Under the pieces are notes generated by a model. The model worked only from the letters and a program-made list of their open reading frames with translations, did no database searches and was not told the DNA's origin. The position numbers and the translations under genes were made by a program. Shown here one piece after another: positions 1 to 64,000 of a stretch of 64,000 nucleotides of DNA (position 1 is the stretch's first letter; the number at the start of each line of letters is the position of its first letter). Origin of the DNA: Antiquaquibacter oligotrophicus (GTDB lineage Bacteria > Actinomycetota > Actinomycetes > Actinomycetales > Microbacteriaceae); the NCBI RefSeq assembly GCF_020535405.1, contig NZ_CP085036.1, positions 372,001-436,000 on the forward strand, in the 5' to 3' direction.

Positions 1-2
1 CG

Positions 3-812
3 ACGAGTTCCGGTGTCGAAGTGTCGGTGGCGCACGGTCTGGAGATCGTGGGGGAAGCGGATACCGTCATCGTCCTCCCCGGCCGGGAGGCCAGAGTCGG
101 GCCCCTGAACACCGACCTCCGCGACGCCCTCGTCGGCGCACGAGAACGTGGCGTCAGAATTATGGCGATTTGCACGGGAGCGTTCGCACTCGCCGAAGCG
201 GGACTACTCGACGGGCGCCGCGCCACAACCTATTGGGTGCGCTCTGCCGAGTTCGCGTCGCGTTTTCCTTCGGTTCGATTGGAGCCGGACGTGCTCTTTG
301 TCGACGACGGCATCCTCACCTCGGCAGGGGTGGCCGCTGGGCTTGATCTGTGCCTCCACGTCGTCCGCACCGACCACGGCGCGGCGGTAGCGAACGACGT
401 CGCTCGACAGTTGGTCATGCCATCCGTGCGCCAGGGCGGACAAGCCCAATACATTCCTCGACATCGCCCCGCGGATGACGACGATCGTTTTTCCGAGCTT
501 CTGACCTGGGCCCGCGCGCGAGTGGGAGACGACCTCACCGTCGCCGACCTCGCCACCCGTGCCTCGCTCAGCGAACGAACGCTCGCTCGACGGTTCCGAG
601 AGCGCACCGGGGCCAGTCCCGGCGCATGGCTCGTTGCCGAGCGATTCGATCGGGCACGCGAGCTCCTCGAGTCCACCGACCTCTACGTCGATGAAGTGGC
701 GCGGGCATCCGGGCTCGGGTCGGCGGCCAATCTTCGCGCGAGATTCGCGCAGCGTTTCGGGGTCTCTCCCACGGAGTATCGCCGCGCCTTCCGCGCCACG
801 GTCAGCGCGTGA
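3..812 (+). CDS. GlxA-type AraC-family transcriptional regulator (5' truncated by window edge)
   Basis: The reading frame is open from the window edge, so the start codon lies upstream; an internal GTG at 21 would cut through the conserved DJ-1/PfpI-like domain and is unlikely to be the start. The visible N-terminal half is a class-I-amidotransferase-like domain with the AICTGAFALAEAG nucleophile-elbow region. The C-terminal ~100 residues hold two helix-turn-helix motifs of the AraC family (VADLATRASLSERTLARRFRE and VDEVARASGLGSAANLRARF). Such regulators sense small metabolites and control nearby catabolic genes. The gene converges on the SDR gene, overlapping its 3' end by 11 nt, so the oxidoreductase operon is a possible target, which is inference. 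Confidence 0.88.
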   Translation, partial: TSSGVEVSVAHGLEIVGEADTVIVLPGREARVGPLNTDLRDALVGARERGVRIMAICTGAFALAEAGLLDGRRATTYWVRSAEFASRFPSVRLEPDVLFVDDGILTSAGVAAGLDLCLHVVRTDHGAAVANDVARQLVMPSVRQGGQAQYIPRHRPADDDDRFSELLTWARARVGDDLTVADLATRASLSERTLARRFRERTGASPGAWLVAERFDRARELLESTDLYVDEVARASGLGSAANLRARFAQRFGVSPTEYRRAFRATVSA

Positions 813-1638
813 GGAGCCCTGCGTCGAGGGTGAACTGGGCGCCCGTGGCGTAGCGAGCGCGATCGCTCACCAAGAACAGCACGAGGTCCGCGACATCCTG
901 GGCCTCGATCCACGGCACCCCGGGCAGGAGGTTTCCCGCACTGCGCTCGGCGATCTCCTGCACTGTCGCTCCCTCCATCGCCGCAAGTCCATCGTTCATG
1001 GGGGTATCGACGCCGGTCGGATGGATGCTCACGACCCTGATCCCGAAAGGTGCGAGTTCGATCGCCCACGCCTTCGTGAGCCCCGTGAGTCCGTGCTTGG
1101 ACGCCACATAGTGCGAAAGTCGGTTGCCGCCACGAAGACCCATCACCGACGAGTTGTTGACGATGACCCCGCTGCCCTGCTTTTTGAGCACCGGGACGAC
1201 GGCGCGGGCGACGAGGAACGGCCCCTTCAGATTGATGTCGAGCATTGCATCCCACTCGCTCTCGGTCATCTCCTCGAGGGCCGCGTAGGCGACAATGCCG
1301 GCGTTGTTGACGAGAATGTCGATGCGCCCGAACTCGGTCAGTGCGGCATCCACCGCGGACTGTACTGCGGTCGCGTCACGCACGTCGGCGACCGCACGTA
1401 TCGCGCGGCGGCCGAGCGCCCTCACTTCGTCTACGAGGGAGTCGAGTTCCTCCGTCGAACCCTGAGCGTATGCGGGATACTCGATCTTCGCCGCGACATC
1501 GAGGGCGACGATGTCCGCCCCGGCGCGCGCGAGTTCGAGGGCGATTGCTCTGCCCTGACCGTGCGCCGCGCCCGTGATGAACGCGACACGGCCGTCGAGC
1601 TCAGCGGGTGCGCTCGTCACCGGGCTTGCGGTACTCAT
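802..1638 (-). CDS. Mycofactocin-type short-chain dehydrogenase/reductase
   Basis: A 278-residue SDR. It has the TGAAHGQG nucleotide-binding glycine motif, an acidic LD after strand beta2 that suggests NAD(H), NNAG, and the catalytic Ser with YVASK. The TGAAxGQG loop and the long insertion after beta2 (PAYAQGSTEELDSLVDEV) resemble the mycofactocin-coupled SDR subfamily, in which the nicotinamide is retained and recycled by the mycofactocin redox carrier. The ATG at 1638 lies inside the 3' end of the upstream AhpD-like gene (38-nt overlap), implying translational coupling. The substrate is unknown. No mycofactocin biosynthesis gene is in the window. Confidence 0.88.
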   Translation of the reverse strand: MSTASPVTSAPAELDGRVAFITGAAHGQGRAIALELARAGADIVALDVAAKIEYPAYAQGSTEELDSLVDEVRALGRRAIRAVADVRDATAVQSAVDAALTEFGRIDILVNNAGIVAYAALEEMTESEWDAMLDINLKGPFLVARAVVPVLKKQGSGVIVNNSSVMGLRGGNRLSHYVASKHGLTGLTKAWAIELAPFGIRVVSIHPTGVDTPMNDGLAAMEGATVQEIAERSAGNLLPGVPWIEAQDVADLVLFLVSDRARYATGAQFTLDAGLLTR

Positions 1639-2164
1639 AGAGCACCTCGTCGAGCGGCACGCGGCCGACAGTGTTGAAGAGATTGGTCGCCACCATCTGG
1701 CCCGCGAAGGCGAGCAGAAGCACACGCAATTGCGGGTGGAATGCCGCCTCGAGCCGCGCGTAGAACTCGTCGGGGATACCGGCGGGGTCGCGCACGATGT
1801 ACCGGCCCCAGTCGATGAGGAGCTGTTCGGCCTCGGTGACCTGCGGGTTGTCCGGGTCCTCGCCGTTGTCGATGAGGATTCGACGGAAGAACACCGAACA
1901 CACGAGGCAGTCGTTTTCGTCGGAAATCGCGTACGAGAACAGCGAGACGGCGCGTTCGCCGATGAAGGGCACCAGTTCGTCACGGAGTGTGTACCACTCC
2001 ATGTAGGCCGTGAAGCTCGGAACGTGACTGAGGAGGGTGGCCTTCATGTTCGTGATGACCCCGCCGTGGTTCTCGATCTGTCGCGCGGCTGCTGCGCGCG
2101 CCTCGGCGGTTCGGTCCTGGTCGGTGGTCATCGGGAGGAACGTGGTCTGCGGCTCCTGCGTCAT
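1601..2164 (-). CDS. Carboxymuconolactone decarboxylase/AhpD-like protein
   Basis: A 187-residue, mostly helical protein with a DENDCLVCSVFF segment, the CxxC motif typical of the AhpD/CMD superfamily (thiol-dependent peroxidase or decarboxylase activities). The ATG at 2164 is supported by TACTCT placed exactly 6 nt upstream, the window's leaderless-promoter pattern; no Shine-Dalgarno is visible. It lies between the GlcD-like flavoprotein gene and the SDR gene on the same strand. The SDR start overlaps its 3' end, so the two are probably co-translated. The exact reaction cannot be read from the sequence. Confidence 0.8.
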   Translation of the reverse strand: MTQEPQTTFLPMTTDQDRTAEARAAAARQIENHGGVITNMKATLLSHVPSFTAYMEWYTLRDELVPFIGERAVSLFSYAISDENDCLVCSVFFRRILIDNGEDPDNPQVTEAEQLLIDWGRYIVRDPAGIPDEFYARLEAAFHPQLRVLLLAFAGQMVATNLFNTVGRVPLDEVLYEYRKPGDERTR

Positions 2165-2170
2165 GGCACT

Positions 2171-2176
2171 AGAGTA
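2171..2176 (-). promoter_or_regulatory. Leaderless -10 element of the AhpD-like gene
   Basis: On the minus strand TACTCT is followed by six bases and the ATG of the AhpD-like gene. It fits TAnnnT-N6-start, implying transcription begins at the A of the start codon. Confidence 0.5.
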
Positions 2177-2205
2177 CCGGCGCTCAGGCTCGTGGTTGCG
2201 GGACG

Positions 2206-3597
2206 TTACGCGCCGAAGACTTTGCCGGGGCCGAGGATGCCGAGCGGATCGAACACCCGCTTGAGTTGCCTCTGGAGTTCGAGCTGATCCTCGCCGAGTT
2301 CGTCGCGAAGCCACCGCCTCTTCAGCAGACCGACGCCGTGTTCGCCCGTGAGAGTCCCGCCGAGCCGCAATGCCGCGAGGAACATCTCGTCGGCCGCCGC
2401 CCAAATCTCGGCAGGTACCTCCGGCCCCTCGAAAACGAAGTTGGGGTGGAGATTGCCATCGCCAGCGTGTGCGACGGTGGGGATCTCGATCCCGTAGCGC
2501 GCCTCGATCTCACCAATCGTGGCAAACATGGCGGGCAGGGCACTGCGGGGAACGCAGACGTCCTCGATGAGCACCGTCCCGAGAACCGCGATGGAGGGGT
2601 GGAAGGAGCGACGAAGGGCGAACAGCCGTTCGGCCTCGACCGGATCGCTCGAGAGAACCGCGATGCCGCCGAGCGACGTGATGCTCGTGAGAGCGGCATC
2701 CGCTTCGGCGAGCGCGCCTGGCCCGTCGAACTGCACGATGAGCTGCGACCCGCCGGTCGCCGGAAGACCGAGATGCGCCGCGATGTGACGGAGTGCGGAT
2801 TCACCGATGAGCTCCATCACGGCGGGTGTGAGCCCGGAGGCGGTAATGACGGCGGATGCCCGTGCCGCATCCTCGACGCTGCCGAAAGTCGCACTGATGA
2901 CGGCAATGGCCCCGGGTACGAGGCGTCGCGTCCGCACGGTCGCTTCGACGACGACGCCGAGGGTTCCTTCCGATCCGATCATGAGCGCGGTGAGGTCGAG
3001 ACCGGTCACGCCCTTGACGGTCCGGTGGCCTAGCTCGAGCATCCTGCCGTCTGCGAGAACGACCTTCAGCCCGAGCACCGCCTCGCGTGTCACGCCGTAC
3101 TTGGCGCACAGCAGCCCACCGGCGTTGGTGGCGATGTTGCCGCCAACCGTGGAGATCGCTCTGCTCGCGGGGTCCGGCGCGAACCAGAGTCCATGCGGGG
3201 CAAGCTGCTCATTCAGGTCGGCGTTGATGATGCCCGGCTGAACGACGGCATACTCGTCGTCGCGCGAGACCTCCAGCAGCCGGTTCATCGCGAGCATCGA
3301 GAGCACGATCTCGCCATGGCCGGCAACCGCCGCACCGGCGAGTCCTGTCCCCGCGCCGCGAACCACAACTGGCGTGTGTGTTGCTGTGGCGATCCGCATG
3401 ACCGCTTGAACGTCGTCGATCGTCTCCGGTGTCACCACGGCCAGGGGCACGCCGTCGGATACGTAGCCGGAGCGGTCATGCCGGGCCGCCTCTCGTTCCG
3501 ATTCCGCGAGGCTCACCCGATCCCCGAGGGCCGCGATCAGCGACTCGACGACAACATCGCTCGCAGCGGTCGGATGCTCGGGTGATGTAGTACTCAC
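2206..3597 (-). CDS. GlcD-like FAD-linked oxidase (glycolate/D-lactate dehydrogenase family)
   Basis: A 463-residue VAO/PCMH-type flavoprotein. The N-terminal FAD-binding domain carries VVVRGAGTGLAGAAV and the PDPASRAISTVGGNIATNAGG pyrophosphate-binding region. The C-terminal cap has HAGDGNLHPNF and a terminal TGEHGVG motif, both typical of GlcD and D-2-hydroxyacid dehydrogenases. It probably oxidises a 2-hydroxy acid. The GTG start at 3597 has GGAGGA directly upstream and also GAAAAT 6 nt away, so it may be leaderless. It precedes the AhpD-like and SDR genes, and the three may form one oxidative pathway. The true substrate (glycolate, D-lactate or other) is not decidable. Confidence 0.88.
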   Translation of the reverse strand: MSTTSPEHPTAASDVVVESLIAALGDRVSLAESEREAARHDRSGYVSDGVPLAVVTPETIDDVQAVMRIATATHTPVVVRGAGTGLAGAAVAGHGEIVLSMLAMNRLLEVSRDDEYAVVQPGIINADLNEQLAPHGLWFAPDPASRAISTVGGNIATNAGGLLCAKYGVTREAVLGLKVVLADGRMLELGHRTVKGVTGLDLTALMIGSEGTLGVVVEATVRTRRLVPGAIAVISATFGSVEDAARASAVITASGLTPAVMELIGESALRHIAAHLGLPATGGSQLIVQFDGPGALAEADAALTSITSLGGIAVLSSDPVEAERLFALRRSFHPSIAVLGTVLIEDVCVPRSALPAMFATIGEIEARYGIEIPTVAHAGDGNLHPNFVFEGPEVPAEIWAAADEMFLAALRLGGTLTGEHGVGLLKRRWLRDELGEDQLELQRQLKRVFDPLGILGPGKVFGA

Positions 3598-3708
3598 TCC
3601 TCCATTTTCTCAGTCCGCCGGCTGGGGAGCACCAGCTCTCGGTCGAGGGCGTGTTGCAGCGTCTGATTTCCGCTAGAGAGTGTCGTCGGCCGGTGCGAAC
3701 CTAGAGGC

Positions 3709-5169
3709 ATGACCGACCAGGATGCTCGCTTCGACGAGCGCTATCGTGCGCTCGCGTCGCGGGACCCGAGATTCGACGGACAGTTCATCGCGGGTGTGCA
3801 CTCGACCGGGATCTACTGCCGCCCCAGTTGTCCCGCCATGACACCGCACCGTCGCAACGTTCGGTTCTACCGCACCGCGGCCGCAGCTCACGAGGCCGGT
3901 TTGCGCGCGTGCAAACGATGCTTGCCGGATGCCGTCCCGGGCTCTCCCGACTGGAACATCAACGACGACCTCGCATCGCGCGCCATGCGTTTGATCCTCG
4001 ACGGCGTCGTGGATCGCGAGGGGGTACCGGGACTCGCGCGGCGGCTCGGGTACACCGATCGTCACCTCGTGCGGGTTCTCACCACCGAACTCGGCGCAGG
4101 CCCACTCGCCCTCGCACGAGCCCATCGTGCTCAGTCTGCGCGGGCACTTCTCGTCTCGACGAGTCTCCCGATGTCGGACGTCGCCTTCGCGAGCGGGTTC
4201 GCGAGCATTCGCCAGTTCAACGACACGATGCTCGCCGTCTACCGACTGACGCCGACCGCGATCCGTCGCTCCGCTACGCCGAAACGTGTCGGCAGTTCGG
4301 TCACGGCACCCGCGGGAGCACAGACGGTCACCCTGCGCTTGCCGACCCGGCCTCCGTTCAACGGACCCGGCCTCATGACATTCCTCGCCGACCACACGGT
4401 GCCGGGATGGGAAACCGGGGACAGCGACGTTTTCGAGCGAAACGTTCGACTACCGAACGGCGACGCGCACGTGCGATTCACGCTCGAGGGCGACACGACG
4501 GTGCTGTGTGCCGCGACGCTGGACCATCTCGATGATCTCCCGGCACTCATCGCGCGAGTCCGCCGATTCCTCGATCTCGACGCCGACTCCGCGGCGATCG
4601 ATGGGGCACTCTCGCGGGACGCGCTGCTGTCACCTCTCGTCGCCCGCGTTCCGGGCATCCGTATTCCCGGGGTGCTGGACGCCGAGGAAGCGCTCTTCCG
4701 CACCCTCGTCGGACAGCAGATCTCGGTTGCCGCCGCGCGCACCGTGCTCGGTACCCTCACGCGCGAACTCGGCGAGTCCGGCCGTTTCCCCACGGCGGTG
4801 GCTTTCGCCGAACGCGGCCGCGAGGTGCTCCGCGGACCGGCGTCACGAATCTCGACCATCGTGGGTGCGGCCGAGGCGATCCTCGATGGCAGGCTCCGAT
4901 TGGACATCGGGATGCCCGCCCGCGAGTTCATGGAGCAGCTCGTCGCCCTCCCGGGGATAGGGCCCTGGACGGCCGGATACCTCGCGATGCGTGTCCTCGG
5001 CAACCCCGACATCCTTCTGACGAGCGACCTGGTTGTGCTGCAGTCGGCACGGGGACTCGGAATCGCCACCACCGCGAAGGAGTTGGAAGGCCGCGCGCAC
5101 GACTGGGCACCGTGGCGCAGCTACGCGGGGCTGCACCTGTGGCGAGCACGGCCTACGATCGGGTCATGA
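3709..5169 (+). CDS. alkA: Ada-AlkA fusion: methylphosphotriester sensor/regulator and 3-methyladenine DNA glycosylase
   Basis: A 486-residue three-part protein. Residues 1-75 are the Ada zinc domain with Cys37, Cys41, Cys68 and Cys71 (YCRPSC, CKRC); Cys37 is the expected methyl acceptor. Residues ~85-190 form an AraC-type HTH (FASGFASIRQFND). Residues ~200-486 are AlkA: an N-terminal beta domain, then a helix-hairpin-helix (LPGIGPWTAGYLAMRV) followed by Asp440 as the likely catalytic residue. It should excise alkylated bases and activate an adaptive-response regulon. No ogt-type methyltransferase gene adjoins it. The stop overlaps the next ATG (ATGA). Confidence 0.93.
   Translation: MTDQDARFDERYRALASRDPRFDGQFIAGVHSTGIYCRPSCPAMTPHRRNVRFYRTAAAAHEAGLRACKRCLPDAVPGSPDWNINDDLASRAMRLILDGVVDREGVPGLARRLGYTDRHLVRVLTTELGAGPLALARAHRAQSARALLVSTSLPMSDVAFASGFASIRQFNDTMLAVYRLTPTAIRRSATPKRVGSSVTAPAGAQTVTLRLPTRPPFNGPGLMTFLADHTVPGWETGDSDVFERNVRLPNGDAHVRFTLEGDTTVLCAATLDHLDDLPALIARVRRFLDLDADSAAIDGALSRDALLSPLVARVPGIRIPGVLDAEEALFRTLVGQQISVAAARTVLGTLTRELGESGRFPTAVAFAERGREVLRGPASRISTIVGAAEAILDGRLRLDIGMPAREFMEQLVALPGIGPWTAGYLAMRVLGNPDILLTSDLVVLQSARGLGIATTAKELEGRAHDWAPWRSYAGLHLWRARPTIGS
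5154..5159 (+). promoter_or_regulatory. Leaderless -10 element inside the 3' end of alkA
   Basis: TACGAT lies 6 nt before the ATG at 5166, matching TAnnnT-N6-start. It may give the DUF6328-type gene its own transcript besides read-through from alkA. Confidence 0.4.
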
Positions 5170-5657
5170 GCACCGCAGCCGACGCCCTTCCCGACGGTCG
5201 CGACGAAACCGAGAACGAGCGCCTGGACCGTAATTGGCAGGAGCTTCTCCAGGAACTGCGGGTGATCCAGACCGGCACACAGATCCTCACCGGATTCCTT
5301 CTCACACTCGCCTTCCAGCCTCGCTTCGCGGACCTGGATGCGTATCAGGTGAGTGTTTACCTCACGCTCGTCGCTTTCGCCGCCATCGCTACGATCCTGG
5401 CCCTGGCACCCGTGAGCCTGCACCGCGTGCTGTTCCGCAAGCGCGCCAAGGCCGACGTGGTGCGTGTCGCCCACCGCGTGCTCGCACTGACCCTCGTCGC
5501 GGTCGCGGCAACCCTCGCGGGCACGGTCATGCTCATCTTCGATGTCGTACTGGGGCGAGAGGCGGGGTGGGTGGCTGCCGCGGTCGCCGTAGTCCTCGCC
5601 GTAACGATGTGGCTCATCATCCCGCTCTCCTCGCGGCGGCAGCACAATGAGCGCTGA
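5166..5657 (+). CDS. DUF6328-like four-helix membrane protein
   Basis: A 163-residue protein. The charged N-terminus (~35 residues, ENERLDRNWQELLQELRV) precedes four predicted membrane helices, with a basic loop (FRKRAKADVVRVAHR) between helices 2 and 3. This layout matches the uncharacterised DUF6328 family, widespread in actinomycetes. It overlaps alkA by 4 nt (ATGA) and the next gene by 11 nt, so it is part of the same plus-strand unit. Function is unknown. Alternative in-frame starts further upstream would lie inside alkA and are not favoured. Confidence 0.75.
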   Translation: MSTAADALPDGRDETENERLDRNWQELLQELRVIQTGTQILTGFLLTLAFQPRFADLDAYQVSVYLTLVAFAAIATILALAPVSLHRVLFRKRAKADVVRVAHRVLALTLVAVAATLAGTVMLIFDVVLGREAGWVAAAVAVVLAVTMWLIIPLSSRRQHNER

Positions 5658-6639
5658 GCCCCCCACCACGCGAGGGCTCCCCCGCCGGTATTGGGCGTTT
5701 GCGGCGCGACGCGCCTGGCACGGATTCCTGCGCCATCGGGGTATCGATTCGGCGGCGTCCCTGAGCTTCTTCGCGGCTCTCGCCTTTTTTCCCGCTGCCC
5801 TCGCCATAGTCTCGGCTCTCGCCATCGGCAATGGAGACCGTGCGACCACGTTTCTCCTCTCGATCTTCGACGAAGTAGCACGTCCCGAGACCGTGGACAC
5901 GATCCGCGAACCGCTCGAGGCGCTCCTGACGATCGGCAACCCCGGCATCGCTCTCGCGATCGGGCTCGTGTTGTCGCTATGGTCACTTGCGAGTTACGGA
6001 ACGGCGTTCGGTCGGGCGGTCAACGGTGCGTACGAGGTGCAGGAAGGTCGCCAGGTGTGGCGGTTCCGCGGACTCATGCTCGTTGTAGCCGTTTTTCTCT
6101 TGCTGATGTTCACGGCGATTGTGGCCCTGCTCCTGACTACCCCGCGAGTCTCGTCGGCGATCGGGCGAACGGTCGGCATTGGTGCGCCCTGGACGATCGC
6201 GTTCGACGTTGTGCGATGGCCGTTGCTCGTCGCCCTCGTGGCTCTCGTGATGGCGGTGCTCTATTACGCGAGCCCGAACGTCAAACACGAGCGCATTCGA
6301 TGGGTCAGTCACGGCACACTGTTCGCCGTCACCGTGTGGCTTCTTGTGACCCTCGCTTTTGCGCTCTACGTCACGACCGTTGCCCCCTACGACCGTATTT
6401 ACGGATGGTTGGGCGGCGGGCTAGCCCTCCTGCTCTGGCTCTACGTGAGCAACCTCGTGCTCGTCATCGGGGCGGAAGTCGACGCCGAGGTCATGCGCAT
6501 CCGACAGTTGAGCAGCGGGATGGCGTCGGAGGAATCGATTCAGGTCGCGCTACGCGACACAAAACGCAACCTCATGCTCGCGCGACAGCGCGCCGACGAC
6601 GAGGCCGAGGGTCGGGCGATCCGCGAAGAAAACTCCTAG
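5647..6639 (+). CDS. YihY/BrkB-family integral membrane protein
   Basis: A 330-residue protein with about six membrane helices and the family hallmarks near the N-terminus (DSAASLSFFAALAFFPAALA) and in the C-terminal half (NVKHERIRWVSHG and YGWLGGGLALLLWLYVSN). Members were once called ribonuclease BN, but that assignment has been withdrawn; the physiological role is unsettled. The C-terminal ~50 residues are a charged cytoplasmic tail. It overlaps the preceding gene by 11 nt and converges on ku, sharing 4 nt at the stop codons. Confidence 0.88.
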   Translation: MSAEPPTTRGLPRRYWAFAARRAWHGFLRHRGIDSAASLSFFAALAFFPAALAIVSALAIGNGDRATTFLLSIFDEVARPETVDTIREPLEALLTIGNPGIALAIGLVLSLWSLASYGTAFGRAVNGAYEVQEGRQVWRFRGLMLVVAVFLLLMFTAIVALLLTTPRVSSAIGRTVGIGAPWTIAFDVVRWPLLVALVALVMAVLYYASPNVKHERIRWVSHGTLFAVTVWLLVTLAFALYVTTVAPYDRIYGWLGGGLALLLWLYVSNLVLVIGAEVDAEVMRIRQLSSGMASEESIQVALRDTKRNLMLARQRADDEAEGRAIREENS

Positions 6640-7532
6640 GACGCCTTGCTCGTCGACTTGCTCGCGGCCGACTTTTTTGTTGCTTTTTTCGCGGGAGCCT
6701 TTTTCGCCGTGGTCTTTTTGGCCCCTGACGTGTCGTCCTTCGTCGAACCCGAGCGGTTACGTTCGACGCTTCGTCGGAGAGCCTCCATGAGATCGAGCAC
6801 CTCCCCGCCGCCTTCCTCGCCGGCATCGCCGAAGGTCTCCGCCGTGTCGACGGCGTCACCCTTCTCGAGCTTCGCTTCGATCAGTTCCCGCAGTTGCTCC
6901 TGATAGTCGTCGGTGAACTTTTCGGGAGAGAAATCGGATTCGAAGGATGCCACGAGAGCCTGCGACATCTGCAGTTCCTTATCGCTGATCGACACCTTCT
7001 GATCGAGGGCGGGGAACTGTGCCTCCCGCACCTCGTCGTCCCACAACAGCGATTGCAGCATGAGCACGTCCCCGCGGACGCGCAGTGCGCCGAGCCGTGT
7101 CTTCTGACGTAGGGCGTACTTGACGATGGCCGTGCGATCGGTCTCCTCGAGCGTGCGACGCAGGAGAGCGTACGCCTTCACCGACGACGAGTCGGGCTCG
7201 AGGTAATAGCTCTTCTCGAACATGATCGGGTCGACTTGGTCGGTCGGCACAAACTCGACGACGTCAATCTCTTTGCTGCGCTCGGCCGGCAGCGTCGCCA
7301 TGTCGGCATCCGTGAGGATGACCGTGCGATCCCCGTCGTCGTAGGCCTTGGCGATATTGGCGTATTCGACGACCTCGCCATCCAGTTCGCACACACGCTT
7401 GTATCGGATGCGTCCGCCATCCTTGTCATGCACCTGGTGCAACGACACGTCGTGATCCTCGGTGGCCGAGTAGACCTTGACGGGCACGTTCACCAAGCCA
7501 AACGTGATCGCGCCCTTCCAAATGGATCTCAT
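6636..7532 (-). CDS. ku: Ku-type DNA end-binding protein
   Basis: A 298-residue bacterial Ku, which binds DNA double-strand breaks as a ring-shaped homodimer and recruits LigD for non-homologous end joining. It begins with the canonical MRSIWKGAITFGLVNVPVK and carries the core beta-barrel and bridge region. The tail from ~260 onward is rich in Lys/Ala (KKTTAKKAPAKKATKK), like the basic extensions of mycobacterial-type Ku. I chose ATG 7532 because GGAGGG sits 5 nt upstream and the family start matches; an ATG at 7550 would add six residues. It is divergent from ligD, with a ~110-nt spacer. Confidence 0.95.
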   Translation of the reverse strand: MRSIWKGAITFGLVNVPVKVYSATEDHDVSLHQVHDKDGGRIRYKRVCELDGEVVEYANIAKAYDDGDRTVILTDADMATLPAERSKEIDVVEFVPTDQVDPIMFEKSYYLEPDSSSVKAYALLRRTLEETDRTAIVKYALRQKTRLGALRVRGDVLMLQSLLWDDEVREAQFPALDQKVSISDKELQMSQALVASFESDFSPEKFTDDYQEQLRELIEAKLEKGDAVDTAETFGDAGEEGGGEVLDLMEALRRSVERNRSGSTKDDTSGAKKTTAKKAPAKKATKKSAASKSTSKAS

Positions 7533-7641
7533 GGTGCCCTCCACTGCCATCGGGTCATGTTGACGAAGTGAACATTCTCCCCCAGCTTCTCGCAATGGGC
7601 TAGGGGTTTCGGGACCTGGCGCGAGACGACCATCATGAGGT

Positions 7642-10119
7642 ATGGCTGTGAACTCGGGCGGAAACGACCAGGTCGTCACCATCGATGGTCACCGGCTGAA
7701 GCTCACGAGTCTCGACAAGGTCCTGTACCCGGAAACGGGCACAACGAAGGCCGACGTGCTCGATTACTACGCGAGAGTCGCCGAACCCCTCATCAGGCAT
7801 GCCGCCAATCGTCCCGTGACGCGAAAACGATGGGTCAACGGCGTCGGAACGGCGGATGACCCGGGGCAGATGTTCTTCCAGAAGAACCTCGATGATCGGT
7901 CTACACCGCAGTGGGTGCTACGACGCGACATCCAGCACTCCGATCACGTCAACTCCTATCCACTCGTCAACGACCGTGCGACCCTCATCTGGCTCGGCCA
8001 GATCGCGGCCCTCGAATTGCACGTTCCCCAGTGGCAGTTCGGCCGCACGGGAAAACCCAAGAATCCCGATCGTCTCGTGCTCGACCTCGACCCGGGTCCT
8101 GGAGCAGGCCTGCCGGAATGCGCCGAGGTCGCGCGGCTGGCCAGGGTGATTCTCACGGGAATGGGGCTCGACCCCATGCCCGTCACGAGCGGGTCGAAGG
8201 GAATCCACCTCTATTCCGCCATCGACGGGCGTCAGACGAGCGACCAAGTGTCCGCGGTGGCTCACGAACTCGCGCGCGCCCTCGAGGCGGATCATCCTGA
8301 CCTCATCGTGAGCGACATGAAGAAGGCGCTGCGCTCGGGCAAGGTGCTCGTCGACTGGAGCCAGAACAACGGCAGCAAAACCACCATCACGCCCTATTCC
8401 CTCCGCGGTCGACTCCAGCCGATGGTCGCCGCCCCGCGGACCTGGGATGAGCTCGACGATCCCGACCTCGCCCACCTCGACTATCGCGAGGTCATCGAGC
8501 GCGTCGAAAAGCGCGGCGACCTCCTCGAGGCGCTCACCGCTGGGCACCTCGCGTCGCTCGAGCCGACCCCCGAGCGGATGGCCGGTTTCATCCAGGCGGG
8601 CGGACCCGATGACAGGCTCGCCACGTACCGCGCGATGCGCGACGGTGAGAAAACACCGGAACCCGTGCCGAGCGAGGCGCCCCCGCCATCCGACGGGAAT
8701 TCGTTTGTCATCCAGGAACACCACGCGAGGCGCCTCCACTACGACTTCCGACTCGAACACGACGGCGTGCTCGTGAGCTGGGCGATCCCGAAAGGGGTAC
8801 CGACCGACCCCGGCCAGAATCACCTCGCCGTGCAGACCGAAGACCACCCGCTCGCGTACGGGGCGTTCGAGGGCACGATTCCCGCGGGCCAATACGGCGC
8901 AGGTGAGGTCACCATTTGGGACAAGGGCGCCTACGACCTCGAGAAATGGCGAGACGGCAAAGAGGTCATCGCCACCCTTCACGGCGAGCGCCACGGCTCG
9001 CATCGCTACGCACTCATCCACACGGGTGGCCGAGGTGGAGACGACAACAACTGGCTCATCCACCTTATGAAGCCTGCCGACGAGCAGCCCCCGCGAACGA
9101 GCAAGGCCGACTCGCGCCGTCGTGTCATCGGAGGAACGAGATCGCTGCGTTCCACGTCGGAGAAAAGGATCGCCCCCATGCTGGCGAGCCCCGGCGCACT
9201 GGGCGAACTCGGTGACAGCACGGCCTGGGCCTTCGAAATGAAATGGGACGGCATTCGAGCGATCGCCGAGATCGAGGGTGGCACCCTACGACTCGTGAGC
9301 CGCAACGGCGTCGACATCACGGTGACCTACCCGGAACTGGACGGACTGCCCCGGATGTTGCCAGCCGACGCCGTGCTCGATGGCGAGATCATCGCCCTCA
9401 ACAAGGCGGGCCGACCGGACTTCGGTGTGCTGCAGACCCGCATGAAGCTCACCAAAAAGAAGTACGTCGATGAGGCGCGCGCCACCACGCCCGTCCAGTT
9501 CATGGTGTTCGATCTGCTCGAGTACGACGGGGAGCGCTTGCTGGAGCGAACCTACGATGAGCGGCGTTCGATGCTCGAGGAGGTGCTCGCCGCCGAGCAT
9601 CCCGTCGAAGTCCCCCCGGCATTCGACGGTGACGCCAAGGCGGCCTTCGCTGCGAGCCGGGAACTTGGGCTCGAGGGAATCGTCGCGAAGCGGCGCGCGA
9701 GCGGGTATCTCCCCGGCAAGCGGGCATCGTCGTGGATCAAGCTGCGCCACAATCTCTCGCAAGAGGTTGTCATCGGCGGATGGCGACCGGGGTCGGGGGC
9801 GCGGTCGCACCGCATCGGCTCCCTGCTCATGGGAGTGCCCACCGACGAGGGTCTTCGCTACGTTGGGCGCGTCGGGTCAGGGCTGACCGACCGGCAACTC
9901 GACGAGCTAGCGTCGCGGTTGCGACGGATGTCGCGCTCGACCAGTCCCTTCGTCGGTCTCCCGCCAGCGGACGCCTCGGACGCGCACTTTGTCACCCCTC
10001 GTCTCGTGGGTGAGGTGACCTTCTCGGAGTGGACGCCGACAGGCAAGCTGCGGCACCCGTCCTGGCGGGGGTGGCGCCCGGACAAATCACCTGAGGACGT
10101 ACGCAGGGAGTCGAACTAG
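7642..10119 (+). CDS. ligD: ATP-dependent DNA ligase LigD (polymerase-phosphoesterase-ligase)
   Basis: An 825-residue multidomain NHEJ ligase with domains in the order Pol-PE-Lig, as in mycobacteria. The primase/polymerase domain spans ~1-310, with the DLDPGPG metal motif near 148. The 3'-phosphoesterase domain covers ~350-480 (HHARRLHYDFRLEHDG). The ligase domain runs from ~505 to the end, with nucleotidyl acceptor Lys534 in EMKWDGIR and a later SSWIKLR motif. It repairs double-strand breaks with Ku, encoded divergently next door, by gap filling, end cleaning and sealing. The domain complement looks intact. Confidence 0.96.
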   Translation: MAVNSGGNDQVVTIDGHRLKLTSLDKVLYPETGTTKADVLDYYARVAEPLIRHAANRPVTRKRWVNGVGTADDPGQMFFQKNLDDRSTPQWVLRRDIQHSDHVNSYPLVNDRATLIWLGQIAALELHVPQWQFGRTGKPKNPDRLVLDLDPGPGAGLPECAEVARLARVILTGMGLDPMPVTSGSKGIHLYSAIDGRQTSDQVSAVAHELARALEADHPDLIVSDMKKALRSGKVLVDWSQNNGSKTTITPYSLRGRLQPMVAAPRTWDELDDPDLAHLDYREVIERVEKRGDLLEALTAGHLASLEPTPERMAGFIQAGGPDDRLATYRAMRDGEKTPEPVPSEAPPPSDGNSFVIQEHHARRLHYDFRLEHDGVLVSWAIPKGVPTDPGQNHLAVQTEDHPLAYGAFEGTIPAGQYGAGEVTIWDKGAYDLEKWRDGKEVIATLHGERHGSHRYALIHTGGRGGDDNNWLIHLMKPADEQPPRTSKADSRRRVIGGTRSLRSTSEKRIAPMLASPGALGELGDSTAWAFEMKWDGIRAIAEIEGGTLRLVSRNGVDITVTYPELDGLPRMLPADAVLDGEIIALNKAGRPDFGVLQTRMKLTKKKYVDEARATTPVQFMVFDLLEYDGERLLERTYDERRSMLEEVLAAEHPVEVPPAFDGDAKAAFAASRELGLEGIVAKRRASGYLPGKRASSWIKLRHNLSQEVVIGGWRPGSGARSHRIGSLLMGVPTDEGLRYVGRVGSGLTDRQLDELASRLRRMSRSTSPFVGLPPADASDAHFVTPRLVGEVTFSEWTPTGKLRHPSWRGWRPDKSPEDVRRESN

Positions 10120-10122
10120 GCT
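10117..10122 (+). promoter_or_regulatory. Leaderless -10 element of the YtxH-like gene
   Basis: TAGGCT, overlapping the ligD stop codon, is followed by 6 nt and the ATG at 10129. Confidence 0.5.
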
Positions 10123-10128
10123 GGCCGC

Positions 10129-10611
10129 ATGAACCCCAGACTCCTTGCTCTCGCTGCAGGCCTCGCCGTCGGATACGTGCTCGGAACCCGCGCCGGACGG
10201 GAGAAGTATGACGCCATGAAGGCGAAGGTCTCCGCGGTCTGGGAGGACCCACGCGTGGCGCGTGCTCGGCGCGAGGTCGAAGAGTACGCACGAGCGCAGG
10301 CGCCCATCATCCGGGACCGAGCCGAAGCAGCGGTCAAGGCAGCGCCCGGGGTCGCGAAGGATGTCGCCGATCGCGTCTCGTCCACGGCGAAGGATGTCGC
10401 AGGCAAGGTGTCGACGACTGCGAAGGATGCCGCGGCCACGGCCACCGCAACCGCCAAGGACGTCGGCGATCGTGTCGCGACGACGGCCAAGGACGTCGGC
10501 GACCGCGTCGCCACCACGGCGAGGGATGTCACCGAACGGGTGACGGAGGCCGCCGGGGATGCTCGCGATCAGGCACTCCACGTCATGGAGGACGACGACG
10601 CGCCACGCTGA
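10129..10611 (+). CDS. YtxH-like membrane-anchored protein with amphipathic repeats
   Basis: A 160-residue protein. An N-terminal hydrophobic stretch ending in VGYVLGTRAGREKY is typical of YtxH-like proteins. Residues ~75-145 are a tandem array of 11-residue units (TAKDVGDRVAT and variants), which should form a long amphipathic helix similar to LEA/apolipoprotein-type repeats. At DNA level two ~33-nt units are nearly identical. The likely role is membrane- or stress-associated, but no enzymatic function can be assigned. It has a leaderless-type start and converges on the polyprenyl synthase gene 10 nt away. Confidence 0.78.
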   Translation: MNPRLLALAAGLAVGYVLGTRAGREKYDAMKAKVSAVWEDPRVARARREVEEYARAQAPIIRDRAEAAVKAAPGVAKDVADRVSSTAKDVAGKVSTTAKDAAATATATAKDVGDRVATTAKDVGDRVATTARDVTERVTEAAGDARDQALHVMEDDDAPR

Positions 10612-10620
10612 TGCCCCTGC

Positions 10621-11742
10621 TCAGCTGCTGCGCGGAACCACCGTTGCCGCAGCGGCTGTGAGGTAGGCGACAAGCGGCGCAGGTAATCCGCTCGCTGGCT
10701 CGAGGAAGCCCAGAGCTCGTTCCACCGTGGTGAGCATACGGGCGCGGTGCTCATCGGCTGCGCCCGAGGCAAGGATGACCTGGCGCAGGGTCGACGCCTC
10801 GGCAGCACCCATCGACTCTTGGCCGACGAGTTCGTCGAGCCGCTCGCGCTGGGATGACGTTGAATGCTCGTAGGTGAGGCGCAGGAGCCCCGTGCGTTTG
10901 CCGCTGCGGAGGTCCGCCGTCACCGATTTACCCGTGACACCGGGGTCGCCGAAGACCCCGAGTTCGTCGTCCTTCATTTGGTACGCGACACCGAGATACT
11001 CGCCGAACCCCGTGAGAGCGGTCACTGCGAGCGCGTCTGCCCCGGCCGCGACGGCTCCCAGCCGGAGCGGCAGCACGGTTGTGTACCTGGCCGTCTTGAG
11101 GGATGCGATGACATCCGCTGGAATATCGGCGGGCGGAGCGACTTCGCTGCGAACATCGAGCCATTCCCCTCCGATCGTCACGGCGAGGGCATCGAGAAGT
11201 TCTGCCATCACGGCAACCGTGACCGTGGGCTCGAGGGGTGCAGTGAGCAACTCACGCTGGCTCTGTGCAATGGCAAGATCTCCCGCGAGAACCGCCGCTG
11301 CCATACCCTCCCGCCCCGCTCGTCCAGCCGAGCCGCCTTCGGCTAGGACTCGCTGGCGCGACAGCCCCGCCACGTTGGGTCGCCCGTGCCGCACCGCATC
11401 CCCGTCGATGAGATCGTCGTGAACACACAGACCGAGGTGGAGAAGTTGAACCGACACGGCGAGGGATGCCGCTACCGCGTCATCCTCCCCACCGAGGCCG
11501 GCGTAGCCCGCGACCGCGAGTCGCGAGCGAAGGAACTTGCCACCCGTGAGGTCTGCGAGGACTCTGGCCGGAAAGGCCGCCTCGTCGTGCCGCTCGGCAA
11601 GGGCCGCAACAACGGGACGCCAGGATTCGGCAACTCGTTCGCCGGTAGGATCCACGAGTCTGTCGACGTGCCGCGCGAAGGCCGCGGGCGTGAGGGATTC
11701 GATCGTGCTGTCCGCCATGGAGACACGGGCGTCGGCTTCCAC
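10621..11742 (-). CDS. Polyprenyl (geranylgeranyl-type) diphosphate synthase
   Basis: A ~373-residue isoprenyl synthase that elongates allylic diphosphates with IPP. It contains GGKFLRSRL, the first aspartate-rich motif in HDDLIDGD, and a second motif in YQMKDDELGVFGD followed by VTGKSVTADLRSGKRT. GTG 11742 is favoured because AGGAGGT lies 10 nt upstream; an ATG at 11718 would shorten it by 8 residues and lacks a Shine-Dalgarno. The gene is divergent from the ebo-type operon, which encodes a UbiA-family protein, so it may supply that protein's prenyl donor (inference). Chain length is not deducible, but the family resembles short-chain (C15-C20) synthases. Confidence 0.9.
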   Translation of the reverse strand: MEADARVSMADSTIESLTPAAFARHVDRLVDPTGERVAESWRPVVAALAERHDEAAFPARVLADLTGGKFLRSRLAVAGYAGLGGEDDAVAASLAVSVQLLHLGLCVHDDLIDGDAVRHGRPNVAGLSRQRVLAEGGSAGRAGREGMAAAVLAGDLAIAQSQRELLTAPLEPTVTVAVMAELLDALAVTIGGEWLDVRSEVAPPADIPADVIASLKTARYTTVLPLRLGAVAAGADALAVTALTGFGEYLGVAYQMKDDELGVFGDPGVTGKSVTADLRSGKRTGLLRLTYEHSTSSQRERLDELVGQESMGAAEASTLRQVILASGAADEHRARMLTTVERALGFLEPASGLPAPLVAYLTAAAATVVPRSS

Positions 11743-11762
11743 GGGTAGGCTGACCTCCTGTC

Positions 11763-11782
11763 GCGGCACGTCAGCGTGCCGC
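11763..11782. repeat. Perfect 8-bp inverted repeat, tetraloop TCAG
   Basis: GCGGCACG and CGTGCCGC flank a TCAG loop, 21 nt upstream of the polyprenyl synthase GTG, so it would lie in that gene's 5' leader or act as an operator. Confidence 0.45.
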
Positions 11783-11899
11783 CTCGAGCGCCCGAGAATT
11801 CGGGACTGAGGCTCCCTGGGCGTACGTCCAGTATGACTCACACTCCGTAATTTGTTGGGCGCTAGCAGAAACGGCAGTCCACGCGGTCTACCCCACGGT

Positions 11900-11918
11900 C
11901 GATCTCACCTCGAGATCG
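11900..11918. repeat. 7-bp inverted repeat (possible operator) upstream of the ebo-type promoter
   Basis: CGATCTC and GAGATCG are separated by 5 nt, about 40 nt upstream of the operon -35 element. This is a plausible binding site for a dimeric regulator; no regulator gene lies nearby. Confidence 0.3.
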
Positions 11919-11957
11919 GCGTAAGTGAGTAGCGGTCAGGGGCGCGGGCATTTTGTT

Positions 11958-11986
11958 TTGACGTCCGGAGAAATATCGCTTAGCGT
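11958..11986 (+). promoter_or_regulatory. Sigma-70-type promoter for the ebo-type operon
   Basis: TTGACG (11958-11963), a 17-nt spacer, then TAGCGT (11981-11986). The predicted transcript starts near 11993, giving a ~57-nt leader with a GGGAGC ribosome-binding site 9 nt before the ATG at 12050. It differs from the leaderless promoters that dominate the window. Confidence 0.55.
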
Positions 11987-12049
11987 CCTCATAGCCGTTC
12001 TGTCGGCATGTGTGCGATGGCGGACGCAGAGATTGGGAGCACTTCAACG

Positions 12050-13228
12050 ATGAATCGTGATTCTGGCAAGCGAACGGGCCTCTGGCTCGTCGGAGGGCGC
12101 GGAAGCGTCGCAACAACGGCCGCGCTCGGCATCGCGGCACTGAGCCGAAATCTGGCCGAACCGGTGGGTCTCGCCACCGAGAGCGCGCAGCTGCGTGACC
12201 TCCCCATGCCTGCACTGAGCGACCTGATTGTCGGCGGTCACGATGTCGGCACGACTCCGCTGGCCGACAAAGCCCGAGCGCTGAGCGCCGCAGGCATGAT
12301 CGACGGCGCCCTCGTCGCATCGGTCGCCGACGACCTGAGCGCGCTCGACGAGAACATCCTTCCCGTTCCCACCGCCCCCACCCAGGCCGAGGAGATCGAG
12401 CTCCGCGCCGCCGACATTGCGGCCTTCCGTGAGCGCAACGGGCTCGACCGTGTTGTTGTCATCGACGTGTCGTCGACCGAGCCGCTTCCCGCGTATCGCA
12501 GTGAGTTCGAGGATCGCTCCCTCCTCGAAGCCGCACTCGCGACGCCCGGGGATGCCGTGCTCCCGCCGAGCTCGCTCGGGGCACTCGCCGCGGTCACCGC
12601 GGGCGCCGCCTACGCGTGCTTCACGCCGTCGACCTCGCTCAACCTTCCCGTGTTGTGGCAGTGGGCGACGGATGCCGGCATCCCCTTCGCCGGCCAGGAC
12701 GGCAAGACAGGTGAGACCCTCCTGCGCACCGTGCTCGCGCCGATGTTCACCTCGCGTGGGATGAAGGTGCGCTCGTGGGCCGGCACCAACCTGCTCGGCG
12801 GCGGCGACGGGCAAACCCTCGCCGACCCGGAAGCCGTTCGCTCGAAGCTCGCGTCGAAGAACCGCGGGCTGCACGCGCTCCTCGGCCCCGACGTCGTCGC
12901 ACCCTTGCACATCGACAACGTGCCGGACCTCGGCGACGTCAAGACGGCGTGGGATCACGTGAGCGCCGAGGGCTTCCTCGGCAGTCGCGTCATCCTCCAG
13001 ACGACCTGGAGCGCGTACGACTCCATGCTCGCCGCACCCCTCGTGATCGACCTCGCGCGTCTTCTCTCCCTCGCCCAGGCGAGCGGCGAGAGCGGCCCCG
13101 TCGGTGCACTCGGCTTCTTCTTCAAGGATCCGTGGGGCAGCGATGTTCACGCGTTCGCAGACCAGACGAACCTGCTCACCGAGTGGGCCCAGCGCGTCGC
13201 ATCACGACTGCCCGTCGGAACCCCCTGA
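12050..13228 (+). CDS. Myo-inositol-1-phosphate-synthase-like cyclase, first gene of ebo-type operon
   Basis: A 392-residue homologue of NAD-dependent inositol-3-phosphate synthases, which cyclise glucose-6-phosphate. An N-terminal Rossmann loop is present (LVGGRGSV, residues ~13-20). A core segment GQDGKTGETLLRTVLAPMF, then NLLGGGDGQTLADPEAVRSK, aligns with the eukaryote-like MIPS motifs GDDxKSGQTKxKS and NHLGNNDGxNL. Signature residues differ: the LWTANTE region reads IDVSSTE, and the second Lys-rich step reads TLLR. The reaction may therefore not be inositol phosphate formation. Start 12050 has a GGGAGC ribosome-binding site; ATGs at 12008-12017 lack one. Its stop overlaps the next ATG (TGATG). 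Confidence 0.82.
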   Translation: MNRDSGKRTGLWLVGGRGSVATTAALGIAALSRNLAEPVGLATESAQLRDLPMPALSDLIVGGHDVGTTPLADKARALSAAGMIDGALVASVADDLSALDENILPVPTAPTQAEEIELRAADIAAFRERNGLDRVVVIDVSSTEPLPAYRSEFEDRSLLEAALATPGDAVLPPSSLGALAAVTAGAAYACFTPSTSLNLPVLWQWATDAGIPFAGQDGKTGETLLRTVLAPMFTSRGMKVRSWAGTNLLGGGDGQTLADPEAVRSKLASKNRGLHALLGPDVVAPLHIDNVPDLGDVKTAWDHVSAEGFLGSRVILQTTWSAYDSMLAAPLVIDLARLLSLAQASGESGPVGALGFFFKDPWGSDVHAFADQTNLLTEWAQRVASRLPVGTP

Positions 13229-14127
13229 TGCCCCTGCGCGACTATCTCGAACTCGTTCGTGCCCCCGCGGCACTCTCCGTCATCGGTGACACCGTTGTTG
13301 GAGCGAGTTGGGCGGGTCGCCCCCTACACGGCAGGGCGATCGGTTTGCCGATCTCCTCGGTGCTGCTCTACTGGGCGGGCATGGCCCTCAACGACGTGGC
13401 GGATGCCGATCTCGATGCAGTGGAACGACCCGAGAGACCCATTCCCTCCGGGCGGATCTCTCGGCGTGCCGCGACGATCACCGCTGGAGCTCTCGTGGCT
13501 GGCGGTATCGCCGCCGCGGGAATCTTCGGCGGTCGCCGTTCGGTTGCTATGGCCCTGCCCTTGGCCGCAGCTATCTGTACGTACAACCTCGCCGCGAAAA
13601 ACGGTCCGTTCGGCCCCGTGGTCATGGCCGCATGTCGCGGTCTCGACGTCCTAGTCGGCTCCGGGTCCGACCGTGCCCTCGCCGCAGCTCCCGCGGCCGC
13701 GATCGTTGCGGGCCACACCGCCAGCGTCACAGTGCTCTCGCGCGGCGAAGTGCACGGTTCGACCACCAAAGCGGTCAGCGGTTCGGTAGCTGCGACGGCC
13801 GCGGTCACGGCCGCCACCGTGCTTGTGCCGGCACCGGCCGCGGCGCACCCCGATGAGAGCCTCGGTCGAAGCGCTGGAGCACTCGGTGCCGCCCGATTCG
13901 CCGTCGAGGTCGGGGTTCCCCAAGCCGCCGCTGCCGCGGACCCGCAAGCCGGCCCGATTCGCACGGCCACGCGGGCCGGGATCATGGGCATGATCCCGCT
14001 CCAGGCAGGCCTTGTCGCGCGAGCGGGCAACCTGGTCGGCGCGATCGCCCTCGCAGCCCTCGATCTCACTCTCGAGTCTCGACGGGCGCGCGCGTCAGCC
14101 GCCACGCGGGGAGCTTCGATCACGTGA
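13228..14127 (+). CDS. eboC: UbiA-family prenyltransferase-like membrane protein (EboC-like)
   Basis: A 299-residue integral membrane protein with 7-9 predicted helices. The first UbiA aspartate motif is complete, Asn55-Asp56-x2-Asp59-x3-Asp63, followed by RPERPIPSGRIS. It would bind Mg2+ and a polyprenyl diphosphate. The second aspartate motif of canonical UbiA enzymes is not evident; the corresponding stretch reads CRGLDVLVGSG (~136-146). EboC proteins in described ebo clusters are UbiA-like too. It is coupled 1 nt into the upstream cyclase gene and by GTGA to the next gene. The acceptor is unknown; a cyclitol phosphate is a guess from context. Confidence 0.83.
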   Translation: MPLRDYLELVRAPAALSVIGDTVVGASWAGRPLHGRAIGLPISSVLLYWAGMALNDVADADLDAVERPERPIPSGRISRRAATITAGALVAGGIAAAGIFGGRRSVAMALPLAAAICTYNLAAKNGPFGPVVMAACRGLDVLVGSGSDRALAAAPAAAIVAGHTASVTVLSRGEVHGSTTKAVSGSVAATAAVTAATVLVPAPAAAHPDESLGRSAGALGAARFAVEVGVPQAAAAADPQAGPIRTATRAGIMGMIPLQAGLVARAGNLVGAIALAALDLTLESRRARASAATRGASIT

Positions 14128-15002
14128 GCCCGAATCTCCTCCCGGTCTTGGGTTATGGAACAAACGGCTTCACCGATCACACCCTCAACGACATGCTCGA
14201 CGTCGTCGCCGGGTACGGCTACGAGGCCATTGCGCTCACGCTCGGGCATCCGCACTTCGATCCTTTTGCCGATGAGTGGGAGCGTCGGGCGCGGGAGCTT
14301 CGATCGGCCCTCCATGAGCGCGGCATGCGTGTTGTCGTCGAGACCGGTGCGCGCTACCTCTTGGACCCGTACGTGAAGCACCATCCGACACTCGTGGACC
14401 GTGAGGCCTCGCGACGGTTGACCTTCCTCGCCCGCGCCATCGAGATCGCTGGAGTGCTCGACGCGGACTGCGTGTCTCTGTGGTCCGGTGTCACTCCCGA
14501 CGACGTCACCTCCGATGAGGCGTGGTCGATGCTCGTCGAGCGAATGGCTGATGTTGTCGCACTCGCATCGGTTCGCGGTGTCCAGCTGGGGTTCGAACCC
14601 GAACCGGGAATGCGTGTCGAGACCGTCGCGGATGCCCTGGCGTTGCGTGAGGAACTCGGCAACCCCGACCGCCTCGGCATCACCGTCGACCTCGGGCACT
14701 GCGTCGCTGTCGAGCCGGGCGGTGTTGTCGACGCACTCCGCTCCGCCGGCGATCTGCTCGTCAACGTGCAGGTCGACGACATGATGCCGGGTGTCCACGA
14801 GCACCTCGAACTCGGCACAGGACAACTCGATCTCGCTCTCGCGTTTCGAACTCTCAGCGAGATCGGGTATGACGGAGTAGCAGCCATCGAACTCCCCCGG
14901 CATTCGCACGCAGCGCCGCGGCTCGCACGGGAGAGCATGGAACGGATGCGCGAGGCGCTGAACGCGGCCTCGGAGTCGACGACGACCCGAAAGAGTTTGT
15001 GA
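14124..15002 (+). CDS. TIM-barrel sugar phosphate isomerase/epimerase-like protein
   Basis: A 292-residue xylose-isomerase-like (AP endonuclease 2 fold) protein. Likely metal-site features are GFEPEPG (~156-162), TVDLGHC and NVQVDDMMPGVHEH (one His and acidic ligands), and a late AAIELPRHSH. Members isomerise or epimerise sugars or polyols, including inositol catabolites, which fits the MIPS-like neighbour. The operon carries a second member of this fold (EboE) with the same EPEPG signature. The GTG start overlaps the preceding stop (GTGA), and the stop lies 8 nt before the eboA ATG. Confidence 0.8.
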   Translation: MSPNLLPVLGYGTNGFTDHTLNDMLDVVAGYGYEAIALTLGHPHFDPFADEWERRARELRSALHERGMRVVVETGARYLLDPYVKHHPTLVDREASRRLTFLARAIEIAGVLDADCVSLWSGVTPDDVTSDEAWSMLVERMADVVALASVRGVQLGFEPEPGMRVETVADALALREELGNPDRLGITVDLGHCVAVEPGGVVDALRSAGDLLVNVQVDDMMPGVHEHLELGTGQLDLALAFRTLSEIGYDGVAAIELPRHSHAAPRLARESMERMREALNAASESTTTRKSL

Positions 15003-15010
15003 GGAGAGCC

Positions 15011-15628
15011 ATGACAAGTCCCGACGAATGGATGTCGCAGGCCACTGCCGCTGTACGCGAGAAGCCTGCTGCTGCGCTGCGTTGGCTCGCCCAAGCCGGT
15101 CTCGGGGTGGGTCGCGATCCCCTCGACGCCGACGATCCGGCCGGACTCGTTGCGGGCACGACGGCGGATGCCGCTCGCGCGACACTCGTCGTCGAGCTAT
15201 CCGGAGTGCTCGACGACAGCGCGTTTGCCGCAGCCGTCACGTCGCTTTACGAGCAGGGTGACAACGAGGTCAAGCGCGGGGTACTGCGCGGGCTCAACGA
15301 ACTTGCCGCGGAAGACGAGTTGCCAGCCCCCGTGGCTGCGGCAGGTGTGGCTTTGGTGCACGACGCGTTCCGTGCGAACGATCCCCGGCTCGTGGCATCC
15401 GGTATGGGCGCCTTCGCGGGTCGTCACCTCGACCAGGACACCTGGCGTCAGGGTGTCATCAAGCTCGTCTTCATGGATGTGCCCTTCACCGCCGTGGCGC
15501 GCCTGGACGAGCGTCGCGACGACGAACTGGAACGTATGGCAAGAGACCTCGTGCGTGAACGGAGTTCCGCCGGTCGTGTCATCACCACAGACCTCAGCAC
15601 ACTCGCCGAGCCGATCGCGAAGGGATAG
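15011..15628 (+). CDS. eboA: EboA-domain protein
   Basis: A 205-residue, soluble, helix-rich protein matching the EboA family, a marker of ebo clusters with no known biochemical activity. Recognisable family features are the LYEQGDNEVKRGVLRGLNEL helix pair, a FRANDPR segment, a WRQGVIKLVFMDVPFTAVARLDER core, and a conserved end containing LVRERSSAGR. A good GAGGAGAG ribosome-binding site precedes ATG 15011. It follows the TIM-barrel gene and is 5 nt upstream of eboB. In cyanobacterial scytonemin producers ebo genes are reported to be needed to move a precursor to the periplasm; transfer of that role here is inference. Confidence 0.85.
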   Translation: MTSPDEWMSQATAAVREKPAAALRWLAQAGLGVGRDPLDADDPAGLVAGTTADAARATLVVELSGVLDDSAFAAAVTSLYEQGDNEVKRGVLRGLNELAAEDELPAPVAAAGVALVHDAFRANDPRLVASGMGAFAGRHLDQDTWRQGVIKLVFMDVPFTAVARLDERRDDELERMARDLVRERSSAGRVITTDLSTLAEPIAKG

Positions 15629-15633
15629 CGGCC

Positions 15634-16512
15634 ATGCGCATCTTCGATCCACACATCCACATGTCCGCCCGAACCACGGACGACTACGAATCGATGTTCG
15701 CCGCGGGTGTTCGCGCCGTCGTCGAGCCCGCATTCTGGCTGGGGCAACCTCGAACCAACGTCGGCTCGTTCATCGACTACTTCGACCTCATCACCGGGTG
15801 GGAGCGATTCCGGGCCTCGCAGTTCGGCATCCGGCATCACGCGACGATCGGCCTCAACCCGAAAGAGGCCAATGACCCGCGCTGCCGCGAGGTCATGAGC
15901 GAGTTGCCGCGCTTCCTCGTTCGCGAATCGGTTGTCGCGATCGGCGAGACCGGCTACGACTCGATGACCGTCGAGGAGCAGGACGTCTTCGAAGAGCACA
16001 TGCAGCTCTCGAAGGACTACGACCTTCCCGTACTCGTTCACACACCCCACCGCGACAAGCTTTCCGGCACCAAGCGCACACTCGATGTCGTCGCCTCCTC
16101 GGGAGTGGCGCCAGAGCTCGTTGTGGTTGATCACCTCAACGAGCTCACGGTCGACCTCGTCGCCGAGTCGGGATGCTGGATGGGCTTCTCCATCTATCCG
16201 GACACGAAGATGGACGAGCAGCGGATGGTGGCGATCCTGCGGCGCATCGGCACCGACCGCATCCTCATCAACTCTGCGGCGGACTGGGGTCGCTCCGATG
16301 TGCTCAAAACGCTGAAGACCGGAAAGCTCATGCTCGAGTCCGGTTTCACCGAGGCCGACGTCGATCGTGTGCTGTGGCAAAACCCCATCGACTTCTACGG
16401 GCAGAGCGGACGTGTGGATGTCACACCGCTCGCCGGGTTCGAGGCACTCGAGGCTCCCCCGCTGTTCGAGGGCAACTCGGTGCAGCGCGGAGCGCCCGTG
16501 GTCGCCCCATGA
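15634..16512 (+). CDS. eboB: TatD-family metal-dependent hydrolase (EboB-like)
   Basis: A 292-residue amidohydrolase-fold protein. Metal ligands are visible in the expected order: His7 and His9 (PHIH), Glu105 (GETGYD), His136 (VHTPH), His167 (VVDHLNE) and Asp217 (NSAADWG). It lacks nothing essential, so catalysis is likely, but the substrate is unknown. TatD proteins are best known as nucleases; in ebo clusters the function is probably specialised to the unknown metabolite. It overlaps eboE by 4 nt (ATGATG/TGA). Confidence 0.85.
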   Translation: MRIFDPHIHMSARTTDDYESMFAAGVRAVVEPAFWLGQPRTNVGSFIDYFDLITGWERFRASQFGIRHHATIGLNPKEANDPRCREVMSELPRFLVRESVVAIGETGYDSMTVEEQDVFEEHMQLSKDYDLPVLVHTPHRDKLSGTKRTLDVVASSGVAPELVVVDHLNELTVDLVAESGCWMGFSIYPDTKMDEQRMVAILRRIGTDRILINSAADWGRSDVLKTLKTGKLMLESGFTEADVDRVLWQNPIDFYGQSGRVDVTPLAGFEALEAPPLFEGNSVQRGAPVVAP

Positions 16513-17630
16513 TGCACCTGTCGTACTGCACCAACGTGCATCCGGCCGAGGACCTGGACGGCGTCATCGCCCAACTCGACCAGTTTGCGGGCCCGGCGCG
16601 ATCCGAGGCCGAGCTCGACGTCGTCGGCGTCGGGCTGTGGCTGCCAGCGGAACTGGCGCACGAGCTCGCCACGAACGAAACGTCGCGCGACAGACTTCGA
16701 GCAGCACTCGAACGCAACGGTCTTGAGGTCCGCACGCTCAACGCGTTTCCCTACGCTGCCTTCCACGCCGAGGTCGTGAAGCTCGACGTCTACCTTCCCG
16801 ACTGGACCGACCGACGCCGACTCGAGTACACGATCGACGCCGCTCGGGCCCTCGCGGCCTTCCTGCCACCTCGTGCCGACGGCAGCATCTCCACCCTTCC
16901 GCTCGGCTGGCGCACCGGATGGGGCCCCGCCGAGGACGAGGTCGCCACCGCAGCCTTCGTCGAGCTGGTCGCAGCCCTCGAGCAGATTCGCGACACCACG
17001 GGCCACACGATTCGCATCGGCATCGAGCCGGAGCCCGGATGCATCCTCGACAACGTGGCCGACATCGTCGAGTGGCTGGGTGCCAGAAGCGATGTCATCG
17101 ATCCCGAGTTCGTCGGAGTGTGCCTGGACACCTGCCACCTCGCTGTGTCGTTCGCCGACCCGACGGAAGCCGTGACCGCCATCGAGTCCGCGGGTCTCAA
17201 GGTCGTGAAGATCCAGGCCTCGGCGGCCCTCGAGGTGCTGACCCCCGCGGATCCCGCCTCGCGCGAGGCGATCGCCGTGTTCGGTGAGCCGCGATACGTG
17301 CATCAGGTCCGCGAGCGTCATGCCGACGGCATCCTGCGAGTCGATGACCTCGACGAGGCTCTCGCGACTCTTCCCGGCAACGGACCGTGGCGCGTGCACT
17401 TCCACGTTCCGCTGCACATGGTGCCGGATGCCCCGCTCGGAGCCACGACGGACGTGCTGCGCACGGCGGTTGACGCCGTCGTGGCGACACGCCCGACCCA
17501 CGACGTGCACCTCGACGTTGAGACCTACACCTGGTCCGTCCTACCCGAACCACCCGCCGACCTCGCGGCCGGTATCGCAAGCGAGCTGGCCTGGGCCCAG
17601 CGCGAACTGATGGGAGCACGCATCGAATGA
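16509..17630 (+). CDS. eboE: EboE-like metabolite traffic protein (xylose-isomerase-like TIM barrel)
   Basis: A 373-residue TIM-barrel protein of the EboE type. The start reads MMHLSYCTNVHPAED, a signature seen in EboE proteins. Metal-binding candidates lie in GIEPEPGC (~171-178), CLDTCHLAVSF (~200-210), HFHVPLHM and the final VDVETYTW. It is ~80 residues longer than the companion barrel gene upstream. Tandem ATGs at 16509/16512 overlap the eboB stop; I used the first. Its stop overlaps the eboF start (ATGA). In described clusters EboE is linked to precursor handling and transport, but a reaction is not established. Confidence 0.85.
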   Translation: MMHLSYCTNVHPAEDLDGVIAQLDQFAGPARSEAELDVVGVGLWLPAELAHELATNETSRDRLRAALERNGLEVRTLNAFPYAAFHAEVVKLDVYLPDWTDRRRLEYTIDAARALAAFLPPRADGSISTLPLGWRTGWGPAEDEVATAAFVELVAALEQIRDTTGHTIRIGIEPEPGCILDNVADIVEWLGARSDVIDPEFVGVCLDTCHLAVSFADPTEAVTAIESAGLKVVKIQASAALEVLTPADPASREAIAVFGEPRYVHQVRERHADGILRVDDLDEALATLPGNGPWRVHFHVPLHMVPDAPLGATTDVLRTAVDAVVATRPTHDVHLDVETYTWSVLPEPPADLAAGIASELAWAQRELMGARIE

Positions 17631-19024
17631 CGCGTCCGATTCTGCTTCTGGACATCGTGGGTCTCACCGCCCCGATCCTGGAGCACATGCCTCGCCTTTC
17701 CGCACTTGCGCGCGCGGGCTCGCAGTCGAGTCTCGGCACGGTGCTGCCTGCCGTGACGTGTTCCGTGCAGTCGACGATCCTCACGGGAACGATGCCGTCG
17801 GAGCACGGAATCGTCGGCAACGGCTGGTACTTCCGGGGCCTCGGTGACGTCTACCTGTGGCGCCAGCACAACAAGCTCGTCGCCGGAGAGAAGGTCTGGG
17901 AGACGGCTCGACGCACGAAGCCGGACTATCGGGCGGCCAACCTCGGCTGGTGGTACGCGATGGGGGCCACAACGGACGTCACCGTGACTCCCCGACCGAT
18001 TTACCATGCCGACGGTCGCAAATCGGCCGACGCATACGTACGCCCACCCAGCCTTCACGATGACCTCGAGACGCGGTTCGGCGAGTTCCCGCTCTTCCAG
18101 TACTGGGGGCCCACCGCCACGATCAAGTCCTCGCAGTGGCTCATCGACTCGACCCGGTACATCCTCGAGGGTGGTGGCACGGGTGGCGCGGTTCCCGACC
18201 TGACCATGACCTACCTCCCCCACTTGGACTACGACCTTCAGCGATTCGACCCGGAGGGCCCGGAAGCCGCGAAGGCGGCCGCCGAACTGGATGCTGCACT
18301 CGCGCCGCTCCTCGACCAGGCCGAGCGACAGGGGGTCACCGTCGTCGCTCTCGCGGAGTACGGTCTCGCAGCAGCGAACAAGCCCATCGACGTCAATCGT
18401 GCGCTTCGGCGCGAGGGTCTTCTCGAGGTCTACGTGCAGCAGGAGCTCGAACAGCTCGACCCGTGGACCTCGCGTGCGTTCGCGGTGGCCGACCACCAGA
18501 TCGCCCACGTCTACGTGGACAACCCCGACGACATCCCCCACGTTCGCTCGATTCTTGAGGGACTCGACGGGGTCGCCGAGGTCCTGGACCGCGAACAGCA
18601 GGCGGCCTACGGTCTCGACCACGAGCGGGCTGGTGAACTCGTCGCCGTGGCCGCCCCCGGCGCATGGTTCACCTACTACTTCTGGCTCGACGACGACAAG
18701 GCTCCCGAGTACGCCCGGGGAGTGGACATCCATCGCAAGCCCGGCTACGACCCCGCTGAACTGTTCTTCAACCCGGCCGACCCGCTTGTGAAGGTCAAAG
18801 CGGCGGGCAACCTCGTGAAGAAGGCTGTCGGTCTGCGTTACGCGATGAAGGCGATCCCGCTGGATCCCACCATCGTGAAGGGCACACACGGGCGTCTCCC
18901 GAGCGGACCGGCCGACACCCCGATCATCCTGTCCTCCGACCCGGCGTTCCTCGCGGGCGAGGGAGATGTCGTTCCCGCGACGGCGGTCAAGAGCCTCATC
19001 CTCCGAGCGCAGGGTTTGGGCTGA
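17627..19024 (+). CDS. eboF: Alkaline-phosphatase-superfamily phosphodiesterase (EboF-like)
   Basis: A 465-residue type I phosphodiesterase/nucleotide pyrophosphatase-like protein. Asp9 and the nucleophile Thr44 (PAVTCSVQST) match the metal/nucleophile site, and a late THGRLP supplies another ligand. The usual GDHG metal motif reads AEYGLAA here, and the PDxxGH motif reads PHLDYDLQR, so the metal centre is modified. No signal peptide or membrane helix is seen, which places it in the cytoplasm. It may release phosphate or split a nucleotide- or prenyl-phosphate from the metabolite made by the operon; this is inference. It ends the operon and converges on aspA. Confidence 0.84.
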   Translation: MTRPILLLDIVGLTAPILEHMPRLSALARAGSQSSLGTVLPAVTCSVQSTILTGTMPSEHGIVGNGWYFRGLGDVYLWRQHNKLVAGEKVWETARRTKPDYRAANLGWWYAMGATTDVTVTPRPIYHADGRKSADAYVRPPSLHDDLETRFGEFPLFQYWGPTATIKSSQWLIDSTRYILEGGGTGGAVPDLTMTYLPHLDYDLQRFDPEGPEAAKAAAELDAALAPLLDQAERQGVTVVALAEYGLAAANKPIDVNRALRREGLLEVYVQQELEQLDPWTSRAFAVADHQIAHVYVDNPDDIPHVRSILEGLDGVAEVLDREQQAAYGLDHERAGELVAVAAPGAWFTYYFWLDDDKAPEYARGVDIHRKPGYDPAELFFNPADPLVKVKAAGNLVKKAVGLRYAMKAIPLDPTIVKGTHGRLPSGPADTPIILSSDPAFLAGEGDVVPATAVKSLILRAQGLG

Positions 19025-19030
19025 GCCCAA
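19016..19030. terminator. Weak bidirectional hairpin at the eboF/aspA 3' junction
   Basis: TTGGGC and GCCCAA flank the eboF TGA stop, with a 3-nt loop. No T-tract follows on either strand, so termination would be weak; it is the only structure seen in the 20-nt gap. Confidence 0.3.
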
Positions 19031-19043
19031 GCTGCGCGCTGGG

Positions 19044-20564
19044 CTAGGTCAGCTCGTCTGGCGGGAGTTGCACCGGGAGCGTGAGTGCGCCCGTGAGTGG
19101 AACCATGCCAGACAGTCGCTCGGGCGAGAGAACGCGGTCGACTTGTTCGGCCTCCATGAGGCCCGCCTCGACAACAAGGTCGCGAATCGAGGCGTTCGAG
19201 GTGAGTGCCGTGTGCGCGAGGGATGCCGCCGCCTGGTAGCCGATGTACGGGGTGAGCGCCGTGACCACCCCGACACTCGTCTCGACCTGCATCGCGAGCC
19301 GCTCGGTGTTGGCCGTGATGCCCTCGATGCAGTTCACCCGCAGTGTGTAACAGGCGTTGGTCATCCACGCCAGTGACTGCAAGATCGAACTCGCGATCAC
19401 GGGCTCGAAAGCATTGAGCTGAAGTTGCCCGGCCTCGGCCGCAGCCGTCACCGTTGCGTCAGCGCCGATCACCGAAAACGCGACCTGGTTGACGACCTCG
19501 GGGATGACCGGGTTCACCTTGCCCGGCATGATCGACGACCCCGCCTGGCGGGCGGGGAGGACGATCTCGCCGAGTCCCGCCTGCGGTCCGCTCGACAGCA
19601 GGCGCAGATCGTTGCAGATCTTGGAGAGTTTGACGGCCGCGCGCTTGAGGGTGGCACTCGCGGTCATAAAGATGCCGGCATCCGACGTCGCCTCGATGAG
19701 GTCGGGTGCGGTCTCCATCTCGATTCCCGTGACCTCGACGAGGTGACGGCGCACGGCCTCGGCATACCGCGGATCGGCCGTGATGCCCGTCCCGATTGCG
19801 GTGGCACCCATGTTGATCTCGTTGAGCCACGGGATCACCTCCGAGAGGCGATCGTCGTCCTCGGCGAGGGTCGTGGCGAATCCCGAGAACTCCTGACCGA
19901 GAGTCATGGGAACGGCATCCTGGAGTTGCGTTCGCCCGATCTTGAGAACGGATGCGAACTCCCGCCCCTTCTGAGCGAAAGCCGCCCGCAGCTGGCGGTG
20001 TTCGTCGAGGAGGCGCTGGATGCCGAACACCATCGCGAGTTTGATGGCGGTGGGATACACGTCGTTGGTGGACTGGCTCCGGTTGACGTCGTCGATCGGA
20101 TGCAGGTAGGCGTAGTCTCCACGCTCGCGCCCGAGCAGCTCGAGCCCACGATTGGCGATGACCTCGTTGGCGTTCATGTTCGTCGACGTGCCGGCACCAC
20201 CCTGGATCGCACCGACACAAAACTCCTGGTGGAGGGCCCCCGCGACAATCTCCTCACACGCCCGGTCGATGACATCCGCTTTGGTGTCGCTGAGAGCACC
20301 CAACTCCCGATTGGCGCGAGCGGCAGCCTGCTTGACGCGTGCGAGGGCGATCACGAGGTAGGGATAGTTGTAGATGGCACGGCGCGTAATGGGGAAGTTT
20401 TCCAGTGCCCTGGCCGTATGAATACCCCAGTACGCTTCGGCGGGGATCGGCATCGATCCGAGCGAATCGCTCTCGAGCCGTGTGGGGATCTCCCCCCGGA
20501 GCGCAGCGAGGAACTCGCGACGCGGCCACATCTCGTCCCCTGTGAGGAATCCGTCCGTTGTCAT
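19044..20564 (-). CDS. aspA: Aspartate ammonia-lyase
   Basis: A 506-residue member of the fumarase/aspartase superfamily that converts L-aspartate to fumarate and ammonia. It has GGAGTSTNMNANEV, RSQSTNDVYPTA, and the mobile signature loop GSSIMPGKVNP bearing the catalytic Ser. The length and GGAGTSTNMNANEV favour aspartase over fumarase. The first ~35 residues (with MWPRREFL) are an extension beyond the usual start. ATG 20564 is preceded by AGGAGGT at 5 nt and overlaps the DUF2207 stop (TAATG), so the two genes are co-translated although functionally unrelated. Confidence 0.92.
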   Translation of the reverse strand: MTTDGFLTGDEMWPRREFLAALRGEIPTRLESDSLGSMPIPAEAYWGIHTARALENFPITRRAIYNYPYLVIALARVKQAAARANRELGALSDTKADVIDRACEEIVAGALHQEFCVGAIQGGAGTSTNMNANEVIANRGLELLGRERGDYAYLHPIDDVNRSQSTNDVYPTAIKLAMVFGIQRLLDEHRQLRAAFAQKGREFASVLKIGRTQLQDAVPMTLGQEFSGFATTLAEDDDRLSEVIPWLNEINMGATAIGTGITADPRYAEAVRRHLVEVTGIEMETAPDLIEATSDAGIFMTASATLKRAAVKLSKICNDLRLLSSGPQAGLGEIVLPARQAGSSIMPGKVNPVIPEVVNQVAFSVIGADATVTAAAEAGQLQLNAFEPVIASSILQSLAWMTNACYTLRVNCIEGITANTERLAMQVETSVGVVTALTPYIGYQAAASLAHTALTSNASIRDLVVEAGLMEAEQVDRVLSPERLSGMVPLTGALTLPVQLPPDELT

Positions 20565-22399
20565 TAGCGACCTCCTCCGCCGCCGCCTCCGCCGCCACCA
20601 CCGGAGAAACCTCCCCCGCTGGAGCCGCTGGAGAAACTGGATCCGCCCGACGACGACCAGCTCGATCCTGACGACGATGAGGTGACGATGGGGCGCACCG
20701 ACGACATCGACGACGCGGAGAAGCCGCGCAGAGTGCTGACCGAGAGATCGGTTCCGTCGAGCCACGCGGGAGCAGCATCCGGCCACTGCGCACGGAGCAC
20801 CTCCACCCACTGGTCCTCGACGCCCCACAGCACCGCGTAGGGAAGAAGTCGCTCGTTGAGCTTCACGACGGCACCCCGATCGGTCGGATCGACGCGCAGT
20901 GCTCCATCGGGAGATTGCAGCATCCGGAAGCGCTCCTCCTCGGCCACCGTGAGGTAAAGCTTCAGGCCCTCGAGGTACTCCTTGTGGTCCGCACCTGCGC
21001 GCGTGAGCCTCGCCGGGACTGCCAGGATGATCGACACGGCGAGCGCCAGGACAGTCGCGACGAGGGCCGGCACAACGACCTCCGCGACGAGGGCCCCCAT
21101 CCACACCGCCCAGACCCACAGTGCACCGAACCCGAGCCACGTGACGAGCGAGATCCTGCGGAGCCAGACCTGGGCCGCCGTCTTCGGCTTGGCACGTAAT
21201 CCTTCCGAGATCGCCGCGCTTGTTGTCGAAGCCGGAAGGCCGTAGAGGCTCGCGCCGGTCGCGGCCGGGAGCGCGTCCAGTTGGATCCGCTTGCCGGGTT
21301 CGAGCTTCGAACCGAACAGCGCACGCAGGACTCGCAGTTCACGGGAGTTCGCGCCTTCGCCCGAGACGAGCTCGAGAGAGAACGCGGAACTCGTTGCCGA
21401 ACCCTTACTCCTGTCGATGATTGTGACGAGTCCGCGTACCGCGAAGTCCACGAGGAGCGCGGGCAATCCCGATCGCTGGCGACCGATGATCTCTGCGTCC
21501 ATGAGCAGATCGCTATCGCGGGGTGGCTCATAGTGGGCAATGATGGTGCCCCGGCCGCGTGCATCCCTCAGTACGAAGGTGCGTAGAAGCACGGCGATGA
21601 CGACCCACAGACCCGAGGCACCGAGAAGCACCTTGGGGAGCACCTGGATGGGCCACGTCTCGCGCGGCGGTGTCGGTTGAACGACGGTGCCGCCCTCGAA
21701 GCCAATCGCGACGGTCAGCGTGTTGTAGGCGCCTACCTCCTCGACGCGGGTGGAAATGGTGTCGCCCTCGGCACGGATGTCGCACTCGTTCTGCTCCCCG
21801 TAGTAGCCGAGATAGCAGCTCACGTTCCCCGTGAGTGCGTCCACGAGATCCGCAGAGAGGTGGACTGTCGCGCTGACCGAACCGAACGGTTGTGGCCACC
21901 CATCCCCGTTGACATCCCAGTAGAACTCGTCGCCACCGGAGTCCTCAAAATGACGGATGACGTCACGCATCGTGTACTCGATGACGTAGGTGGTCCGTCC
22001 CTGCACGTAATCGTCGGTGCCGAGGGCGAGTTCGGCGAACCCGTAGTAGTCGTCCCGTTCGAAGGGCACCGGCGTGCCGTTCTCATCGGTGACCGAAACG
22101 ACGGAGAGGTGCAGCGGTGTCTCGTCGTAGTCCAGGGGTATAGCCCTGATGATGCCGCGGTTCTGGTCGAAGTCTGGGAACAGGGCGACGATGGTCTCCA
22201 CAACACGGAGTTTCGCTCGGCCAGAATCATCCGTGTCCAGGTAGTACTGCGCATCGAACGACTCGAACGTGAAGTCCTCGACACCGTTCGCGACCGTGCG
22301 TGGATCGGGCTGCGCCGCATCCGCCGACGGAGCGCCGATCACACCGAACAGGGGGGCGAGAACGATGGCCGCGACCGCGGCGATGCGCACGTGCTTCAC
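20564..22399 (-). CDS. DUF2207 membrane protein with poly-Gly C-terminus (paralogue 1)
   Basis: A 611-residue protein. A signal peptide covers ~1-28 (cleavage after ADA). An extracytoplasmic DUF2207 beta-rich domain spans ~40-240 (TFESFDAQYYLD, NRGIIRAIPLDYDE, DEFYWDVNGDGWPQPFGSVSATV). One helix lies near 260, a cytoplasmic region follows, then two adjacent helices near 420-460. The end is Ser/Gly-rich with 11 consecutive Gly. Function of the family is unknown. It shares this architecture with the gene at 32096-33937. It has a leaderless GTG start (TAGTCT, 6 nt), and aspA is fused to its stop by TAATG. Confidence 0.85.
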   Translation of the reverse strand: MKHVRIAAVAAIVLAPLFGVIGAPSADAAQPDPRTVANGVEDFTFESFDAQYYLDTDDSGRAKLRVVETIVALFPDFDQNRGIIRAIPLDYDETPLHLSVVSVTDENGTPVPFERDDYYGFAELALGTDDYVQGRTTYVIEYTMRDVIRHFEDSGGDEFYWDVNGDGWPQPFGSVSATVHLSADLVDALTGNVSCYLGYYGEQNECDIRAEGDTISTRVEEVGAYNTLTVAIGFEGGTVVQPTPPRETWPIQVLPKVLLGASGLWVVIAVLLRTFVLRDARGRGTIIAHYEPPRDSDLLMDAEIIGRQRSGLPALLVDFAVRGLVTIIDRSKGSATSSAFSLELVSGEGANSRELRVLRALFGSKLEPGKRIQLDALPAATGASLYGLPASTTSAAISEGLRAKPKTAAQVWLRRISLVTWLGFGALWVWAVWMGALVAEVVVPALVATVLALAVSIILAVPARLTRAGADHKEYLEGLKLYLTVAEEERFRMLQSPDGALRVDPTDRGAVVKLNERLLPYAVLWGVEDQWVEVLRAQWPDAAPAWLDGTDLSVSTLRGFSASSMSSVRPIVTSSSSGSSWSSSGGSSFSSGSSGGGFSGGGGGGGGGGGR

Positions 22400-22405
22400 G
22401 GGGAC

Positions 22406-22411
22406 AGACTA
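22406..22411 (-). promoter_or_regulatory. Leaderless -10 element of DUF2207 paralogue 1
   Basis: On the minus strand TAGTCT lies 6 nt before the GTG at 22399. Confidence 0.5.
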
Positions 22412-22445
22412 ACGCCGCCACCCGCTGGCTATGCTGGGGATCGCT

Positions 22446-23192
22446 ATGGTTCGGCTCTCGGTCGTCATCCCCGCGCTGAACGATTCGGCGATGCTCGAGG
22501 GATGCCTCGCGGCTCTCAGCGCCCAGTCCAGACCCGCCGACGAGATCATCGTCGTCGACAATGGGAGCAGCGACGACACCCGCGACGTCGCGCTTCGCTG
22601 GGGCGCGACGATCGTCGATCAGCCGATCCGCGGCATCTTCCCCGCCTCCGCCGCGGGATTCGATTCGGCCTCGGGCGACATCGTTCTCCGACTCGATGCC
22701 GATTCGGTGCCCTCCCGCGATTGGGTCGAGCGGGTCGAGTCGGCGTTCGCGGGCGATCCCCAACTCGACTTTCTCTCCGGGCCGGGGAGGTTCTACGGGT
22801 CTAATCGGACCGTGCACTGGATGGCTGAGAACCTCTACATCGGCGGATACATCTGGTTCGTGGGCCTCCTGCTCGGGCATCCCCCGCTCTTCGGCTCCAA
22901 CCTCGCCTTCCGCGCGGACGCCTGGCGAAGAGTGCGCACGTCAGTGCACAGCGATCTCCGCGAGATTCACGATGATCTCGATCTCGCCATCCACCTCGAG
23001 CCGACCATGACCGTCCGCTTCGATCGGACGCTTGTCGTGGGTGTGTCGGCCCGACCATTCAAGTCCTTCGCCGGCTTCCGTCGACGAATCCGGTGGGCGT
23101 TCGGCACACTCGGTCTCAACTGGCGGGAACGTTCACTGCTCGACCGGCGGCGCGAACGCCGAGCGATCGAACACGCTCAGCGCTCGTTGTAG
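22446..23192 (+). CDS. Family 2 glycosyltransferase
   Basis: A 248-residue GT-A fold glycosyltransferase. SVVIPALND at the N-terminus, VDNGSSDDT, and the DxD metal motif as LRLDADSVPSRDW identify the GT2 family, which transfers a sugar from a nucleotide-sugar donor. A C-terminal RRRIRWAFG replaces the usual QxxRW motif. A single hydrophobic stretch (GGYIWFVGLLLG) may associate with the membrane. ATG 22446 is preceded by GGGGAT. It is divergent from DUF2207 paralogue 1, and its 3' end overlaps the convergent hydrolase gene by 16 nt. The acceptor is unknown. Confidence 0.85.
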   Translation: MVRLSVVIPALNDSAMLEGCLAALSAQSRPADEIIVVDNGSSDDTRDVALRWGATIVDQPIRGIFPASAAGFDSASGDIVLRLDADSVPSRDWVERVESAFAGDPQLDFLSGPGRFYGSNRTVHWMAENLYIGGYIWFVGLLLGHPPLFGSNLAFRADAWRRVRTSVHSDLREIHDDLDLAIHLEPTMTVRFDRTLVVGVSARPFKSFAGFRRRIRWAFGTLGLNWRERSLLDRRRERRAIEHAQRSL

Positions 23193-24076
23193 AGCGTCAG
23201 GAGATCGAGGACGAGCTCGTACGGTGTCGTTTCGCACGGGCTGTGACCGGTCGGATAGATGACCAATCGCGCGCCGAGCGAATCGGCAAACGCTCGGTGC
23301 AGTGAGGTGGGCCACAGATCGTGCTCACCGACGGCGATGAGCATGGGGAGGCCCGACGAAGCCAACTCCGCAACAGCATCCGGTGCTCTCTTCATGAGGG
23401 AGATGATGTCGCGAACGGACTGCCGACGCGTGAACCCGAATCGGTGCCGAACGAAGGCGAGCCTCCCCGGAGGCACCTTGGTGAAGTTGCGCCGCACGCC
23501 CCAGATCATGAGAGCAGCACCCACGCGCCCGGTGGCAAGGCCCGTGAACGGGCCGAGCCGCTTGACCCCGCGAAAACCCTGACCGGATTCGGGTGGACAG
23601 CTGAGGAGTGTGAGGCTTGCGACAAGCTCCGGACGGCGCACGGTGGCAAGCTGCGACACGGTGCCCGCGAACGAATACCCGAGAAGATGCGCCGGCCCCG
23701 GCCCCGCCTCGAGCACAGAGATGAGGTCGTCGACGAAGAGATCGTGATCGTAGGACCGTCGCGGTGGGGTCACATTCTCGGGGCCGGCCTCCGCGGATTC
23801 GTATTGGCCCGCCATGTCGAATGACTCGACCCGATATCCCGCATCGGCAAGCAACGGCATCATGAGGATGAAATCCTCCTTCGAGCCCGTCACCCCAGGC
23901 ACCAGCACCACACGCGGTGCGGCCGGGTCACCAGCGCTGATCATGGCGAGGCGGCCGCTCGGCGCCGAATGCCACGAGCGGGTCACGCCGTTCGGCAACT
24001 CCGACCAGTCACGATCGGGCAGCGCCGCGTCTCGCCGACGAGCCTCAGCGCGCCGCGCCCCCTCGTCGCCCATCAC
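23177..24076 (-). CDS. Alpha/beta-fold hydrolase
   Basis: A 299-residue serine hydrolase with the full triad in context: nucleophile Ser in GYSFAG, an Asp in VGEHD and His in PTGHSP. The cap is basic and helical (RRNFTKVPPGRLAFVRHRFGFTRRQ). No signal peptide is seen, so it acts in the cytoplasm. The start is GTG 24076 or the adjacent ATG 24073; TATCTT lies 7 nt upstream of the GTG, consistent with leaderless initiation. It lies 20 nt downstream of another hydrolase gene on the same strand. The substrate cannot be deduced. Confidence 0.85.
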   Translation of the reverse strand: MMGDEGARRAEARRRDAALPDRDWSELPNGVTRSWHSAPSGRLAMISAGDPAAPRVVLVPGVTGSKEDFILMMPLLADAGYRVESFDMAGQYESAEAGPENVTPPRRSYDHDLFVDDLISVLEAGPGPAHLLGYSFAGTVSQLATVRRPELVASLTLLSCPPESGQGFRGVKRLGPFTGLATGRVGAALMIWGVRRNFTKVPPGRLAFVRHRFGFTRRQSVRDIISLMKRAPDAVAELASSGLPMLIAVGEHDLWPTSLHRAFADSLGARLVIYPTGHSPCETTPYELVLDLLTLYNER

Positions 24077-24096
24077 GCATCACAAGATAGCCCCGA

Positions 24097-25035
24097 TCAG
24101 GCGAGGGACGGCGCAGGTGACACCACACGAGCCACAAAATCGTGCATGCGCTCGTAAACCGCGCGCGAGCCCGGATGATGGGAATCCTGCTGCCACGTGT
24201 GCTGAGCGTTCTCGTCGATATGGACCTCAACGGGCACTCGATGGCGCCGGAGCGCGTCAACAAAATTGAGGCTCGCCCGATAGAACGGGTCGGGTCGCGA
24301 GGTTGTGACGAGGGTCGGCGGGAAAGCAGGGTCCACCCATTCGATCGGCGAGAGGAATCGTGCTGCGGCGCGCGTTGCCTTCGCACCGATGTGCTCCGGG
24401 AGGAGCATCCGCACAAATCGAGTGCTCAGGATGAACCCGCGTTCGAAGATGACCGAAAAATCGAGGGCGGCACAGTGCTGCACGAGGCCACGGATAACAC
24501 CCGGATGGGTGCGCGTGATGCCGTAGTGCGTGGCGAGTTCCGCATTGATGCTCGTCGCGGCGGCGAGAGCGGCGAGCTGTCCGCCCGCGGAGTCACCGCC
24601 GAGCACCACACGCCCGGGGTCGCCTCCGAACCCCTCGATGGAGTCGTGCACCCAGTCCAGCGCGGCATGCGCATCGGCCAGCATCTCGCGCATGCGATGG
24701 CGCGGGGCCATCCGGTAGTTGACGTTTACGACGACCATCCCGGACTCCGCCTGTGTCGCGCAGTACCGGGTGAGCGGTGCTTTGTCGCCCGACGTCCACC
24801 CTCCGCCATGAAAGTAGACGTAAACGGGGAGCGCCTCCGACATGCGTTTGGGGGCAATAACGTCGAGAGTGTGCTCACGGATGCCGTCGCCGACGTAGTC
24901 GATGTCGAACGAGTACTCCACCGTCGTGAGGGGGTCGACGTTGAAGCGACGTCGCTCTCGCGGTCCGAGGTGCGCCATGAGCGCGCGCCAGGCCCAGACG
25001 GGAACACGGGAGAGCCGCGGAGCGGGTATCGGCAT
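24097..25035 (-). CDS. HSL-family alpha/beta hydrolase (esterase/lipase)
   Basis: A 312-residue esterase of the hormone-sensitive-lipase type. The oxyanion hole HGGGW (~75) and nucleophile elbow GDSAGG (~148) are intact, and SRPDP/QHTWQ near the end provide the acid and base. An N-terminal amphipathic helix may form the lid. Family members hydrolyse short-chain acyl esters. It has a leaderless start (TAGCTT, 6 nt) and precedes the other hydrolase gene on the same strand, probably in one transcript. Confidence 0.88.
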   Translation of the reverse strand: MPIPAPRLSRVPVWAWRALMAHLGPRERRRFNVDPLTTVEYSFDIDYVGDGIREHTLDVIAPKRMSEALPVYVYFHGGGWTSGDKAPLTRYCATQAESGMVVVNVNYRMAPRHRMREMLADAHAALDWVHDSIEGFGGDPGRVVLGGDSAGGQLAALAAATSINAELATHYGITRTHPGVIRGLVQHCAALDFSVIFERGFILSTRFVRMLLPEHIGAKATRAAARFLSPIEWVDPAFPPTLVTTSRPDPFYRASLNFVDALRRHRVPVEVHIDENAQHTWQQDSHHPGSRAVYERMHDFVARVVSPAPSLA

Positions 25036-25041
25036 AACGAC

Positions 25042-25047
25042 AAGCTA
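25042..25047 (-). promoter_or_regulatory. Leaderless -10 element of the HSL-family hydrolase
   Basis: TAGCTT lies 6 nt before the ATG at 25035 on the minus strand. Confidence 0.45.
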
Positions 25048-25143
25048 GGCGACCTGTCCGGGCACGCCCTGAGCGGTCCCTGCACAAATGCCCAGTAAGA
25101 CCAGGGTCGAAAGTCAGCACACTTGGCGAACGCGCGCTACCCC

Positions 25144-25172
25144 TTGACCACGACCGGATCGCGGCCATTACT
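25144..25172 (+). promoter_or_regulatory. Promoter of the maltokinase gene (TTGACC-17-ATTACT)
   Basis: TTGACC at 25144-25149, a 17-nt spacer, ATTACT at 25167-25172, then 6 nt to the ATG. No Shine-Dalgarno is visible, so the mRNA is likely leaderless. Confidence 0.45.
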
Positions 25173-25178
25173 GGTTCT

Positions 25179-26579
25179 ATGGCTTCGTCGTGGCAGAGCA
25201 GTGCCCTCTGGGAAGGCACGAACGGCAGCGTCCCCTGGCAAGGTCACAACCCCGTGGTCGAGTGGATGGCGCGTCAGCGGTGGTACGCGAGCAAGGGGGT
25301 GGTGCCGAGTCTCGTCGAGATCGCCTCGTGGGAGGTCACGGGCGATGACGAGCACCACGTCGTGACGTACTTGCTCCTCGACCGCGCGTCGCCCTCCCCC
25401 GTGCTCTATCACGTGCCGCTCTCCTACCGGCGGGAGGCGAGGGAGGATGAGGGGCTCATCGGCATGGTCGACGGCTGGTGGATACACGACGCGTCCCACG
25501 ACAGGGACTACGTGGCTTCCGTGCTCGCGCTGTGTGCGTCTGGTGGTCGAGTGGTGAGCCCGACATCGGAGGTCACCGGTGTGCCGAACGCGGGCGGGTT
25601 CGCGGTGGATGCTGCATCCGGCGCACGTCGATCGAGGGTGCTGCGCGGCGAGCAGTCGAACACATCCATCGTCGTCGAGTGGGATCACCCCGACTCCACG
25701 CCGGTGGTGATCAAGCTATTCCGTACGCTTCACCACGGGAGGAACCCCGACGTCGAGCTTCAGGGCCTCCTGTCGGCCGCGCAGTCGCGCAGTGTGCCGC
25801 GCGCGCTCGGGCACGTTCGCGCCCGGTGGCCAGACTCCGGGCGCAGCGACCGCGTGGCCGATGGCGACATCGCCGTCGCCCAGGAGTTTCTCCGGGGCGT
25901 TCGCGACGGGTGGCAGGTCGGACTCGAATTCGCCACACGCGACGAGTCGTTTGCCGCGAATGCCGCTAGTCTCGGCTCCCTCACCGCTGAGGTGCACCGT
26001 GTACTTCGCGGGGAAGCACACCACCGGGCAGCCGACGATAACGACGTCGAGCGGATGCTCGGCGAGATGCGCCGCCGCTTGGAGTTGGCACTCGGTGCCG
26101 TGCCCGAGCTCGGTGAGCGCCGCGAGGAGCTTTCCGGCGTAATCGACCGCGCGCACACGTGTCGGTGGCCGGAGCTGCAGCGTGTTCACGGCGACTTGCA
26201 CTTGGCGCAAGTGCTCGATGCGCCGGGTCGCGGTTGGGTCATGGTCGATTTCGAAGGGGAACCCCTCCGCCCGATGAACCAGCGGACGATGCTCGATTGC
26301 CCGCTCCGTGATGTGGCCGGCATGATGCGGTCGTTTGACTACATCGCCGGGTCGCTCGAGGCAACGATGTCGTGGGACGCGAGCGCATGGGCGGCGGAGG
26401 CACGCGAGTCATTCCTCGACGCATACTCCGCAAGCTCAGGGCTCGACCTTCGCCAGCACAAGCCGCTCCTCGACGCGTTCGAGATCGACAAGGCGCTCTA
26501 CGAGGCGGTGTACGAGAGCAGGAACCGCCCGGAGTGGCTTGTCATCCCGGTGAGGGCGATCGAGCGCATACTGGGCTGA
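25179..26579 (+). CDS. Maltokinase-like protein (Mak/Pep2 family)
   Basis: A 466-residue kinase with the maltokinase N-terminal cap (WMARQRWYASKG, residues ~28-40) and an aminoglycoside-phosphotransferase-like catalytic lobe: catalytic HGDLHLAQVL and metal-binding MVDFEGEP. It would phosphorylate maltose to maltose-1-phosphate, feeding the GlgE alpha-glucan pathway. In many actinomycetes it is fused or next to treS; neither treS nor glgE is in the window, so its pathway partners lie elsewhere. Adjacent genes are unrelated. Confidence 0.87.
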   Translation: MASSWQSSALWEGTNGSVPWQGHNPVVEWMARQRWYASKGVVPSLVEIASWEVTGDDEHHVVTYLLLDRASPSPVLYHVPLSYRREAREDEGLIGMVDGWWIHDASHDRDYVASVLALCASGGRVVSPTSEVTGVPNAGGFAVDAASGARRSRVLRGEQSNTSIVVEWDHPDSTPVVIKLFRTLHHGRNPDVELQGLLSAAQSRSVPRALGHVRARWPDSGRSDRVADGDIAVAQEFLRGVRDGWQVGLEFATRDESFAANAASLGSLTAEVHRVLRGEAHHRAADDNDVERMLGEMRRRLELALGAVPELGERREELSGVIDRAHTCRWPELQRVHGDLHLAQVLDAPGRGWVMVDFEGEPLRPMNQRTMLDCPLRDVAGMMRSFDYIAGSLEATMSWDASAWAAEARESFLDAYSASSGLDLRQHKPLLDAFEIDKALYEAVYESRNRPEWLVIPVRAIERILG

Positions 26580-26589
26580 CGTCGCCCAG

Positions 26590-28734
26590 CTAGGAGCGCT
26601 CGAGTGCCTCCCGCAGAAGGCTCGAGAGCGCCTCCAGCTGAATGTTCGACTCGCCAGCGACATCCTCATCGGAGCCGTCCAACGCGCGCGCAGCGAGGCC
26701 TGCCTTGCTGCCGATCAGTTCGGCGATTCGTGCGTCGATCGTGTGCGCCGCGATGATGCGCCAGGCCGTGACGGGCAGTTCTTGTCCGATGCGGTGGACA
26801 CGGTCGATCGCCTGGGTCTGCTCCGCATTGGTCCAACTGAGTTCGGCGAGCACGACGTTCGACGCCGCCTGAAGGTTCAGCCCGACGCCGGCAGCGGTGA
26901 GCGATGCGACAACAACGGAAACCTCCGGATCGGCGCTGAACGCGTCGATCGCCTCCTGGCGCGCCTTCGGGCTCTGGTCGCCGCGAATCGACACCGACTT
27001 CAGCCCCACCCGCTCGAAGTGCTCTTCCGCAGCATCCATCACATCGATGTGTTTGGCGAAGAACACGACCTTGCCGACCGAGCGGGCTAGCTGAGCGGTG
27101 TAGTCGGCGGCGAGAGTCGCCTTGGCCTGACCGATCCTGCGCACCATCGTGAACACGTTCTCGCCCGTGTTCTGACCCTTCGACTCCTCGAGTTCGGCGT
27201 GCGCGACCACTCGGATGAGGTCCTCGGTCGACGCATCCGGCTTAATCGCACGAACCCGACGGAAACGATCGAGAAGTCGCGCGGTCAGCGCGGCTTCAGC
27301 GGCGCGGATCGAGCGGCCGAACTCGTCGTCGAGTTCGACGGGGATGTCGGCGATACGGCGCGCCGGAATGTCGGCGGCCACATCGACCTTCTTGCGACGG
27401 ACGATACCCATGTCGACAACAGCGCGACGAGCCTCGGCGAAGAAGCCGGGATCCGCTGGCGTAAGGCCGGTGTCCTCGAGTTTCTTCATGAGCGGGGCGA
27501 GCGGCTTCTTGTCGTCGATCCATCCGAGGAACTGCCAAATGGCGCGGAAGTCTTCGATGGAGTTGATGAGCGGTGTACCCGTGAGCGCGATCATGAGCGC
27601 CCTGGGGTAGGTCGCCCGGATGCTGCGCGAGAGCGCGAGCACGTGCTTCGAACGCTCCGACTTGAGGTTCTTGATGAAGTGCGCCTCGTCGACGACCATG
27701 CCCTTGAAGCCGAAGCGGCTGAGCCACCCGACGTGACGGTCGAGGATTTCGTAGTTGACGATGACAACATCGCTGAACGCGTCGACATCATTGCCATCTC
27801 CGTGAACCACGGTGGCGCTGCGACCGGGTGTCCACCGCTCGACCTCTCGCGCCCAGTTCGTCTTGACGACGTTCGGCACCACCACGAGCAAGGGGTACGA
27901 GTTCGAGGCTGCGGCAGCCAGGAGCGCCTGGGCCGTCTTGCCGAGGCCCGGCTCATCGGCGAGGAGGAAGGTGCGGTGACCCTGCCGGACCTCTTCGACG
28001 AATCGAGCCTGGTGTCGCATGAGCTCGAGGTCGCCCTGCGTGTGGAGTGAGCCCGCCTCCGGCAGATCCATCGTCGCGGCCCCACCGCCCGCGCCGTACT
28101 CGAACGAGCGGAAGAGTGGTTCGATGAGTTCCCAGTTCGCGAGGCGACTCACGGGGGTGGTCTGTGCGGCGACGGCGCTGAAGTCCGGCGCCAGGAACGG
28201 GTTCGACATCTGCATCTGACGCACGGATGCCGGAACGACCTGCTTCTCGACCTGCTTGTCGACCGGTTTCGGTTCGGTGGTGATGATGAGCTCGTCCGGG
28301 CTGAGCTCGACGCCGGCGGCGAGCAGAAGGTCGCGGCGCAGGGCCTTTGCCGCGGCGGTGATGGGGGCATCCTCGCTCAGCATGGCGATGAGGCTCGTGT
28401 CACGGGCGGCCGTCTTGGCGAGAATGCCCGCGAGCCCGTCGAGTCGCTTTTGCTCGTTCTGGCGCTCGGCGTCGGAAAGCGACGTGTCGGCCTTGACCCG
28501 CGCACGCTCTTCCCTCAGGAGGAGCGCTGCTACCTGGAAACGCGCGCGATTCGCGGGCTTGAGCGGCCCCTTCTGCACGGCGGTTTCGACCTCACGGGCC
28601 GCGCGCGCGAGCACGGGGATCACGCCGACGTCATCGCCGGGACGCGTGCGCCTGCGCTGAGCGCTCGAAGTGCGCGAAGCCGAACGCTGACGGGTCGAGC
28701 GTTTGCTCGATTCTGACTGGCCGGTCGATGCCAC
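26590..28734 (-). CDS. SNF2-family DEAD/DEAH-box ATPase/helicase
   Basis: A 714-residue Swi2/Snf2 ATPase. RecA-like domain 1 has DEPGLGKTAQAL (Walker A) and VVDEAHFIKN (DEAH); domain 2 has GLNLQAASNVV and QAIDRVHRIGQ. The ~200-residue N-terminus is basic and helical without a recognised domain; it has a Ser/Arg-rich start and a zinc finger is not seen. GTG 28734 is preferred: GGGAG sits 7 nt upstream, while an earlier ATG at 28887 gives a low-complexity extension. Such proteins remodel protein-DNA or RNA polymerase complexes. The exact role is unknown. Confidence 0.88.
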   Translation of the reverse strand: MASTGQSESSKRSTRQRSASRTSSAQRRRTRPGDDVGVIPVLARAAREVETAVQKGPLKPANRARFQVAALLLREERARVKADTSLSDAERQNEQKRLDGLAGILAKTAARDTSLIAMLSEDAPITAAAKALRRDLLLAAGVELSPDELIITTEPKPVDKQVEKQVVPASVRQMQMSNPFLAPDFSAVAAQTTPVSRLANWELIEPLFRSFEYGAGGGAATMDLPEAGSLHTQGDLELMRHQARFVEEVRQGHRTFLLADEPGLGKTAQALLAAAASNSYPLLVVVPNVVKTNWAREVERWTPGRSATVVHGDGNDVDAFSDVVIVNYEILDRHVGWLSRFGFKGMVVDEAHFIKNLKSERSKHVLALSRSIRATYPRALMIALTGTPLINSIEDFRAIWQFLGWIDDKKPLAPLMKKLEDTGLTPADPGFFAEARRAVVDMGIVRRKKVDVAADIPARRIADIPVELDDEFGRSIRAAEAALTARLLDRFRRVRAIKPDASTEDLIRVVAHAELEESKGQNTGENVFTMVRRIGQAKATLAADYTAQLARSVGKVVFFAKHIDVMDAAEEHFERVGLKSVSIRGDQSPKARQEAIDAFSADPEVSVVVASLTAAGVGLNLQAASNVVLAELSWTNAEQTQAIDRVHRIGQELPVTAWRIIAAHTIDARIAELIGSKAGLAARALDGSDEDVAGESNIQLEALSSLLREALERS

Positions 28735-28892
28735 GTAGTCTCCCTGCACGGGATGTGGGTACCCCGCACCTGATCGATGAACGGTCTCCGGTGGACTACC
28801 GGAGCGCGGCGACGATTCGTACTTCTCCAGACCCGATCGCGCTGCAATCGGTGGAAGAACCGTCGTCACTTCACAGTGTACGCCCAATCCTT

Positions 28893-28911
28893 GCCCGGTG
28901 CCGCACCGGGC
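28893..28911 (-). terminator. GC-rich hairpin downstream of the DUF6804-like gene
   Basis: GCCCGGT and ACCGGGC with a 5-nt loop lie 16 nt past the stop of the minus-strand gene ending at 28927. No T-run follows, so this is a possible terminator or RNA stabiliser only. Confidence 0.35.
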
Positions 28912-28926
28912 GTCATGGCGTGCCGC

Positions 28927-29271
28927 TCAGCGTTCGCGAGCCGGCGGCGTGATTTTGATGAGGATGCCCGCCGCAATGAACACGGCCGCGGCGGCAAAAT
29001 GCAACCCACGCCAGAGCTGCGGGTCACCGAGATCGATGGGGAACACGGGGTTCCACAGAACCGCGATGGGGATGAGACCGACGAGCCACCACCACTGCTT
29101 CGCCTGCCACGCGAACACGGCAACGATGAGCGCGAAGATGCTGACGATGAACAACACGACGACGTAGCCGGGGGCATCAACAACCGCGGCTCCGACGAGG
29201 AGCGCCACCGCGGCAATAAGTGCGGGAGCGAGCGCCACACGACGGGCGGGGTCGGGATAGGAGGCACTCAT
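28927..29271 (-). CDS. Small four-helix membrane protein (DUF6804-like)
   Basis: A 114-residue protein with four predicted membrane helices. WQAKQWWWLVGLIPIAVLWNPVFPIDLG in the centre, and a basic C-terminus, recall the DUF6804 family of uncharacterised membrane proteins. The ATG at 29271 has TACGCT 6 nt upstream. It is divergent from the membrane protein at 29319; the two -10 elements lie ~25 nt apart. Function unknown. Confidence 0.65.
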   Translation of the reverse strand: MSASYPDPARRVALAPALIAAVALLVGAAVVDAPGYVVVLFIVSIFALIVAVFAWQAKQWWWLVGLIPIAVLWNPVFPIDLGDPQLWRGLHFAAAAVFIAAGILIKITPPARER

Positions 29272-29277
29272 CCGTCC

Positions 29278-29283
29278 AGCGTA
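29278..29283 (-). promoter_or_regulatory. Leaderless -10 element of the DUF6804-like gene
   Basis: TACGCT lies 6 nt upstream of the ATG at 29271 on the minus strand. Confidence 0.5.
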
Positions 29284-29306
29284 TCTGCGGTACCCCGCCC
29301 GGTCGG

Positions 29307-29312
29307 TACGCT
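29307..29312 (+). promoter_or_regulatory. Leaderless -10 element of the membrane protein at 29319
   Basis: TACGCT lies 6 nt before the ATG at 29319, divergent from the -10 at 29278-29283. Confidence 0.5.
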
Positions 29313-29318
29313 GGCCTC

Positions 29319-30557
29319 ATGCGCAGGATCGTGACCGACACGGGGCGACTCGTGCTGGCTAACTTTCCGGCGCTCATGGTGTTTTTCCTGGCCGGATGGG
29401 CTGCTCACTACCTGCTCATCCGGTTCGCCGGCTTTGTCGCGAACATCGACCCGCTCTACGGCCAGCTCGTGCTCCCCCTCGCCGTGCTCGTTCGCATCTC
29501 CTCGTACGTTGCGATGTTTCTCGTGTTGCGACCGGCATCGCGCTTCCTCGATGCGCTCAGTTCGAGCATCCTGCCCTTCCTCGTGGTGTTCTCGACGTGG
29601 GGCATGCTCCACGACGATTGGGTCGCTTTCTCTCTCGCGCAGCTCGAGCAGCGCGGCGACAGCGATGTTCCCCTCTTCATCCAGGTAACCCCCATCACGA
29701 TCGCTGTGGTGGTGGTCGCCTTTGTGCTCCGTCTCCTCGTGAGCCGCAACAGCGAAAAACTTCCGCGCTGGTTCGGGTTCGTCGGCGCGTACCTCGAAGC
29801 GGTGTGGCTCTTCATCGCCGTCGACGTTCTGTCGCAGCTCGTCGGATTCGTCACGGAATGGGTGCAGTCGCGCAGCATCGTCGTGTGGTACACCGACGTC
29901 GTGGCGCAGGCTCGCGAGTTGTTCGCCCCCATCGGCTGGGTGGCCGACGCCATCGGCTGGATCGCCGCCGAGGCGGGAACCGTGCTGGGGCTCCCCCTCG
30001 CATGGCTCACGCTCGCCGGTATCGTGTACGCCGCGGCCGCGGCACGGCGGGATCCGAGTGCGCGGATCCTCGCACTGACTCGTCGCTGGGCCCGACTTCC
30101 TCGACGCCTACGCCGCAGGCTCGCCGAAGTCGGATCCGATCTCGCCGGGCGATGGATGCCCATCGCAACCTCGGTTCGACTGCTGTGGGCGGCCGGCATC
30201 GTGACGGTTGGGCTCTTCGTGGTCGCCTACGCCGTGCTCGACACCAGCACTGCGTGGTTGCGGCTCGGGTTGTACCGACTACTCGGACCTCACGAGATGC
30301 AGTGGTGGTTTGCGACCGATGCCCTCATCGGGCTGGGCGTCGACGGGATCGTCGAGCCGTTGCGGATCGCCCTCATCGCTGCCGCGTGGGGATACTTCCT
30401 GTCTCGCAGCGCTGAGGGTCGCGAGACCCTACAGGTCGAAGTCGAGCAACTCGGGAAGCGAGTCGCGAGCGGAGAGCTGGAGCCTGGCGTCGTCGACCGC
30501 GTCGTCGGGAACGACGAACCAGGACTGGAGAGTGTAGGGCGCGACAGCGTCGGGTGA
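29319..30557 (+). CDS. Multi-pass membrane protein of unknown function
   Basis: A 412-residue protein with roughly eight predicted membrane helices: ~12-32, 45-70, 85-105, 128-150, 168-190, 215-245, 290-315 and 350-370. A basic cytoplasmic loop (RRWARLPRRLRRRLAEVG) separates the two halves. I recognise no family motif. The C-terminal ~43 residues are soluble and acidic and are read through the 3' end of the opposite-strand gene (129-nt antiparallel overlap). The leaderless start at 29319 supports this start rather than earlier in-frame starts. Confidence 0.75.
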   Translation: MRRIVTDTGRLVLANFPALMVFFLAGWAAHYLLIRFAGFVANIDPLYGQLVLPLAVLVRISSYVAMFLVLRPASRFLDALSSSILPFLVVFSTWGMLHDDWVAFSLAQLEQRGDSDVPLFIQVTPITIAVVVVAFVLRLLVSRNSEKLPRWFGFVGAYLEAVWLFIAVDVLSQLVGFVTEWVQSRSIVVWYTDVVAQARELFAPIGWVADAIGWIAAEAGTVLGLPLAWLTLAGIVYAAAAARRDPSARILALTRRWARLPRRLRRRLAEVGSDLAGRWMPIATSVRLLWAAGIVTVGLFVVAYAVLDTSTAWLRLGLYRLLGPHEMQWWFATDALIGLGVDGIVEPLRIALIAAAWGYFLSRSAEGRETLQVEVEQLGKRVASGELEPGVVDRVVGNDEPGLESVGRDSVG

Positions 30558-30953
30558 GCAGTAGGTCTCGGCATCCTCATCCGCTTCGAGGTCTACGTCT
30601 GCATAGGATGCCGGATTCCAGTGCCGCGTGTCCGAGGCGTCGATGAGGCGAAGCGTGCAATCCGGTGCCGCGGATCCCGGCTCGACACGCAGCTCGACGA
30701 ACACGAGTGACGTCCCGTCGACCAGACCGAGGCCTTCGGCGGCCTCATCCGATGAGGACAGAACCCCCGCTCCCGTGACCGACCAGGTAGCGCCCGCGTA
30801 CTGAACGTCGGCCTCGCGTTCCACGCGGACGACGCGGCCTTCTTCACGCTCGACGTAGGAGAACCAGCCTGCCGACAGCGCCACGAGAACCGCGAGGGGT
30901 GCGACCACAACGAGCGCGACGAGATACCAGCGCTCGCGCTGCAGCCAGGTCAC
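30429..30953 (-). CDS. Membrane-anchored extracytoplasmic protein of unknown function
   Basis: A 174-residue protein with one N-terminal transmembrane helix (~10-29) and an outside domain of ~140 residues containing two Cys (PDCTLRL, YCSPDAV) that could form a disulfide. It is the last of three similar small anchored proteins encoded in line (31492, 30950, 30429), each coupled by ATGA. It probably interacts with its companions at the cell surface; no activity can be named. Its 3' end overlaps the plus-strand membrane protein gene by 129 nt. Confidence 0.72.
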   Translation of the reverse strand: MTWLQRERWYLVALVVVAPLAVLVALSAGWFSYVEREEGRVVRVEREADVQYAGATWSVTGAGVLSSSDEAAEGLGLVDGTSLVFVELRVEPGSAAPDCTLRLIDASDTRHWNPASYADVDLEADEDAETYCSPDAVAPYTLQSWFVVPDDAVDDARLQLSARDSLPELLDFDL

Positions 30954-31495
30954 GGGGCGACCCTCGTCGAACGGGCGATCTCGATGCGATCCTCGACCCG
31001 CAGCGTCGACAGATCCACATCGATGGCGATCGCAGAGTCGAGTCGCCAGTCCGAGCCCGTCGCGAGCGCCACACGAACGGTACGGTCGGAGACCTGTCGG
31101 GGTACCTCAAAAAACACGGTTCCCTCGGTCGGGATGCCGGGTACCAGGACATCGGACTCGAATCCTCCCGAGAGCCGGTCGAGCCCTCGATACTCGAACC
31201 CGTCGACCAGGAGGAAGCTCTGACTGCCGGTTGGCTCGGTGAGGTTCATGGCAACGAGGTCGACGACCACCCAGAGACCCTGCGTGCGCGCGACGGAATC
31301 CTCGAGGAGGAGAGAATCGGCGAGCCTGACGTCCGTGTAGCGCACCTCGAGATTGCGACCGACCCCGTCCACACCGAGCGGCACCGTCTCGATGAAAGGG
31401 GCCTGGCGCACTTGCTCGCCCGGTTCGAGAGCGACGACGACCCCCGCCGCCACAATCAGCGCGAGTCCGACGAGCCAACGCAGTGCTGCGGTCAT
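30950..31495 (-). CDS. Membrane-anchored extracytoplasmic protein (DUF4352-like fold)
   Basis: A 181-residue protein with an N-terminal transmembrane anchor (~5-22) and a beta-rich ectodomain. The pattern of a hydrophobic strand GLWVVVDLVAMNLTEP and a later TEGTVFFEVP resembles the DUF4352/immunoglobulin-like domains found in many Gram-positive surface lipoproteins; this is a fold-level impression only. It overlaps both neighbours by 4 nt, so the three anchored genes form one translationally coupled set. Confidence 0.7.
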   Translation of the reverse strand: MTAALRWLVGLALIVAAGVVVALEPGEQVRQAPFIETVPLGVDGVGRNLEVRYTDVRLADSLLLEDSVARTQGLWVVVDLVAMNLTEPTGSQSFLLVDGFEYRGLDRLSGGFESDVLVPGIPTEGTVFFEVPRQVSDRTVRVALATGSDWRLDSAIAIDVDLSTLRVEDRIEIARSTRVAP

Positions 31496-32070
31496 CGCGT
31501 TGCGTCCAGTTCGACAACGGCGGCTGGTTCCGGTGATGACCAGTACGAGCCGTACGTCACATCCCCGTCTTCGGTGAACGACTTCGCCATGATCGTCACC
31601 GGAATGATCCCGTCCTCGGGGACCAGTTCTGTCGGGATCTCCCAGATGAACACAACATCGACCGGGACGTTCGGGTTGACCTGGACGCCGAGCTCGCCGT
31701 CGGCGTAGACGACCCGCTCGGCCTTGGCGAGGTCATCCCCCAGCCACGGCAACTGCAGGAGATCGGTGAAGGTGATCGAGGAGACCTTCCAGAGGTTGGT
31801 CACGGTCGCAGACACGGCCAGGTACGTGTTGCCCTCCTCGGCCTCCCCCACTCGCCCGGTCACCGCGGTGTCGATCTCGACGGAATGCACCGTCGTCGCC
31901 AGTTCCGGCCCGACAAACTCCTCCGCCACCGAGACGACTTCGGGACCATCGTCGGCCCGCTCGGCCTCGTTCAGACCGCCGAACACCGCAGAGATTCCGA
32001 GCAACGCGGCAACCGCCGCAATGACCCACCAGCGCAGGGGCACCCTGTCCAACCAGCGGGAGGCTCTCAC
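31492..32070 (-). CDS. Membrane-anchored extracytoplasmic protein (DUF4352-like fold)
   Basis: A 192-residue protein. One transmembrane helix (~14-33) follows a basic N-terminus, then a beta-rich ectodomain with EEGNTYLAVSATVTNLWK and PVDVVFIWEIP, similar in layout to the next gene. GTG 32070 has TAGGCT 6 nt upstream, so it can start its own leaderless transcript for the three-gene set. It lies 25 nt after the DUF2207 paralogue 2 stop. Function unknown. Confidence 0.72.
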   Translation of the reverse strand: MRASRWLDRVPLRWWVIAAVAALLGISAVFGGLNEAERADDGPEVVSVAEEFVGPELATTVHSVEIDTAVTGRVGEAEEGNTYLAVSATVTNLWKVSSITFTDLLQLPWLGDDLAKAERVVYADGELGVQVNPNVPVDVVFIWEIPTELVPEDGIIPVTIMAKSFTEDGDVTYGSYWSSPEPAAVVELDATR

Positions 32071-32076
32071 GCTTCG

Positions 32077-32082
32077 AGCCTA
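32077..32082 (-). promoter_or_regulatory. Leaderless -10 element of the three-gene anchored-protein set
   Basis: TAGGCT lies 6 nt upstream of the GTG at 32070, minus strand. Confidence 0.45.
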
Positions 32083-32095
32083 GCGTTGGGGGCGA

Positions 32096-33928
32096 TCAGA
32101 CGCCGCCTCCACCGCCACCTCCGCCACCGCCACCGGACGAACCGCCACCCCCGGAACCGCCGCTGGAACTACTCGAGGAGCTTCCCGAGTAGGAGGATGA
32201 GACGGAGGAGGCCATCGAGCCAATACTCGAGGCGAAAACTGCCGCGTTGAACGTCGACGTGCCCGAGTACCAGTGCGGGTTCTCCTCCGTGTAGTACCGA
32301 CTGAGCTCCTGCGCCCACTCCCGTTCGAGGGAGAAGAGAACGGCGTACGGGAGGAGCTTCTCGTAAAGATCGAGCACCTGGCGTGGGTCGGTCGTCGAGA
32401 CCGTCTCGCGCTCGGCGCCGGTCGGCGACTGCAGCATCCGGAGTCGGTCGGCTTCGGCGAGCCGGATGTAGAGCTGCAGCCCCTTGAGATGGTCGCGCAG
32501 CTCAGACCCCTTCGCCGTGAGCGGCACCCGCACGACGAGACCAAAAACGACAAACACCGCGACGACCGCAGGAGCAACGAGGATGAGTGGCCACGGCCCG
32601 CCGATCGCGTTGTCGACCATAAACACACCACACAGGAAGGTGGCGACGGTCGCACCGATCACGAGCACGATGGGGAGGGCCGCGACGATTGCACGACTCG
32701 GCGAGCGGTAGTCCTGCTGTGACGCGCGCGCCGTGCCCATCTGGACGAGAGCACGGACTCGCTGACTCAAGACCGTGTCGCTCTTGGACATCAGATATCC
32801 CGTTCCGGGCGCCAGCTCCCAGCCGAACAGCGCCGTCGCGAGGTCACGTTCCGACTCGTCCAAACCCGTCGGATCGAGAAGCTCGAGAAGGTAGTCGTTG
32901 CCGCGAGCGAACCAACCCTGCGCGGGACTCTCGACGATGCGAATGTGCCCGCGGACGGCCATATCGACAAGCATCGCCGCAACCGCCTTGCGGGTTTTGC
33001 CGAGGATAACCGCCGACGTCATGATGCCCGCCTCGCGTGGCGGTGTGTACTCGGCGATGATCGTTGGCCTACCCGGCGCGTCAGCCAGAGTTGTCGACCG
33101 GAGCACAATCGCGAGGACCAGCGCGAAGGCGACACCGAGTAGTGACACGAGCTGGAGCCACCCGAGGTAGGAGCCGAAGTAGCTGTCGTCGCGCGGGACG
33201 AAGGTTCCCGGCTCGAACCCCACCGAGAGGGTCATGTTCTGGTAGGCGCCGAGCCCCGACACACTCGACGTGAGCACAACACCGTCGGGCTCGGACGCCG
33301 TCTGAAGGTCGCACGTGTTCGTCGACCCCTCGAATCCGTAATAACACGCGGCGTCGCCGGTCAGAGAGTCGGCGAGCGCCTGTGGCACGTGCACTCGCGC
33401 CGTCACCGATCCGAAGGGCTGCGCCCATCCGGTGCCGTTGGTGTCCCAGTAGAACTCGTCGGCGTCCGTGTTCTCGAAGTATCGAGTGACATTGCGCTGG
33501 GTATACGTGAACACGTAGGTCTGCGCTCCGTGCACGTAGTCGCGCGCTGCACTCGTGACGAGCACAAATCCGTCGTCGTCCGTCTCTACCTCGAACGGGC
33601 GCGGGTCGCCGTTCTCGTTCGTGACCGAGAGTACGTCGACATCGGTGGGTGCACCGAGGTACCGCGAGGGGATGGCTCGCCTCATCCCGCGGTTTTGGTC
33701 GTACTCCGGGAAGACGGCGACAAACTCCTCGACCGTCCTGAGTGTGCTTCTCCCGTTCTCGTCAACGTCGAGGTAGTAGTCCACCGAGAGACTTTCGAAC
33801 GTGAAGTCGTCAACCCCGGCGACAGCTGACAACGTCGTCGACGCCGCCTGCACCGAAACGGGCGCAGCGGCCAGGACGGTGGTGCTCATGAGCACCAGGG
33901 CTACGGCAGCTCTCGTGATCGCTTTCAC
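32096..33928 (-). CDS. DUF2207 membrane protein with poly-Gly C-terminus (paralogue 2)
   Basis: A 610-residue paralogue of the gene at 20564-22399 with the same order: signal peptide (~1-28), DUF2207 ectodomain (TFESLSVDYYLD, NRGMRRAIPSRYLG, DEFYWDTNGTGWAQPFGSVTA), one helix, a cytoplasmic region, two helices, then a Ser/Gly tail ending in 11 Gly. GTG 33928 was chosen over GTG 33937 because TACCGT lies 7 nt before it and overlaps the earlier codon. The following three anchored-protein genes could encode partners. Function unknown. Confidence 0.84.
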   Translation of the reverse strand: MKAITRAAVALVLMSTTVLAAAPVSVQAASTTLSAVAGVDDFTFESLSVDYYLDVDENGRSTLRTVEEFVAVFPEYDQNRGMRRAIPSRYLGAPTDVDVLSVTNENGDPRPFEVETDDDGFVLVTSAARDYVHGAQTYVFTYTQRNVTRYFENTDADEFYWDTNGTGWAQPFGSVTARVHVPQALADSLTGDAACYYGFEGSTNTCDLQTASEPDGVVLTSSVSGLGAYQNMTLSVGFEPGTFVPRDDSYFGSYLGWLQLVSLLGVAFALVLAIVLRSTTLADAPGRPTIIAEYTPPREAGIMTSAVILGKTRKAVAAMLVDMAVRGHIRIVESPAQGWFARGNDYLLELLDPTGLDESERDLATALFGWELAPGTGYLMSKSDTVLSQRVRALVQMGTARASQQDYRSPSRAIVAALPIVLVIGATVATFLCGVFMVDNAIGGPWPLILVAPAVVAVFVVFGLVVRVPLTAKGSELRDHLKGLQLYIRLAEADRLRMLQSPTGAERETVSTTDPRQVLDLYEKLLPYAVLFSLEREWAQELSRYYTEENPHWYSGTSTFNAAVFASSIGSMASSVSSSYSGSSSSSSSGGSGGGGSSGGGGGGGGGGGV

Positions 33929-33959
33929 AGCAGCCACGGTATCGGATGAGGTGTCTCGC

Positions 33960-33965
33960 TAGGCT
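33960..33965 (+). promoter_or_regulatory. Leaderless -10 element of the M20 peptidase gene
   Basis: TAGGCT lies 6 nt before the ATG at 33972. Confidence 0.5.
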
Positions 33966-33971
33966 CCCATC

Positions 33972-35294
33972 ATGAGCAGCGCCGCGGTGGAACGTTTTCG
34001 GGCTCTCCTGCGAGTACCGACGGTGTCGCGACTCGACGTTGCGACCACCGACTGGCCGCAGTTCGAACGATTTCGCGGTCTGCTCGAAGAGCTCTACCCG
34101 CGTATCCACGAGCATCTCGACCGCGACATCGTTGCCGGGCACTCGCTTCTCTTCCGCTGGAAGGGTGCGTCGAGCGAGCGCCCTCTCGTCCTTCTCGCCC
34201 ACTACGACGTTGTTGACCCCGGAACTGCCGAGTGGCAGCATCCGCCGTTCGATGCGGCACTCACGGATGATGGCCTCACCGTGTGGGCGCGCGGTGCCCT
34301 CGACGACAAAGGCTCGCTCGCGGGCATCCTCGAAGCCGTCGAATCCCTCCTCGAGTCGGGCCATCACCCCGAACAGGATGTTTATCTCGCCTTCGGGCAC
34401 GACGAGGAGACTCGGGGTTCCGGTGCTTTGGCGATAGCGGACCTGCTGGCCGAACGCGGAGTGCACCCCGCTCTCGTGCTCGACGAGGGCGGCGCGGTCG
34501 CCCTCGACGGCTTCCCGGGGGTCGACAAGCCGCTTGCCGTGGTCGGTGTGAGCGAGAAAGGCACCACCGTCGTGCGGCTCGTCGTGAATCAGCCGGGCGG
34601 ACACGCGTCGACCCCGCCCCGGGTGAGCGCGACAGCGCGACTCGCACGGGCCATCGACCGGATCACTCGGCATCCGTTCCCGGTGCGACTCTCGCCGCCC
34701 GTGCTCGCCATGCTGCGCGCGATCGCACCTCATGCGAGCGGGGTCACGCGTGTCGCGCTGTCGGCCCTCCCCCTCTCGACGCCCATCGTGGAGCGTGTAC
34801 TGGCCGGATCGGATGAGACGCGAGCGATGATTCAAACGTCCTGTGCCGTCACGACCCTCACCGCGGGCCACGCCGTCAACGCCCTGCCCGAGAGTGCGGA
34901 GGCGACCGTGAACCTCCGTATCGCCGTCGGTTCCTCCGTCGACGCGGCGCTGCGGCACCTCACCACGGTCATCGCCGACCCGGGAGTCCACATCGAGATC
35001 GTGAACCGTGGCGAACCGGCACCCGTCTCCCCCACCGATGGCCCGGGGTGGGATGCCATTGCCACCACCGTCGGAGAACACTTTCCCGACGCCGTCCTCA
35101 CCCCGTACGTTCAGACCGGCGCGACGGATAGCCGCCACTTCACGCGGCTCAGCGCTGCCGTGTATCGCTTCACGCCGTTCCGCGTTTCACGCGCCGAACG
35201 AGATGCCCTTCACGCTCGCGATGAGCGGCTCAGCGTCGCAAGCTTCGAGGAGGGCATCCGGTTTTACCGGGATCTCATCGCCCGGTTCCGCTGA
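33972..35294 (+). CDS. M20-family metallopeptidase (carboxypeptidase/deacylase type)
   Basis: A 440-residue dizinc hydrolase of the ArgE/DapE/CPG2 family. LLAHYDVVD (first His and catalytic Asp), RGALDDKGSLAG (bridging Asp), FGHDEETRGSG (general-base Glu and a ligand), and VLDEGG are all present; a C-terminal QTGATDSRHF supplies the last His. The central ~160 residues form the lid dimerisation domain. It cleaves a peptide or N-acyl amino acid, but the substrate is unknown. It has a leaderless start and is divergent from DUF2207 paralogue 2. Confidence 0.88.
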   Translation: MSSAAVERFRALLRVPTVSRLDVATTDWPQFERFRGLLEELYPRIHEHLDRDIVAGHSLLFRWKGASSERPLVLLAHYDVVDPGTAEWQHPPFDAALTDDGLTVWARGALDDKGSLAGILEAVESLLESGHHPEQDVYLAFGHDEETRGSGALAIADLLAERGVHPALVLDEGGAVALDGFPGVDKPLAVVGVSEKGTTVVRLVVNQPGGHASTPPRVSATARLARAIDRITRHPFPVRLSPPVLAMLRAIAPHASGVTRVALSALPLSTPIVERVLAGSDETRAMIQTSCAVTTLTAGHAVNALPESAEATVNLRIAVGSSVDAALRHLTTVIADPGVHIEIVNRGEPAPVSPTDGPGWDAIATTVGEHFPDAVLTPYVQTGATDSRHFTRLSAAVYRFTPFRVSRAERDALHARDERLSVASFEEGIRFYRDLIARFR

Positions 35295-35298
35295 CGCG

Positions 35299-36177
35299 TC
35301 ACTCGGACTCTGGGCCCGCCCAGCGACCCAGCTCGGCTGGTGTGTCCGTGATGATGCCGTCAACGCCGAGCGTGATCGCCTCGGACCAGGTTCCCTCATC
35401 GTTGAGCGTGTAGAGCATGACCCCGAGCCCCGCAGTGTGGATACGGTCGACGACCTCGGGATTGCGTTGCACAAACGACATACTCGTGACGATTCCGATC
35501 GCGCCGCACGTCCCGGCGAGAGCCTGGGGGTCGCCGTTGACCTCGCGGCTGATGATCACACGTTGGATGCTCGGCGCGACCTGTTGGGCCGCTTGCAGTG
35601 TCTTGACGTCGAAGCTCGCGAAGACCACACGCTGCTGCAGATCCCAGTCGTGAACGAGATTGGAGACGATGATGACCTGTTCTGCCGTCCACGACCCCTT
35701 GAGTTCGATGATCGCGTGCTTGCCCGACGGCTGAAGGATGCCGAGGAACTCGGTGAGGTGCGGCACCCGGATGCCCGCGAAGTCGGGCGAGACCCAGGAG
35801 CCGGCATCCAGCTCGCGCACCTGCTCCCACGTGGATGCCCACACCGGCCCGGTCCCGTCGGTGGTGCGATCGAGTGTCCAATCGTGCATGAGGATCGGTA
35901 CACCGTCTGCGGTCAGCTGCACGTCGGTTTCGACAAACTCCGCCGAACTCTCGAGGACGGCTTGGAGCGCGGGGAGAGTGTTCTCCGGTCCGCCCTCTGC
36001 GTCGCCGCGGTGGCCGGCGACATAGCCGACCTCGCCGGGCGCTCGAAGCGTCGAAAACGTTGTCGCTGCTGGCCCTGTCTGGGGTGCAAGCACGATGACG
36101 ATGGCGAGAGAGAGCGCACCCGAGATCACCGCGAGGAGCTGGGCGGCGAATCGCCGCCACCGGTGCGCTGTCGCCAT
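35299..36177 (-). CDS. Secreted glycerophosphodiester phosphodiesterase
   Basis: A 292-residue protein with an N-terminal hydrophobic signal/anchor (~12-32) and a GDPD TIM barrel: GHRGDAEGGPENT (catalytic HR and metal Glu-Asn), ETDVQLTADGVPILMHDWTLDRTTDG, and a C-terminal GVDGIITDTPAEL. It releases glycerol-3-phosphate from deacylated phospholipids outside the cell, a route for phosphate or carbon scavenging. ATG 36177 has AAAGG nearby; a ~46-nt leader follows a TACAGT -10. Two 11-bp-period direct repeats overlap the -35 region, suggesting response-regulator control. Its 3' end lies 5 nt from the M20 gene. Confidence 0.9.
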   Translation of the reverse strand: MATAHRWRRFAAQLLAVISGALSLAIVIVLAPQTGPAATTFSTLRAPGEVGYVAGHRGDAEGGPENTLPALQAVLESSAEFVETDVQLTADGVPILMHDWTLDRTTDGTGPVWASTWEQVRELDAGSWVSPDFAGIRVPHLTEFLGILQPSGKHAIIELKGSWTAEQVIIVSNLVHDWDLQQRVVFASFDVKTLQAAQQVAPSIQRVIISREVNGDPQALAGTCGAIGIVTSMSFVQRNPEVVDRIHTAGLGVMLYTLNDEGTWSEAITLGVDGIITDTPAELGRWAGPESE

Positions 36178-36229
36178 CGACACGCCTTTCGGGCTTCGGG
36201 TCCACCCCGCGCCGTTGCGGGACCCCACC

Positions 36230-36235
36230 ACTGTA
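36230..36235 (-). promoter_or_regulatory. -10 element of the GDPD gene
   Basis: TACAGT on the minus strand, ~53 nt before the ATG. No good -35 hexamer is visible 17 nt upstream; that position is occupied by the direct repeat, typical of activator-dependent promoters. Confidence 0.45.
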
Positions 36236-36240
36236 GCGTG

Positions 36241-36261
36241 TTCGTTACCTTTTCGTTACCT
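36241..36261 (-). promoter_or_regulatory. Tandem 10-bp direct repeats with 11-nt period (PhoP-box-like)
   Basis: TTCGTTACCT occurs at 36241-36250 and again at 36252-36261, one helical turn apart, overlapping the -35 position of the GDPD promoter. OmpR/PhoB-type regulators bind such repeats. GDPD genes belong to the phosphate regulon in several actinomycetes. The identity of the regulator is inference. Confidence 0.45.
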
Positions 36262-36266
36262 CAGGC

Positions 36267-37160
36267 TCAGTCGGCGATGCGATCCAGCTCCGTAGCGATC
36301 TCGGCCCTCGTCGGAATCGACGGCACGGCGCCCGCACGCTGCACGGAAAGCGACGCGGCAGTCACCGAGAACCGAAGAGCCTCGGCGTCGGGCATCCCTT
36401 CGGCGAGCGCTACAGCAAGCGCGCCGCAGAAGGTGTCCCCGGCGCCCGTCGCATCCACAACGTCGACAATGGGAGCGGGCACCTCGACGGGGGCCTTCTC
36501 CCGACGTTGGAGGATGGCACCCTTCGACCCGAGGGTCAGAACGACAACAGGTACGAGGTCGAGCAGGTTGGTGACACCGGTCGCTCCGCGCAACTGCTGC
36601 GCCTCGAGCTCGTTGACAACCAGGACGTCTGTCGCGTCCAGGAGGGCAGCAGGAAGGGCCGCCATGGGCGCAGCGTTAACGATCACAAGGGTGCCGGAGT
36701 CACGCGCGCTTACGGCAGCCTCGACGACCGAATCGATCGGGATCTCTAATTGCGCGAGAAGCACGTCGGCGTCCGCGATGACGGCACGGTCCTCCGGCCG
36801 TATCCGAACGTCGGCGTTGGCGCCAGCCTCGACGATGATGGTGTTCTCGCCGCCCGGTTCGACAGCGATGAGGGCTCGCCCGGTGGGAGCCTCGATGACA
36901 CGCACCGCGTCGGTGTCGATCGAGTCCTCGGTGAGGCCCGCAAGGGTCAGGCGTCCAAAGTCGTCGGAGCCGAGGCACCCGACAAAAGCTGTCGAAGCGC
37001 CGGCACGCGCTGCGGCGACCGCCTGATTCTGGCCCTTGCCACCACGAGCCGTCATGACGCCGTGCGACAGGATCGTCTCGCCCGGCGCCGGAATCGCCTG
37101 AACCGCGAACACCTCGTCGACGTTGGCACTGCCCACGACGACAACGCGCGGTGGCGTCAC
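36267..37160 (-). CDS. Ribokinase (PfkB family)
   Basis: A 297-residue PfkB-family sugar kinase. VVVVGSANVDEVF at the N-terminus, GGKGQNQAVAAARAG for substrate binding, and the C-terminal DATGAGDTFCGAL (anion hole and catalytic Asp) are canonical for ribokinase. It phosphorylates ribose, or possibly deoxyribose given its position as last gene of the deoC-ALDH operon. GTG 37160 overlaps the preceding stop (GTGA). Seeing it with deoC suggests a (deoxy)ribose salvage unit. Confidence 0.9.
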   Translation of the reverse strand: MTPPRVVVVGSANVDEVFAVQAIPAPGETILSHGVMTARGGKGQNQAVAAARAGASTAFVGCLGSDDFGRLTLAGLTEDSIDTDAVRVIEAPTGRALIAVEPGGENTIIVEAGANADVRIRPEDRAVIADADVLLAQLEIPIDSVVEAAVSARDSGTLVIVNAAPMAALPAALLDATDVLVVNELEAQQLRGATGVTNLLDLVPVVVLTLGSKGAILQRREKAPVEVPAPIVDVVDATGAGDTFCGALAVALAEGMPDAEALRFSVTAASLSVQRAGAVPSIPTRAEIATELDRIAD

Positions 37161-38014
37161 AGCAGGGACTTGGTGTGCCACACCGTCTTCGTCTCCGTGA
37201 ACGCCACGATACGGTCCAGGGTGGGTGCCGGAATACCCGGATGCGGCGGCACAACGCGCTTCAGGGTGTCGGCTGCCGCGATCTGAAGGTCGACCCACTC
37301 GAGGTCGCCGGCGCCCGTGAGGTCCAGCGCGTTGACGTCGGCGTGCGAGGCGAGCCACGGCGCCAGTTCCGCGGGTGACCCGGTGAGTACGTTGACAACT
37401 CCCCCGGGCACGTCGCTCGTCGCGAGCACCTCGGCGAGGCTGATCGCCGACAGCGGGGCTCGCTCACTCGCGACAACAACCACCGTGTTGCCGCTCAGGA
37501 TCGCGGGAGCAATGACCGAGACGAGGCCGGCGAGGGAGCCAGCCGATTGTGGCGCGATGATCGCCACGACACCCGTGGGTTCGGGCGTCGACAGATTGAA
37601 GTACGGGCCGCTCACGGGGTTGCCGTTGCCGGCGGCCTGCACGTATTTGTCCGCCCAGCCCGCGTACCAGACCCAGGCGTCGATGGCGGCGTCGATCTGT
37701 TTCGCCGCTGCCGCGCGAGAGGCCCCCTCGGTAGCGACAACCTCGTCGACGAACTGTTCGCGTCGGCCCTCGAGTATCTCCGCGATGCGGTACAGCACCT
37801 GCCCGCGGTTGTAGGCCGTTGCTCCCGCCCAGCCGGAGAACGCGGCGCGCGCTGCAACGACGGCATCGCGGGCATCCTTACGACTGGCCAGCGACGCGTT
37901 GGCGAGGAAGTCACCCTTCGTGGAGACGACCTCATAGGTCCGCCCACTCTCGCTGCGCGGGAACTTACCCCCGATGTAGAGCTTGTAGGTCTTGGGAACG
38001 GCGAGACGAGTCAC
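37157..38014 (-). CDS. Half-length aldehyde dehydrogenase-like protein (no catalytic-domain Cys)
   Basis: A 285-residue ALDH homologue, just over half the normal ~480. It matches the N-terminal NAD-binding part of ALDH (GRTYEVVSTKGDFLANASLASRKDARDAV; PEPTGVVAIIAPQSAGSLAGLVSVIAPAILSGNTVVV), but the sequence ends soon after the nucleotide-binding helices without the catalytic-Cys region (FxxGQxC) or the C-terminal half. GTG 38014 overlaps the stop of the full ALDH (GTGA), so both are co-translated. It is likely a non-catalytic partner or a degenerate copy; its intact frame argues against decay. Confidence 0.78.
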   Translation of the reverse strand: MTRLAVPKTYKLYIGGKFPRSESGRTYEVVSTKGDFLANASLASRKDARDAVVAARAAFSGWAGATAYNRGQVLYRIAEILEGRREQFVDEVVATEGASRAAAAKQIDAAIDAWVWYAGWADKYVQAAGNGNPVSGPYFNLSTPEPTGVVAIIAPQSAGSLAGLVSVIAPAILSGNTVVVVASERAPLSAISLAEVLATSDVPGGVVNVLTGSPAELAPWLASHADVNALDLTGAGDLEWVDLQIAAADTLKRVVPPHPGIPAPTLDRIVAFTETKTVWHTKSLL

Positions 38015-39453
38015 CAGCTTCCTCCCTCGAGGTAGGCGGCGAGGCCGTGGCGGCCACCCTCCCGGCCGTAGCCGGACTCCTTGTAACCGCCGAACGGAGA
38101 CGAGGGATCGAACCGGTTGAACGTGTTCGCCCACACAACACCCGCGCGGAGTTGGTCGGCCACGGCGAGGATCTTGGAGCCCTTGTCGCTCCAAATACCC
38201 GCCGACAGCCCGTACGGCGTGTTGTTTGCCTTCGTAATGGCCTCCGCTGGCGTGCGGAAGGTCAGAACGCTGAGCACCGGGCCGAAGATCTCGTCGCGCG
38301 CGATGCGACTCGACGTCGAGACGTTCGTGAAGATCGTCGGCGCGAACCAGAAACCCTTCTCGGGAATCTCGCACGGCGCACTCCACCGTTCGGCACCCTC
38401 CGCTTCTCCGATATCGCTGAGTTCACGAATGCGGTCCAGTTGCTCGCGAGAGTTGATCGCCCCGATGTCGGTGTTCTTGTCGAGCGGGTCGCCGAGCCTG
38501 AGTGTCGACATACGGGCCTTGAGGCGCTCGACGACCTCGTCATGGATGCTCTCCTGAACGAGCAATCGGGACCCGGCGCAACACACGTGGCCCTGGTTGA
38601 AGAAGATGCCGTTGACGATGCCTTCGACCGCCTGGTCAATCGGTGCGTCGTCGAACACGATGTTCGCCGCCTTACCACCGAGCTCGAGCGTGACCTTCTT
38701 GCCGGTTCCTGCCACCGACTTCGCGATGGCTCGACCGACCGCCGTTGATCCGGTGAAGGCGACCTTGTTGACATCCGGATGATTCACGAGGGCCTCGCCC
38801 GTGTCACCCGCGCCCGTCACAATGTTGACGACCCCGGCCGGGAGATCGGCCTGCTGCAGGATCTCAGCGAAAATGAGTGCGCTCAGTGGTGTGGTCTCGG
38901 CCGGCTTGATCACGACCGTGTTGCCCGCCGCGAGCGCCGGGGCGATCTTCCACGCGAGCATGAGCAAGGGGAAGTTCCACGGAATCACCTGCGCGGCGAC
39001 GCCGAGCGCCCGAGGGTTCGGACCGAGCCCCGCGTAGTCGAGTTTGTCGGCCCACCCCGCGTAGTAGAAGAACCATGCGGCGACGAGCGGGACGTCGACA
39101 TCCCGCGACTCCTTGATGGGCTTGCCGTTGTCGAGGCTTTCGGCAACCGCGAGCTCACGCGCGCGCTCCTGGATGAGCCGCGCGATGCGGAAGAGATACT
39201 TACCGCGATCGGCGCCCGAGAGCTTCGACCAGGTGCGATCGTAGGCGCGGCGCGCGGCGGCAACGGCCGCATCCACGTCCTTGGCGTTGGCGTTCGCCAC
39301 CTCGGCGATACGCTCCTCGGAGGCCGGCGAGATCGTCGCAAACGGCTTTCCGTGTCCCTTGACGAACTGCCCGTCGATGAAGAGCCCGTAGCTCTTCTGC
39401 AGGTTCAGCACACTCGTCGACTCCGGCGCGGGTGCGTAGTCCAGAAAACTCAT
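38011..39453 (-). CDS. Aldehyde dehydrogenase
   Basis: A 480-residue NAD(P)-dependent ALDH with complete motifs: IPWNFPLLMLAWKIAPALAAGNT, catalytic Glu in LELGGK, and nucleophile Cys in NQGHVCCAGSR. FGGYKESGYGREGG near the C-terminus is typical. It oxidises an aldehyde to a carboxylate. Between deoC and the half-length ALDH, a likely role is clearing acetaldehyde released by deoxyribose-phosphate aldolase; this is context-based. The ATG lies 3 nt after the deoC stop. Confidence 0.92.
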   Translation of the reverse strand: MSFLDYAPAPESTSVLNLQKSYGLFIDGQFVKGHGKPFATISPASEERIAEVANANAKDVDAAVAAARRAYDRTWSKLSGADRGKYLFRIARLIQERARELAVAESLDNGKPIKESRDVDVPLVAAWFFYYAGWADKLDYAGLGPNPRALGVAAQVIPWNFPLLMLAWKIAPALAAGNTVVIKPAETTPLSALIFAEILQQADLPAGVVNIVTGAGDTGEALVNHPDVNKVAFTGSTAVGRAIAKSVAGTGKKVTLELGGKAANIVFDDAPIDQAVEGIVNGIFFNQGHVCCAGSRLLVQESIHDEVVERLKARMSTLRLGDPLDKNTDIGAINSREQLDRIRELSDIGEAEGAERWSAPCEIPEKGFWFAPTIFTNVSTSSRIARDEIFGPVLSVLTFRTPAEAITKANNTPYGLSAGIWSDKGSKILAVADQLRAGVVWANTFNRFDPSSPFGGYKESGYGREGGRHGLAAYLEGGSW

Positions 39454-39456
39454 GAA

Positions 39457-40476
39457 TCAGTCCACCGTCACGTAGTCGGGGCCGGAGTACCGGCCGGTGC
39501 GGAGCTTCTGCCGTTGCAGCAGAACATCGTTGAGAAGGCTCGAGGCGCCGAACCGGAACAGGTGCGGCTGCAGCCAGTCCTCGCCGACCGTCTCGGCGAC
39601 CGTCACGAGGTACTTGATGGCGTCCTTCGAGGAACGGATACCACCCGCGGGCTTGACTCCGATGCGCTCGCCCGTGAGGCGGTGCCAGTCGCGCACCACC
39701 TCCAGCATGAGAAGCGTCACGGGCAGCGTTGCCGCGGGTGACACCTTGCCGGTCGACGTCTTGATGAAATCCCCGCCAGCCAGAATGGACAGCCAGGATG
39801 CCCGGCGAACGTTGTCGTAGGTGGTGAGTTCACCGGTCTCGAGGATGACCTTGAGGCTCGCATAGCTTCCGTCGTCGCGTCGGCAGGCCTCTTTGACCGC
39901 AACGATCTGGTCGAAGACGAGACCGTAGTTGCCCGCGAGGAACGCGCCGCGGTCGATCACCATGTCGATTTCGTCGGCACCGGCGGCCACCGCCTCCGCC
40001 GTGTCGGCGAGCTTGACGTCGAGCGACGCTCGGCCACTGGGGAAGGCCGTCGCGACTGCGGCAACCGAGATGTCGCCGTCGTCGGGGTCACCGTGGGCGG
40101 CGCCGAGGGCGTCAACGGCGAAGGGCACCATGTCGCCGTACACGCACACCGCCGCTACGCGCGGGGTCTCGGCATCCGTCGCATCCGGTGTGATGGCCTT
40201 GGCCACGAGCGAGCGCACCTTGCCGGGGGTATCGGCTCCCTCGAGTGTCGTGAGATCGATGAGTCGGATGATCACGTCGAGGGCTGCAGCCTTCGACGTC
40301 GTTTTGATCGAGCGGGTGCCGAGAGCGGATGCCCGTTGCTCAAGCCCTACCGCATCCACTCGCGATAGCCCATCCAGGTACTGCCGGAGGGATCGCTCGG
40401 TGAGGTCGGAACCGATGAGCTTCACTGCTCGTTCGGCGGGGGCGAGAGCCGCCCCTGATTGCCTGGATGCGCTCAT
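39457..40476 (-). CDS. deoC: Deoxyribose-phosphate aldolase
   Basis: A 339-residue class I aldolase that splits 2-deoxyribose-5-phosphate into glyceraldehyde-3-phosphate and acetaldehyde. The Schiff-base Lys sits in GGDFIKTSTGK, and the proton-relay Lys in IGVKPAGGIR. The length exceeds the compact bacterial DeoC (~220-260) and resembles the longer eukaryote-like group. It is the first gene of a four-gene operon (deoC-ALDH-half ALDH-ribokinase) for deoxynucleoside/pentose use. It has a leaderless start (TAGACT, 6 nt). Confidence 0.93.
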   Translation of the reverse strand: MSASRQSGAALAPAERAVKLIGSDLTERSLRQYLDGLSRVDAVGLEQRASALGTRSIKTTSKAAALDVIIRLIDLTTLEGADTPGKVRSLVAKAITPDATDAETPRVAAVCVYGDMVPFAVDALGAAHGDPDDGDISVAAVATAFPSGRASLDVKLADTAEAVAAGADEIDMVIDRGAFLAGNYGLVFDQIVAVKEACRRDDGSYASLKVILETGELTTYDNVRRASWLSILAGGDFIKTSTGKVSPAATLPVTLLMLEVVRDWHRLTGERIGVKPAGGIRSSKDAIKYLVTVAETVGEDWLQPHLFRFGASSLLNDVLLQRQKLRTGRYSGPDYVTVD

Positions 40477-40482
40477 TGCCTC

Positions 40483-40488
40483 AGTCTA
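40483..40488 (-). promoter_or_regulatory. Leaderless -10 element of deoC
   Basis: TAGACT lies 6 nt before the ATG at 40476, minus strand. Confidence 0.5.
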
Positions 40489-40555
40489 CCGAGCGACCCT
40501 CCACACCACCCGAGACAGTCGGCGACCGTGCTGCCTCGACACCGCGTGGCACCCC

Positions 40556-40561
40556 TATGCT
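40556..40561 (+). promoter_or_regulatory. Leaderless -10 element of the ROK gene
   Basis: TATGCT lies 6 nt before the ATG at 40568. Confidence 0.5.
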
Positions 40562-40567
40562 GGCCGC

Positions 40568-41503
40568 ATGGCACAGTGGGCGCTGGCAGTAGACCTGGGC
40601 GGAACGAAGATCGAGGCGGCGCTGGTTGACGCGGCCGGTGCAGTCCTCCCCGGTTCGCGGTTCCGTCTCCCGACGGGGGGTGGCTCGTCGAGCGCAGAGT
40701 TGGAGGCAGGCGCGCGTGCCGTCATCGGCGCGGCCTACGCTGCCCTGCCTCCGGGCGAGAGCCTTCTGGGAGTCGGCATCGGCTCCGCCGGGCCCATCGA
40801 CGTCCACCGCGGACTCGTCTCCCCCTTGAACCTTCCCGCGTGGCGCGACTTTCCGCTCCGCGCTCTCGCCGAGGAGGTTGTGCCGGCGACTCCGGTCGTT
40901 CTACGTATCGACGGTGAAGCGATCGCCCTCGCCGAGCAGTGGGTGGGCGCGGCGCGCGGCAGCGACAACCTGCTCGGGATGGTGGTCTCGACCGGCATCG
41001 GCGGTGGCCTCATCCTCGGCGGCCGCGCGCTTGCTGGCCCCACCGGAAACGCCGGCCACATCGGACACGTCGAGGTCGGCGGCATGAATGTTCCGTGCCT
41101 GTGCGGTGGAACGGGGTGCGTCGAGGCCGTGGCATCCGGGCCCGCCACAACCGCCTGGGCACGCGCGCAGGGGTGGGCAGGCTCCACGGGCGAGGACTTG
41201 GCCGCAAGCTACGCTGCCGGAGACGCCATCGCGAGGGCGGCCGTACAACGTTCGGGCACCGCGGTCGGGCAGGCAATCGCCTCGGCGACGGCGCTCCTCG
41301 ATCTCGAGCTTGTGGCCATCGGTGGCGGCTTCTCGCGAGTCTCTCCGGACCTCTTCGGGTTCATCCGCGAGGCGATCGCGCGCCGCAGCCCGTTCCCCTT
41401 CGTCGCCAAGGTGCGTGTGGTTCCCTCCGGCCTATCCGACGAGGGGCCGCTCATCGGAGCGGCAGCCCTCATCCACCGGGCCGACTATCGCTCGGAGGTC
41501 TGA
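40568..41503 (+). CDS. ROK-family sugar kinase (glucokinase-like)
   Basis: A 311-residue ROK protein without an N-terminal HTH, hence a kinase rather than a repressor. DLGGTKIEAALVD (ATP phosphate loop), the HIGHVEVGGMNVPC region and the zinc motif CLCGGTGCVEAVASG (CxCGxxGCxE) are present, as is GIGGGLILGG. It likely phosphorylates glucose or a related sugar. ATG 40568 is set by TATGCT 6 nt upstream; much earlier in-frame starts would run through the divergent deoC gene. It overlaps the convergent MFS gene by 19 nt. Confidence 0.9.
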   Translation: MAQWALAVDLGGTKIEAALVDAAGAVLPGSRFRLPTGGGSSSAELEAGARAVIGAAYAALPPGESLLGVGIGSAGPIDVHRGLVSPLNLPAWRDFPLRALAEEVVPATPVVLRIDGEAIALAEQWVGAARGSDNLLGMVVSTGIGGGLILGGRALAGPTGNAGHIGHVEVGGMNVPCLCGGTGCVEAVASGPATTAWARAQGWAGSTGEDLAASYAAGDAIARAAVQRSGTAVGQAIASATALLDLELVAIGGGFSRVSPDLFGFIREAIARRSPFPFVAKVRVVPSGLSDEGPLIGAAALIHRADYRSEV

Positions 41504-42726
41504 GAAGCCAGCTCGTCCTCGACGAAACGGGGCTTCGCGAGCACGACGGCGCAGAAGCACGCGGGGAGGGTCGCCGCGAGAAGCACGATGAGAGGCACCG
41601 TCCAGTCGCCCGAGGCGTCATGCACCAGTCCGACAACGAGCGGACCGAGCGCACCAACGCTGTAGCCGACCGCTTGGGTGAAACCGCTGAGCGCTGCCGC
41701 CGCTGACGGGGTTTTTGTCCGCAGACCCATGAGCGCCAGGGCGAGGGGGAAGCTCACTGGCCCCAGCCCCACGAGAGCGACCCACACAACCGTGAGGGTT
41801 GTCGGCACCAGAAGGAGTCCGAGGTAGCCGACCACAAAACATCCGAGGCCCGTCCAGATGACGGGGGCGACGTTTGTGACACGCGCGGCGATTGCCGGGC
41901 CGAGCAGCGAACCGGGCAAACCCATGACCGCGAAGACACCGAGCAGCACTCCGGCCTGGGTGGCGTCGACACCCGCCCGCTCGACGAGCAATTGCGGAAG
42001 CCACGCGAACATGGCGTAGGCCCCGAAAACGGTGACACCAATGGTGAGCGCGATCGCCCACGCGGTGATGGAGCGCCAGAGACTGCCGAGAAGGTGCGGC
42101 GGCGGTTCAGGCAACTCCTCGTCGAGCTCATCGTTGCGCGTGCTGCGCCGCTGCCGAACAACAAGAAGCAACCAGGGAACGAGCGCTACCGCGGCGACCA
42201 CAGCCCACAGTCCGAGCGAGGCACGCCACCCTGCTGCATCGGCAACGGGAGAAGCAATGACGGCGGGTGTCGTCGCGCCGATGGCGAGCAGACTCGCATA
42301 GAGCGCGGTAACAGTACCGATGCGGTCGGGGAAATACTCTTTGACCGCCGCCGGCAGCAGGATGTTGGCGAACCCCATCCCCGCCAGAGCGACCGCGGTG
42401 CCGACCGCGAGGACCGCGTAGTCGCTCGCGAGCGCCCGGATGATCGGGCCGGCGACCATCGCGAGGCACGCAAGCACAATCGTCGCCTCGAGCCCGACCC
42501 GGCGAGCAACCCGTGGAGCGACGAGCCCCGCGGCGGCGAACGCGACGGGCGCGAGAGTCCCGATGATCCCGAGACCAACGGCATCCACCGCAACGTCCTC
42601 GCGGATGTGGGAGGCGATCGGCGACAGCGCCGATACCGCCGTGCGTAAGTTGAGCGCGAGCAGGACGATACCGATGAGGACCGTCGCGCGGCCCCGCCAG
42701 AGGGCACGACGTGCCGGCGCGATCAC
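41485..42726 (-). CDS. MFS transporter, CynX/NimT-like
   Basis: A 413-residue 12-helix major facilitator protein. The N-terminal helix contains LNLRTAVSALSPI, a hallmark of the CynX/NimT group (cyanate/2-nitroimidazole transporter family). The central cytoplasmic loop (RQRRSTRNDELDEELPEPPP) is short. The substrate is unknown. It follows ribF with a 4-nt overlap, so it is translated from the truB-ribF message despite having no obvious link to flavin metabolism. Confidence 0.87.
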   Translation of the reverse strand: MIAPARRALWRGRATVLIGIVLLALNLRTAVSALSPIASHIREDVAVDAVGLGIIGTLAPVAFAAAGLVAPRVARRVGLEATIVLACLAMVAGPIIRALASDYAVLAVGTAVALAGMGFANILLPAAVKEYFPDRIGTVTALYASLLAIGATTPAVIASPVADAAGWRASLGLWAVVAAVALVPWLLLVVRQRRSTRNDELDEELPEPPPHLLGSLWRSITAWAIALTIGVTVFGAYAMFAWLPQLLVERAGVDATQAGVLLGVFAVMGLPGSLLGPAIAARVTNVAPVIWTGLGCFVVGYLGLLLVPTTLTVVWVALVGLGPVSFPLALALMGLRTKTPSAAAALSGFTQAVGYSVGALGPLVVGLVHDASGDWTVPLIVLLAATLPACFCAVVLAKPRFVEDELASQTSER

Positions 42727-43673
42727 GAAGGAGTCCGCGGCGCAATCCCGAGGATCTCGCGGGCGATCTCCTCGTCTCGAGCGATCTGGTCGATGAGCGC
42801 CTCAACCGTTGTGTACTTGACCATGCCGCGGATGTGCTCCACGAACTCGAGCGTGACCGTCTCGCCGTAGATGTCGAAATCCTGATCCAGCGCGTGCGCC
42901 TCGACCTGTTTCTCCGGCACACCCTCGAACGTCGGGTTGTTGCCGATGGACACGGCAGCGGGGTACCGAACACCTCGGACCGTCAACCATGCGGCGTAAA
43001 CGCCGTCCGCCGGTGTGAAGCCTTCACGTTCGGTGGCCAGGTTCGCGGTCGGATATCCGAGTTCGCGTCCGCGATGCGCGCCATGCACCACCGTCGCGCG
43101 CACGCTCGGGAGTGTGCCGAGCAGGGCAGCAGCGCCCTTGACGTCGCCCTGCGCGAGAAGCTCGCGCACCCACGTCGACGACACACGCCTCGTGCCATCG
43201 GGAACAACGTCGTCAATCACAACGACCTCGAAGCCGAGCTCCGCGCCCAGACGCGTGAGCAGGGCGACGTCACCCGACCCCCGAGATCCGAAACGGAAGT
43301 CACCACCGACGAGCACAACACGTGCGCGAAGAGCCTTGACGAGAATTTCCGACACAAAGGCCTCGGCCGACATGGTGCGGAACTCCTCGTCGAAGGTCAC
43401 CATGAGAGTCGCCTCAACACCGGCCTGAGCGAGCAGTTCGGCCTTTTGGCTGTTGCTCACGAGCGGGTCCGGGCACAGCTCCGGTCGAATCACGCTGAGG
43501 GGATTGCGGTCGAAGGTGACCACGGCGGGGACGAGCTCCCGCTCCGCCGCGATCGACAGCAGGGTCGCAATCACGGCGCGGTGTCCCGCGTGCAGCCCGT
43601 CGAACTTGCCGACCGTGACCGCACTCGGACCGAAGTCGCTCGGTACGTCGCGAGCGTCTGTCCAGAACTGCAC
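42723..43673 (-). CDS. ribF: Bifunctional riboflavin kinase/FAD synthetase
   Basis: A 316-residue enzyme converting riboflavin to FMN and then FAD. The N-terminal adenylyltransferase has VTVGKFDGLHAGHR and VVLVGGDFRFGSRGSG; the C-terminal kinase has GRELGYPTANLA and NNPTFEG. GTG 43673 is chosen because a GGAG lies 5-6 nt upstream and the usual family start matches; it overlaps the preceding stop (TAGTG). The truB-ribF neighbourhood is common, but here two small membrane genes separate them. Confidence 0.94.
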   Translation of the reverse strand: MQFWTDARDVPSDFGPSAVTVGKFDGLHAGHRAVIATLLSIAAERELVPAVVTFDRNPLSVIRPELCPDPLVSNSQKAELLAQAGVEATLMVTFDEEFRTMSAEAFVSEILVKALRARVVLVGGDFRFGSRGSGDVALLTRLGAELGFEVVVIDDVVPDGTRRVSSTWVRELLAQGDVKGAAALLGTLPSVRATVVHGAHRGRELGYPTANLATEREGFTPADGVYAAWLTVRGVRYPAAVSIGNNPTFEGVPEKQVEAHALDQDFDIYGETVTLEFVEHIRGMVKYTTVEALIDQIARDEEIAREILGIAPRTPS

Positions 43674-44083
43674 TACGACTCCTCGGGACGCGGTCGTGTA
43701 CGCACGAGCCAGAGGATGCCGAGAACCGGGAGAACAAGCGGAATGAACAGGTACCCGCGACCGAAGTACGACCACACCGTGTCATCCGGGAAGTAGTCGG
43801 CGTGGATGAGACTCAGAGTGCCGACAACGAGAACACCGAGCATCTCGATGGAGATCGCCACCCACGCGACGCGGTACCACGCTCGGCCCTTCCCGATGAG
43901 AGCGACCGTGGCGAGGATGTAGATGAGTCCGGCGAACCCGGACAGGAGGTAGGCAAGGGGTGCCTCGTCGAAGCGGCCGATGATCTGCACGGCCGATCGT
44001 GCGGTCGCGGCGAGCGCGAGCACGGCGTACACCGCGATGAGCACGCGGCCGACTCCGACCGCGCGCGAAGAGAGCTGTGACAT
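43673..44083 (-). CDS. Four-helix membrane protein of unknown function
   Basis: A 136-residue protein with four predicted membrane helices and short loops. FFPDD-like segment HADYFPDDTVWSYFGRGYLF precedes the last helix. No known motif is recognised. It lies between another small membrane gene and ribF, overlapping ribF by 1 nt (TAGTG). A TAGAGT lies 8 nt before the ATG, so a near-leaderless start is possible. Function unknown. Confidence 0.72.
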   Translation of the reverse strand: MSQLSSRAVGVGRVLIAVYAVLALAATARSAVQIIGRFDEAPLAYLLSGFAGLIYILATVALIGKGRAWYRVAWVAISIEMLGVLVVGTLSLIHADYFPDDTVWSYFGRGYLFIPLVLPVLGILWLVRTRPRPEES

Positions 44084-44113
44084 CGGCGTTAACTCTAGGC
44101 CGTCGCGCGGGTA

Positions 44114-44482
44114 CTACTGGCCCTGGATGAACCAGATGACGCTCATGCGGTAGACCATCACGGCGATCGCCAGGCACGCGACACCCACGATGACCGTGCT
44201 CCACCGGTTCCGCTCGATGAGGGCCCAGAGCACCGCGAGTGGAGGTAACAAGACGGCCGAAATCAGGTACACCCAGAACTCCAGGCCGCTGCCCGTCGGA
44301 ACGTTGCCGAACGCGGGCGCGACGATCGCCAGGACGACCTGAACAATGAGAAGCACCTCAACGAGAGCCGCAGAGCCGAGCACGAGGTCATTGGGTGCGC
44401 GGCCGGCAAGACCGAGCGCTACCGCGAGCAGACCTGCGATGACGGCCACAGCGACGTGCGCTGTGGTGAACCACTCGATCAT
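44114..44482 (-). CDS. Small membrane protein of unknown function
   Basis: A 122-residue protein with four predicted helices: ~8-25, 35-58, 70-88 and 94-115. The motif EFWVYLISAVLLPPLAVLWALIERNRW matches a widespread actinomycete pattern I know only as hypothetical. The start overlaps the truB stop (ATGA), so it is translated with truB. Function unknown. Confidence 0.72.
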   Translation of the reverse strand: MIEWFTTAHVAVAVIAGLLAVALGLAGRAPNDLVLGSAALVEVLLIVQVVLAIVAPAFGNVPTGSGLEFWVYLISAVLLPPLAVLWALIERNRWSTVIVGVACLAIAVMVYRMSVIWFIQGQ

Positions 44483-45405
44483 GACGACGGATCCTCCACG
44501 GGAAAATTGGTGAGCACGCGAGCGGTGCCATTCGTAACGGTCACGAGCCCGACAAGTCGGCCGTGTGGGTCGACGGCCGCGACCGGCGAGGCGTCCGGCG
44601 TATCGAGAGCAACACGTTTGCCATGACCCAAGTCCACGGTTGTGGCCGCGTCGAGTTCGACGACGGGGAAGAGACGAGCGGCAACGTCGGCTGGCGAAAC
44701 GACGTGCTTCGCGAGCTCGTCGTCGATCGCCGCGGCATCCATCACGTCGAACACTCCGACACGCGTTCGTCGGAGCGCGGTGAGGTATCCCCCGACACCG
44801 AGCGCGTCGCCGAGATCTCGGGCCAGGGCACGGATGTAGGTGCCCGACGAACACTCGACCGTCGCCGTGACCTCGATCCACTGGCCGTCGGAGTCCTGCC
44901 CGCGCGTGAGTCCGAACACCTCGAAGCTGTGCACGGTAACGGGACGCTCCGGCAACTCCACCGCTTCGCCCTCACGCACCCTGGCGTAGGCGCGTTTCCC
45001 GTCGACCTTGATCGCACTGACGGCGCTCGGCCGCTGTAGGATCGGCCCGGTGAGCCGCGCCACCTCCTCACGCACGCGGTCGTCGGTGATTGCGTCAACG
45101 TCCGTCGGTGTAGCGCGTGAGGTGATGTCGCCCTCGGCGTCGTCAGTGGTCGTGCGTGCACCGAGGCGGATCGTCGTCTCGTAGGTTTTATCGAGTCCGA
45201 CCATCCAGGTGAGCAGTCGCGTCGCAGAGCCGATGCCCAACACCAGAAGACCGGTCGCCATGGGATCGAGCGTTCCGGCATGCCCGATCTTGCGTGTTCC
45301 GAGGGCACGACGGGCCCGGGCAACCACACCGTGGCTCGTGAGTCCGGTCGGTTTGTCGACGAGGAGGATGCCGGGCGCCACGGATTCCGATTGCCTGGCG
45401 ACCAT
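44479..45405 (-). CDS. truB: tRNA pseudouridine-55 synthase
   Basis: A 308-residue TruB that makes pseudouridine 55 in the T-loop of tRNAs. Motifs are complete: GILLVDKPTGLTSH, catalytic Asp in GHAGTLDPMATGLL, YETTIRLG, and RVREGEAVELP, with the C-terminal PUA-like extension. It has a leaderless start (TAGGAT, 6 nt). It is separated from infB-rbfA by four plus-strand repair or hypothetical genes, so the classical rbfA-truB order is interrupted. Confidence 0.95.
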   Translation of the reverse strand: MVARQSESVAPGILLVDKPTGLTSHGVVARARRALGTRKIGHAGTLDPMATGLLVLGIGSATRLLTWMVGLDKTYETTIRLGARTTTDDAEGDITSRATPTDVDAITDDRVREEVARLTGPILQRPSAVSAIKVDGKRAYARVREGEAVELPERPVTVHSFEVFGLTRGQDSDGQWIEVTATVECSSGTYIRALARDLGDALGVGGYLTALRRTRVGVFDVMDAAAIDDELAKHVVSPADVAARLFPVVELDAATTVDLGHGKRVALDTPDASPVAAVDPHGRLVGLVTVTNGTARVLTNFPVEDPSS

Positions 45406-45411
45406 AATTCG

Positions 45412-45417
45412 ATCCTA
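45412..45417 (-). promoter_or_regulatory. Leaderless -10 element of truB
   Basis: TAGGAT lies 6 nt upstream of the ATG at 45405, minus strand. Confidence 0.5.
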
Positions 45418-45455
45418 GGCGCGGCCCACAGCAAGGCTGACCGCCGGCCGCCACC

Positions 45456-45461
45456 TAGGAT
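45456..45461 (+). promoter_or_regulatory. Leaderless -10 element of the panE-like gene
   Basis: TAGGAT lies 6 nt before the ATG at 45468, divergent from the truB element. Confidence 0.5.
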
Positions 45462-45467
45462 CGACAC

Positions 45468-46463
45468 ATGCGGGTGGGCGTGATCGGTGCGGGCGCCGTC
45501 GGCGGTTCCCTCGCGGCCCTCCTGGCGCGCGGCGGCCACGACGTCGAGGTCACCGCGCGCGGCGCGCACCTCGAAGCCATCCGTGCTGCGGGCATCCGGC
45601 TCACGGGCGCATGGGGTGATTACACGGCCGTCGTCGAGGCGAACTCGGTGCTCACCCGCGCGCCCGAACTGGTCATCGTGGCAACCAAGGCTCAGGATTC
45701 GGTTGCGGCGATCCGCGAGAACATCGCCCTCCTGCGCGGCGTGCCCGTGCTCGTGGTGCAGAACGGTCTCGACGCTATCGATGCTGCGACGGCGGCCAGT
45801 CCGCGATCGGATGTAGTTGGGGGCCTCGCCGCCTACGCGACGAGCTACCTCTCCCCTGGTGTCGTCACCGTGACGACGGCCGGCAACCTCTACGTCGGCG
45901 TCGCCGGTGAGGATGACGTGCCAGCACGTTATGTCGCGTCGGTGCTGAACCCCGTCATTCCCACGACGGTCGTGCAGAACTTCGTGGGCGCGCAGTGGAC
46001 GAAGCTCATCATCAACCAGGTCAACGCTCTCCCTGCGATCACGGGTCTGAGCGTGCAGGAGGTCGTCGCCGATGCTCGGCTGCGTCGCATCATGACGGCG
46101 AGCATGCGTGAGGCGGTGCGCACGGGCCTGCGCCGGAAGGTCCGTTTCGTGTCACTGCAGGGCCTCGGGCACCGGTCATTGCGACTCTTTGCCGCGCTTC
46201 CCCTCGCGATCGGTGGGGCGCTCCCCTCGCTTATGAGTGCCAGGATCGGGAAAGTTCCGAATCCGGGATCGACTCTGCAGAGCATCCGTCGCGGTCAGGC
46301 GACCGAGATCGATTACCTGAACGGCGCCGTCGTGCGCGAAGCCGAGTTGGTTGGTTCCACGGCACCCGTGAATGCGCTGCTCGTGACGCTCGTGCACGAC
46401 GTGGAGGACTCGGGCGATTTCCTCACGGCCGACCACGTGTGGTCTCGCTTCCGCGCGCTCTAA
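45468..46463 (+). CDS. 2-dehydropantoate 2-reductase-like (ApbA/PanE family)
   Basis: A 331-residue NADPH-dependent reductase. The N-terminal Rossmann motif GAGAVGGSLAALLARGG and the VVQNGLDAID loop are typical of KPR-type reductases. The active-site Lys is in WTKLIINQVNALPAITG, and a Glu/Asp near the C-terminus follows TEIDYLNGAVVREAE. It could make pantoate for CoA, but this family also contains unrelated ketoreductases, so the symbol panE is withheld. It overlaps the minus-strand kinase gene by 4 nt at its 3' end. Confidence 0.85.
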   Translation: MRVGVIGAGAVGGSLAALLARGGHDVEVTARGAHLEAIRAAGIRLTGAWGDYTAVVEANSVLTRAPELVIVATKAQDSVAAIRENIALLRGVPVLVVQNGLDAIDAATAASPRSDVVGGLAAYATSYLSPGVVTVTTAGNLYVGVAGEDDVPARYVASVLNPVIPTTVVQNFVGAQWTKLIINQVNALPAITGLSVQEVVADARLRRIMTASMREAVRTGLRRKVRFVSLQGLGHRSLRLFAALPLAIGGALPSLMSARIGKVPNPGSTLQSIRRGQATEIDYLNGAVVREAELVGSTAPVNALLVTLVHDVEDSGDFLTADHVWSRFRAL

Positions 46464-47119
46464 CAGCTGTCGGCGAAGATTCGGCGCGGCCGCTCGGCAT
46501 CGGTGTTGTCGACGATTGCTGAAGCGCGCGTGCGAGGGTTCGCCTCGGCGAGGTACAGGCGTTCCCCGCCGGCGTAGCGCTCGCTGCGCGGCGCGGCGCC
46601 GTCCACGGTGGCGCAGCGCTCTCGTGCCTTGTCTACGTCGACGTCGAGCCACACCGAGAAGTGCCACAGCCCACGCAGTTCCGGCCGCCCGAGGAAGGGC
46701 CCGTCGACAATGAGGGTCGCGTCCTGCGGCCCGGTCTTCCATTCCATGACAACGGGGGTGTCCCGCTGGGCGTCGAACGCCGCAGTGACGAACCCCGCAC
46801 TCCCACCGAGACGGAACGGTTCGATGAGCACACGCCGAAACTGGTCGTAGTCATACGAATCCTGGTAGTAGCCCTCCGCCGAATCGACCCCGCGCACCAG
46901 TCGCTCGGACTTCGGTCGCAGGAAGTCGTCGATGGATGCCCGAAACACGGCGTGCCCGTTGCGACCGAGTCGCTCGGCGAGGGCATCCGCGAAGGCCGCA
47001 CGACACGACCCGTCGAGTCCGTCGACGGACAGCAGAGTGCGACCGCGCGTGTAGAACCCGAGGAACTCGTCGGCGAGTGAATCGAAGAACGCCCTTTTGT
47101 CGGCGGACCACAGCGGCAT
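46460..47119 (-). CDS. Uridine-kinase-like P-loop protein with degenerate Walker A
   Basis: A 219-residue protein of the nucleoside kinase/uridine kinase type by overall layout: an N-terminal nucleotide strand, FRASIDDFLRP with the conserved Asp-Asp, and LIVDGPFLGRPELR as Walker B-like strand. The Walker A loop reads DGLDGSCRAAFADAL, lacking the invariant GK[ST], so ATP binding may be altered or lost. It converges with panE. Leaderless start (TAGACT, 6 nt). It may be a pseudokinase or a specialised enzyme. Confidence 0.72.
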   Translation of the reverse strand: MPLWSADKRAFFDSLADEFLGFYTRGRTLLSVDGLDGSCRAAFADALAERLGRNGHAVFRASIDDFLRPKSERLVRGVDSAEGYYQDSYDYDQFRRVLIEPFRLGGSAGFVTAAFDAQRDTPVVMEWKTGPQDATLIVDGPFLGRPELRGLWHFSVWLDVDVDKARERCATVDGAAPRSERYAGGERLYLAEANPRTRASAIVDNTDAERPRRIFADSC

Positions 47120-47125
47120 GCGGTC

Positions 47126-47131
47126 AGTCTA
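47126..47131 (-). promoter_or_regulatory. Leaderless -10 element of the kinase-like gene
   Basis: TAGACT lies 6 nt upstream of the ATG at 47119, minus strand. Confidence 0.5.
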
Positions 47132-47146
47132 GTTTTCGACCGTGAT

Positions 47147-47152
47147 TAGGGT
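47147..47152 (+). promoter_or_regulatory. Leaderless -10 element of mutY
   Basis: TAGGGT lies 6 nt before the ATG at 47159, divergent from the kinase-like gene. Confidence 0.5.
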
Positions 47153-47158
47153 GAGGGG

Positions 47159-48025
47159 ATGGACATCGCCACGCCGCTCGGAGAGTGGTTCAACCGCGAG
47201 GGACGTGACCTGCCGTGGCGTCGCCCCGGGTTCGGCGCGTGGGGCATCCTCGTGAGCGAGGTCATGCTGCAACAGACTCCGGTCGCCCGCGTCATCCCGC
47301 GGCTGGCTGAGTGGCTTGCCCGCTGGCCGACTCCGGCGGATCTCGCTTCAGCACCACCGGGAGACGCGGTTCGCGCGTGGGACCGACTGGGTTACCCCCG
47401 GCGGGCTCTGCGATTGCACGCCGCAGCGACGGCGATCACCGAAGAGCACGGCGGTGTTGTTCCCCGGGACCTCGATGCCTTGCTCGCTCTACCGGGCATC
47501 GGGGAGTACACGGCTCGAGCCGTGGCCGCCTTCGCGTTCGGGGACCGTCACCCCGTCGTGGACACCAACGTGCGGCGTGTGCTCGCTCGCGCGATCGCCG
47601 GTCAGGGAGAACCGGGCCCGCCATCAACCCGACGCGATCTCGCGGCCATGGAAAGTGTTCTTCCCGAGAATCTCGACGCAGCACGTCTGACCAATGCCGC
47701 CGTCATGGAACTCGGCGCCGTCATCTGCACGGCCCGTTCACCTCGTTGCGACGCGTGCCCCATTAGCGACGTGTGCCGTTGGCGCGCCGCGGGTTACCCG
47801 CCGTACAAGGGAACACGGGCGACCGTCCAACCTCGATTCGAGGGCAGCGACCGCCATGTTCGCGGCCTCATCATGGCCGAGCTCCGCGCTAGCGAGATTC
47901 CGGTCACGGCGACGGAGATCGCTCGTGTGTGGGCGGACGACGCACAGCGCGACCGAGCCCTACAGAGCCTGATAGCCGACGGTCTCGCCGAACCGACCCA
48001 GGACGGCTTCACCCTTCCTGCCTAG
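47159..48025 (+). CDS. mutY: A/G-specific adenine DNA glycosylase
   Basis: A 288-residue MutY that removes adenine opposite 8-oxoguanine. SEVMLQQTPV holds the catalytic Glu, and LPGIGEYTARAVAAFAFG is the helix-hairpin-helix with VVDTNVRRVL carrying the catalytic Asp. The four-Cys iron-sulfur motif is CTARSPRCDACPISDVC. The NUDIX-like C-terminal recognition domain of long MutY is largely replaced by ~75 residues, as in several actinomycete MutY. A leaderless start precedes it; the nei-like gene follows 9 nt later. Confidence 0.93.
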   Translation: MDIATPLGEWFNREGRDLPWRRPGFGAWGILVSEVMLQQTPVARVIPRLAEWLARWPTPADLASAPPGDAVRAWDRLGYPRRALRLHAAATAITEEHGGVVPRDLDALLALPGIGEYTARAVAAFAFGDRHPVVDTNVRRVLARAIAGQGEPGPPSTRRDLAAMESVLPENLDAARLTNAAVMELGAVICTARSPRCDACPISDVCRWRAAGYPPYKGTRATVQPRFEGSDRHVRGLIMAELRASEIPVTATEIARVWADDAQRDRALQSLIADGLAEPTQDGFTLPA

Positions 48026-48028
48026 GCT
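48023..48028 (+). promoter_or_regulatory. Leaderless -10 element overlapping the mutY stop
   Basis: TAGGCT starts at the mutY stop and lies 6 nt before the GTG at 48035. Confidence 0.45.
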
Positions 48029-48034
48029 GGGAAC

Positions 48035-48895
48035 GTGCCAGAACTGCCGGAGGTTCACGCTCTCGAGGTCGACCTACGTCGCAAACTCGCGGACCGTATC
48101 GTTGCACGCCTGGACGTCGTCGATTTTTCTGCGCTCAAGACGTTCGACCCACCTGTTTCAGTCCTTGAGGGTTTGCCCGTGCTGAGCGTTGAGCGACACG
48201 GAAAGTTTCTGGACTTCGGCATCGGCAACTACCACCTCGTTGTCCACCTCGCCCGTGCCGGCTGGGTGCGCTGGAAGGATTCGGTTACCCCCGAGAGGCC
48301 TCGTCCCGGCCGCGGGCCGCTGTCGGCGCGCCTGCTGCTGGACGACGGCAGCGCGCTCGAGTTCACCGAGGCCGGCACAAAAAAGAGCCTTCAGTTGCAC
48401 ATTGTTCGGGACCCCGCGGATGTTGCGGGTGTGGCTCGGCTCGGGCCGGACCCGCTCGACCCCGCATTCACGGTGGACGTGCTGCAGGGCATCCTGAACG
48501 GACAGGGGCGAGCGCAGATCAAGGGTGTCCTGCGCAATCAGTCCCTCGTCGCGGGGATCGGTAACGCCTACTCCGACGAGATCCTGCACCGCGCGCGGAT
48601 GTCGCCGTTCACCCCAGCGACCATGCCGCCGGAGCGTGTCGCTGCGCTCTACGACGCGCTCACGTCCACCCTGCGCGAGGCGGTCGAGCGAGCCGACGGG
48701 GTGCCGGCGAGCGAACTCAAAGGGGAAAAGAAGTCGAACCTGCGTGTCCACGGGCGGACCGGTGAGGCATGTGCCGTGTGTGGAGACACGATCCGCCAGG
48801 TGATCTACAGCGATTCGACCTTCCAGTACTGCCCGACGTGTCAGACGGGCGGAGTGCCGCTTGCCGATCGAGTGCTCTCGAGGTTGCTGAAGTGA
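48035..48895 (+). CDS. Fpg/Nei-family DNA glycosylase
   Basis: A 286-residue bifunctional glycosylase/AP lyase for oxidised bases. After Met removal Pro2 is the nucleophile (PELPEV), followed by Glu3; the H2TH region has GQGRAQIKGVLRNQSLVAGIGNAYSDEILHRA, and a C-terminal zinc finger uses CAVCG...CPTC. It resembles Nei/endonuclease VIII-like actinomycete enzymes, but Fpg cannot be excluded. It is coupled by GTGA to the next gene and belongs with mutY in an oxidative-damage repair pair. Confidence 0.9.
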   Translation: MPELPEVHALEVDLRRKLADRIVARLDVVDFSALKTFDPPVSVLEGLPVLSVERHGKFLDFGIGNYHLVVHLARAGWVRWKDSVTPERPRPGRGPLSARLLLDDGSALEFTEAGTKKSLQLHIVRDPADVAGVARLGPDPLDPAFTVDVLQGILNGQGRAQIKGVLRNQSLVAGIGNAYSDEILHRARMSPFTPATMPPERVAALYDALTSTLREAVERADGVPASELKGEKKSNLRVHGRTGEACAVCGDTIRQVIYSDSTFQYCPTCQTGGVPLADRVLSRLLK

Positions 48896-49356
48896 CGGCG
48901 CTCGCCGACCTGCTCGCGCACGTGGTTCTCGAACTCTCCGCGGCGGCCGTTCCCGACGAGGCTCTCGGTCAGCTTCGCGAGGCCCGGCGGCTGGGGCCCA
49001 TCACGCGCCCGCCGGCCTTTGTGGCGGTCGGACGCGCGTGGCGATTGGGCGATCTGCTGGTCACGAGCGACGGACGATTACTCGCCACCGGTCACGTGGT
49101 GCGGGCCATCGTGCCCAAGGATTTCGCGGCAAACAAGGGGCCAGCCGAGGCGCAACGCCGGGAGTTGCAGCGCGCGGCGGCGAGGGGGAAGTTTCGACCC
49201 GGCGAGTCGGTCAACTACGGCTTCCGGGATGCTGTGGGCGACACCGTCGTCGAACGGGACGGCCGCTACATCCTGCGGCTCAGCTACGCCGATGTCCCGC
49301 TCGAAACGTACCTGAGCGACCGGGTGCGTCTGGCGATAGCTCCCGGGCCCGACTGA
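48892..49356 (+). CDS. Conserved hypothetical protein downstream of nei
   Basis: A 154-residue soluble protein with no recognised catalytic motif. The N-terminal helix (LADLLAHVVLELSAAAV) is followed by a beta-rich region (FVAVGRAWRLGDLLVTSDGRLLATGHVV). Similar actinomycete proteins are, from memory, sometimes labelled glutaminase, but no serine-lysine glutaminase motif is seen here. GTG 48892 overlaps the nei stop (GTGA). A role linked to the repair genes is only positional. Confidence 0.7.
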   Translation: MTALADLLAHVVLELSAAAVPDEALGQLREARRLGPITRPPAFVAVGRAWRLGDLLVTSDGRLLATGHVVRAIVPKDFAANKGPAEAQRRELQRAAARGKFRPGESVNYGFRDAVGDTVVERDGRYILRLSYADVPLETYLSDRVRLAIAPGPD

Positions 49357-49360
49357 GCAC

Positions 49361-49366
49361 TACGAT
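49361..49366 (+). promoter_or_regulatory. Leaderless -10 element of the small membrane gene at 49373
   Basis: TACGAT lies 6 nt before the ATG at 49373. Confidence 0.5.
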
Positions 49367-49372
49367 CGCGGC

Positions 49373-49666
49373 ATGACGGATGCCGTGCGCCGACGCTCCA
49401 CCCGCGTGCCCAAGATCATCGCCATTGCGGGGCTCGCCGGGATGCTCGTGCTGTGGGTTCTGGAAGTGCAGGCGCTCACGTGGGAATCCGGCGACAGGGT
49501 TTTGCACCTGAACTACATCGGAATCGCGGTGTGCGTGGTCATCTCGGTCGCCGCGGCGTTATGGATCGCTCGCAGCACCCGTAGGGCGGGAGCGATCGTG
49601 GTGCTCGTGGTGAGCATCCTCATCAACCCGATCTGGCTGTTGCTCCTGATCCGGGCGCTCGGCTGA
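49373..49666 (+). CDS. Small three-helix membrane protein
   Basis: A 97-residue protein with predicted helices at ~14-32, 45-65 and 72-93; the N-terminus is strongly basic (RRRSTRVPK), placing it in the cytoplasm. The pattern INPIWLLLLIRALG at the end is unrecognised. It has its own leaderless start (TACGAT, 6 nt). It converges on rbfA 8 nt away. Function unknown. Confidence 0.7.
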   Translation: MTDAVRRRSTRVPKIIAIAGLAGMLVLWVLEVQALTWESGDRVLHLNYIGIAVCVVISVAAALWIARSTRRAGAIVVLVVSILINPIWLLLLIRALG

Positions 49667-49673
49667 AACGTGC

Positions 49674-50117
49674 TTAGTTGTCGTCTTCGTCGTCGATGAC
49701 CCGCGGCTTGACGTACGGATCTTCGTCGCCCGCGTAGCTCGCCTTTTTCGCGAGGTTCTCCACTTTGGCGTCTCGCGCAGCGGCTTCGTTGAGCAGCGTC
49801 TCGATGAGGGCCGCATTCTCGGGGATACCGTCAGGGATGAACTCGAGGGACGGGGTGAGCCGCGCGGTGATGTTTTTGCCCACCTCGCTACGGAGCATGC
49901 CCGTCGCGGACTTGAGTGCGGCGGCGGTGTCGGCTCGCTCCTCGTCCGATCCGTACACGGTGTAGAAGATCGAGGCGTGCTGAAGGTCGCCGGTCACTCG
50001 CACATCGGTGATCGTGACGAAGCCCAGGCGTGGGTCTTTGACACCGCGTTCGAGCGCCTGCGCAACGATGACCTTGATTCGGTCGGCCATCTTCGCCGCC
50101 CGTGCTGCATCCGCCAT
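49674..50117 (-). CDS. rbfA: 30S ribosome-binding factor RbfA
   Basis: A 147-residue cold-shock-type ribosome maturation factor with KH-like fold (RIKVIVAQALERGVKDPRLGFVTITDVRVTGDLQHASIFYTVYG). It binds the 30S subunit near the 16S rRNA 5' end. The acidic C-terminus (DDEDDN) is a normal tail. It is the last gene of the nusA-ylxR-infB-rbfA cluster, separated from infB by a long palindrome. Confidence 0.94.
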   Translation of the reverse strand: MADAARAAKMADRIKVIVAQALERGVKDPRLGFVTITDVRVTGDLQHASIFYTVYGSDEERADTAAALKSATGMLRSEVGKNITARLTPSLEFIPDGIPENAALIETLLNEAAARDAKVENLAKKASYAGDEDPYVKPRVIDDEDDN

Positions 50118-50157
50118 GTTCTTCCCTCTCCCGTCCTGCCGCGCGATTAACGGAGGT

Positions 50158-50238
50158 GGGGTGCCGGAACTCAGCTCCTGGGCTCTTGAGCAATACGCAG
50201 TATTGCGAACCTGCCCAGGCGCTGAGTTCCGGCACCCC
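50158..50238. repeat. 81-bp imperfect palindrome between infB and rbfA
   Basis: Outer arms are a perfect 18-bp match (50158-50175 with 50221-50238, starting GGGGTGCCGG). After one mismatch, 7-bp inner arms CCTGGGC/GCCCAGG pair (50177-50183, 50213-50219). Then a bulged zone leads to a 7-bp apical stem GCAATAC/GTATTGC with a 3-nt loop. It occupies most of the 132-nt gap. In RNA it would form a very stable hairpin; as DNA it could extrude. No target-site duplication flanks it, and no second copy was seen in the window. Confidence 0.8.
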
Positions 50239-50249
50239 GCCGGCTCACG

Positions 50250-52934
50250 TTAGACCCGCGGCTTTTCCTTCATTTCGATCGTCTCGATCTCGTCGCCGAC
50301 CTGGATGTCGTTGAACTTGCCGAGTCCGATTCCGGCCTCGAAGTCCGTACGAACCTCGGTGACGTCGTCCTTGAAGCGGCGCAGGCTCTCGATCGTGAGG
50401 TTGTCGCCGACGACGACGCCATCGCGGATGACGCGTGCCTTCGCGTTTCTAGTGATCGTGCCGGACCGCACCACGACACCCGCAATGTTGCCGACCTTGG
50501 ACGAGCGGAAGATCTCGCGGATCTCGGCCACACCGGACTGCACTTCTTCGAACTCGGGCTTGAGCATTCCCTTGAGGGAGTTCTCGATCTCCTCGAGTGC
50601 CGAGTAAATGACCGAGTAGAAGCGCACGTCGACACCTTCGCGCTGGGCGCGCTCGCGCGCCTTCGTGTCGGGCCGGACGTTGAATCCGATGATGATGGCG
50701 TTGTCGATCGTGGCGAGGTTGACGTCGCTCTCGGTGACGGCACCAACACCGCGGTGGATGATGCGCAGCTGCACGCTGTCGTCGACCTCGATCTTGAGGA
50801 GTGCGTCCTCGAGCGCCTCGACGGCACCGGAGACGTCACCCTTGATGATGAGGTTGAGGGCTTCGACCTTGCCGTCTTCGAGGGCCTTGGTGAAGTCTTC
50901 GAGGCTGATGCGCTTGCGAGCCTTCGCCAGCATCGCGTTGCGCTCGACCGCTTCACGCTTTTCGGCGATCTGTCGGGCAGTGCGGTCCTCTTCCGTGACG
51001 ATGAACGTGTCACCGGCGCGCGGCACCGTGGACAGTCCCTGCACCTGAACGGGGCGCGACGGGAAGGCCTCCTCGACGGTTGCGCCGTTCTCATCCATCA
51101 TCGCGCGGACGCGGCCGTAGGCCGTTCCGGCGACGATGGCGTCACCGACACGGAGGGTTCCCGACTGGATGAGCACCGTGGCGACGGCACCGCGACCCTT
51201 GTCGAGCTTGGCTTCGATGGCGACACCGCGGGCGTCCTTGTTGGGGTTGGACCGCAGGTCGAGACCGGCGTCGGCGGTGAGGAGCACCGCGTCGAGCAGC
51301 TTGTCGATGCCGAGGTTGTTCAGTGCCGACACGTCGATGAACATCGTGTCGCCGCCGTACTCTTCGGCGATGAGGCCGAACTCGGTGAGCTGCTGACGCA
51401 CCTTCGCCGGGTTGGCACCCTCCTTGTCGACCTTGTTGACCGCCACCACGATGGGCACGTTCGCTGCCTGTGCGTGGTTGAGCGCCTCCACCGTCTGCGG
51501 CATGATGCCGTCGTCGGCGGCGACCACGAGGATCGCAAGGTCGGTCACTTGCGCACCGCGGGCACGCATGGCGGTGAACGCTTCGTGACCGGGGGTGTCG
51601 ATGAAGGTGATCGCGCGCTCGATGCCCTCGTGCTCGGTCCACACCTGGTAGGCACCAATGTGCTGGGTGATGCCACCGGCCTCGCCGGCGACGACGTTGG
51701 CCTTGCGGATGGCGTCGAGCAGCTTGGTCTTTCCGTGGTCGACGTGACCCATGACGGTGACGACGGGCGGACGGATCTCGAGATCCTCGTCCGTCTCGTC
51801 CTCGAGCTCCTGGTCGAGGTCGAGGTCGAAGCCCGCGAGGAGCTCCTTGTCCTCGTCCTCCGGGGAGACCATCTCGATTTTGTAGCCGAGCTCGTCGGCG
51901 AGCACCTCGAAGGTGCCCTCGTCGAGGGATTCGGTCGCGGTCGCCATCTGTCCGAGGTGGAAGAGGGCCGTCACGAGGCTTCCCGGCTGAACACTCAGGC
52001 CGGTCAGCGTCTCCAGCTTGTCGGCGAGGTCCGAGATCGAGGCGCCACGGCGCAGACGGATGATCGTCTTGCCGTCACCGCGGGGAACGGCAACGCCGCC
52101 GAGCGAGGGGGCTTCCCTCAGCTCGAACTCTGCGCGCTTCGTCCGCTTCGACTTACGTGCCTTGCTCTTTCCGCCGCCGCGACCGAAGGCACCCGCGGTT
52201 CCACCGCCGGGTCCGCGTCCGCGACCGCCGCCTGCCGGCGGACGGTTCGGGCCGAAGTTGCTACCGGGAGCGCCGGGACGGAAGCCACCGCCGCCAGCTC
52301 CACCGGGACGCGGTGCACCGGGACGCTGCTGGAAGTTGCCGCCACCGGGGCCACCCGGACGCTGCTGGAACCCGGGGCGCGGCCCCTGGCCGGGGCCACC
52401 GGGACGCGGTGCGCCCGGACGCGGTGCGCCGGGTCGGGGCATCCCCTGGTTCGACGAGAACGGGTTGTTGCCGGGGCGCGGAATGCCGGGGCGTCCCATT
52501 CCCTGGTTCGACGAGAAGGGGTTGTTGCCGGGGCGCGGTGCGCCAGGGCGGGGGATGTTGCTGGGGCGGGGGGCATCCGTCGGCTTGGGAGCCGTAGCTG
52601 CTGCCGCGGCCTCCGCCTGTGCCTGACGCTCAGCGACCGTTAGGGGTGCTGCCGGAGTCGGCGGCGCGTCTGCCGCTGGCGCGCTTGGTGCGGGGTCGGC
52701 AGGCTTCGGCGCGGGCTTCGGCGCGGCCTTGGGTGCAGCCTTGGGCTTTTCGGCAGCGGGAGCCGGCTTGATGCCGTCCGCCTCGAGAGCGGCCTTGACG
52801 CGGCGCGCAACGGGCGGCGCAACACTGGAGGACGGTCCCTTGACGAACTCGCCCATGTTCTTGAGCTTCTCAAGAACGACTTTCGATTCGATGCCGAGCT
52901 CGGAAGCGATCTCGTGCACGCGTGGGTTTGCCAC
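50250..52934 (-). CDS. infB: Translation initiation factor IF-2
   Basis: An 894-residue IF-2 that delivers initiator tRNA to the ribosome. The N-terminal IF2_N helix ([25 protein letters not shown]) is followed by a long Pro/Gly/Arg-rich region (~60-260) with an almost exact duplicated unit [13 protein letters not shown], then a second IF2_N, and the G domain with [19 protein letters not shown] and NKVDK, ending with the C1/C2 domains. GTG 52934 has AGGAG 6 nt upstream. It follows ylxR. Confidence 0.96.
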
Positions 52935-53028
52935 ATTTCTCCTGTTCTAGGCCTGCGCCCAGAAACAGGGGCAGGCGATTAGCGGACGGGTCTCATTTCG
53001 AGCCGCTCATTAGTTGTCCATAGGTCAA

Positions 53029-53301
53029 TCAGCCTGTTCGTTCGGATGACTCGGTCGAGCCATCTACTGCTGCACGTACGTCGCTCGCGTCCAGCGCTTT
53101 GCTCGCTCGAAAGGCTCGGGTCCAGGCCCGCCGCTTTTCCGCAGCTTCCACGCAGTCGAGTGTGGGATGGACCCACGCTCCTCGCCCGTCGAGACTCGCG
53201 GACGGATCCGGAATCACGCGCCCGTCCCTGACGACCAGACGTAAAAGAGCGGAGCGGTCATCTCGGTTTCGGCAGCCGACGCACGTTCGTGCGGGTTCCA
53301 T
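53029..53301 (-). CDS. YlxR-family (DUF448) RNA-binding protein
   Basis: A 90-residue YlxR protein. TCVGCR at the N-terminus and DGRGAWVHP are the family signatures; the C-terminal helix is basic. In Firmicutes and actinomycetes it lies between nusA and infB and binds RNA (RNase P has been proposed as a partner). Only 31 nt separate it from nusA. Confidence 0.9.
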   Translation of the reverse strand: MEPARTCVGCRNRDDRSALLRLVVRDGRVIPDPSASLDGRGAWVHPTLDCVEAAEKRRAWTRAFRASKALDASDVRAAVDGSTESSERTG

Positions 53302-53332
53302 CTTACCCCCGGTTGCTGCTGGAGTGCTGACC

Positions 53333-54313
53333 TCAGGATTCGAGGATGCTGTCGGGTTGGATGTCGATGCGCGCTCCGGTGAGTTTGGCAGCCAATCGGG
53401 CGTTCTGACCCTCTTTGCCGATGGCGAGGGACAACTGGTAGTCCGGTACGAGCGCGCGCACGGCCTTCGTTGATTCGTCGATCACGAACGAGCTGGAGAC
53501 CTTCGCCGGGGAGAGAGCGTTCGCAACGAAGGTCGCCAGGTTCTCTGAGTAGTCGACGATGTCGATCTTCTCGTTATTGAGTTCCGCGGTCACAGCACGA
53601 ACGCGCTGACCCAGCTCACCGATGCACGCGCCCTTTGCGTTGACTCCGGGCTCCGTGGCTCGAACAGCCATCTTGGTTCTGTGGCCCGCCTCACGCGCGA
53701 GGGACGTGATCTCGACGATCCCGCTCGCGATCTCGGGCACCTCGAGGGCGAAGAGCTTCCGGACGAGCGCCGGGTGTGTGCGGCTTACCGTGATCTGCGG
53801 CCCCTTCACACCCTTGCTGACGGCGGTGACGTACACACGGATGCGAGTCCCGTGAGCGTACTCCTCACCAGGAACCTGCTCCTCCGGAGGCAGGATGGCT
53901 TCGACCGTTCCGAGGTCAACGTGGATCATCCGGGGATTCGGACCCTGCTGGATCACACCCGCGACGATGTCGCCCTCGCGCCCCTTGAACTCGCCGAGAA
54001 CGTGATCGTCGGCGATGTCGCGCAGGCGCTGGTTGATGACTTGCTTGGCCGCGAAGGCGGCGATACGACCGAAGTCGCTGGGGCTGTCTTCGGCCTCGCC
54101 GATGATCGCGCCGTCCTCGTCGCGCTCCGGAACCCACACACTCACGTGGCCGGTCTTGCGATCGAGAACCACGCGCGCGGCGCTCGTGTCCGTCTCGCCA
54201 ATGTGCTTGAGGTAGGCGGTCTGGATCGCCTGCTCGATGATCTGGACGAGTTCGTCGAAGGGGATCTCGCGCTCGCGCTCCATGAGGCGCAGCACGCTCA
54301 GGTCGATGTCCAC
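53333..54313 (-). CDS. nusA: Transcription termination/antitermination factor NusA
   Basis: A 326-residue NusA with N-terminal RNA polymerase-binding domain, S1 domain (GDIVAGVIQQGPNPRMIHVDLG) and two KH domains (GACIGELGQRVRAV, SLAIGKEGQNARLAAKLTG). It lacks the C-terminal acidic repeats of the gamma-proteobacterial protein, as usual in actinomycetes. GTG 54313 has GGAGG 7 nt upstream. An inverted repeat in the leader includes that ribosome-binding site. The rimP gene normally found upstream is absent; a divergent lipoprotein gene takes its place. Confidence 0.95.
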   Translation of the reverse strand: MDIDLSVLRLMEREREIPFDELVQIIEQAIQTAYLKHIGETDTSAARVVLDRKTGHVSVWVPERDEDGAIIGEAEDSPSDFGRIAAFAAKQVINQRLRDIADDHVLGEFKGREGDIVAGVIQQGPNPRMIHVDLGTVEAILPPEEQVPGEEYAHGTRIRVYVTAVSKGVKGPQITVSRTHPALVRKLFALEVPEIASGIVEITSLAREAGHRTKMAVRATEPGVNAKGACIGELGQRVRAVTAELNNEKIDIVDYSENLATFVANALSPAKVSSSFVIDESTKAVRALVPDYQLSLAIGKEGQNARLAAKLTGARIDIQPDSILES

Positions 54314-54319
54314 TGAGGG

Positions 54320-54390
54320 GCCTCCGCTATTCGTGATGTCTGGCTCGATCGGCGGTGGCCGACGGCGTCGGTCCAGTTTAGCGCGGAGGC
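54320..54390. repeat. 8-bp inverted repeat covering the nusA ribosome-binding site
   Basis: GCCTCCGC (54320-54327) and GCGGAGGC (54383-54390), 55 nt apart. On the nusA mRNA the downstream copy contains the Shine-Dalgarno GGAGG, so the copies could pair and hide it if transcription starts upstream of 54390. A TAAACT -10 candidate at 54375-54380 would instead start inside the loop and abolish this. Confidence 0.35.
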
Positions 54391-54391
54391 C

Positions 54392-54397
54392 TACAGT
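54392..54397 (+). promoter_or_regulatory. Leaderless -10 element of the lipoprotein gene
   Basis: TACAGT lies 6 nt before the GTG at 54404. Confidence 0.5.
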
Positions 54398-54403
54398 GTT
54401 CGT

Positions 54404-55189
54404 GTGGGTCGCAGCATCCGATTGATCGCTCTCGTCTGTGCTGTCGCGCTGATCTCGGGGTGCGCAAGCGATCTCCGGTCGGCCCCCATCGAGGCCGACG
54501 ACGATTTCGGCACCGTCGAGGTGTTCGCTGTTGACGGCGATGGGATGCTCGAACCCGACGCGAGCGGACTAGCCGAGCACGTGTGGTCGACCTTCACGCG
54601 TGTTGCCACTCCGGAGTTCGCCGGACGTACCGTCAGCGAGTACCGCGTGGGAGACGCACCGGACAGCGACACCATGGCTTACGTCTTTCAAGCCGACGAT
54701 CCGACCCTGTGGGTGTTGGCAGCGAACCTCTCGACGAGCGACGACGACACCCTTCTCATCCCGACATTGATCCACGAGTACGCGCACATCATCACCCTCT
54801 CCCCGAGCGAGGTCGACCCGGACACCGTGTCTTGTCCCACCCTCGATCTCGACGAGGGATGCGCGAACCTCGACTCGGTCCTCCTGACCTTCTACGACCA
54901 CTTCTGGGCAGGGTACGGAGATGACGCCCCTGCGCCCGGCAATTCGGACAGTGACGCCGCGTATGAGTTCTACCGGGAACACGAGAACGATTTCGTGAGC
55001 GATTACGCGGCGACCAACGTCGTCGAAGATCTCGCCGAGAGTTTCATGACGTTCGTGCTGGAACCGCGGCCAACCGGCGATACCGTAATCGCGCGAAAAC
55101 TCGAGTTCTTCTGGTCGTATCCGGACTTCGTCACAACACGAGAGCGCATCCTGGCGGAATTCACCGCGGAGATCGGGCCCGTCGACTAG
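54404..55189 (+). CDS. Putative zinc-metallopeptidase lipoprotein
   Basis: A 261-residue exported protein. A signal peptide ends in the lipobox LISGC (Cys ~20), so the mature protein is lipid-anchored outside the membrane. [10 protein letters not shown] stretch (HExxH) near residue 125 and a later [13 protein letters not shown] (possible third ligand Glu) suggest a gluzincin-type metallopeptidase, but no family could be named. GTG 54404 is leaderless. It is divergent from nusA and shares the CTAG at its stop with proS, lying where rimP is usually found. Confidence 0.72.
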
Positions 55190-56952
55190 GCGATAAGTGC
55201 GGCGCCCAATTCCTCGATCGCGACCGACGTGCGCTCCCCCGTGCGGCGATCCCACAGTTCGACTCGGCCGTCGGCCGCGTCCCGGCCGACGATGACAATG
55301 ACCGGCACACCGAGCAGTTCCGCGTCGCCGAACTTCACACCAGGTGACACCTTCGGACGGTCATCGAAGAGCACGTCGAAACCGCTCTCCTCGAGGGACC
55401 CCACGATGACCTCGGCCGTCGCGTACACGGTCTCATCACGGCCGGTCGCGATGACGTGCACGTCGAAGGGGGCAACGTTCTTCGGCCAGATGAGTCCCTT
55501 CTCGTCGTTGTTCGACTCCGCGATGACAGCCATGATGCGCGTCACGCCGATGCCGTAGGAACCCATCGTGACGGTGACGAGCTTGCCGTTTTCGTCGAGC
55601 ACCTTGAGGCCGAGCGCCTCCGCGTACTTGCGGCCGAGCTGGAACACGTGGCCGATCTCCATGCCACGCGCCAATTCGACGGGCCCCGAGCCATCCGGAG
55701 CTGGATCGCCCGCGAGCACCTCCGCAACCTGAACGATTCCGTCGGTCTGGAAGTCACGACCGGCGACGAGGCCGAACACGTGTCGCCCATGCTCGTTGGC
55801 ACCCGTGATCCAGCCACTGCCGTCGGAGACTCGCGGGTCGACGACGTAACGGATGCCCGTCACAGACTTCTCGCCGAGCACGGGCCCAGCGGCCGACCAC
55901 GGACCGATGTAACCCTTCACCAGGCCGGGGTTCTTCGCGAAGTCAGCCTCCGTGGCCGCCTCGACGATCGCCGGAGCGAAGGCGACCTCGGCGCGCTTCA
56001 TGTCAACGTCACGGTCTCCCGGGAGCCCGACAACCACGAGTTCGCGATTGCCCTTGAGGTCGGTCAAGGCCAGAACGATGTTCTTGAGCGTGTCGGCGGC
56101 GGTCCAGGCACGTCCGTCCGGTCGCGGGTGCTTGGCATTCGCGACGTCGACGAGGGTCGCGATGGTCGGCGTGTCCGGGGTGTCGAGCACCTCGGCGGGG
56201 GTGAGACCCTCGTAGGCGCGTGCGGGCGGGGCTGCCGTCGTGAAGGCCTCAACGTTGGCCGCGTATCCTCCGTCGGAGCGCACAAACGTGTCCTCCCCGA
56301 TCGGCGTCGGGTGCAGGAACTCCTCCGACTTGGATCCACCCATTGCCCCGGCATCCGCCTTGACGATGACGTACTCGAGGCCCAGGCGCTGGAAGATGCG
56401 CTCGTAAGCATCACGATGCTGCTGGTAGCTGACGTCGAGACCGGCATCCGTGTAGTCGAACGAGTAGCTGTCCTTCATCGAGAACTCGCGGCCGCGCAGG
56501 AGACCTGCGCGCGGGCGAGCCTCGTCGCGGTACTTGTCCTGGATCTGGTAGATCGACAGCGGCAGGTCTTTATAGCTCGAGTAGAGGTCTTTGACGAGGA
56601 GCGTGAAGACCTCTTCGTGAGTCGGAGCGAGGAGGTAGTCAGCATCCTTGCGGTCTTTGAGCCGGAAGATTCCGTCGCCGTACTCCGTCCACCGACCGGT
56701 GATCTCGTAGGGCTCGCGCGGCAGGAGCGCCGGGAAGTGCACCTCTTGCGCACCGAACGCCTCGAGCTCCTCGCGGATGATCTTCTCGATCTTGCGGCGC
56801 ACCTTCAGGCCGAGCGGCAACCACGCGAAGACACCTGGTGCCTGACGGCGGATGTAACCGGCTCGTACGAGCAGTCGGTGACTTGCCACCTCTGCATCGA
56901 CGGGGTCCTCGCGGAGGGTGCGGACGAAAAGCTGGGAGAGGCGCGTAGACAC
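55186..56952 (-). CDS. proS: Prolyl-tRNA synthetase (bacterial type)
   Basis: A 588-residue class II aminoacyl-tRNA synthetase charging tRNA-Pro. Class II motifs are visible: [22 protein letters not shown] (motif 1 region), [24 protein letters not shown] (motif 2), [16 protein letters not shown] (motif 3). The editing (INS) domain lies between, with the C-terminal anticodon-binding domain after it. GTG 56952 is set by TAACAT 6 nt upstream. The stop shares CTAG with the convergent lipoprotein gene. Confidence 0.96.
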
Positions 56953-56958
56953 CTGCCC

Positions 56959-56964
56959 ATGTTA
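56959..56964 (-). promoter_or_regulatory. Leaderless -10 element of proS
   Basis: TAACAT lies 6 nt before the GTG at 56952, minus strand. Confidence 0.5.
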
Positions 56965-57095
56965 CTTGCGCGTCGCCACGCTCCGGTCTGACGCAGAACG
57001 TTGGACTGCGGCATGCGAACAGTCGATCGTCGTCAGGTCGCCGAGGCTGGGGATGGACTCCACCGGCTCGAGCCCACGGCGGGAAGACTCACCGG

Positions 57096-57995
57096 ATGCG
57101 TCGACCCACTCCACTGCCTCCCGCGCTTCACGCCGCAGGATTTACCGTCGCCGAAGCTCGGGAAGCATGCGTCGGAGAAGGTCGACTACGTTCGTCAGAC
57201 CTGACGAGCCCGTTCTACGGCGTGCGGTCTTCGAGCCAACCGAGCACGGTCCTGGCGCTCGCACGGGCGCTGCACTCGCGTATGACGCCCGACCAATATT
57301 TCAGCCACACGACCGCAGCGATCCTGCTCGGGCTCCGGATGCCGGAGGGCTTCCGTGAGCCAACACTGCACGTCACCTCGGTTCGACCGCGCCGGGCCCC
57401 TCGCCTCAGCGGGGTGTCGGGCCACGACTCCGGGCCCCGAGACCTGGTCTGGCTGGATGGGATCCCCGTGCTCAACCCGATCGACACGTGGCTTCAGCTC
57501 GCGGCGAGATTTGGCCTCGATGATGTGATCGTCATGGGCGACGGTCTCGTCAGACGGTTGCGCCCGATCACGACGCTGGAGCGACTCGGTGAACTCATCC
57601 ACGGTTACCGCGGGCGAGGAAGCCGTCGCCTCCGCGATGCCATCTCTCTGATGCGCCACGCCACCGACTCTGCACGCGAGACGACGCTGAGGCTGGTCGT
57701 CGTCCGCGCCGGGTTCCCGGAACCCGAGGTCAACGGGGTGATCCGCAACCGACACGGAGCCGTCGTCGCCCACGGCGATCTTGTGTTCCGTCCTTTTCGC
57801 ACCATCCTGGAGTACGAGGGCCGTCACCATGGCGAGAGTGAGCGACAGTTTTCCATCGACATCGCGCGGCTTGATGAACTCATGGACGAGGAATGGCGTG
57901 TCATCCGAGTCGACAAGGCTCTCATGGCACGACGAGCGACTCTCCTGGGAAAAATCGACCGCGCGCTGAGGAAGGGCGGGTGGAGTCCCACCTGA
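57096..57995 (+). CDS. AbiEi-like N-terminus with DUF559-type endonuclease-fold C-terminus
   Basis: A 299-residue protein common in actinomycetes. The N-terminal ~100 residues resemble the AbiEi antitoxin-like wing, with FSHTTAAILLGLRMP. The C-terminal ~90 residues carry the Vsr/MutH-like fold, with the acidic HGDLVFRPFRTILEYEGRHHGESERQF pattern and EEWRVIRV; DUF559 proteins have this form. No cognate toxin gene adjoins it. It sits on the opposite strand between ispG and proS. Its role (nuclease or regulator) is uncertain. Confidence 0.72.
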   Translation: MRRPTPLPPALHAAGFTVAEAREACVGEGRLRSSDLTSPFYGVRSSSQPSTVLALARALHSRMTPDQYFSHTTAAILLGLRMPEGFREPTLHVTSVRPRRAPRLSGVSGHDSGPRDLVWLDGIPVLNPIDTWLQLAARFGLDDVIVMGDGLVRRLRPITTLERLGELIHGYRGRGSRRLRDAISLMRHATDSARETTLRLVVVRAGFPEPEVNGVIRNRHGAVVAHGDLVFRPFRTILEYEGRHHGESERQFSIDIARLDELMDEEWRVIRVDKALMARRATLLGKIDRALRKGGWSPT

Positions 57996-58036
57996 CACAA
58001 AACGCTGCTCCGGATAGCCGGAAACGCCGTTCTCCG

Positions 58037-59188
58037 TCAGTTCGCGGTAACCACCTGCGGGCTACCGACGGCGCCGGGAGGCATCTCCGCCGCGAGACGG
58101 TTGGCCTCTTCGATAAGGGTCGCGACGATGTCTGCCTCCGGCACGGTCTTAATGACCTCGCCCTTGACGAAAATCTGCCCCTTGCCGTTACCGCTGGCCA
58201 CACCGAGGTCCGCCTCGCGGGCCTCGCCGGGCCCGTTGACGACACAACCCATAACGGCGACACGAAGCGGAACGGTCATACCCTCGAGGCCCGCGGTGAC
58301 GCTGTTGGCCAGCGAGTACACGTCAACCTGCGCACGACCGCAGCTCGGGCACGAGACGATTTCGAGCTTGCGCTCGCGAAGGTTGAGCGACTGCAGAATC
58401 TGCAGGCCCACCTTGACCTCCTGCGCCGGCGGGGCCGACAGTGACACACGGATGGTGTCGCCGATTCCCTCAGAGAGCAGGATGCCGAACGCCGTCGCCG
58501 ACTTAATCGTGCCCTGGAACTCGGGGCCCGCCTCGGTCACACCGAGGTGCAGCGGCCAATCGCCGCGCTCGGCGAGGAGGCGGTAGGCCTTGACCATGAT
58601 GATCGGATCGTTGTGTTTCACCGAGATCTTGAAGTCGTGGAAGTCGTGCTCCTCGAAGAGGCTCGCCTCCCACACCGCGCTCTCGACGAGCGCCTCGGGG
58701 GTGGCCTTGCCGTACTTCTGCAGGAGGCTCGGCTCGAGCGATCCGGCGTTGACGCCGATGCGGATGCTCACGCCAGCGTCCTTCGCCGCCTTGGCGATGG
58801 CACCGACCTGGTCGTCGAACTTCTTGATGTTGCCGGGGTTGACGCGCACAGCGCCGACGCCCGCGTCGATGGCCGCAAACACGTACCGCGGCTGGAAGTG
58901 AATGTCCGCGATGACCGGAATCTGGCTCTTCATCGCGATGATCTTGAGCGCGTCAGCGTCATCCTGGTGCGGAACCGCAACACGCACGATGTCGCAACCG
59001 GAGGCGGTGAGTTCGGCGATCTGTTGGAGCGTCGCGTTGATGTTGGTGGTCTGCGTCGTCGTCATCGACTGCACGCTCACGGGGAAGTCGCTACCGACCC
59101 CGACTTTGCCGACGTGGATCTGTCGGGTCTTGCGGCGGGGGGCGAGGGTTTCGGGGACCTTCGGCAAACCGAGATTGACTGCTGGCAC
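58037..59188 (-). CDS. ispG: 4-hydroxy-3-methylbut-2-en-1-yl diphosphate synthase
   Basis: A 383-residue MEP-pathway enzyme making HMBPP from MEcPP. The TIM-barrel N-terminal part ([21 protein letters not shown]) is followed by the iron-sulfur domain with CPSCGRAQ and [10 protein letters not shown], giving three Cys and a Glu for the [4Fe-4S] cluster. Leaderless GTG start (TAGGCT, 6 nt). It lies 16 nt after rseP on the same strand and, with dxr, feeds isoprenoid synthesis. Confidence 0.96.
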
Positions 59189-59194
59189 GACTCA

Positions 59195-59200
59195 AGCCTA
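59195..59200 (-). promoter_or_regulatory. Leaderless -10 element of ispG
   Basis: TAGGCT lies 6 nt before the GTG at 59188, minus strand. Confidence 0.5.
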
Positions 59201-59204
59201 CGGC

Positions 59205-60533
59205 TTACAGGATGGAGATCGGCTTGACGATATCGGCATACGCGAGCAGCAACGTCATGCCGGCGAGAATGATCGAAACCACGAGCGTGACGGGGATGAA
59301 TCGCGCCGTATCTACGGGCCCCGGATCGGGTTTGCCCCGCAAGGCCGCGAACTTGCGACGAATCGCCTCCCACAGCGCACCAGCCACGTGTCCTCCATCG
59401 AGCGGGAGGAGCGGGATGAGGTTGAACACAAAGAGCGCGATGTTGAGGGATGCCAGGAGCTGCACGAGCGTCGCGGCGCGATCGGCCACGGGCGCTGCGC
59501 TCAGGCTCGTGACCTCGCCAGCGATTCGCCCGATCCCAACGACTCCGATCGGGCCGTTCGGGTCCCTCTCCTCGGGACCGAAGGCCGCGATGGCGATGTC
59601 GACGAGTCTCTGAGGAAGGGTGATGACGATCTGGACGACGCGTACGACGTTGTCACCGACCGCGGGGAGCACTGCCGTCACGGGCTGTTGCACGTTGACC
59701 GTTGCCGGCCCGATCCCGAGGAACCCGACCTCCTCCGTGATCGGGTTGCCGTCGGCATCCTCGGCAATCTCGCCCGTGGCCGTTGTCGCATAACGCTCGG
59801 ACAGGAGAGGCACGGCGCGCAGCGTGACGTCGGACCCGCCCCGCTCGACCACGAAGGTGAGTTCTTCGCCGGGAGACTCCCTGATGATTTCCGTTGCCTG
59901 CGTCCACTCCTCGATCGCCTGACCATCGATACTCACGATGCGGTCGCCAGGTTCGATGCCCGCGGCGAGCGCGGGCGACGCGGCATCCCCGGGAGCGCAC
60001 TCCTGACTCGAGCTCGAAGCCGGGATCACACACTCGTTGACGCGACCGATCGTCGTACTGAGCTGCGGGATGCCGAACCCACACAGCACGATCGCGTACA
60101 GCAGCACACCGAGCAGAAGGTTCATGACGGGTCCACCGAGCATGATGATGATGCGCTTGGGGACGGGCAGCCGGTAGAAGGCTCTACTCTCGTCGACGTC
60201 GACGAGAGTGTCCGCGCTCAGCTGTCGAGCATCCTGAACGAGGGTGTCGAAGATGCTTGTGGTCGCGGTTCGACTGCGCCCGCCCGGCCGGCGAGGCGGG
60301 AACATCCCCGCCATGGAGATGTATCCGCCGAGTGGCAGCGCCTTGATTCCGTACTGTGTTTCGCCACGACGGAACGACAGCACGGTCGGCCCGAAACCGA
60401 TCATGTACTGACTGACGCGCACACCGAACTTTTTCGCGGGGAGCAGATGCCCCACTTCGTGAAGTCCGATGGACAACGCCAGTCCCACGAGCACGATCAG
60501 GATGCCGAGAACGTACAGCAGTACCGATTCCAC
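59205..60533 (-). CDS. rseP: Site-2 protease (M50 family, RseP/Rip1-like)
   Basis: A 442-residue intramembrane metalloprotease. HEVGH at residues ~25-29 and the C-terminal LDGGH supply the zinc ligands. PDZ domain ~190-270 (ALAAGIEPGDRIVSIDGQAIEEW). About four membrane helices. Such proteases cut membrane-bound anti-sigma factors in stress signalling. The dxr-rseP-ispG order is typical. Leaderless GTG start (TAATCT, 6 nt). Confidence 0.94.
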   Translation of the reverse strand: MESVLLYVLGILIVLVGLALSIGLHEVGHLLPAKKFGVRVSQYMIGFGPTVLSFRRGETQYGIKALPLGGYISMAGMFPPRRPGGRSRTATTSIFDTLVQDARQLSADTLVDVDESRAFYRLPVPKRIIIMLGGPVMNLLLGVLLYAIVLCGFGIPQLSTTIGRVNECVIPASSSSQECAPGDAASPALAAGIEPGDRIVSIDGQAIEEWTQATEIIRESPGEELTFVVERGGSDVTLRAVPLLSERYATTATGEIAEDADGNPITEEVGFLGIGPATVNVQQPVTAVLPAVGDNVVRVVQIVITLPQRLVDIAIAAFGPEERDPNGPIGVVGIGRIAGEVTSLSAAPVADRAATLVQLLASLNIALFVFNLIPLLPLDGGHVAGALWEAIRRKFAALRGKPDPGPVDTARFIPVTLVVSIILAGMTLLLAYADIVKPISIL

Positions 60534-60539
60534 GGCGTC

Positions 60540-60545
60540 AGATTA
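60540..60545 (-). promoter_or_regulatory. Leaderless -10 element of rseP
   Basis: TAATCT lies 6 nt before the GTG at 60533, minus strand. Confidence 0.45.
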
Positions 60546-60551
60546 CCCAGT

Positions 60552-61628
60552 TCATGCTGACAACAGGCTGTCGGCCGCCGAACGCGCCCACCGTTCCGCC
60601 GCGAGGACGCCGTCAAGACTCAGCTCGCCGCCCTGGTGCTCGCCGACAACTCGTTCGATGGTCGGCACGATGTCGAGGTAGCCGATAGCCCCGGCGTGGA
60701 AGGCCATGACCGCCTGCTCATTGGCGGCGTTGAAGACGGCAGGGAACGTCCCCCCGGCCTCGCCGACCAGCTTGGCGAGGCGAACGGCGGGAAATGCCTC
60801 CTCGTCGAGCGGGGCAAACGTCCACTCACTCGCGGTCGTCCAGTCGAGGGGCACCCCGACACCGGCAACGCGGTCCGGCCATCCAAGACCGAGCGAGATG
60901 GGAAGTCGCATGTCGGGAGGGCTCGCCTGCGCGATCGTCGAACCGTCGACGAACTCCACCATGGAGTGGACGATGGATTGCGGATGCACCGTCACCTCGA
61001 TGCGGTCGTACGGCACGTCGAATAGCAGATGGGCCTCGATCACCTCGAGACCCTTATTGACGAGCGTCGATGAGTTCGTCGTGACCACCAGGCCCATGTC
61101 CCACGTGGGGTGGGCGAGGGCTTCCGCGGGAGTCACCTGTGCGAGCGAGTCGCGACTGCGGCCGCGAAACGGCCCGCCGGAAGCGGTGAGGATGAGACGG
61201 CTCACCTCGGAGGCAGAGCCCGAGCGTAGGGCCTGCGCGATAGCCGAGTGCTCGGAGTCGACGGGAACGATCTGACCGGGAGCGGCGACGGATGTCACGA
61301 GGTCGCCGCCCACGATGAGGCTCTCCTTGTTGGCGAGAGCCAGGGTCGCTCCCGCGTCGAGCGCGGCGAGGGTCGGTGCGAGGCCTACCGACCCCGTGAT
61401 GCCGTTGAGGACGACATCGGCACGCACGCTGCGAACGAGTCGTGCAGCGTCATCCGCTCCGAGCGCCGTCTCGGTGACGCCGAAACGCTCCGCTTGCTCG
61501 GCCACCATGTCGGCGTTCGACCCCGCGGCCAACCCCACAACGCGGAAGCGTTCGGGATTGGCCGCGATGACATCGAGCGCCTGAGTTCCTATCGAGCCCG
61601 TGGAGCCCAGGAGGATGACGTCGCGCAC
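60552..61628 (-). CDS. dxr: 1-deoxy-D-xylulose 5-phosphate reductoisomerase
   Basis: A 358-residue NADPH-dependent MEP-pathway enzyme. [14 protein letters not shown] at the N-terminus binds [16 protein letters not shown] and [10 protein letters not shown] bind metal and substrate. [18 protein letters not shown] [15 protein letters not shown] and the C-terminal NAANEQAV are family landmarks. GTG start with AGGTGA just upstream; the start lies 5 nt after the FKBP lipoprotein stop. It is followed by rseP. Confidence 0.95.
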
Positions 61629-61633
61629 GTCAC

Positions 61634-62593
61634 CTAGCCGAGTCCGAGAATGTCCACAACAAAGACGAGCGTGTCGGTACCACCGATGTCCTCGCCTGCA
61701 CCCGCTTCCCCGTAACCGAACTCGGGCGGGATCACCGCGAGAACCTGAGAGCCGACGGTCTGACCGACGAGCGCCTGAGTGAAGCCCGGGATCACTCCGT
61801 TGACGTTGAACGTTGCGGGCTCGCCGCGCTCCCAGCTGGAGTCGAACGTCACGCCGGTGTTCCAGTTCAGGCCTTCGTAGTGAACAACCACGTCAGCGCC
61901 GTCGGTGACCTCGGGGCCGTCGCCCTTCTTGAGCACTGCAATCTGCAGGTCGGTGGGCGGTGCGCTGTCGGGAAGGGTGATGGTCGGACGCCCATCGGCG
62001 TCGAGCTCCACGGTCGGGAGGCCCGGGGTCGGCTCCTGGTCCTCTCCGTTCGCACGGGGAAGTGCGGGCTCCGGTGCCTCGGCGACCTCAATGATGTCGA
62101 CAACAAAAACGAGGCTCTCGTCGGCTGCGACTCCCAGCGTCTCTTGTCCGGCGTCGCCGAACGCGTCGATCGCGGGCACAACTCCGACCACACGGGAGCC
62201 CACGGTCGAGCATTCGAGAGTCTTGACGATGCCAGGAAGCAGGGCTGCCTCATCGAGCGTGAACTCGGCGACCGGCGTCTCGCCGTACTCGGTCGAGTCG
62301 AGCTCTTCGCCGCTCTCACCGTTGAAGACCTTGTATTCCACGAGCACGGTGTCGCCCTCGACAACCGTCTCACCGTCGCCCTGAATTGCGACGGTGCGCT
62401 GGGTCTCCTCGGCGGACACGGGGCTGGGGATCGTCACCTCGGGGGCAGCTCCGAAGTCGCCGCTGACCTCGATCGAGTCCGAGACCGAACCGGACGGCGT
62501 CGTCGGGCAGTCGGGAGTGGAAGCGCCGGGAGCGCAGGCGGCGAGCGACATCACCAGCCCAGCCGAGAGAAGAAGTGGGGTTGCTGCGCGCAC
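61634..62593 (-). CDS. FKBP-type peptidyl-prolyl isomerase lipoprotein (two FKBP domains)
   Basis: A 319-residue exported protein. A lipobox LAAC at Cys ~20 follows a hydrophobic signal. Two FKBP-type domains follow: the first (~75-165, [23 protein letters not shown]) is divergent; the second (~210-319) is canonical, with [41 protein letters not shown] and [12 protein letters not shown]. It probably assists folding of proteins outside the membrane. It starts with AAAGGTG 5 nt upstream and precedes dxr. Confidence 0.9.
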
Positions 62594-62643
62594 GAGGGCA
62601 CCTTTCGAGGGGGAATTGAGCGGAATGTCTCCCCTATCCTTGC

Positions 62644-63144
62644 CTACTCCGGCTGAGTCGTGGGTGTGGCTTTGCCTGCCACAACCTGGATGGTGGGCTC
62701 ATGGGCTACCGGAAAGGCGAGCGACGCGTTGATGAAACACAACTTCGCGGCGTCATCGTGCAGCCTGCGAGCCCGATCGGGGTCACCCGCTGAGATCGTC
62801 ACCTCGGGTCGCAGGGTCGCCGACACGAAGGCACCGCCGCCGTCGGCGTTTGTGCGAAGCAGGCCGGTGGCGGCATCCGCGTAACTTTCGACAACGACCC
62901 CCTCGCGCGTGGCCACGTAGAGGTAGCTCAAGAGGTGACACTGCACGAGCGAGGCGATCAAGAGCTGCTCCGGATTCCATCGATCGTGCGCCCCGTGGAA
63001 TGGCTTGTCGGCTGACGCGAGGATGCTCGGCAGACCGTCCACGGAGATCTCGGTATCGCGCCCAAACGCCCGCGGACCCGACGTACCGGTACCTCGATTG
63101 CCCAGCCAGCGCACGTCCACGCGGTAGTGATGGTCTGTTCGCAT
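62644..63144 (-). CDS. OsmC-family peroxiredoxin-like protein
   Basis: A 166-residue OsmC/Ohr-fold protein. The two thiol-reactive Cys are present: QCHLLSYLYVA (~85) and AAKLCFINASL (~145), with an intervening KPFHGAHDRWNPEQLL binding region. It likely reduces organic hydroperoxides. ATG 63144 begins MRTDHHYRVDVRW, the family start; a longer frame extends into the gabT promoter. It is divergent from gabT. Confidence 0.88.
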   Translation of the reverse strand: MRTDHHYRVDVRWLGNRGTGTSGPRAFGRDTEISVDGLPSILASADKPFHGAHDRWNPEQLLIASLVQCHLLSYLYVATREGVVVESYADAATGLLRTNADGGGAFVSATLRPEVTISAGDPDRARRLHDDAAKLCFINASLAFPVAHEPTIQVVAGKATPTTQPE

Positions 63145-63177
63145 CGCGTCCTGAGCCTTCTGCCCGCCGGGGGCGAA

Positions 63178-63183
63178 TAAACT
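63178..63183 (+). promoter_or_regulatory. -10 element of gabT
   Basis: TAAACT lies 10 nt before the ATG at 63194, giving a very short leader. It lies in the divergent OsmC/gabT gap. Confidence 0.35.
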
Positions 63184-63193
63184 TGGCCTCATT

Positions 63194-64000
63194 ATGACTG
63201 ACACCACCGTTGCCACCGGCACCCCCGACACCTCGGCACCAGTAACCCAGGAGCGGCGGGTGGTCACGGCGATCCCGGGACCCAAGTCGCAGGAGCTCCA
63301 CGCACGCCGTCTCGAGGTGGTCCCCGTCGGTGTGACCGCCGCCCTCCCCGTCTACATCGAGCGAGCCCACGGGGCGATCGTGGTCGACGTCGACGGCAAC
63401 CAGTTCATCGACCTCGGCGCCGGAATCGGCGTGACGACCATCGGTCACACCAACGATGCAGTGGTGGCCGCCGCCACAACCCAGCTCGACAGCGTCATCC
63501 ACACCCTGTTCACGATCACGCCGTACGAGTCCTATGTCCGTGTCGCGGAGCTGCTCGCCGCGCACACACCGGGCGACTTCGCGAAGAAGACCGTCCTCGT
63601 GAACTCGGGCGCCGAAGCCGTGGAGAACGGCGTCAAGATCGCCCGCAAATACACGGGCAAAAACGGGGTCGCCGTGCTCGACCACGCCTACCACGGTCGT
63701 ACCAACCTCACGATGGCCATGAACTTCAAGGCTGCCCCGTACGCGACCGGCTTCGGACCGCTCGCCGGCGACGTGTACCGCGCTCCGAACTCGTACCCGT
63801 TCCACGACGGACTCTCCGGGTCGGAGGCGGCACGCCGCACGATCTCGTACCTCGAGAAGACCGTCGGCGCGGACGACCTCGCGTGCCTCGTCGTCGAGCC
63901 CATCCAGGGCGAGGGCGGTTTTGTAGTGCCGGCAGAGGGCTACCTGCCCGCGCTCCAGGAGTGGTGCACCGCCAATGGCGTTGTGATGATCGCCGACGAG
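63194..64000 (+). CDS. gabT: 4-aminobutyrate aminotransferase (3' truncated by window edge)
   Basis: The first 269 residues of a class III PLP aminotransferase; the frame is open to the window end. VLVNSGAEAVENGVKIARKYTGK, AYHGRTNLTMAMN and VVEPIQGEGGF with the final IADE are typical of GabT; the PLP Lys lies beyond the window. It transfers the amino group of GABA to 2-oxoglutarate. The N-terminal ~25 residues are a short Thr-rich extension. A succinate-semialdehyde dehydrogenase partner may follow but is not in view. Confidence 0.92.
   Translation, partial: MTDTTVATGTPDTSAPVTQERRVVTAIPGPKSQELHARRLEVVPVGVTAALPVYIERAHGAIVVDVDGNQFIDLGAGIGVTTIGHTNDAVVAAATTQLDSVIHTLFTITPYESYVRVAELLAAHTPGDFAKKTVLVNSGAEAVENGVKIARKYTGKNGVAVLDHAYHGRTNLTMAMNFKAAPYATGFGPLAGDVYRAPNSYPFHDGLSGSEAARRTISYLEKTVGADDLACLVVEPIQGEGGFVVPAEGYLPALQEWCTANGVVMIADE

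Follow-up and report, generated by a model that had tools for sequence, protein, structure and literature searches.

An ebo-type operon of Antiquaquibacter oligotrophicus with a MIPS-like cyclase in the place of EboD

Results

Organization of the operon

The window, which is the whole stretch of 64,000 nucleotides analysed here, carries seven plus-strand genes that form one tight operon (12008-19024), with the cyclase first and EboF last. The MIPS-like cyclase (12008..13228; PF07994, 145 bits; PF01658, 103 bits) stands in the place of EboD and is followed by a UbiA-superfamily prenyltransferase (13228..14127), a xylose-isomerase-like TIM barrel that we call TIM barrel 1 (14124..15002; PF01261, 135 bits), EboA (14999..15628; EboA domain model NF035938, 122 bits, cut-off 50), the TatD-like metal-dependent hydrolase EboB (15634..16512; PF01026, 59 bits), whose position in the operon is conserved, the TIM barrel protein EboE (16509..17630; NF035939, 415 bits, cut-off 250), and EboF, a type I phosphodiesterase/nucleotide pyrophosphatase (17627..19024; PF01663, 208 bits). 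EboE, EboA, EboB and EboF thus lie together with a UbiA prenyltransferase in a single operon, and on this ground we call it ebo-type. Upstream, a polyprenyl diphosphate synthase gene (10621..11841; PF00348, 121 bits) is divergently transcribed from the minus strand. Families and coordinates therefore confirm the preliminary description of an ebo-type operon with a MIPS-like cyclase next to a divergent polyprenyl synthase; the stop/start overlaps that it described are found at five of the six junctions, with 1 or 4 bases each, whereas EboA and EboB are separated by a 5-base gap. Two further genes scanned beside the operon encode LigD and an aspartase-like lyase.

The prenyltransferase had been equated with EboC; by the NCBI cut-offs, it is instead an EboC counterpart of the SCO3242 family, passing model NF045897 (312 bits against 260) and staying below the cut-off of the EboC model NF035940 (150 bits against 250). 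The NDxxDxxxD motif is present in its translation. The PDB matches of TIM barrel 1 are 3-epimerases and isomerases, and its relation to IolO, IolE and the 3-epimerases is distant. For EboE, the best match among solved structures is IolI (1I60), a weak one (E=5.5e-5). Neither the Pfam nor the NCBIfam matches of these eight proteins include a transporter family.

A family scan of the operon proteins detected no EboD, and a genome-wide search returned a single PF01761 match. This gene is AroB, as it passes TIGR01357 (342 bits against a cut-off of 305) and falls below the cut-off of PRK06203 (163 bits against 333), a yardstick that an EboD, that of locus L029, passes with 563 bits. An EboD located elsewhere in the genome is thus ruled out, the earlier claim that a DHQS-like EboD is missing holds genome-wide, and we file the operon as a variant rather than a standard ebo operon.

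The MIPS-like cyclase

The nearest solved structure to the cyclase is 1U1I (196 bits, phmmer). The residues altered in 3QVW, 3QVX and 3QW2, which we take to be the catalytic ones, are kept in the cyclase and do not vary among the 24 sequences aligned; judged from the sequence, its catalytic residues are intact. Against the mycothiol Ino1 model TIGR03450, it scores only 34.7 bits (cut-off 638). A MIPS tree rooted with Ino1 of the TIGR03450 type, in which the Ino1 rows fall on the ebo side, was discarded because a rooting over branch lengths of 5 to 9 is meaningless; the MIPS tree relied on below was rebuilt without these rows.

Distribution and synteny

In an unbiased sample of 396 Actinomycetota genomes, EboE occurs in 19, and 17 of these hold an ebo-type MIPS in the same cluster; EboD occurs in one of the 19, and no ebo-type MIPS was found in the EboE-negative genomes of the sample. 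The MIPS arrangement is therefore the usual form among EboE-bearing Actinomycetota, which bears out the suggested co-occurrence of ebo genes and MIPS without EboD in actinomycetes. We also scored 100 loci, 80 of which are the best matches listed in a genome-contig scan, chosen by likeness to the EboE of the window; only actinomycete names appear among the matches listed for these 80, and sampling outside Actinomycetota consisted of plasmid records. The same seven-gene order recurs in 67 of the 100 loci, so that the proposed synteny of the cyclase with the ebo genes is indeed conserved. Where there was room to look for a cyclase (87 loci), MIPS was found in 70, EboD in one and neither in 16, the remaining 13 being cut-off loci; none of the 100 loci holds both cyclases.

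MIPS-less loci of Streptomyces and Lentzea were considered as counter-examples and rejected: for 14 of the 15 loci tested (L043, in genome G279, was left out), the genome holds an ebo-type MIPS elsewhere, which in 10 of the 14 adjoins further ebo genes. For the fifteenth locus, L111, no MIPS of ebo type was found in its genome. Polyprenyl synthase homologues above 300 bits lie near the operon in 9 of the 100 loci, including the window, and two more loci have homologues at 227-238 bits. Upstream, a CrtO-like oxidoreductase is seen in eight loci and an inositol-monophosphatase-like gene in seven.

The MIPS and EboD modules

Clusters of the MIPS and EboD types have a common backbone of EboB, EboE, EboF and UbiA. 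A counterpart of TIM barrel 1 was found in none of the five EboD-type loci, and both MIPS and TIM barrel 1 lie within an ebo cluster on a Gemmatirosa plasmid, in which no EboA was seen. In the backbone tree, this cluster nests among EboD-type clusters (SH-aLRT 100), so that the cyclase type must have changed two or more times. In the rebuilt MIPS tree, the Gemmatirosa MIPS is sister to the ebo MIPS; in the TIM barrel 1 tree, Gemmatirosa sits unplaced on a long branch. The preliminary idea of a cyclase swap is borne out in that two non-homologous cyclases were exchanged, at least twice, and never occur together in the 100 loci; it fails as an exchange of one gene for one gene, since TIM barrel 1 moves together with MIPS and the exchanged unit is the pair. 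No report of an EboD/MIPS exchange was found in the literature searched.

Association with secreted GSDH-family proteins

EboE is present in 15 of 19 genomes with a divergent type of the glucose/sorbosone-dehydrogenase (GSDH) family and in 4 of 377 without it, a link that was matched in 0 of 200,000 within-family shuffles. Among the 100 loci, a neighbour of this type accompanies 43 of the 70 MIPS loci, none of the 17 loci with room and without MIPS, and none of the 13 cut-off loci. The window's own operon is without such a neighbour, three genomes have the MIPS operon without the GSDH-type protein (G150, G318, G352), and four have the protein without the operon (G031, G258, G347, G353).

His144, Arg228 and Asn229 of sGDH are kept in all 55 associated ORFs. 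Lys or Arg at position 377 is found in none of the A3-type ORFs listed (54 of the 55) against 9 of 11 canonical ones, and Arg at 408 in none of the 55 against 11 of 11. Passages of PMC6881789 assign PQQ binding to Lys377 and Arg408 of sGDH and mention one enzyme that still binds PQQ without Lys377. A search for PqqC gave no match in 13 of the 15 genomes with EboE and the GSDH type, nor in 14 control genomes; its matches in two genomes indicate that the search is able to detect the gene. A crude script, not a trained predictor, called signal peptides in 49 of 60 ORFs. We regard the link of ebo operons to secreted, divergent GSDH-family proteins as new here.

Discussion

Ten years after its naming, the literature searched offers no settled product for the widespread ebo operon. 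The operon eboABCDEF (Open Biol 2016, PMC5133447) has EboA, EboB, an EboC-like UbiA, EboE and EboF in common with the window and a similar logic of cyclase plus prenyltransferase; it differs in having EboD, whose place in the window is taken by the MIPS-like cyclase together with an additional TIM barrel. Passages of that paper already propose an isoprenoid-cyclitol product and mention actinobacterial TIM-EboA fusions; the word "inositol" is absent from its main text.

We propose that the window probably holds an ebo-type biosynthetic operon in which EboD was displaced by a two-gene module of MIPS and TIM barrel 1, and which makes a membrane-anchored prenyl-cyclitol. In this pathway, MIPS would form an inositol phosphate from glucose-6-phosphate or a close relative of it, and a keto-cyclitol would be isomerised or epimerised by TIM barrel 1, perhaps with EboE. 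EboF would remove the phosphate, and UbiA would attach a polyprenyl chain, for which the neighbouring polyprenyl synthase is the possible source in the window; EboA and EboB may complete or organise the pathway. The prenyl-cyclitol would serve outside the membrane, and its most probable users in actinomycetes would be secreted beta-propeller oxidoreductases of the GSDH family. That two unrelated cyclases occupy the same operon slot is indirect evidence for a cyclitol in the product, and with MIPS the pathway would begin with a step that is better understood. The modules may differ in product, since MIPS gives a cyclitol phosphate and EboD-type enzymes are said, in passages of PMC5133447, to release an unphosphorylated cyclitol.

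One enzyme counts against a cyclitol as the UbiA acceptor. According to passages of PMC9235831, Ubi-297, an EboC relative and the UbiA of ebo clusters, Saccharomonospora included, prenylates an aromatic acid; the enzymes tested come from Maribacter, Zobellia and Algoriphagus and farnesylate 8-HQA, and the clusters are described with EboD. The main text of that paper does not contain the word "inositol". Our Saccharomonospora locus, L090, carries MIPS.

Could the MIPS simply be an ordinary source of inositol for phosphatidylinositol or mycothiol, present in the operon by chance? The intact catalytic residues would allow it, and no second MIPS family gene was seen in the window's genome (G000), G268 and G318, so that a housekeeping role is possible there. 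Such a role is unlikely in most genomes, as 11 of the 17 with an ebo-type MIPS carry a separate Ino1 above 500 bits and a further three have a second MIPS scoring about 250 bits; with the confinement of the ebo-type MIPS to EboE-bearing genomes of the 396, we hold this explanation to be very improbable. A catabolic island seems somewhat less remote; here the operon would serve, with the genes around it, to break down an unusual glycoside or cyclitol, whose products would be the substrates of MIPS and UbiA. In favour of this reading, GSDH, ThuA, 3-keto-disaccharide hydrolase, GFO/IDH/MocA, sugar ABC and ROK genes are recurrent neighbours, and the genome of the window has a similar ensemble on another island, unlinked to the operon. 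The reading is nevertheless improbable, because MIPS, UbiA and the polyprenyl synthase are biosynthetic and the LigD and lyase genes beside the window operon are of other kinds.

Export deserves more weight, although we still rate it as rather unlikely: the Ebo proteins would move metabolites across the membrane, in the way suggested for the scytonemin monomer, the cyclase would make a lipid carrier, and actinomycete copies would serve varied natural-product clusters. In passages of PMC6282210, Nostoc ebo mutants hold scytonemin monomer in the cytoplasm and scyE mutants do not. Two Streptomyces plasmids carry MIPS-type copies, next to type II PKS genes in one and to NRPS genes in the other, and the CDA cluster of S. 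coelicolor includes named counterparts. The eight proteins, however, include no transporter family, and the commonest neighbours in the 100 loci are sugar-oxidation and sugar-uptake genes, in a scan that PKS and NRPS genes lay outside. All ebo mutants are moreover described as biochemically identical to the scyE mutant (PMC6282210), as a missing ScyE cofactor would also give.

The GSDH link suggests that the cyanobacterial export phenotype may be open to an alternative reading. Shared inheritance with unusual secreted sugar-oxidising proteins points to a novel cofactor or carrier, and the co-inherited GSDH-type proteins with an altered PQQ site are a specific partner candidate. We tentatively suggest, as a minority possibility, that ebo operons make a new prenylated cofactor or electron carrier, derived from a cyclitol and distinct from PQQ, for exported beta-propeller oxidoreductases, namely the divergent GSDH proteins of actinomycetes and ScyE of cyanobacteria. 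If so, the scytonemin defect of ebo mutants would come from a ScyE deprived of its cofactor, and operons with MIPS and operons with EboD would reach related head groups by two different routes.

The EDB cluster of Pseudomonas fluorescens NZI7 holds a full ebo cluster and, with a named eboD homologue, is of the EboD type, unlike the window (passages of PMC6282210); its heterologous expression yields indoles (passages of PMC9655573). In the S. coelicolor CDA cluster, the phosphodiesterase SCO3237, the transferase SCO3242 and the myo-inositol phosphate synthase SCO3243 match window genes, and passages of the literature name them singly, with no ebo connection. The NCBI family of the window's prenyltransferase is itself named after SCO3242. 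SCO3238-SCO3241 are presumably the remaining counterparts within the SCO3237-SCO3243 set. The five-membered-cyclitol-phosphate synthase (PDB 6K96), which we take to be from aristeromycin synthesis, is likewise a MIPS relative that has come to serve a dedicated cyclitol pathway; it matches the window MIPS with only 36 bits (phmmer), against 196 for 1U1I.

The MIPS-type operon and its conservation

The seven-gene ebo operon proposed in the preliminary description is borne out at 12008-19024 on the forward strand, with its gene families matched; neighbouring genes overlap by 1 or 4 bases at five of the six junctions, the exception being a 5-base gap between EboA and EboB. The window corresponds to G000:C1:372001-436000, and the genome (G000) is a single contig of 2.9 Mb. 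This genome holds no EboD elsewhere, its sole DHQ-synthase family gene being AroB, and the operon's own MIPS is its only MIPS family gene. Among the named-genome matches listed, the closest EboE, at 66% identity, comes from an Agromyces MAG. A multi-domain LigD NHEJ ligase is encoded ahead of the operon region (7642-10119, forward strand), and the gene at 19044-21140 on the reverse strand specifies a protein resembling aspartate ammonia-lyase, whose N-terminus is extended by about 220 residues that match nothing in Pfam.

Synteny was scored over 100 loci: the window, 19 stretches from 18 genomes and 80 loci of named genomes, the last being the best 80 matches to the window EboE, so that these proportions, unlike the figures from 396 genomes below, are biased to the window type. 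MIPS is carried by 70 loci (in L044 it is cut by the contig end) and EboD by one; 16 have neither despite room, 13 are cut off upstream, and none has both. The order MIPS-UbiA-TIM1-EboA-EboB-EboE-EboF recurs in 67 of the 100, and the synteny of cyclase and ebo genes is thus conserved. Of 16 MIPS-less loci, 15 were tested, and in all except L111 (genome G409) an ebo-type MIPS is found elsewhere in the genome; in 10 of these 14 it adjoins further ebo genes, and the stand-alone MIPS of L184, L185 and L176 still adjoins a GSDH-type gene.

In two additional ebo clusters, L190 (S. canus, G405) and L191 (Streptomyces sp. WM6386, G404), all that is left of MIPS is a short N-terminal remnant, and their genomes hold a full-length MIPS at another place, beside a GSDH gene. 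In eight Streptomyces clusters without MIPS (L026, L065, L067, L070-L072, L087 and L093), UbiA is immediately preceded by a gene for a CrtO-like FAD oxidoreductase, and further upstream come an inositol-monophosphatase-family gene (7/8) and a gamma-glutamyltransferase-like gene (7/8). Two MIPS-type operons are plasmid-borne in Streptomyces, one next to type II PKS genes (L174) and one next to NRPS genes (L175).

EboE (NF035939) is present in 19 of the 396 Actinomycetota genomes sampled. When the same genomes were scanned with a profile built from 24 ebo-type MIPS proteins, 17 scored 504-617 bits, counting G161, where the gene is in two adjoining pieces (368 and 188 bits), before a drop to 339 bits; all 17 are EboE-positive, with MIPS and EboE in the same cluster. 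The other two EboE genomes are G381, with an EboD-type cluster (PRK06203, 563 bits, cut-off 333), and G279, where a MIPS of 327 bits adjoins TIM1 on a separate contig; its EboE is broken and, like the UbiA pieces, EboA, EboB and EboF, is found at other places. Our literature searches, which most subscription papers lay beyond, found no paper describing MIPS in ebo clusters, and the word 'inositol' is absent from the main texts of the ebo papers PMC5133447, PMC9235831 and PMC6282210. The parts of this operon have been in plain sight, through NCBI's naming of the families and the way S. coelicolor is annotated.

Association with GSDH-type proteins

Clustering of flanking genes brought out one family that adjoins the operon in 42 loci, its representative carrying ThuA, GSDH (glucose/sorbosone dehydrogenase), PKD and CBM6 domains. 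A GSDH profile matches 43 of the 100 loci, all of them among the 70 that carry MIPS; it matches none of the 17 that have room but lack MIPS (Fisher p = 1e-6 for these two groups, not strict, as the loci are related) and none of the 13 cut off. The families concerned include Streptomycetaceae, Pseudonocardiaceae, Micrococcaceae and Jiangellaceae; the window operon has no GSDH-type neighbour. Other recurrent neighbours are ribose-type ABC transporters (by a broad profile that also matches many loci without GSDH), ROK regulators, GFO/IDH/MocA oxidoreductases and more TIM barrels.

Some GSDH-family gene occurs in all 19 EboE genomes, and in 10 of them one lies no more than 12 kb from EboE (about 0.45 expected from copy numbers); canonical GSDH is widespread and occurs in 6 of 14 control genomes. 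A GSDH-type profile of 18 domains separates cleanly over the 396 genomes, with best scores of at least 541 bits in 19 and 109 in the next. EboE is present in 15 of these 19 versus 4 of the 377 others (Fisher p = 3e-20). When traits were shuffled within families, over 120 genomes from families holding either trait and leaving out genomes without listed matches, joint genomes averaged 8.2 against 15 observed, and none of 200,000 shuffles reached 15. Linkage alone does not explain this co-occurrence, since the GSDH genes lie on other contigs in G268, G279 and G097 and 1.5 Mb away in G000. The distant island of G000 (G000:C1:1950500-1990300; L230, L231) has four large open frames of 1694-2429 aa with a GSDH domain; the annotated frame combines it with PKD, CBM6 and TIM barrel domains and cell-wall-binding repeats, and its neighbours encode a sugar-binding protein, GFO/IDH/MocA, TIM barrel and ROK proteins.

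Known GSDH enzymes use PQQ. PqqC exceeds the cut-off in 2 of the 19 EboE genomes (G161 and G369) and in none of the 14 controls; in G369, pqqC has a canonical GSDH gene 1.2 kb away. Of the 15 genomes with both EboE and GSDH-type proteins, 13 have no PqqC over the cut-off, and uptake of PQQ is possible in such genomes. We compared 55 ebo-type GSDH frames, some from overlapping loci, with 11 canonical proteins. His144, Arg228 and Asn229 are retained in 55/55 and Arg406 in 12/55; Arg408 is found in 0/55 versus 11/11, and the residues at 377, listed for 54 of the 55, include no Lys or Arg, against 9/11 canonical proteins with one. PMC6881789 assigns PQQ binding to Lys377 and Arg408 and catalysis to His144, and also describes a fungal enzyme that binds PQQ without Lys377. 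As judged from these substitutions at 377 and 408, the PQQ pocket is altered, and loss of PQQ binding is a possibility.

This bears on the known ebo phenotype. According to PMC6282210, every Nostoc ebo mutant is biochemically identical to the scyE mutant and accumulates scytonemin monomer, and its authors inferred a role in export from the cytoplasmic location of the monomer in ebo mutants. PMC4870267 places ScyE in the periplasm and in the beta-propeller clan. Lack of a ScyE cofactor would likewise produce this common phenotype, but would not by itself account for the localisation result.

The enzymes of the operon and a proposed MIPS+TIM1 module

The closest solved structures to the cyclase are 1U1I (196 bits), the Archaeoglobus enzyme, and 7NWR (160 bits); 1GR0, a TIGR03450-like structure from Mycobacterium, is distant (45 bits). 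The catalytic residues altered in 3QVW, 3QVX and 3QW2 are retained in the window and invariant in 24/24 aligned proteins. A separate TIGR03450-type Ino1 above 500 bits is present in 11 of the 17 ebo-type MIPS genomes, and three more have another MIPS of about 250 bits; the ebo MIPS is thus usually a dedicated paralogue. In G000, G268 and G318 it is the only MIPS seen, and a housekeeping role is possible there. TIM1 resembles sugar 3-epimerases and isomerases of solved structure. The best solved match of EboE is IolI, an inosose isomerase; this likeness is weak (E=5.5e-5) but in line with a cyclitol. UbiA has the motif NDxxDxxxD, read in translation. The adjoining polyprenyl synthase of the preliminary description is present in the window, yet it is not a general part of the operon: only 9 of the 100 loci, the window included, have one nearby above 300 bits, from several families and at varied positions, so it is an optional partner.

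TIM1 is absent from all five EboD-type loci compared (G381 of the Actinomycetota and plasmids of Deinococcus, Azospirillum, Roseivivax and Ketogulonicigenium), in which its profile grazes only the EboE frames (44-53 bits). A plasmid of Gemmatirosa (Gemmatimonadota) encodes MIPS (407 bits), TIM1 (315), UbiA (166), EboF (654), EboB (340) and EboE (364; 460 with NF035939), with no DHQS-like gene and no EboA in the 19 kb examined. A quick-method tree was built from concatenated EboB, EboE, EboF and UbiA of 30 loci. Of its rows, 24 represent the actinobacterial MIPS type, two of them (L067 and L087) being copies that lack MIPS but have it elsewhere in the genome. In this tree Gemmatirosa falls beside the EboD types of Deinococcus and G381 (SH-aLRT 100), and the label for the cyclase must change at least twice. 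The Gemmatirosa MIPS, in contrast, is sister to 22 ebo MIPS, apart from 13 other actinobacterial MIPS (bootstrap/SH-aLRT 100/100; 100/98 for the ebo MIPS group itself). With the backbone among EboD types and the cyclase beside ebo MIPS, the simplest reading, resting on one Gemmatimonadota locus, is that a MIPS+TIM1 module may have moved between ebo backbones.

Six genomes that lack EboE also have a TIM1 homologue within about 6 kb of a MIPS. Five of them (G053, G173, G237, G065 and G152; L194-L198) were scored for MIPS and TIM1 only. The annotated one, L193:836-8581 (G076), forms an operon of its own, with genes for a MIPS-like cyclase, a methyltransferase, an IolG-like dehydrogenase, YcaO, TIM1 and two unknown proteins, and may encode a YcaO-containing cyclitol pathway that has yet to be described.
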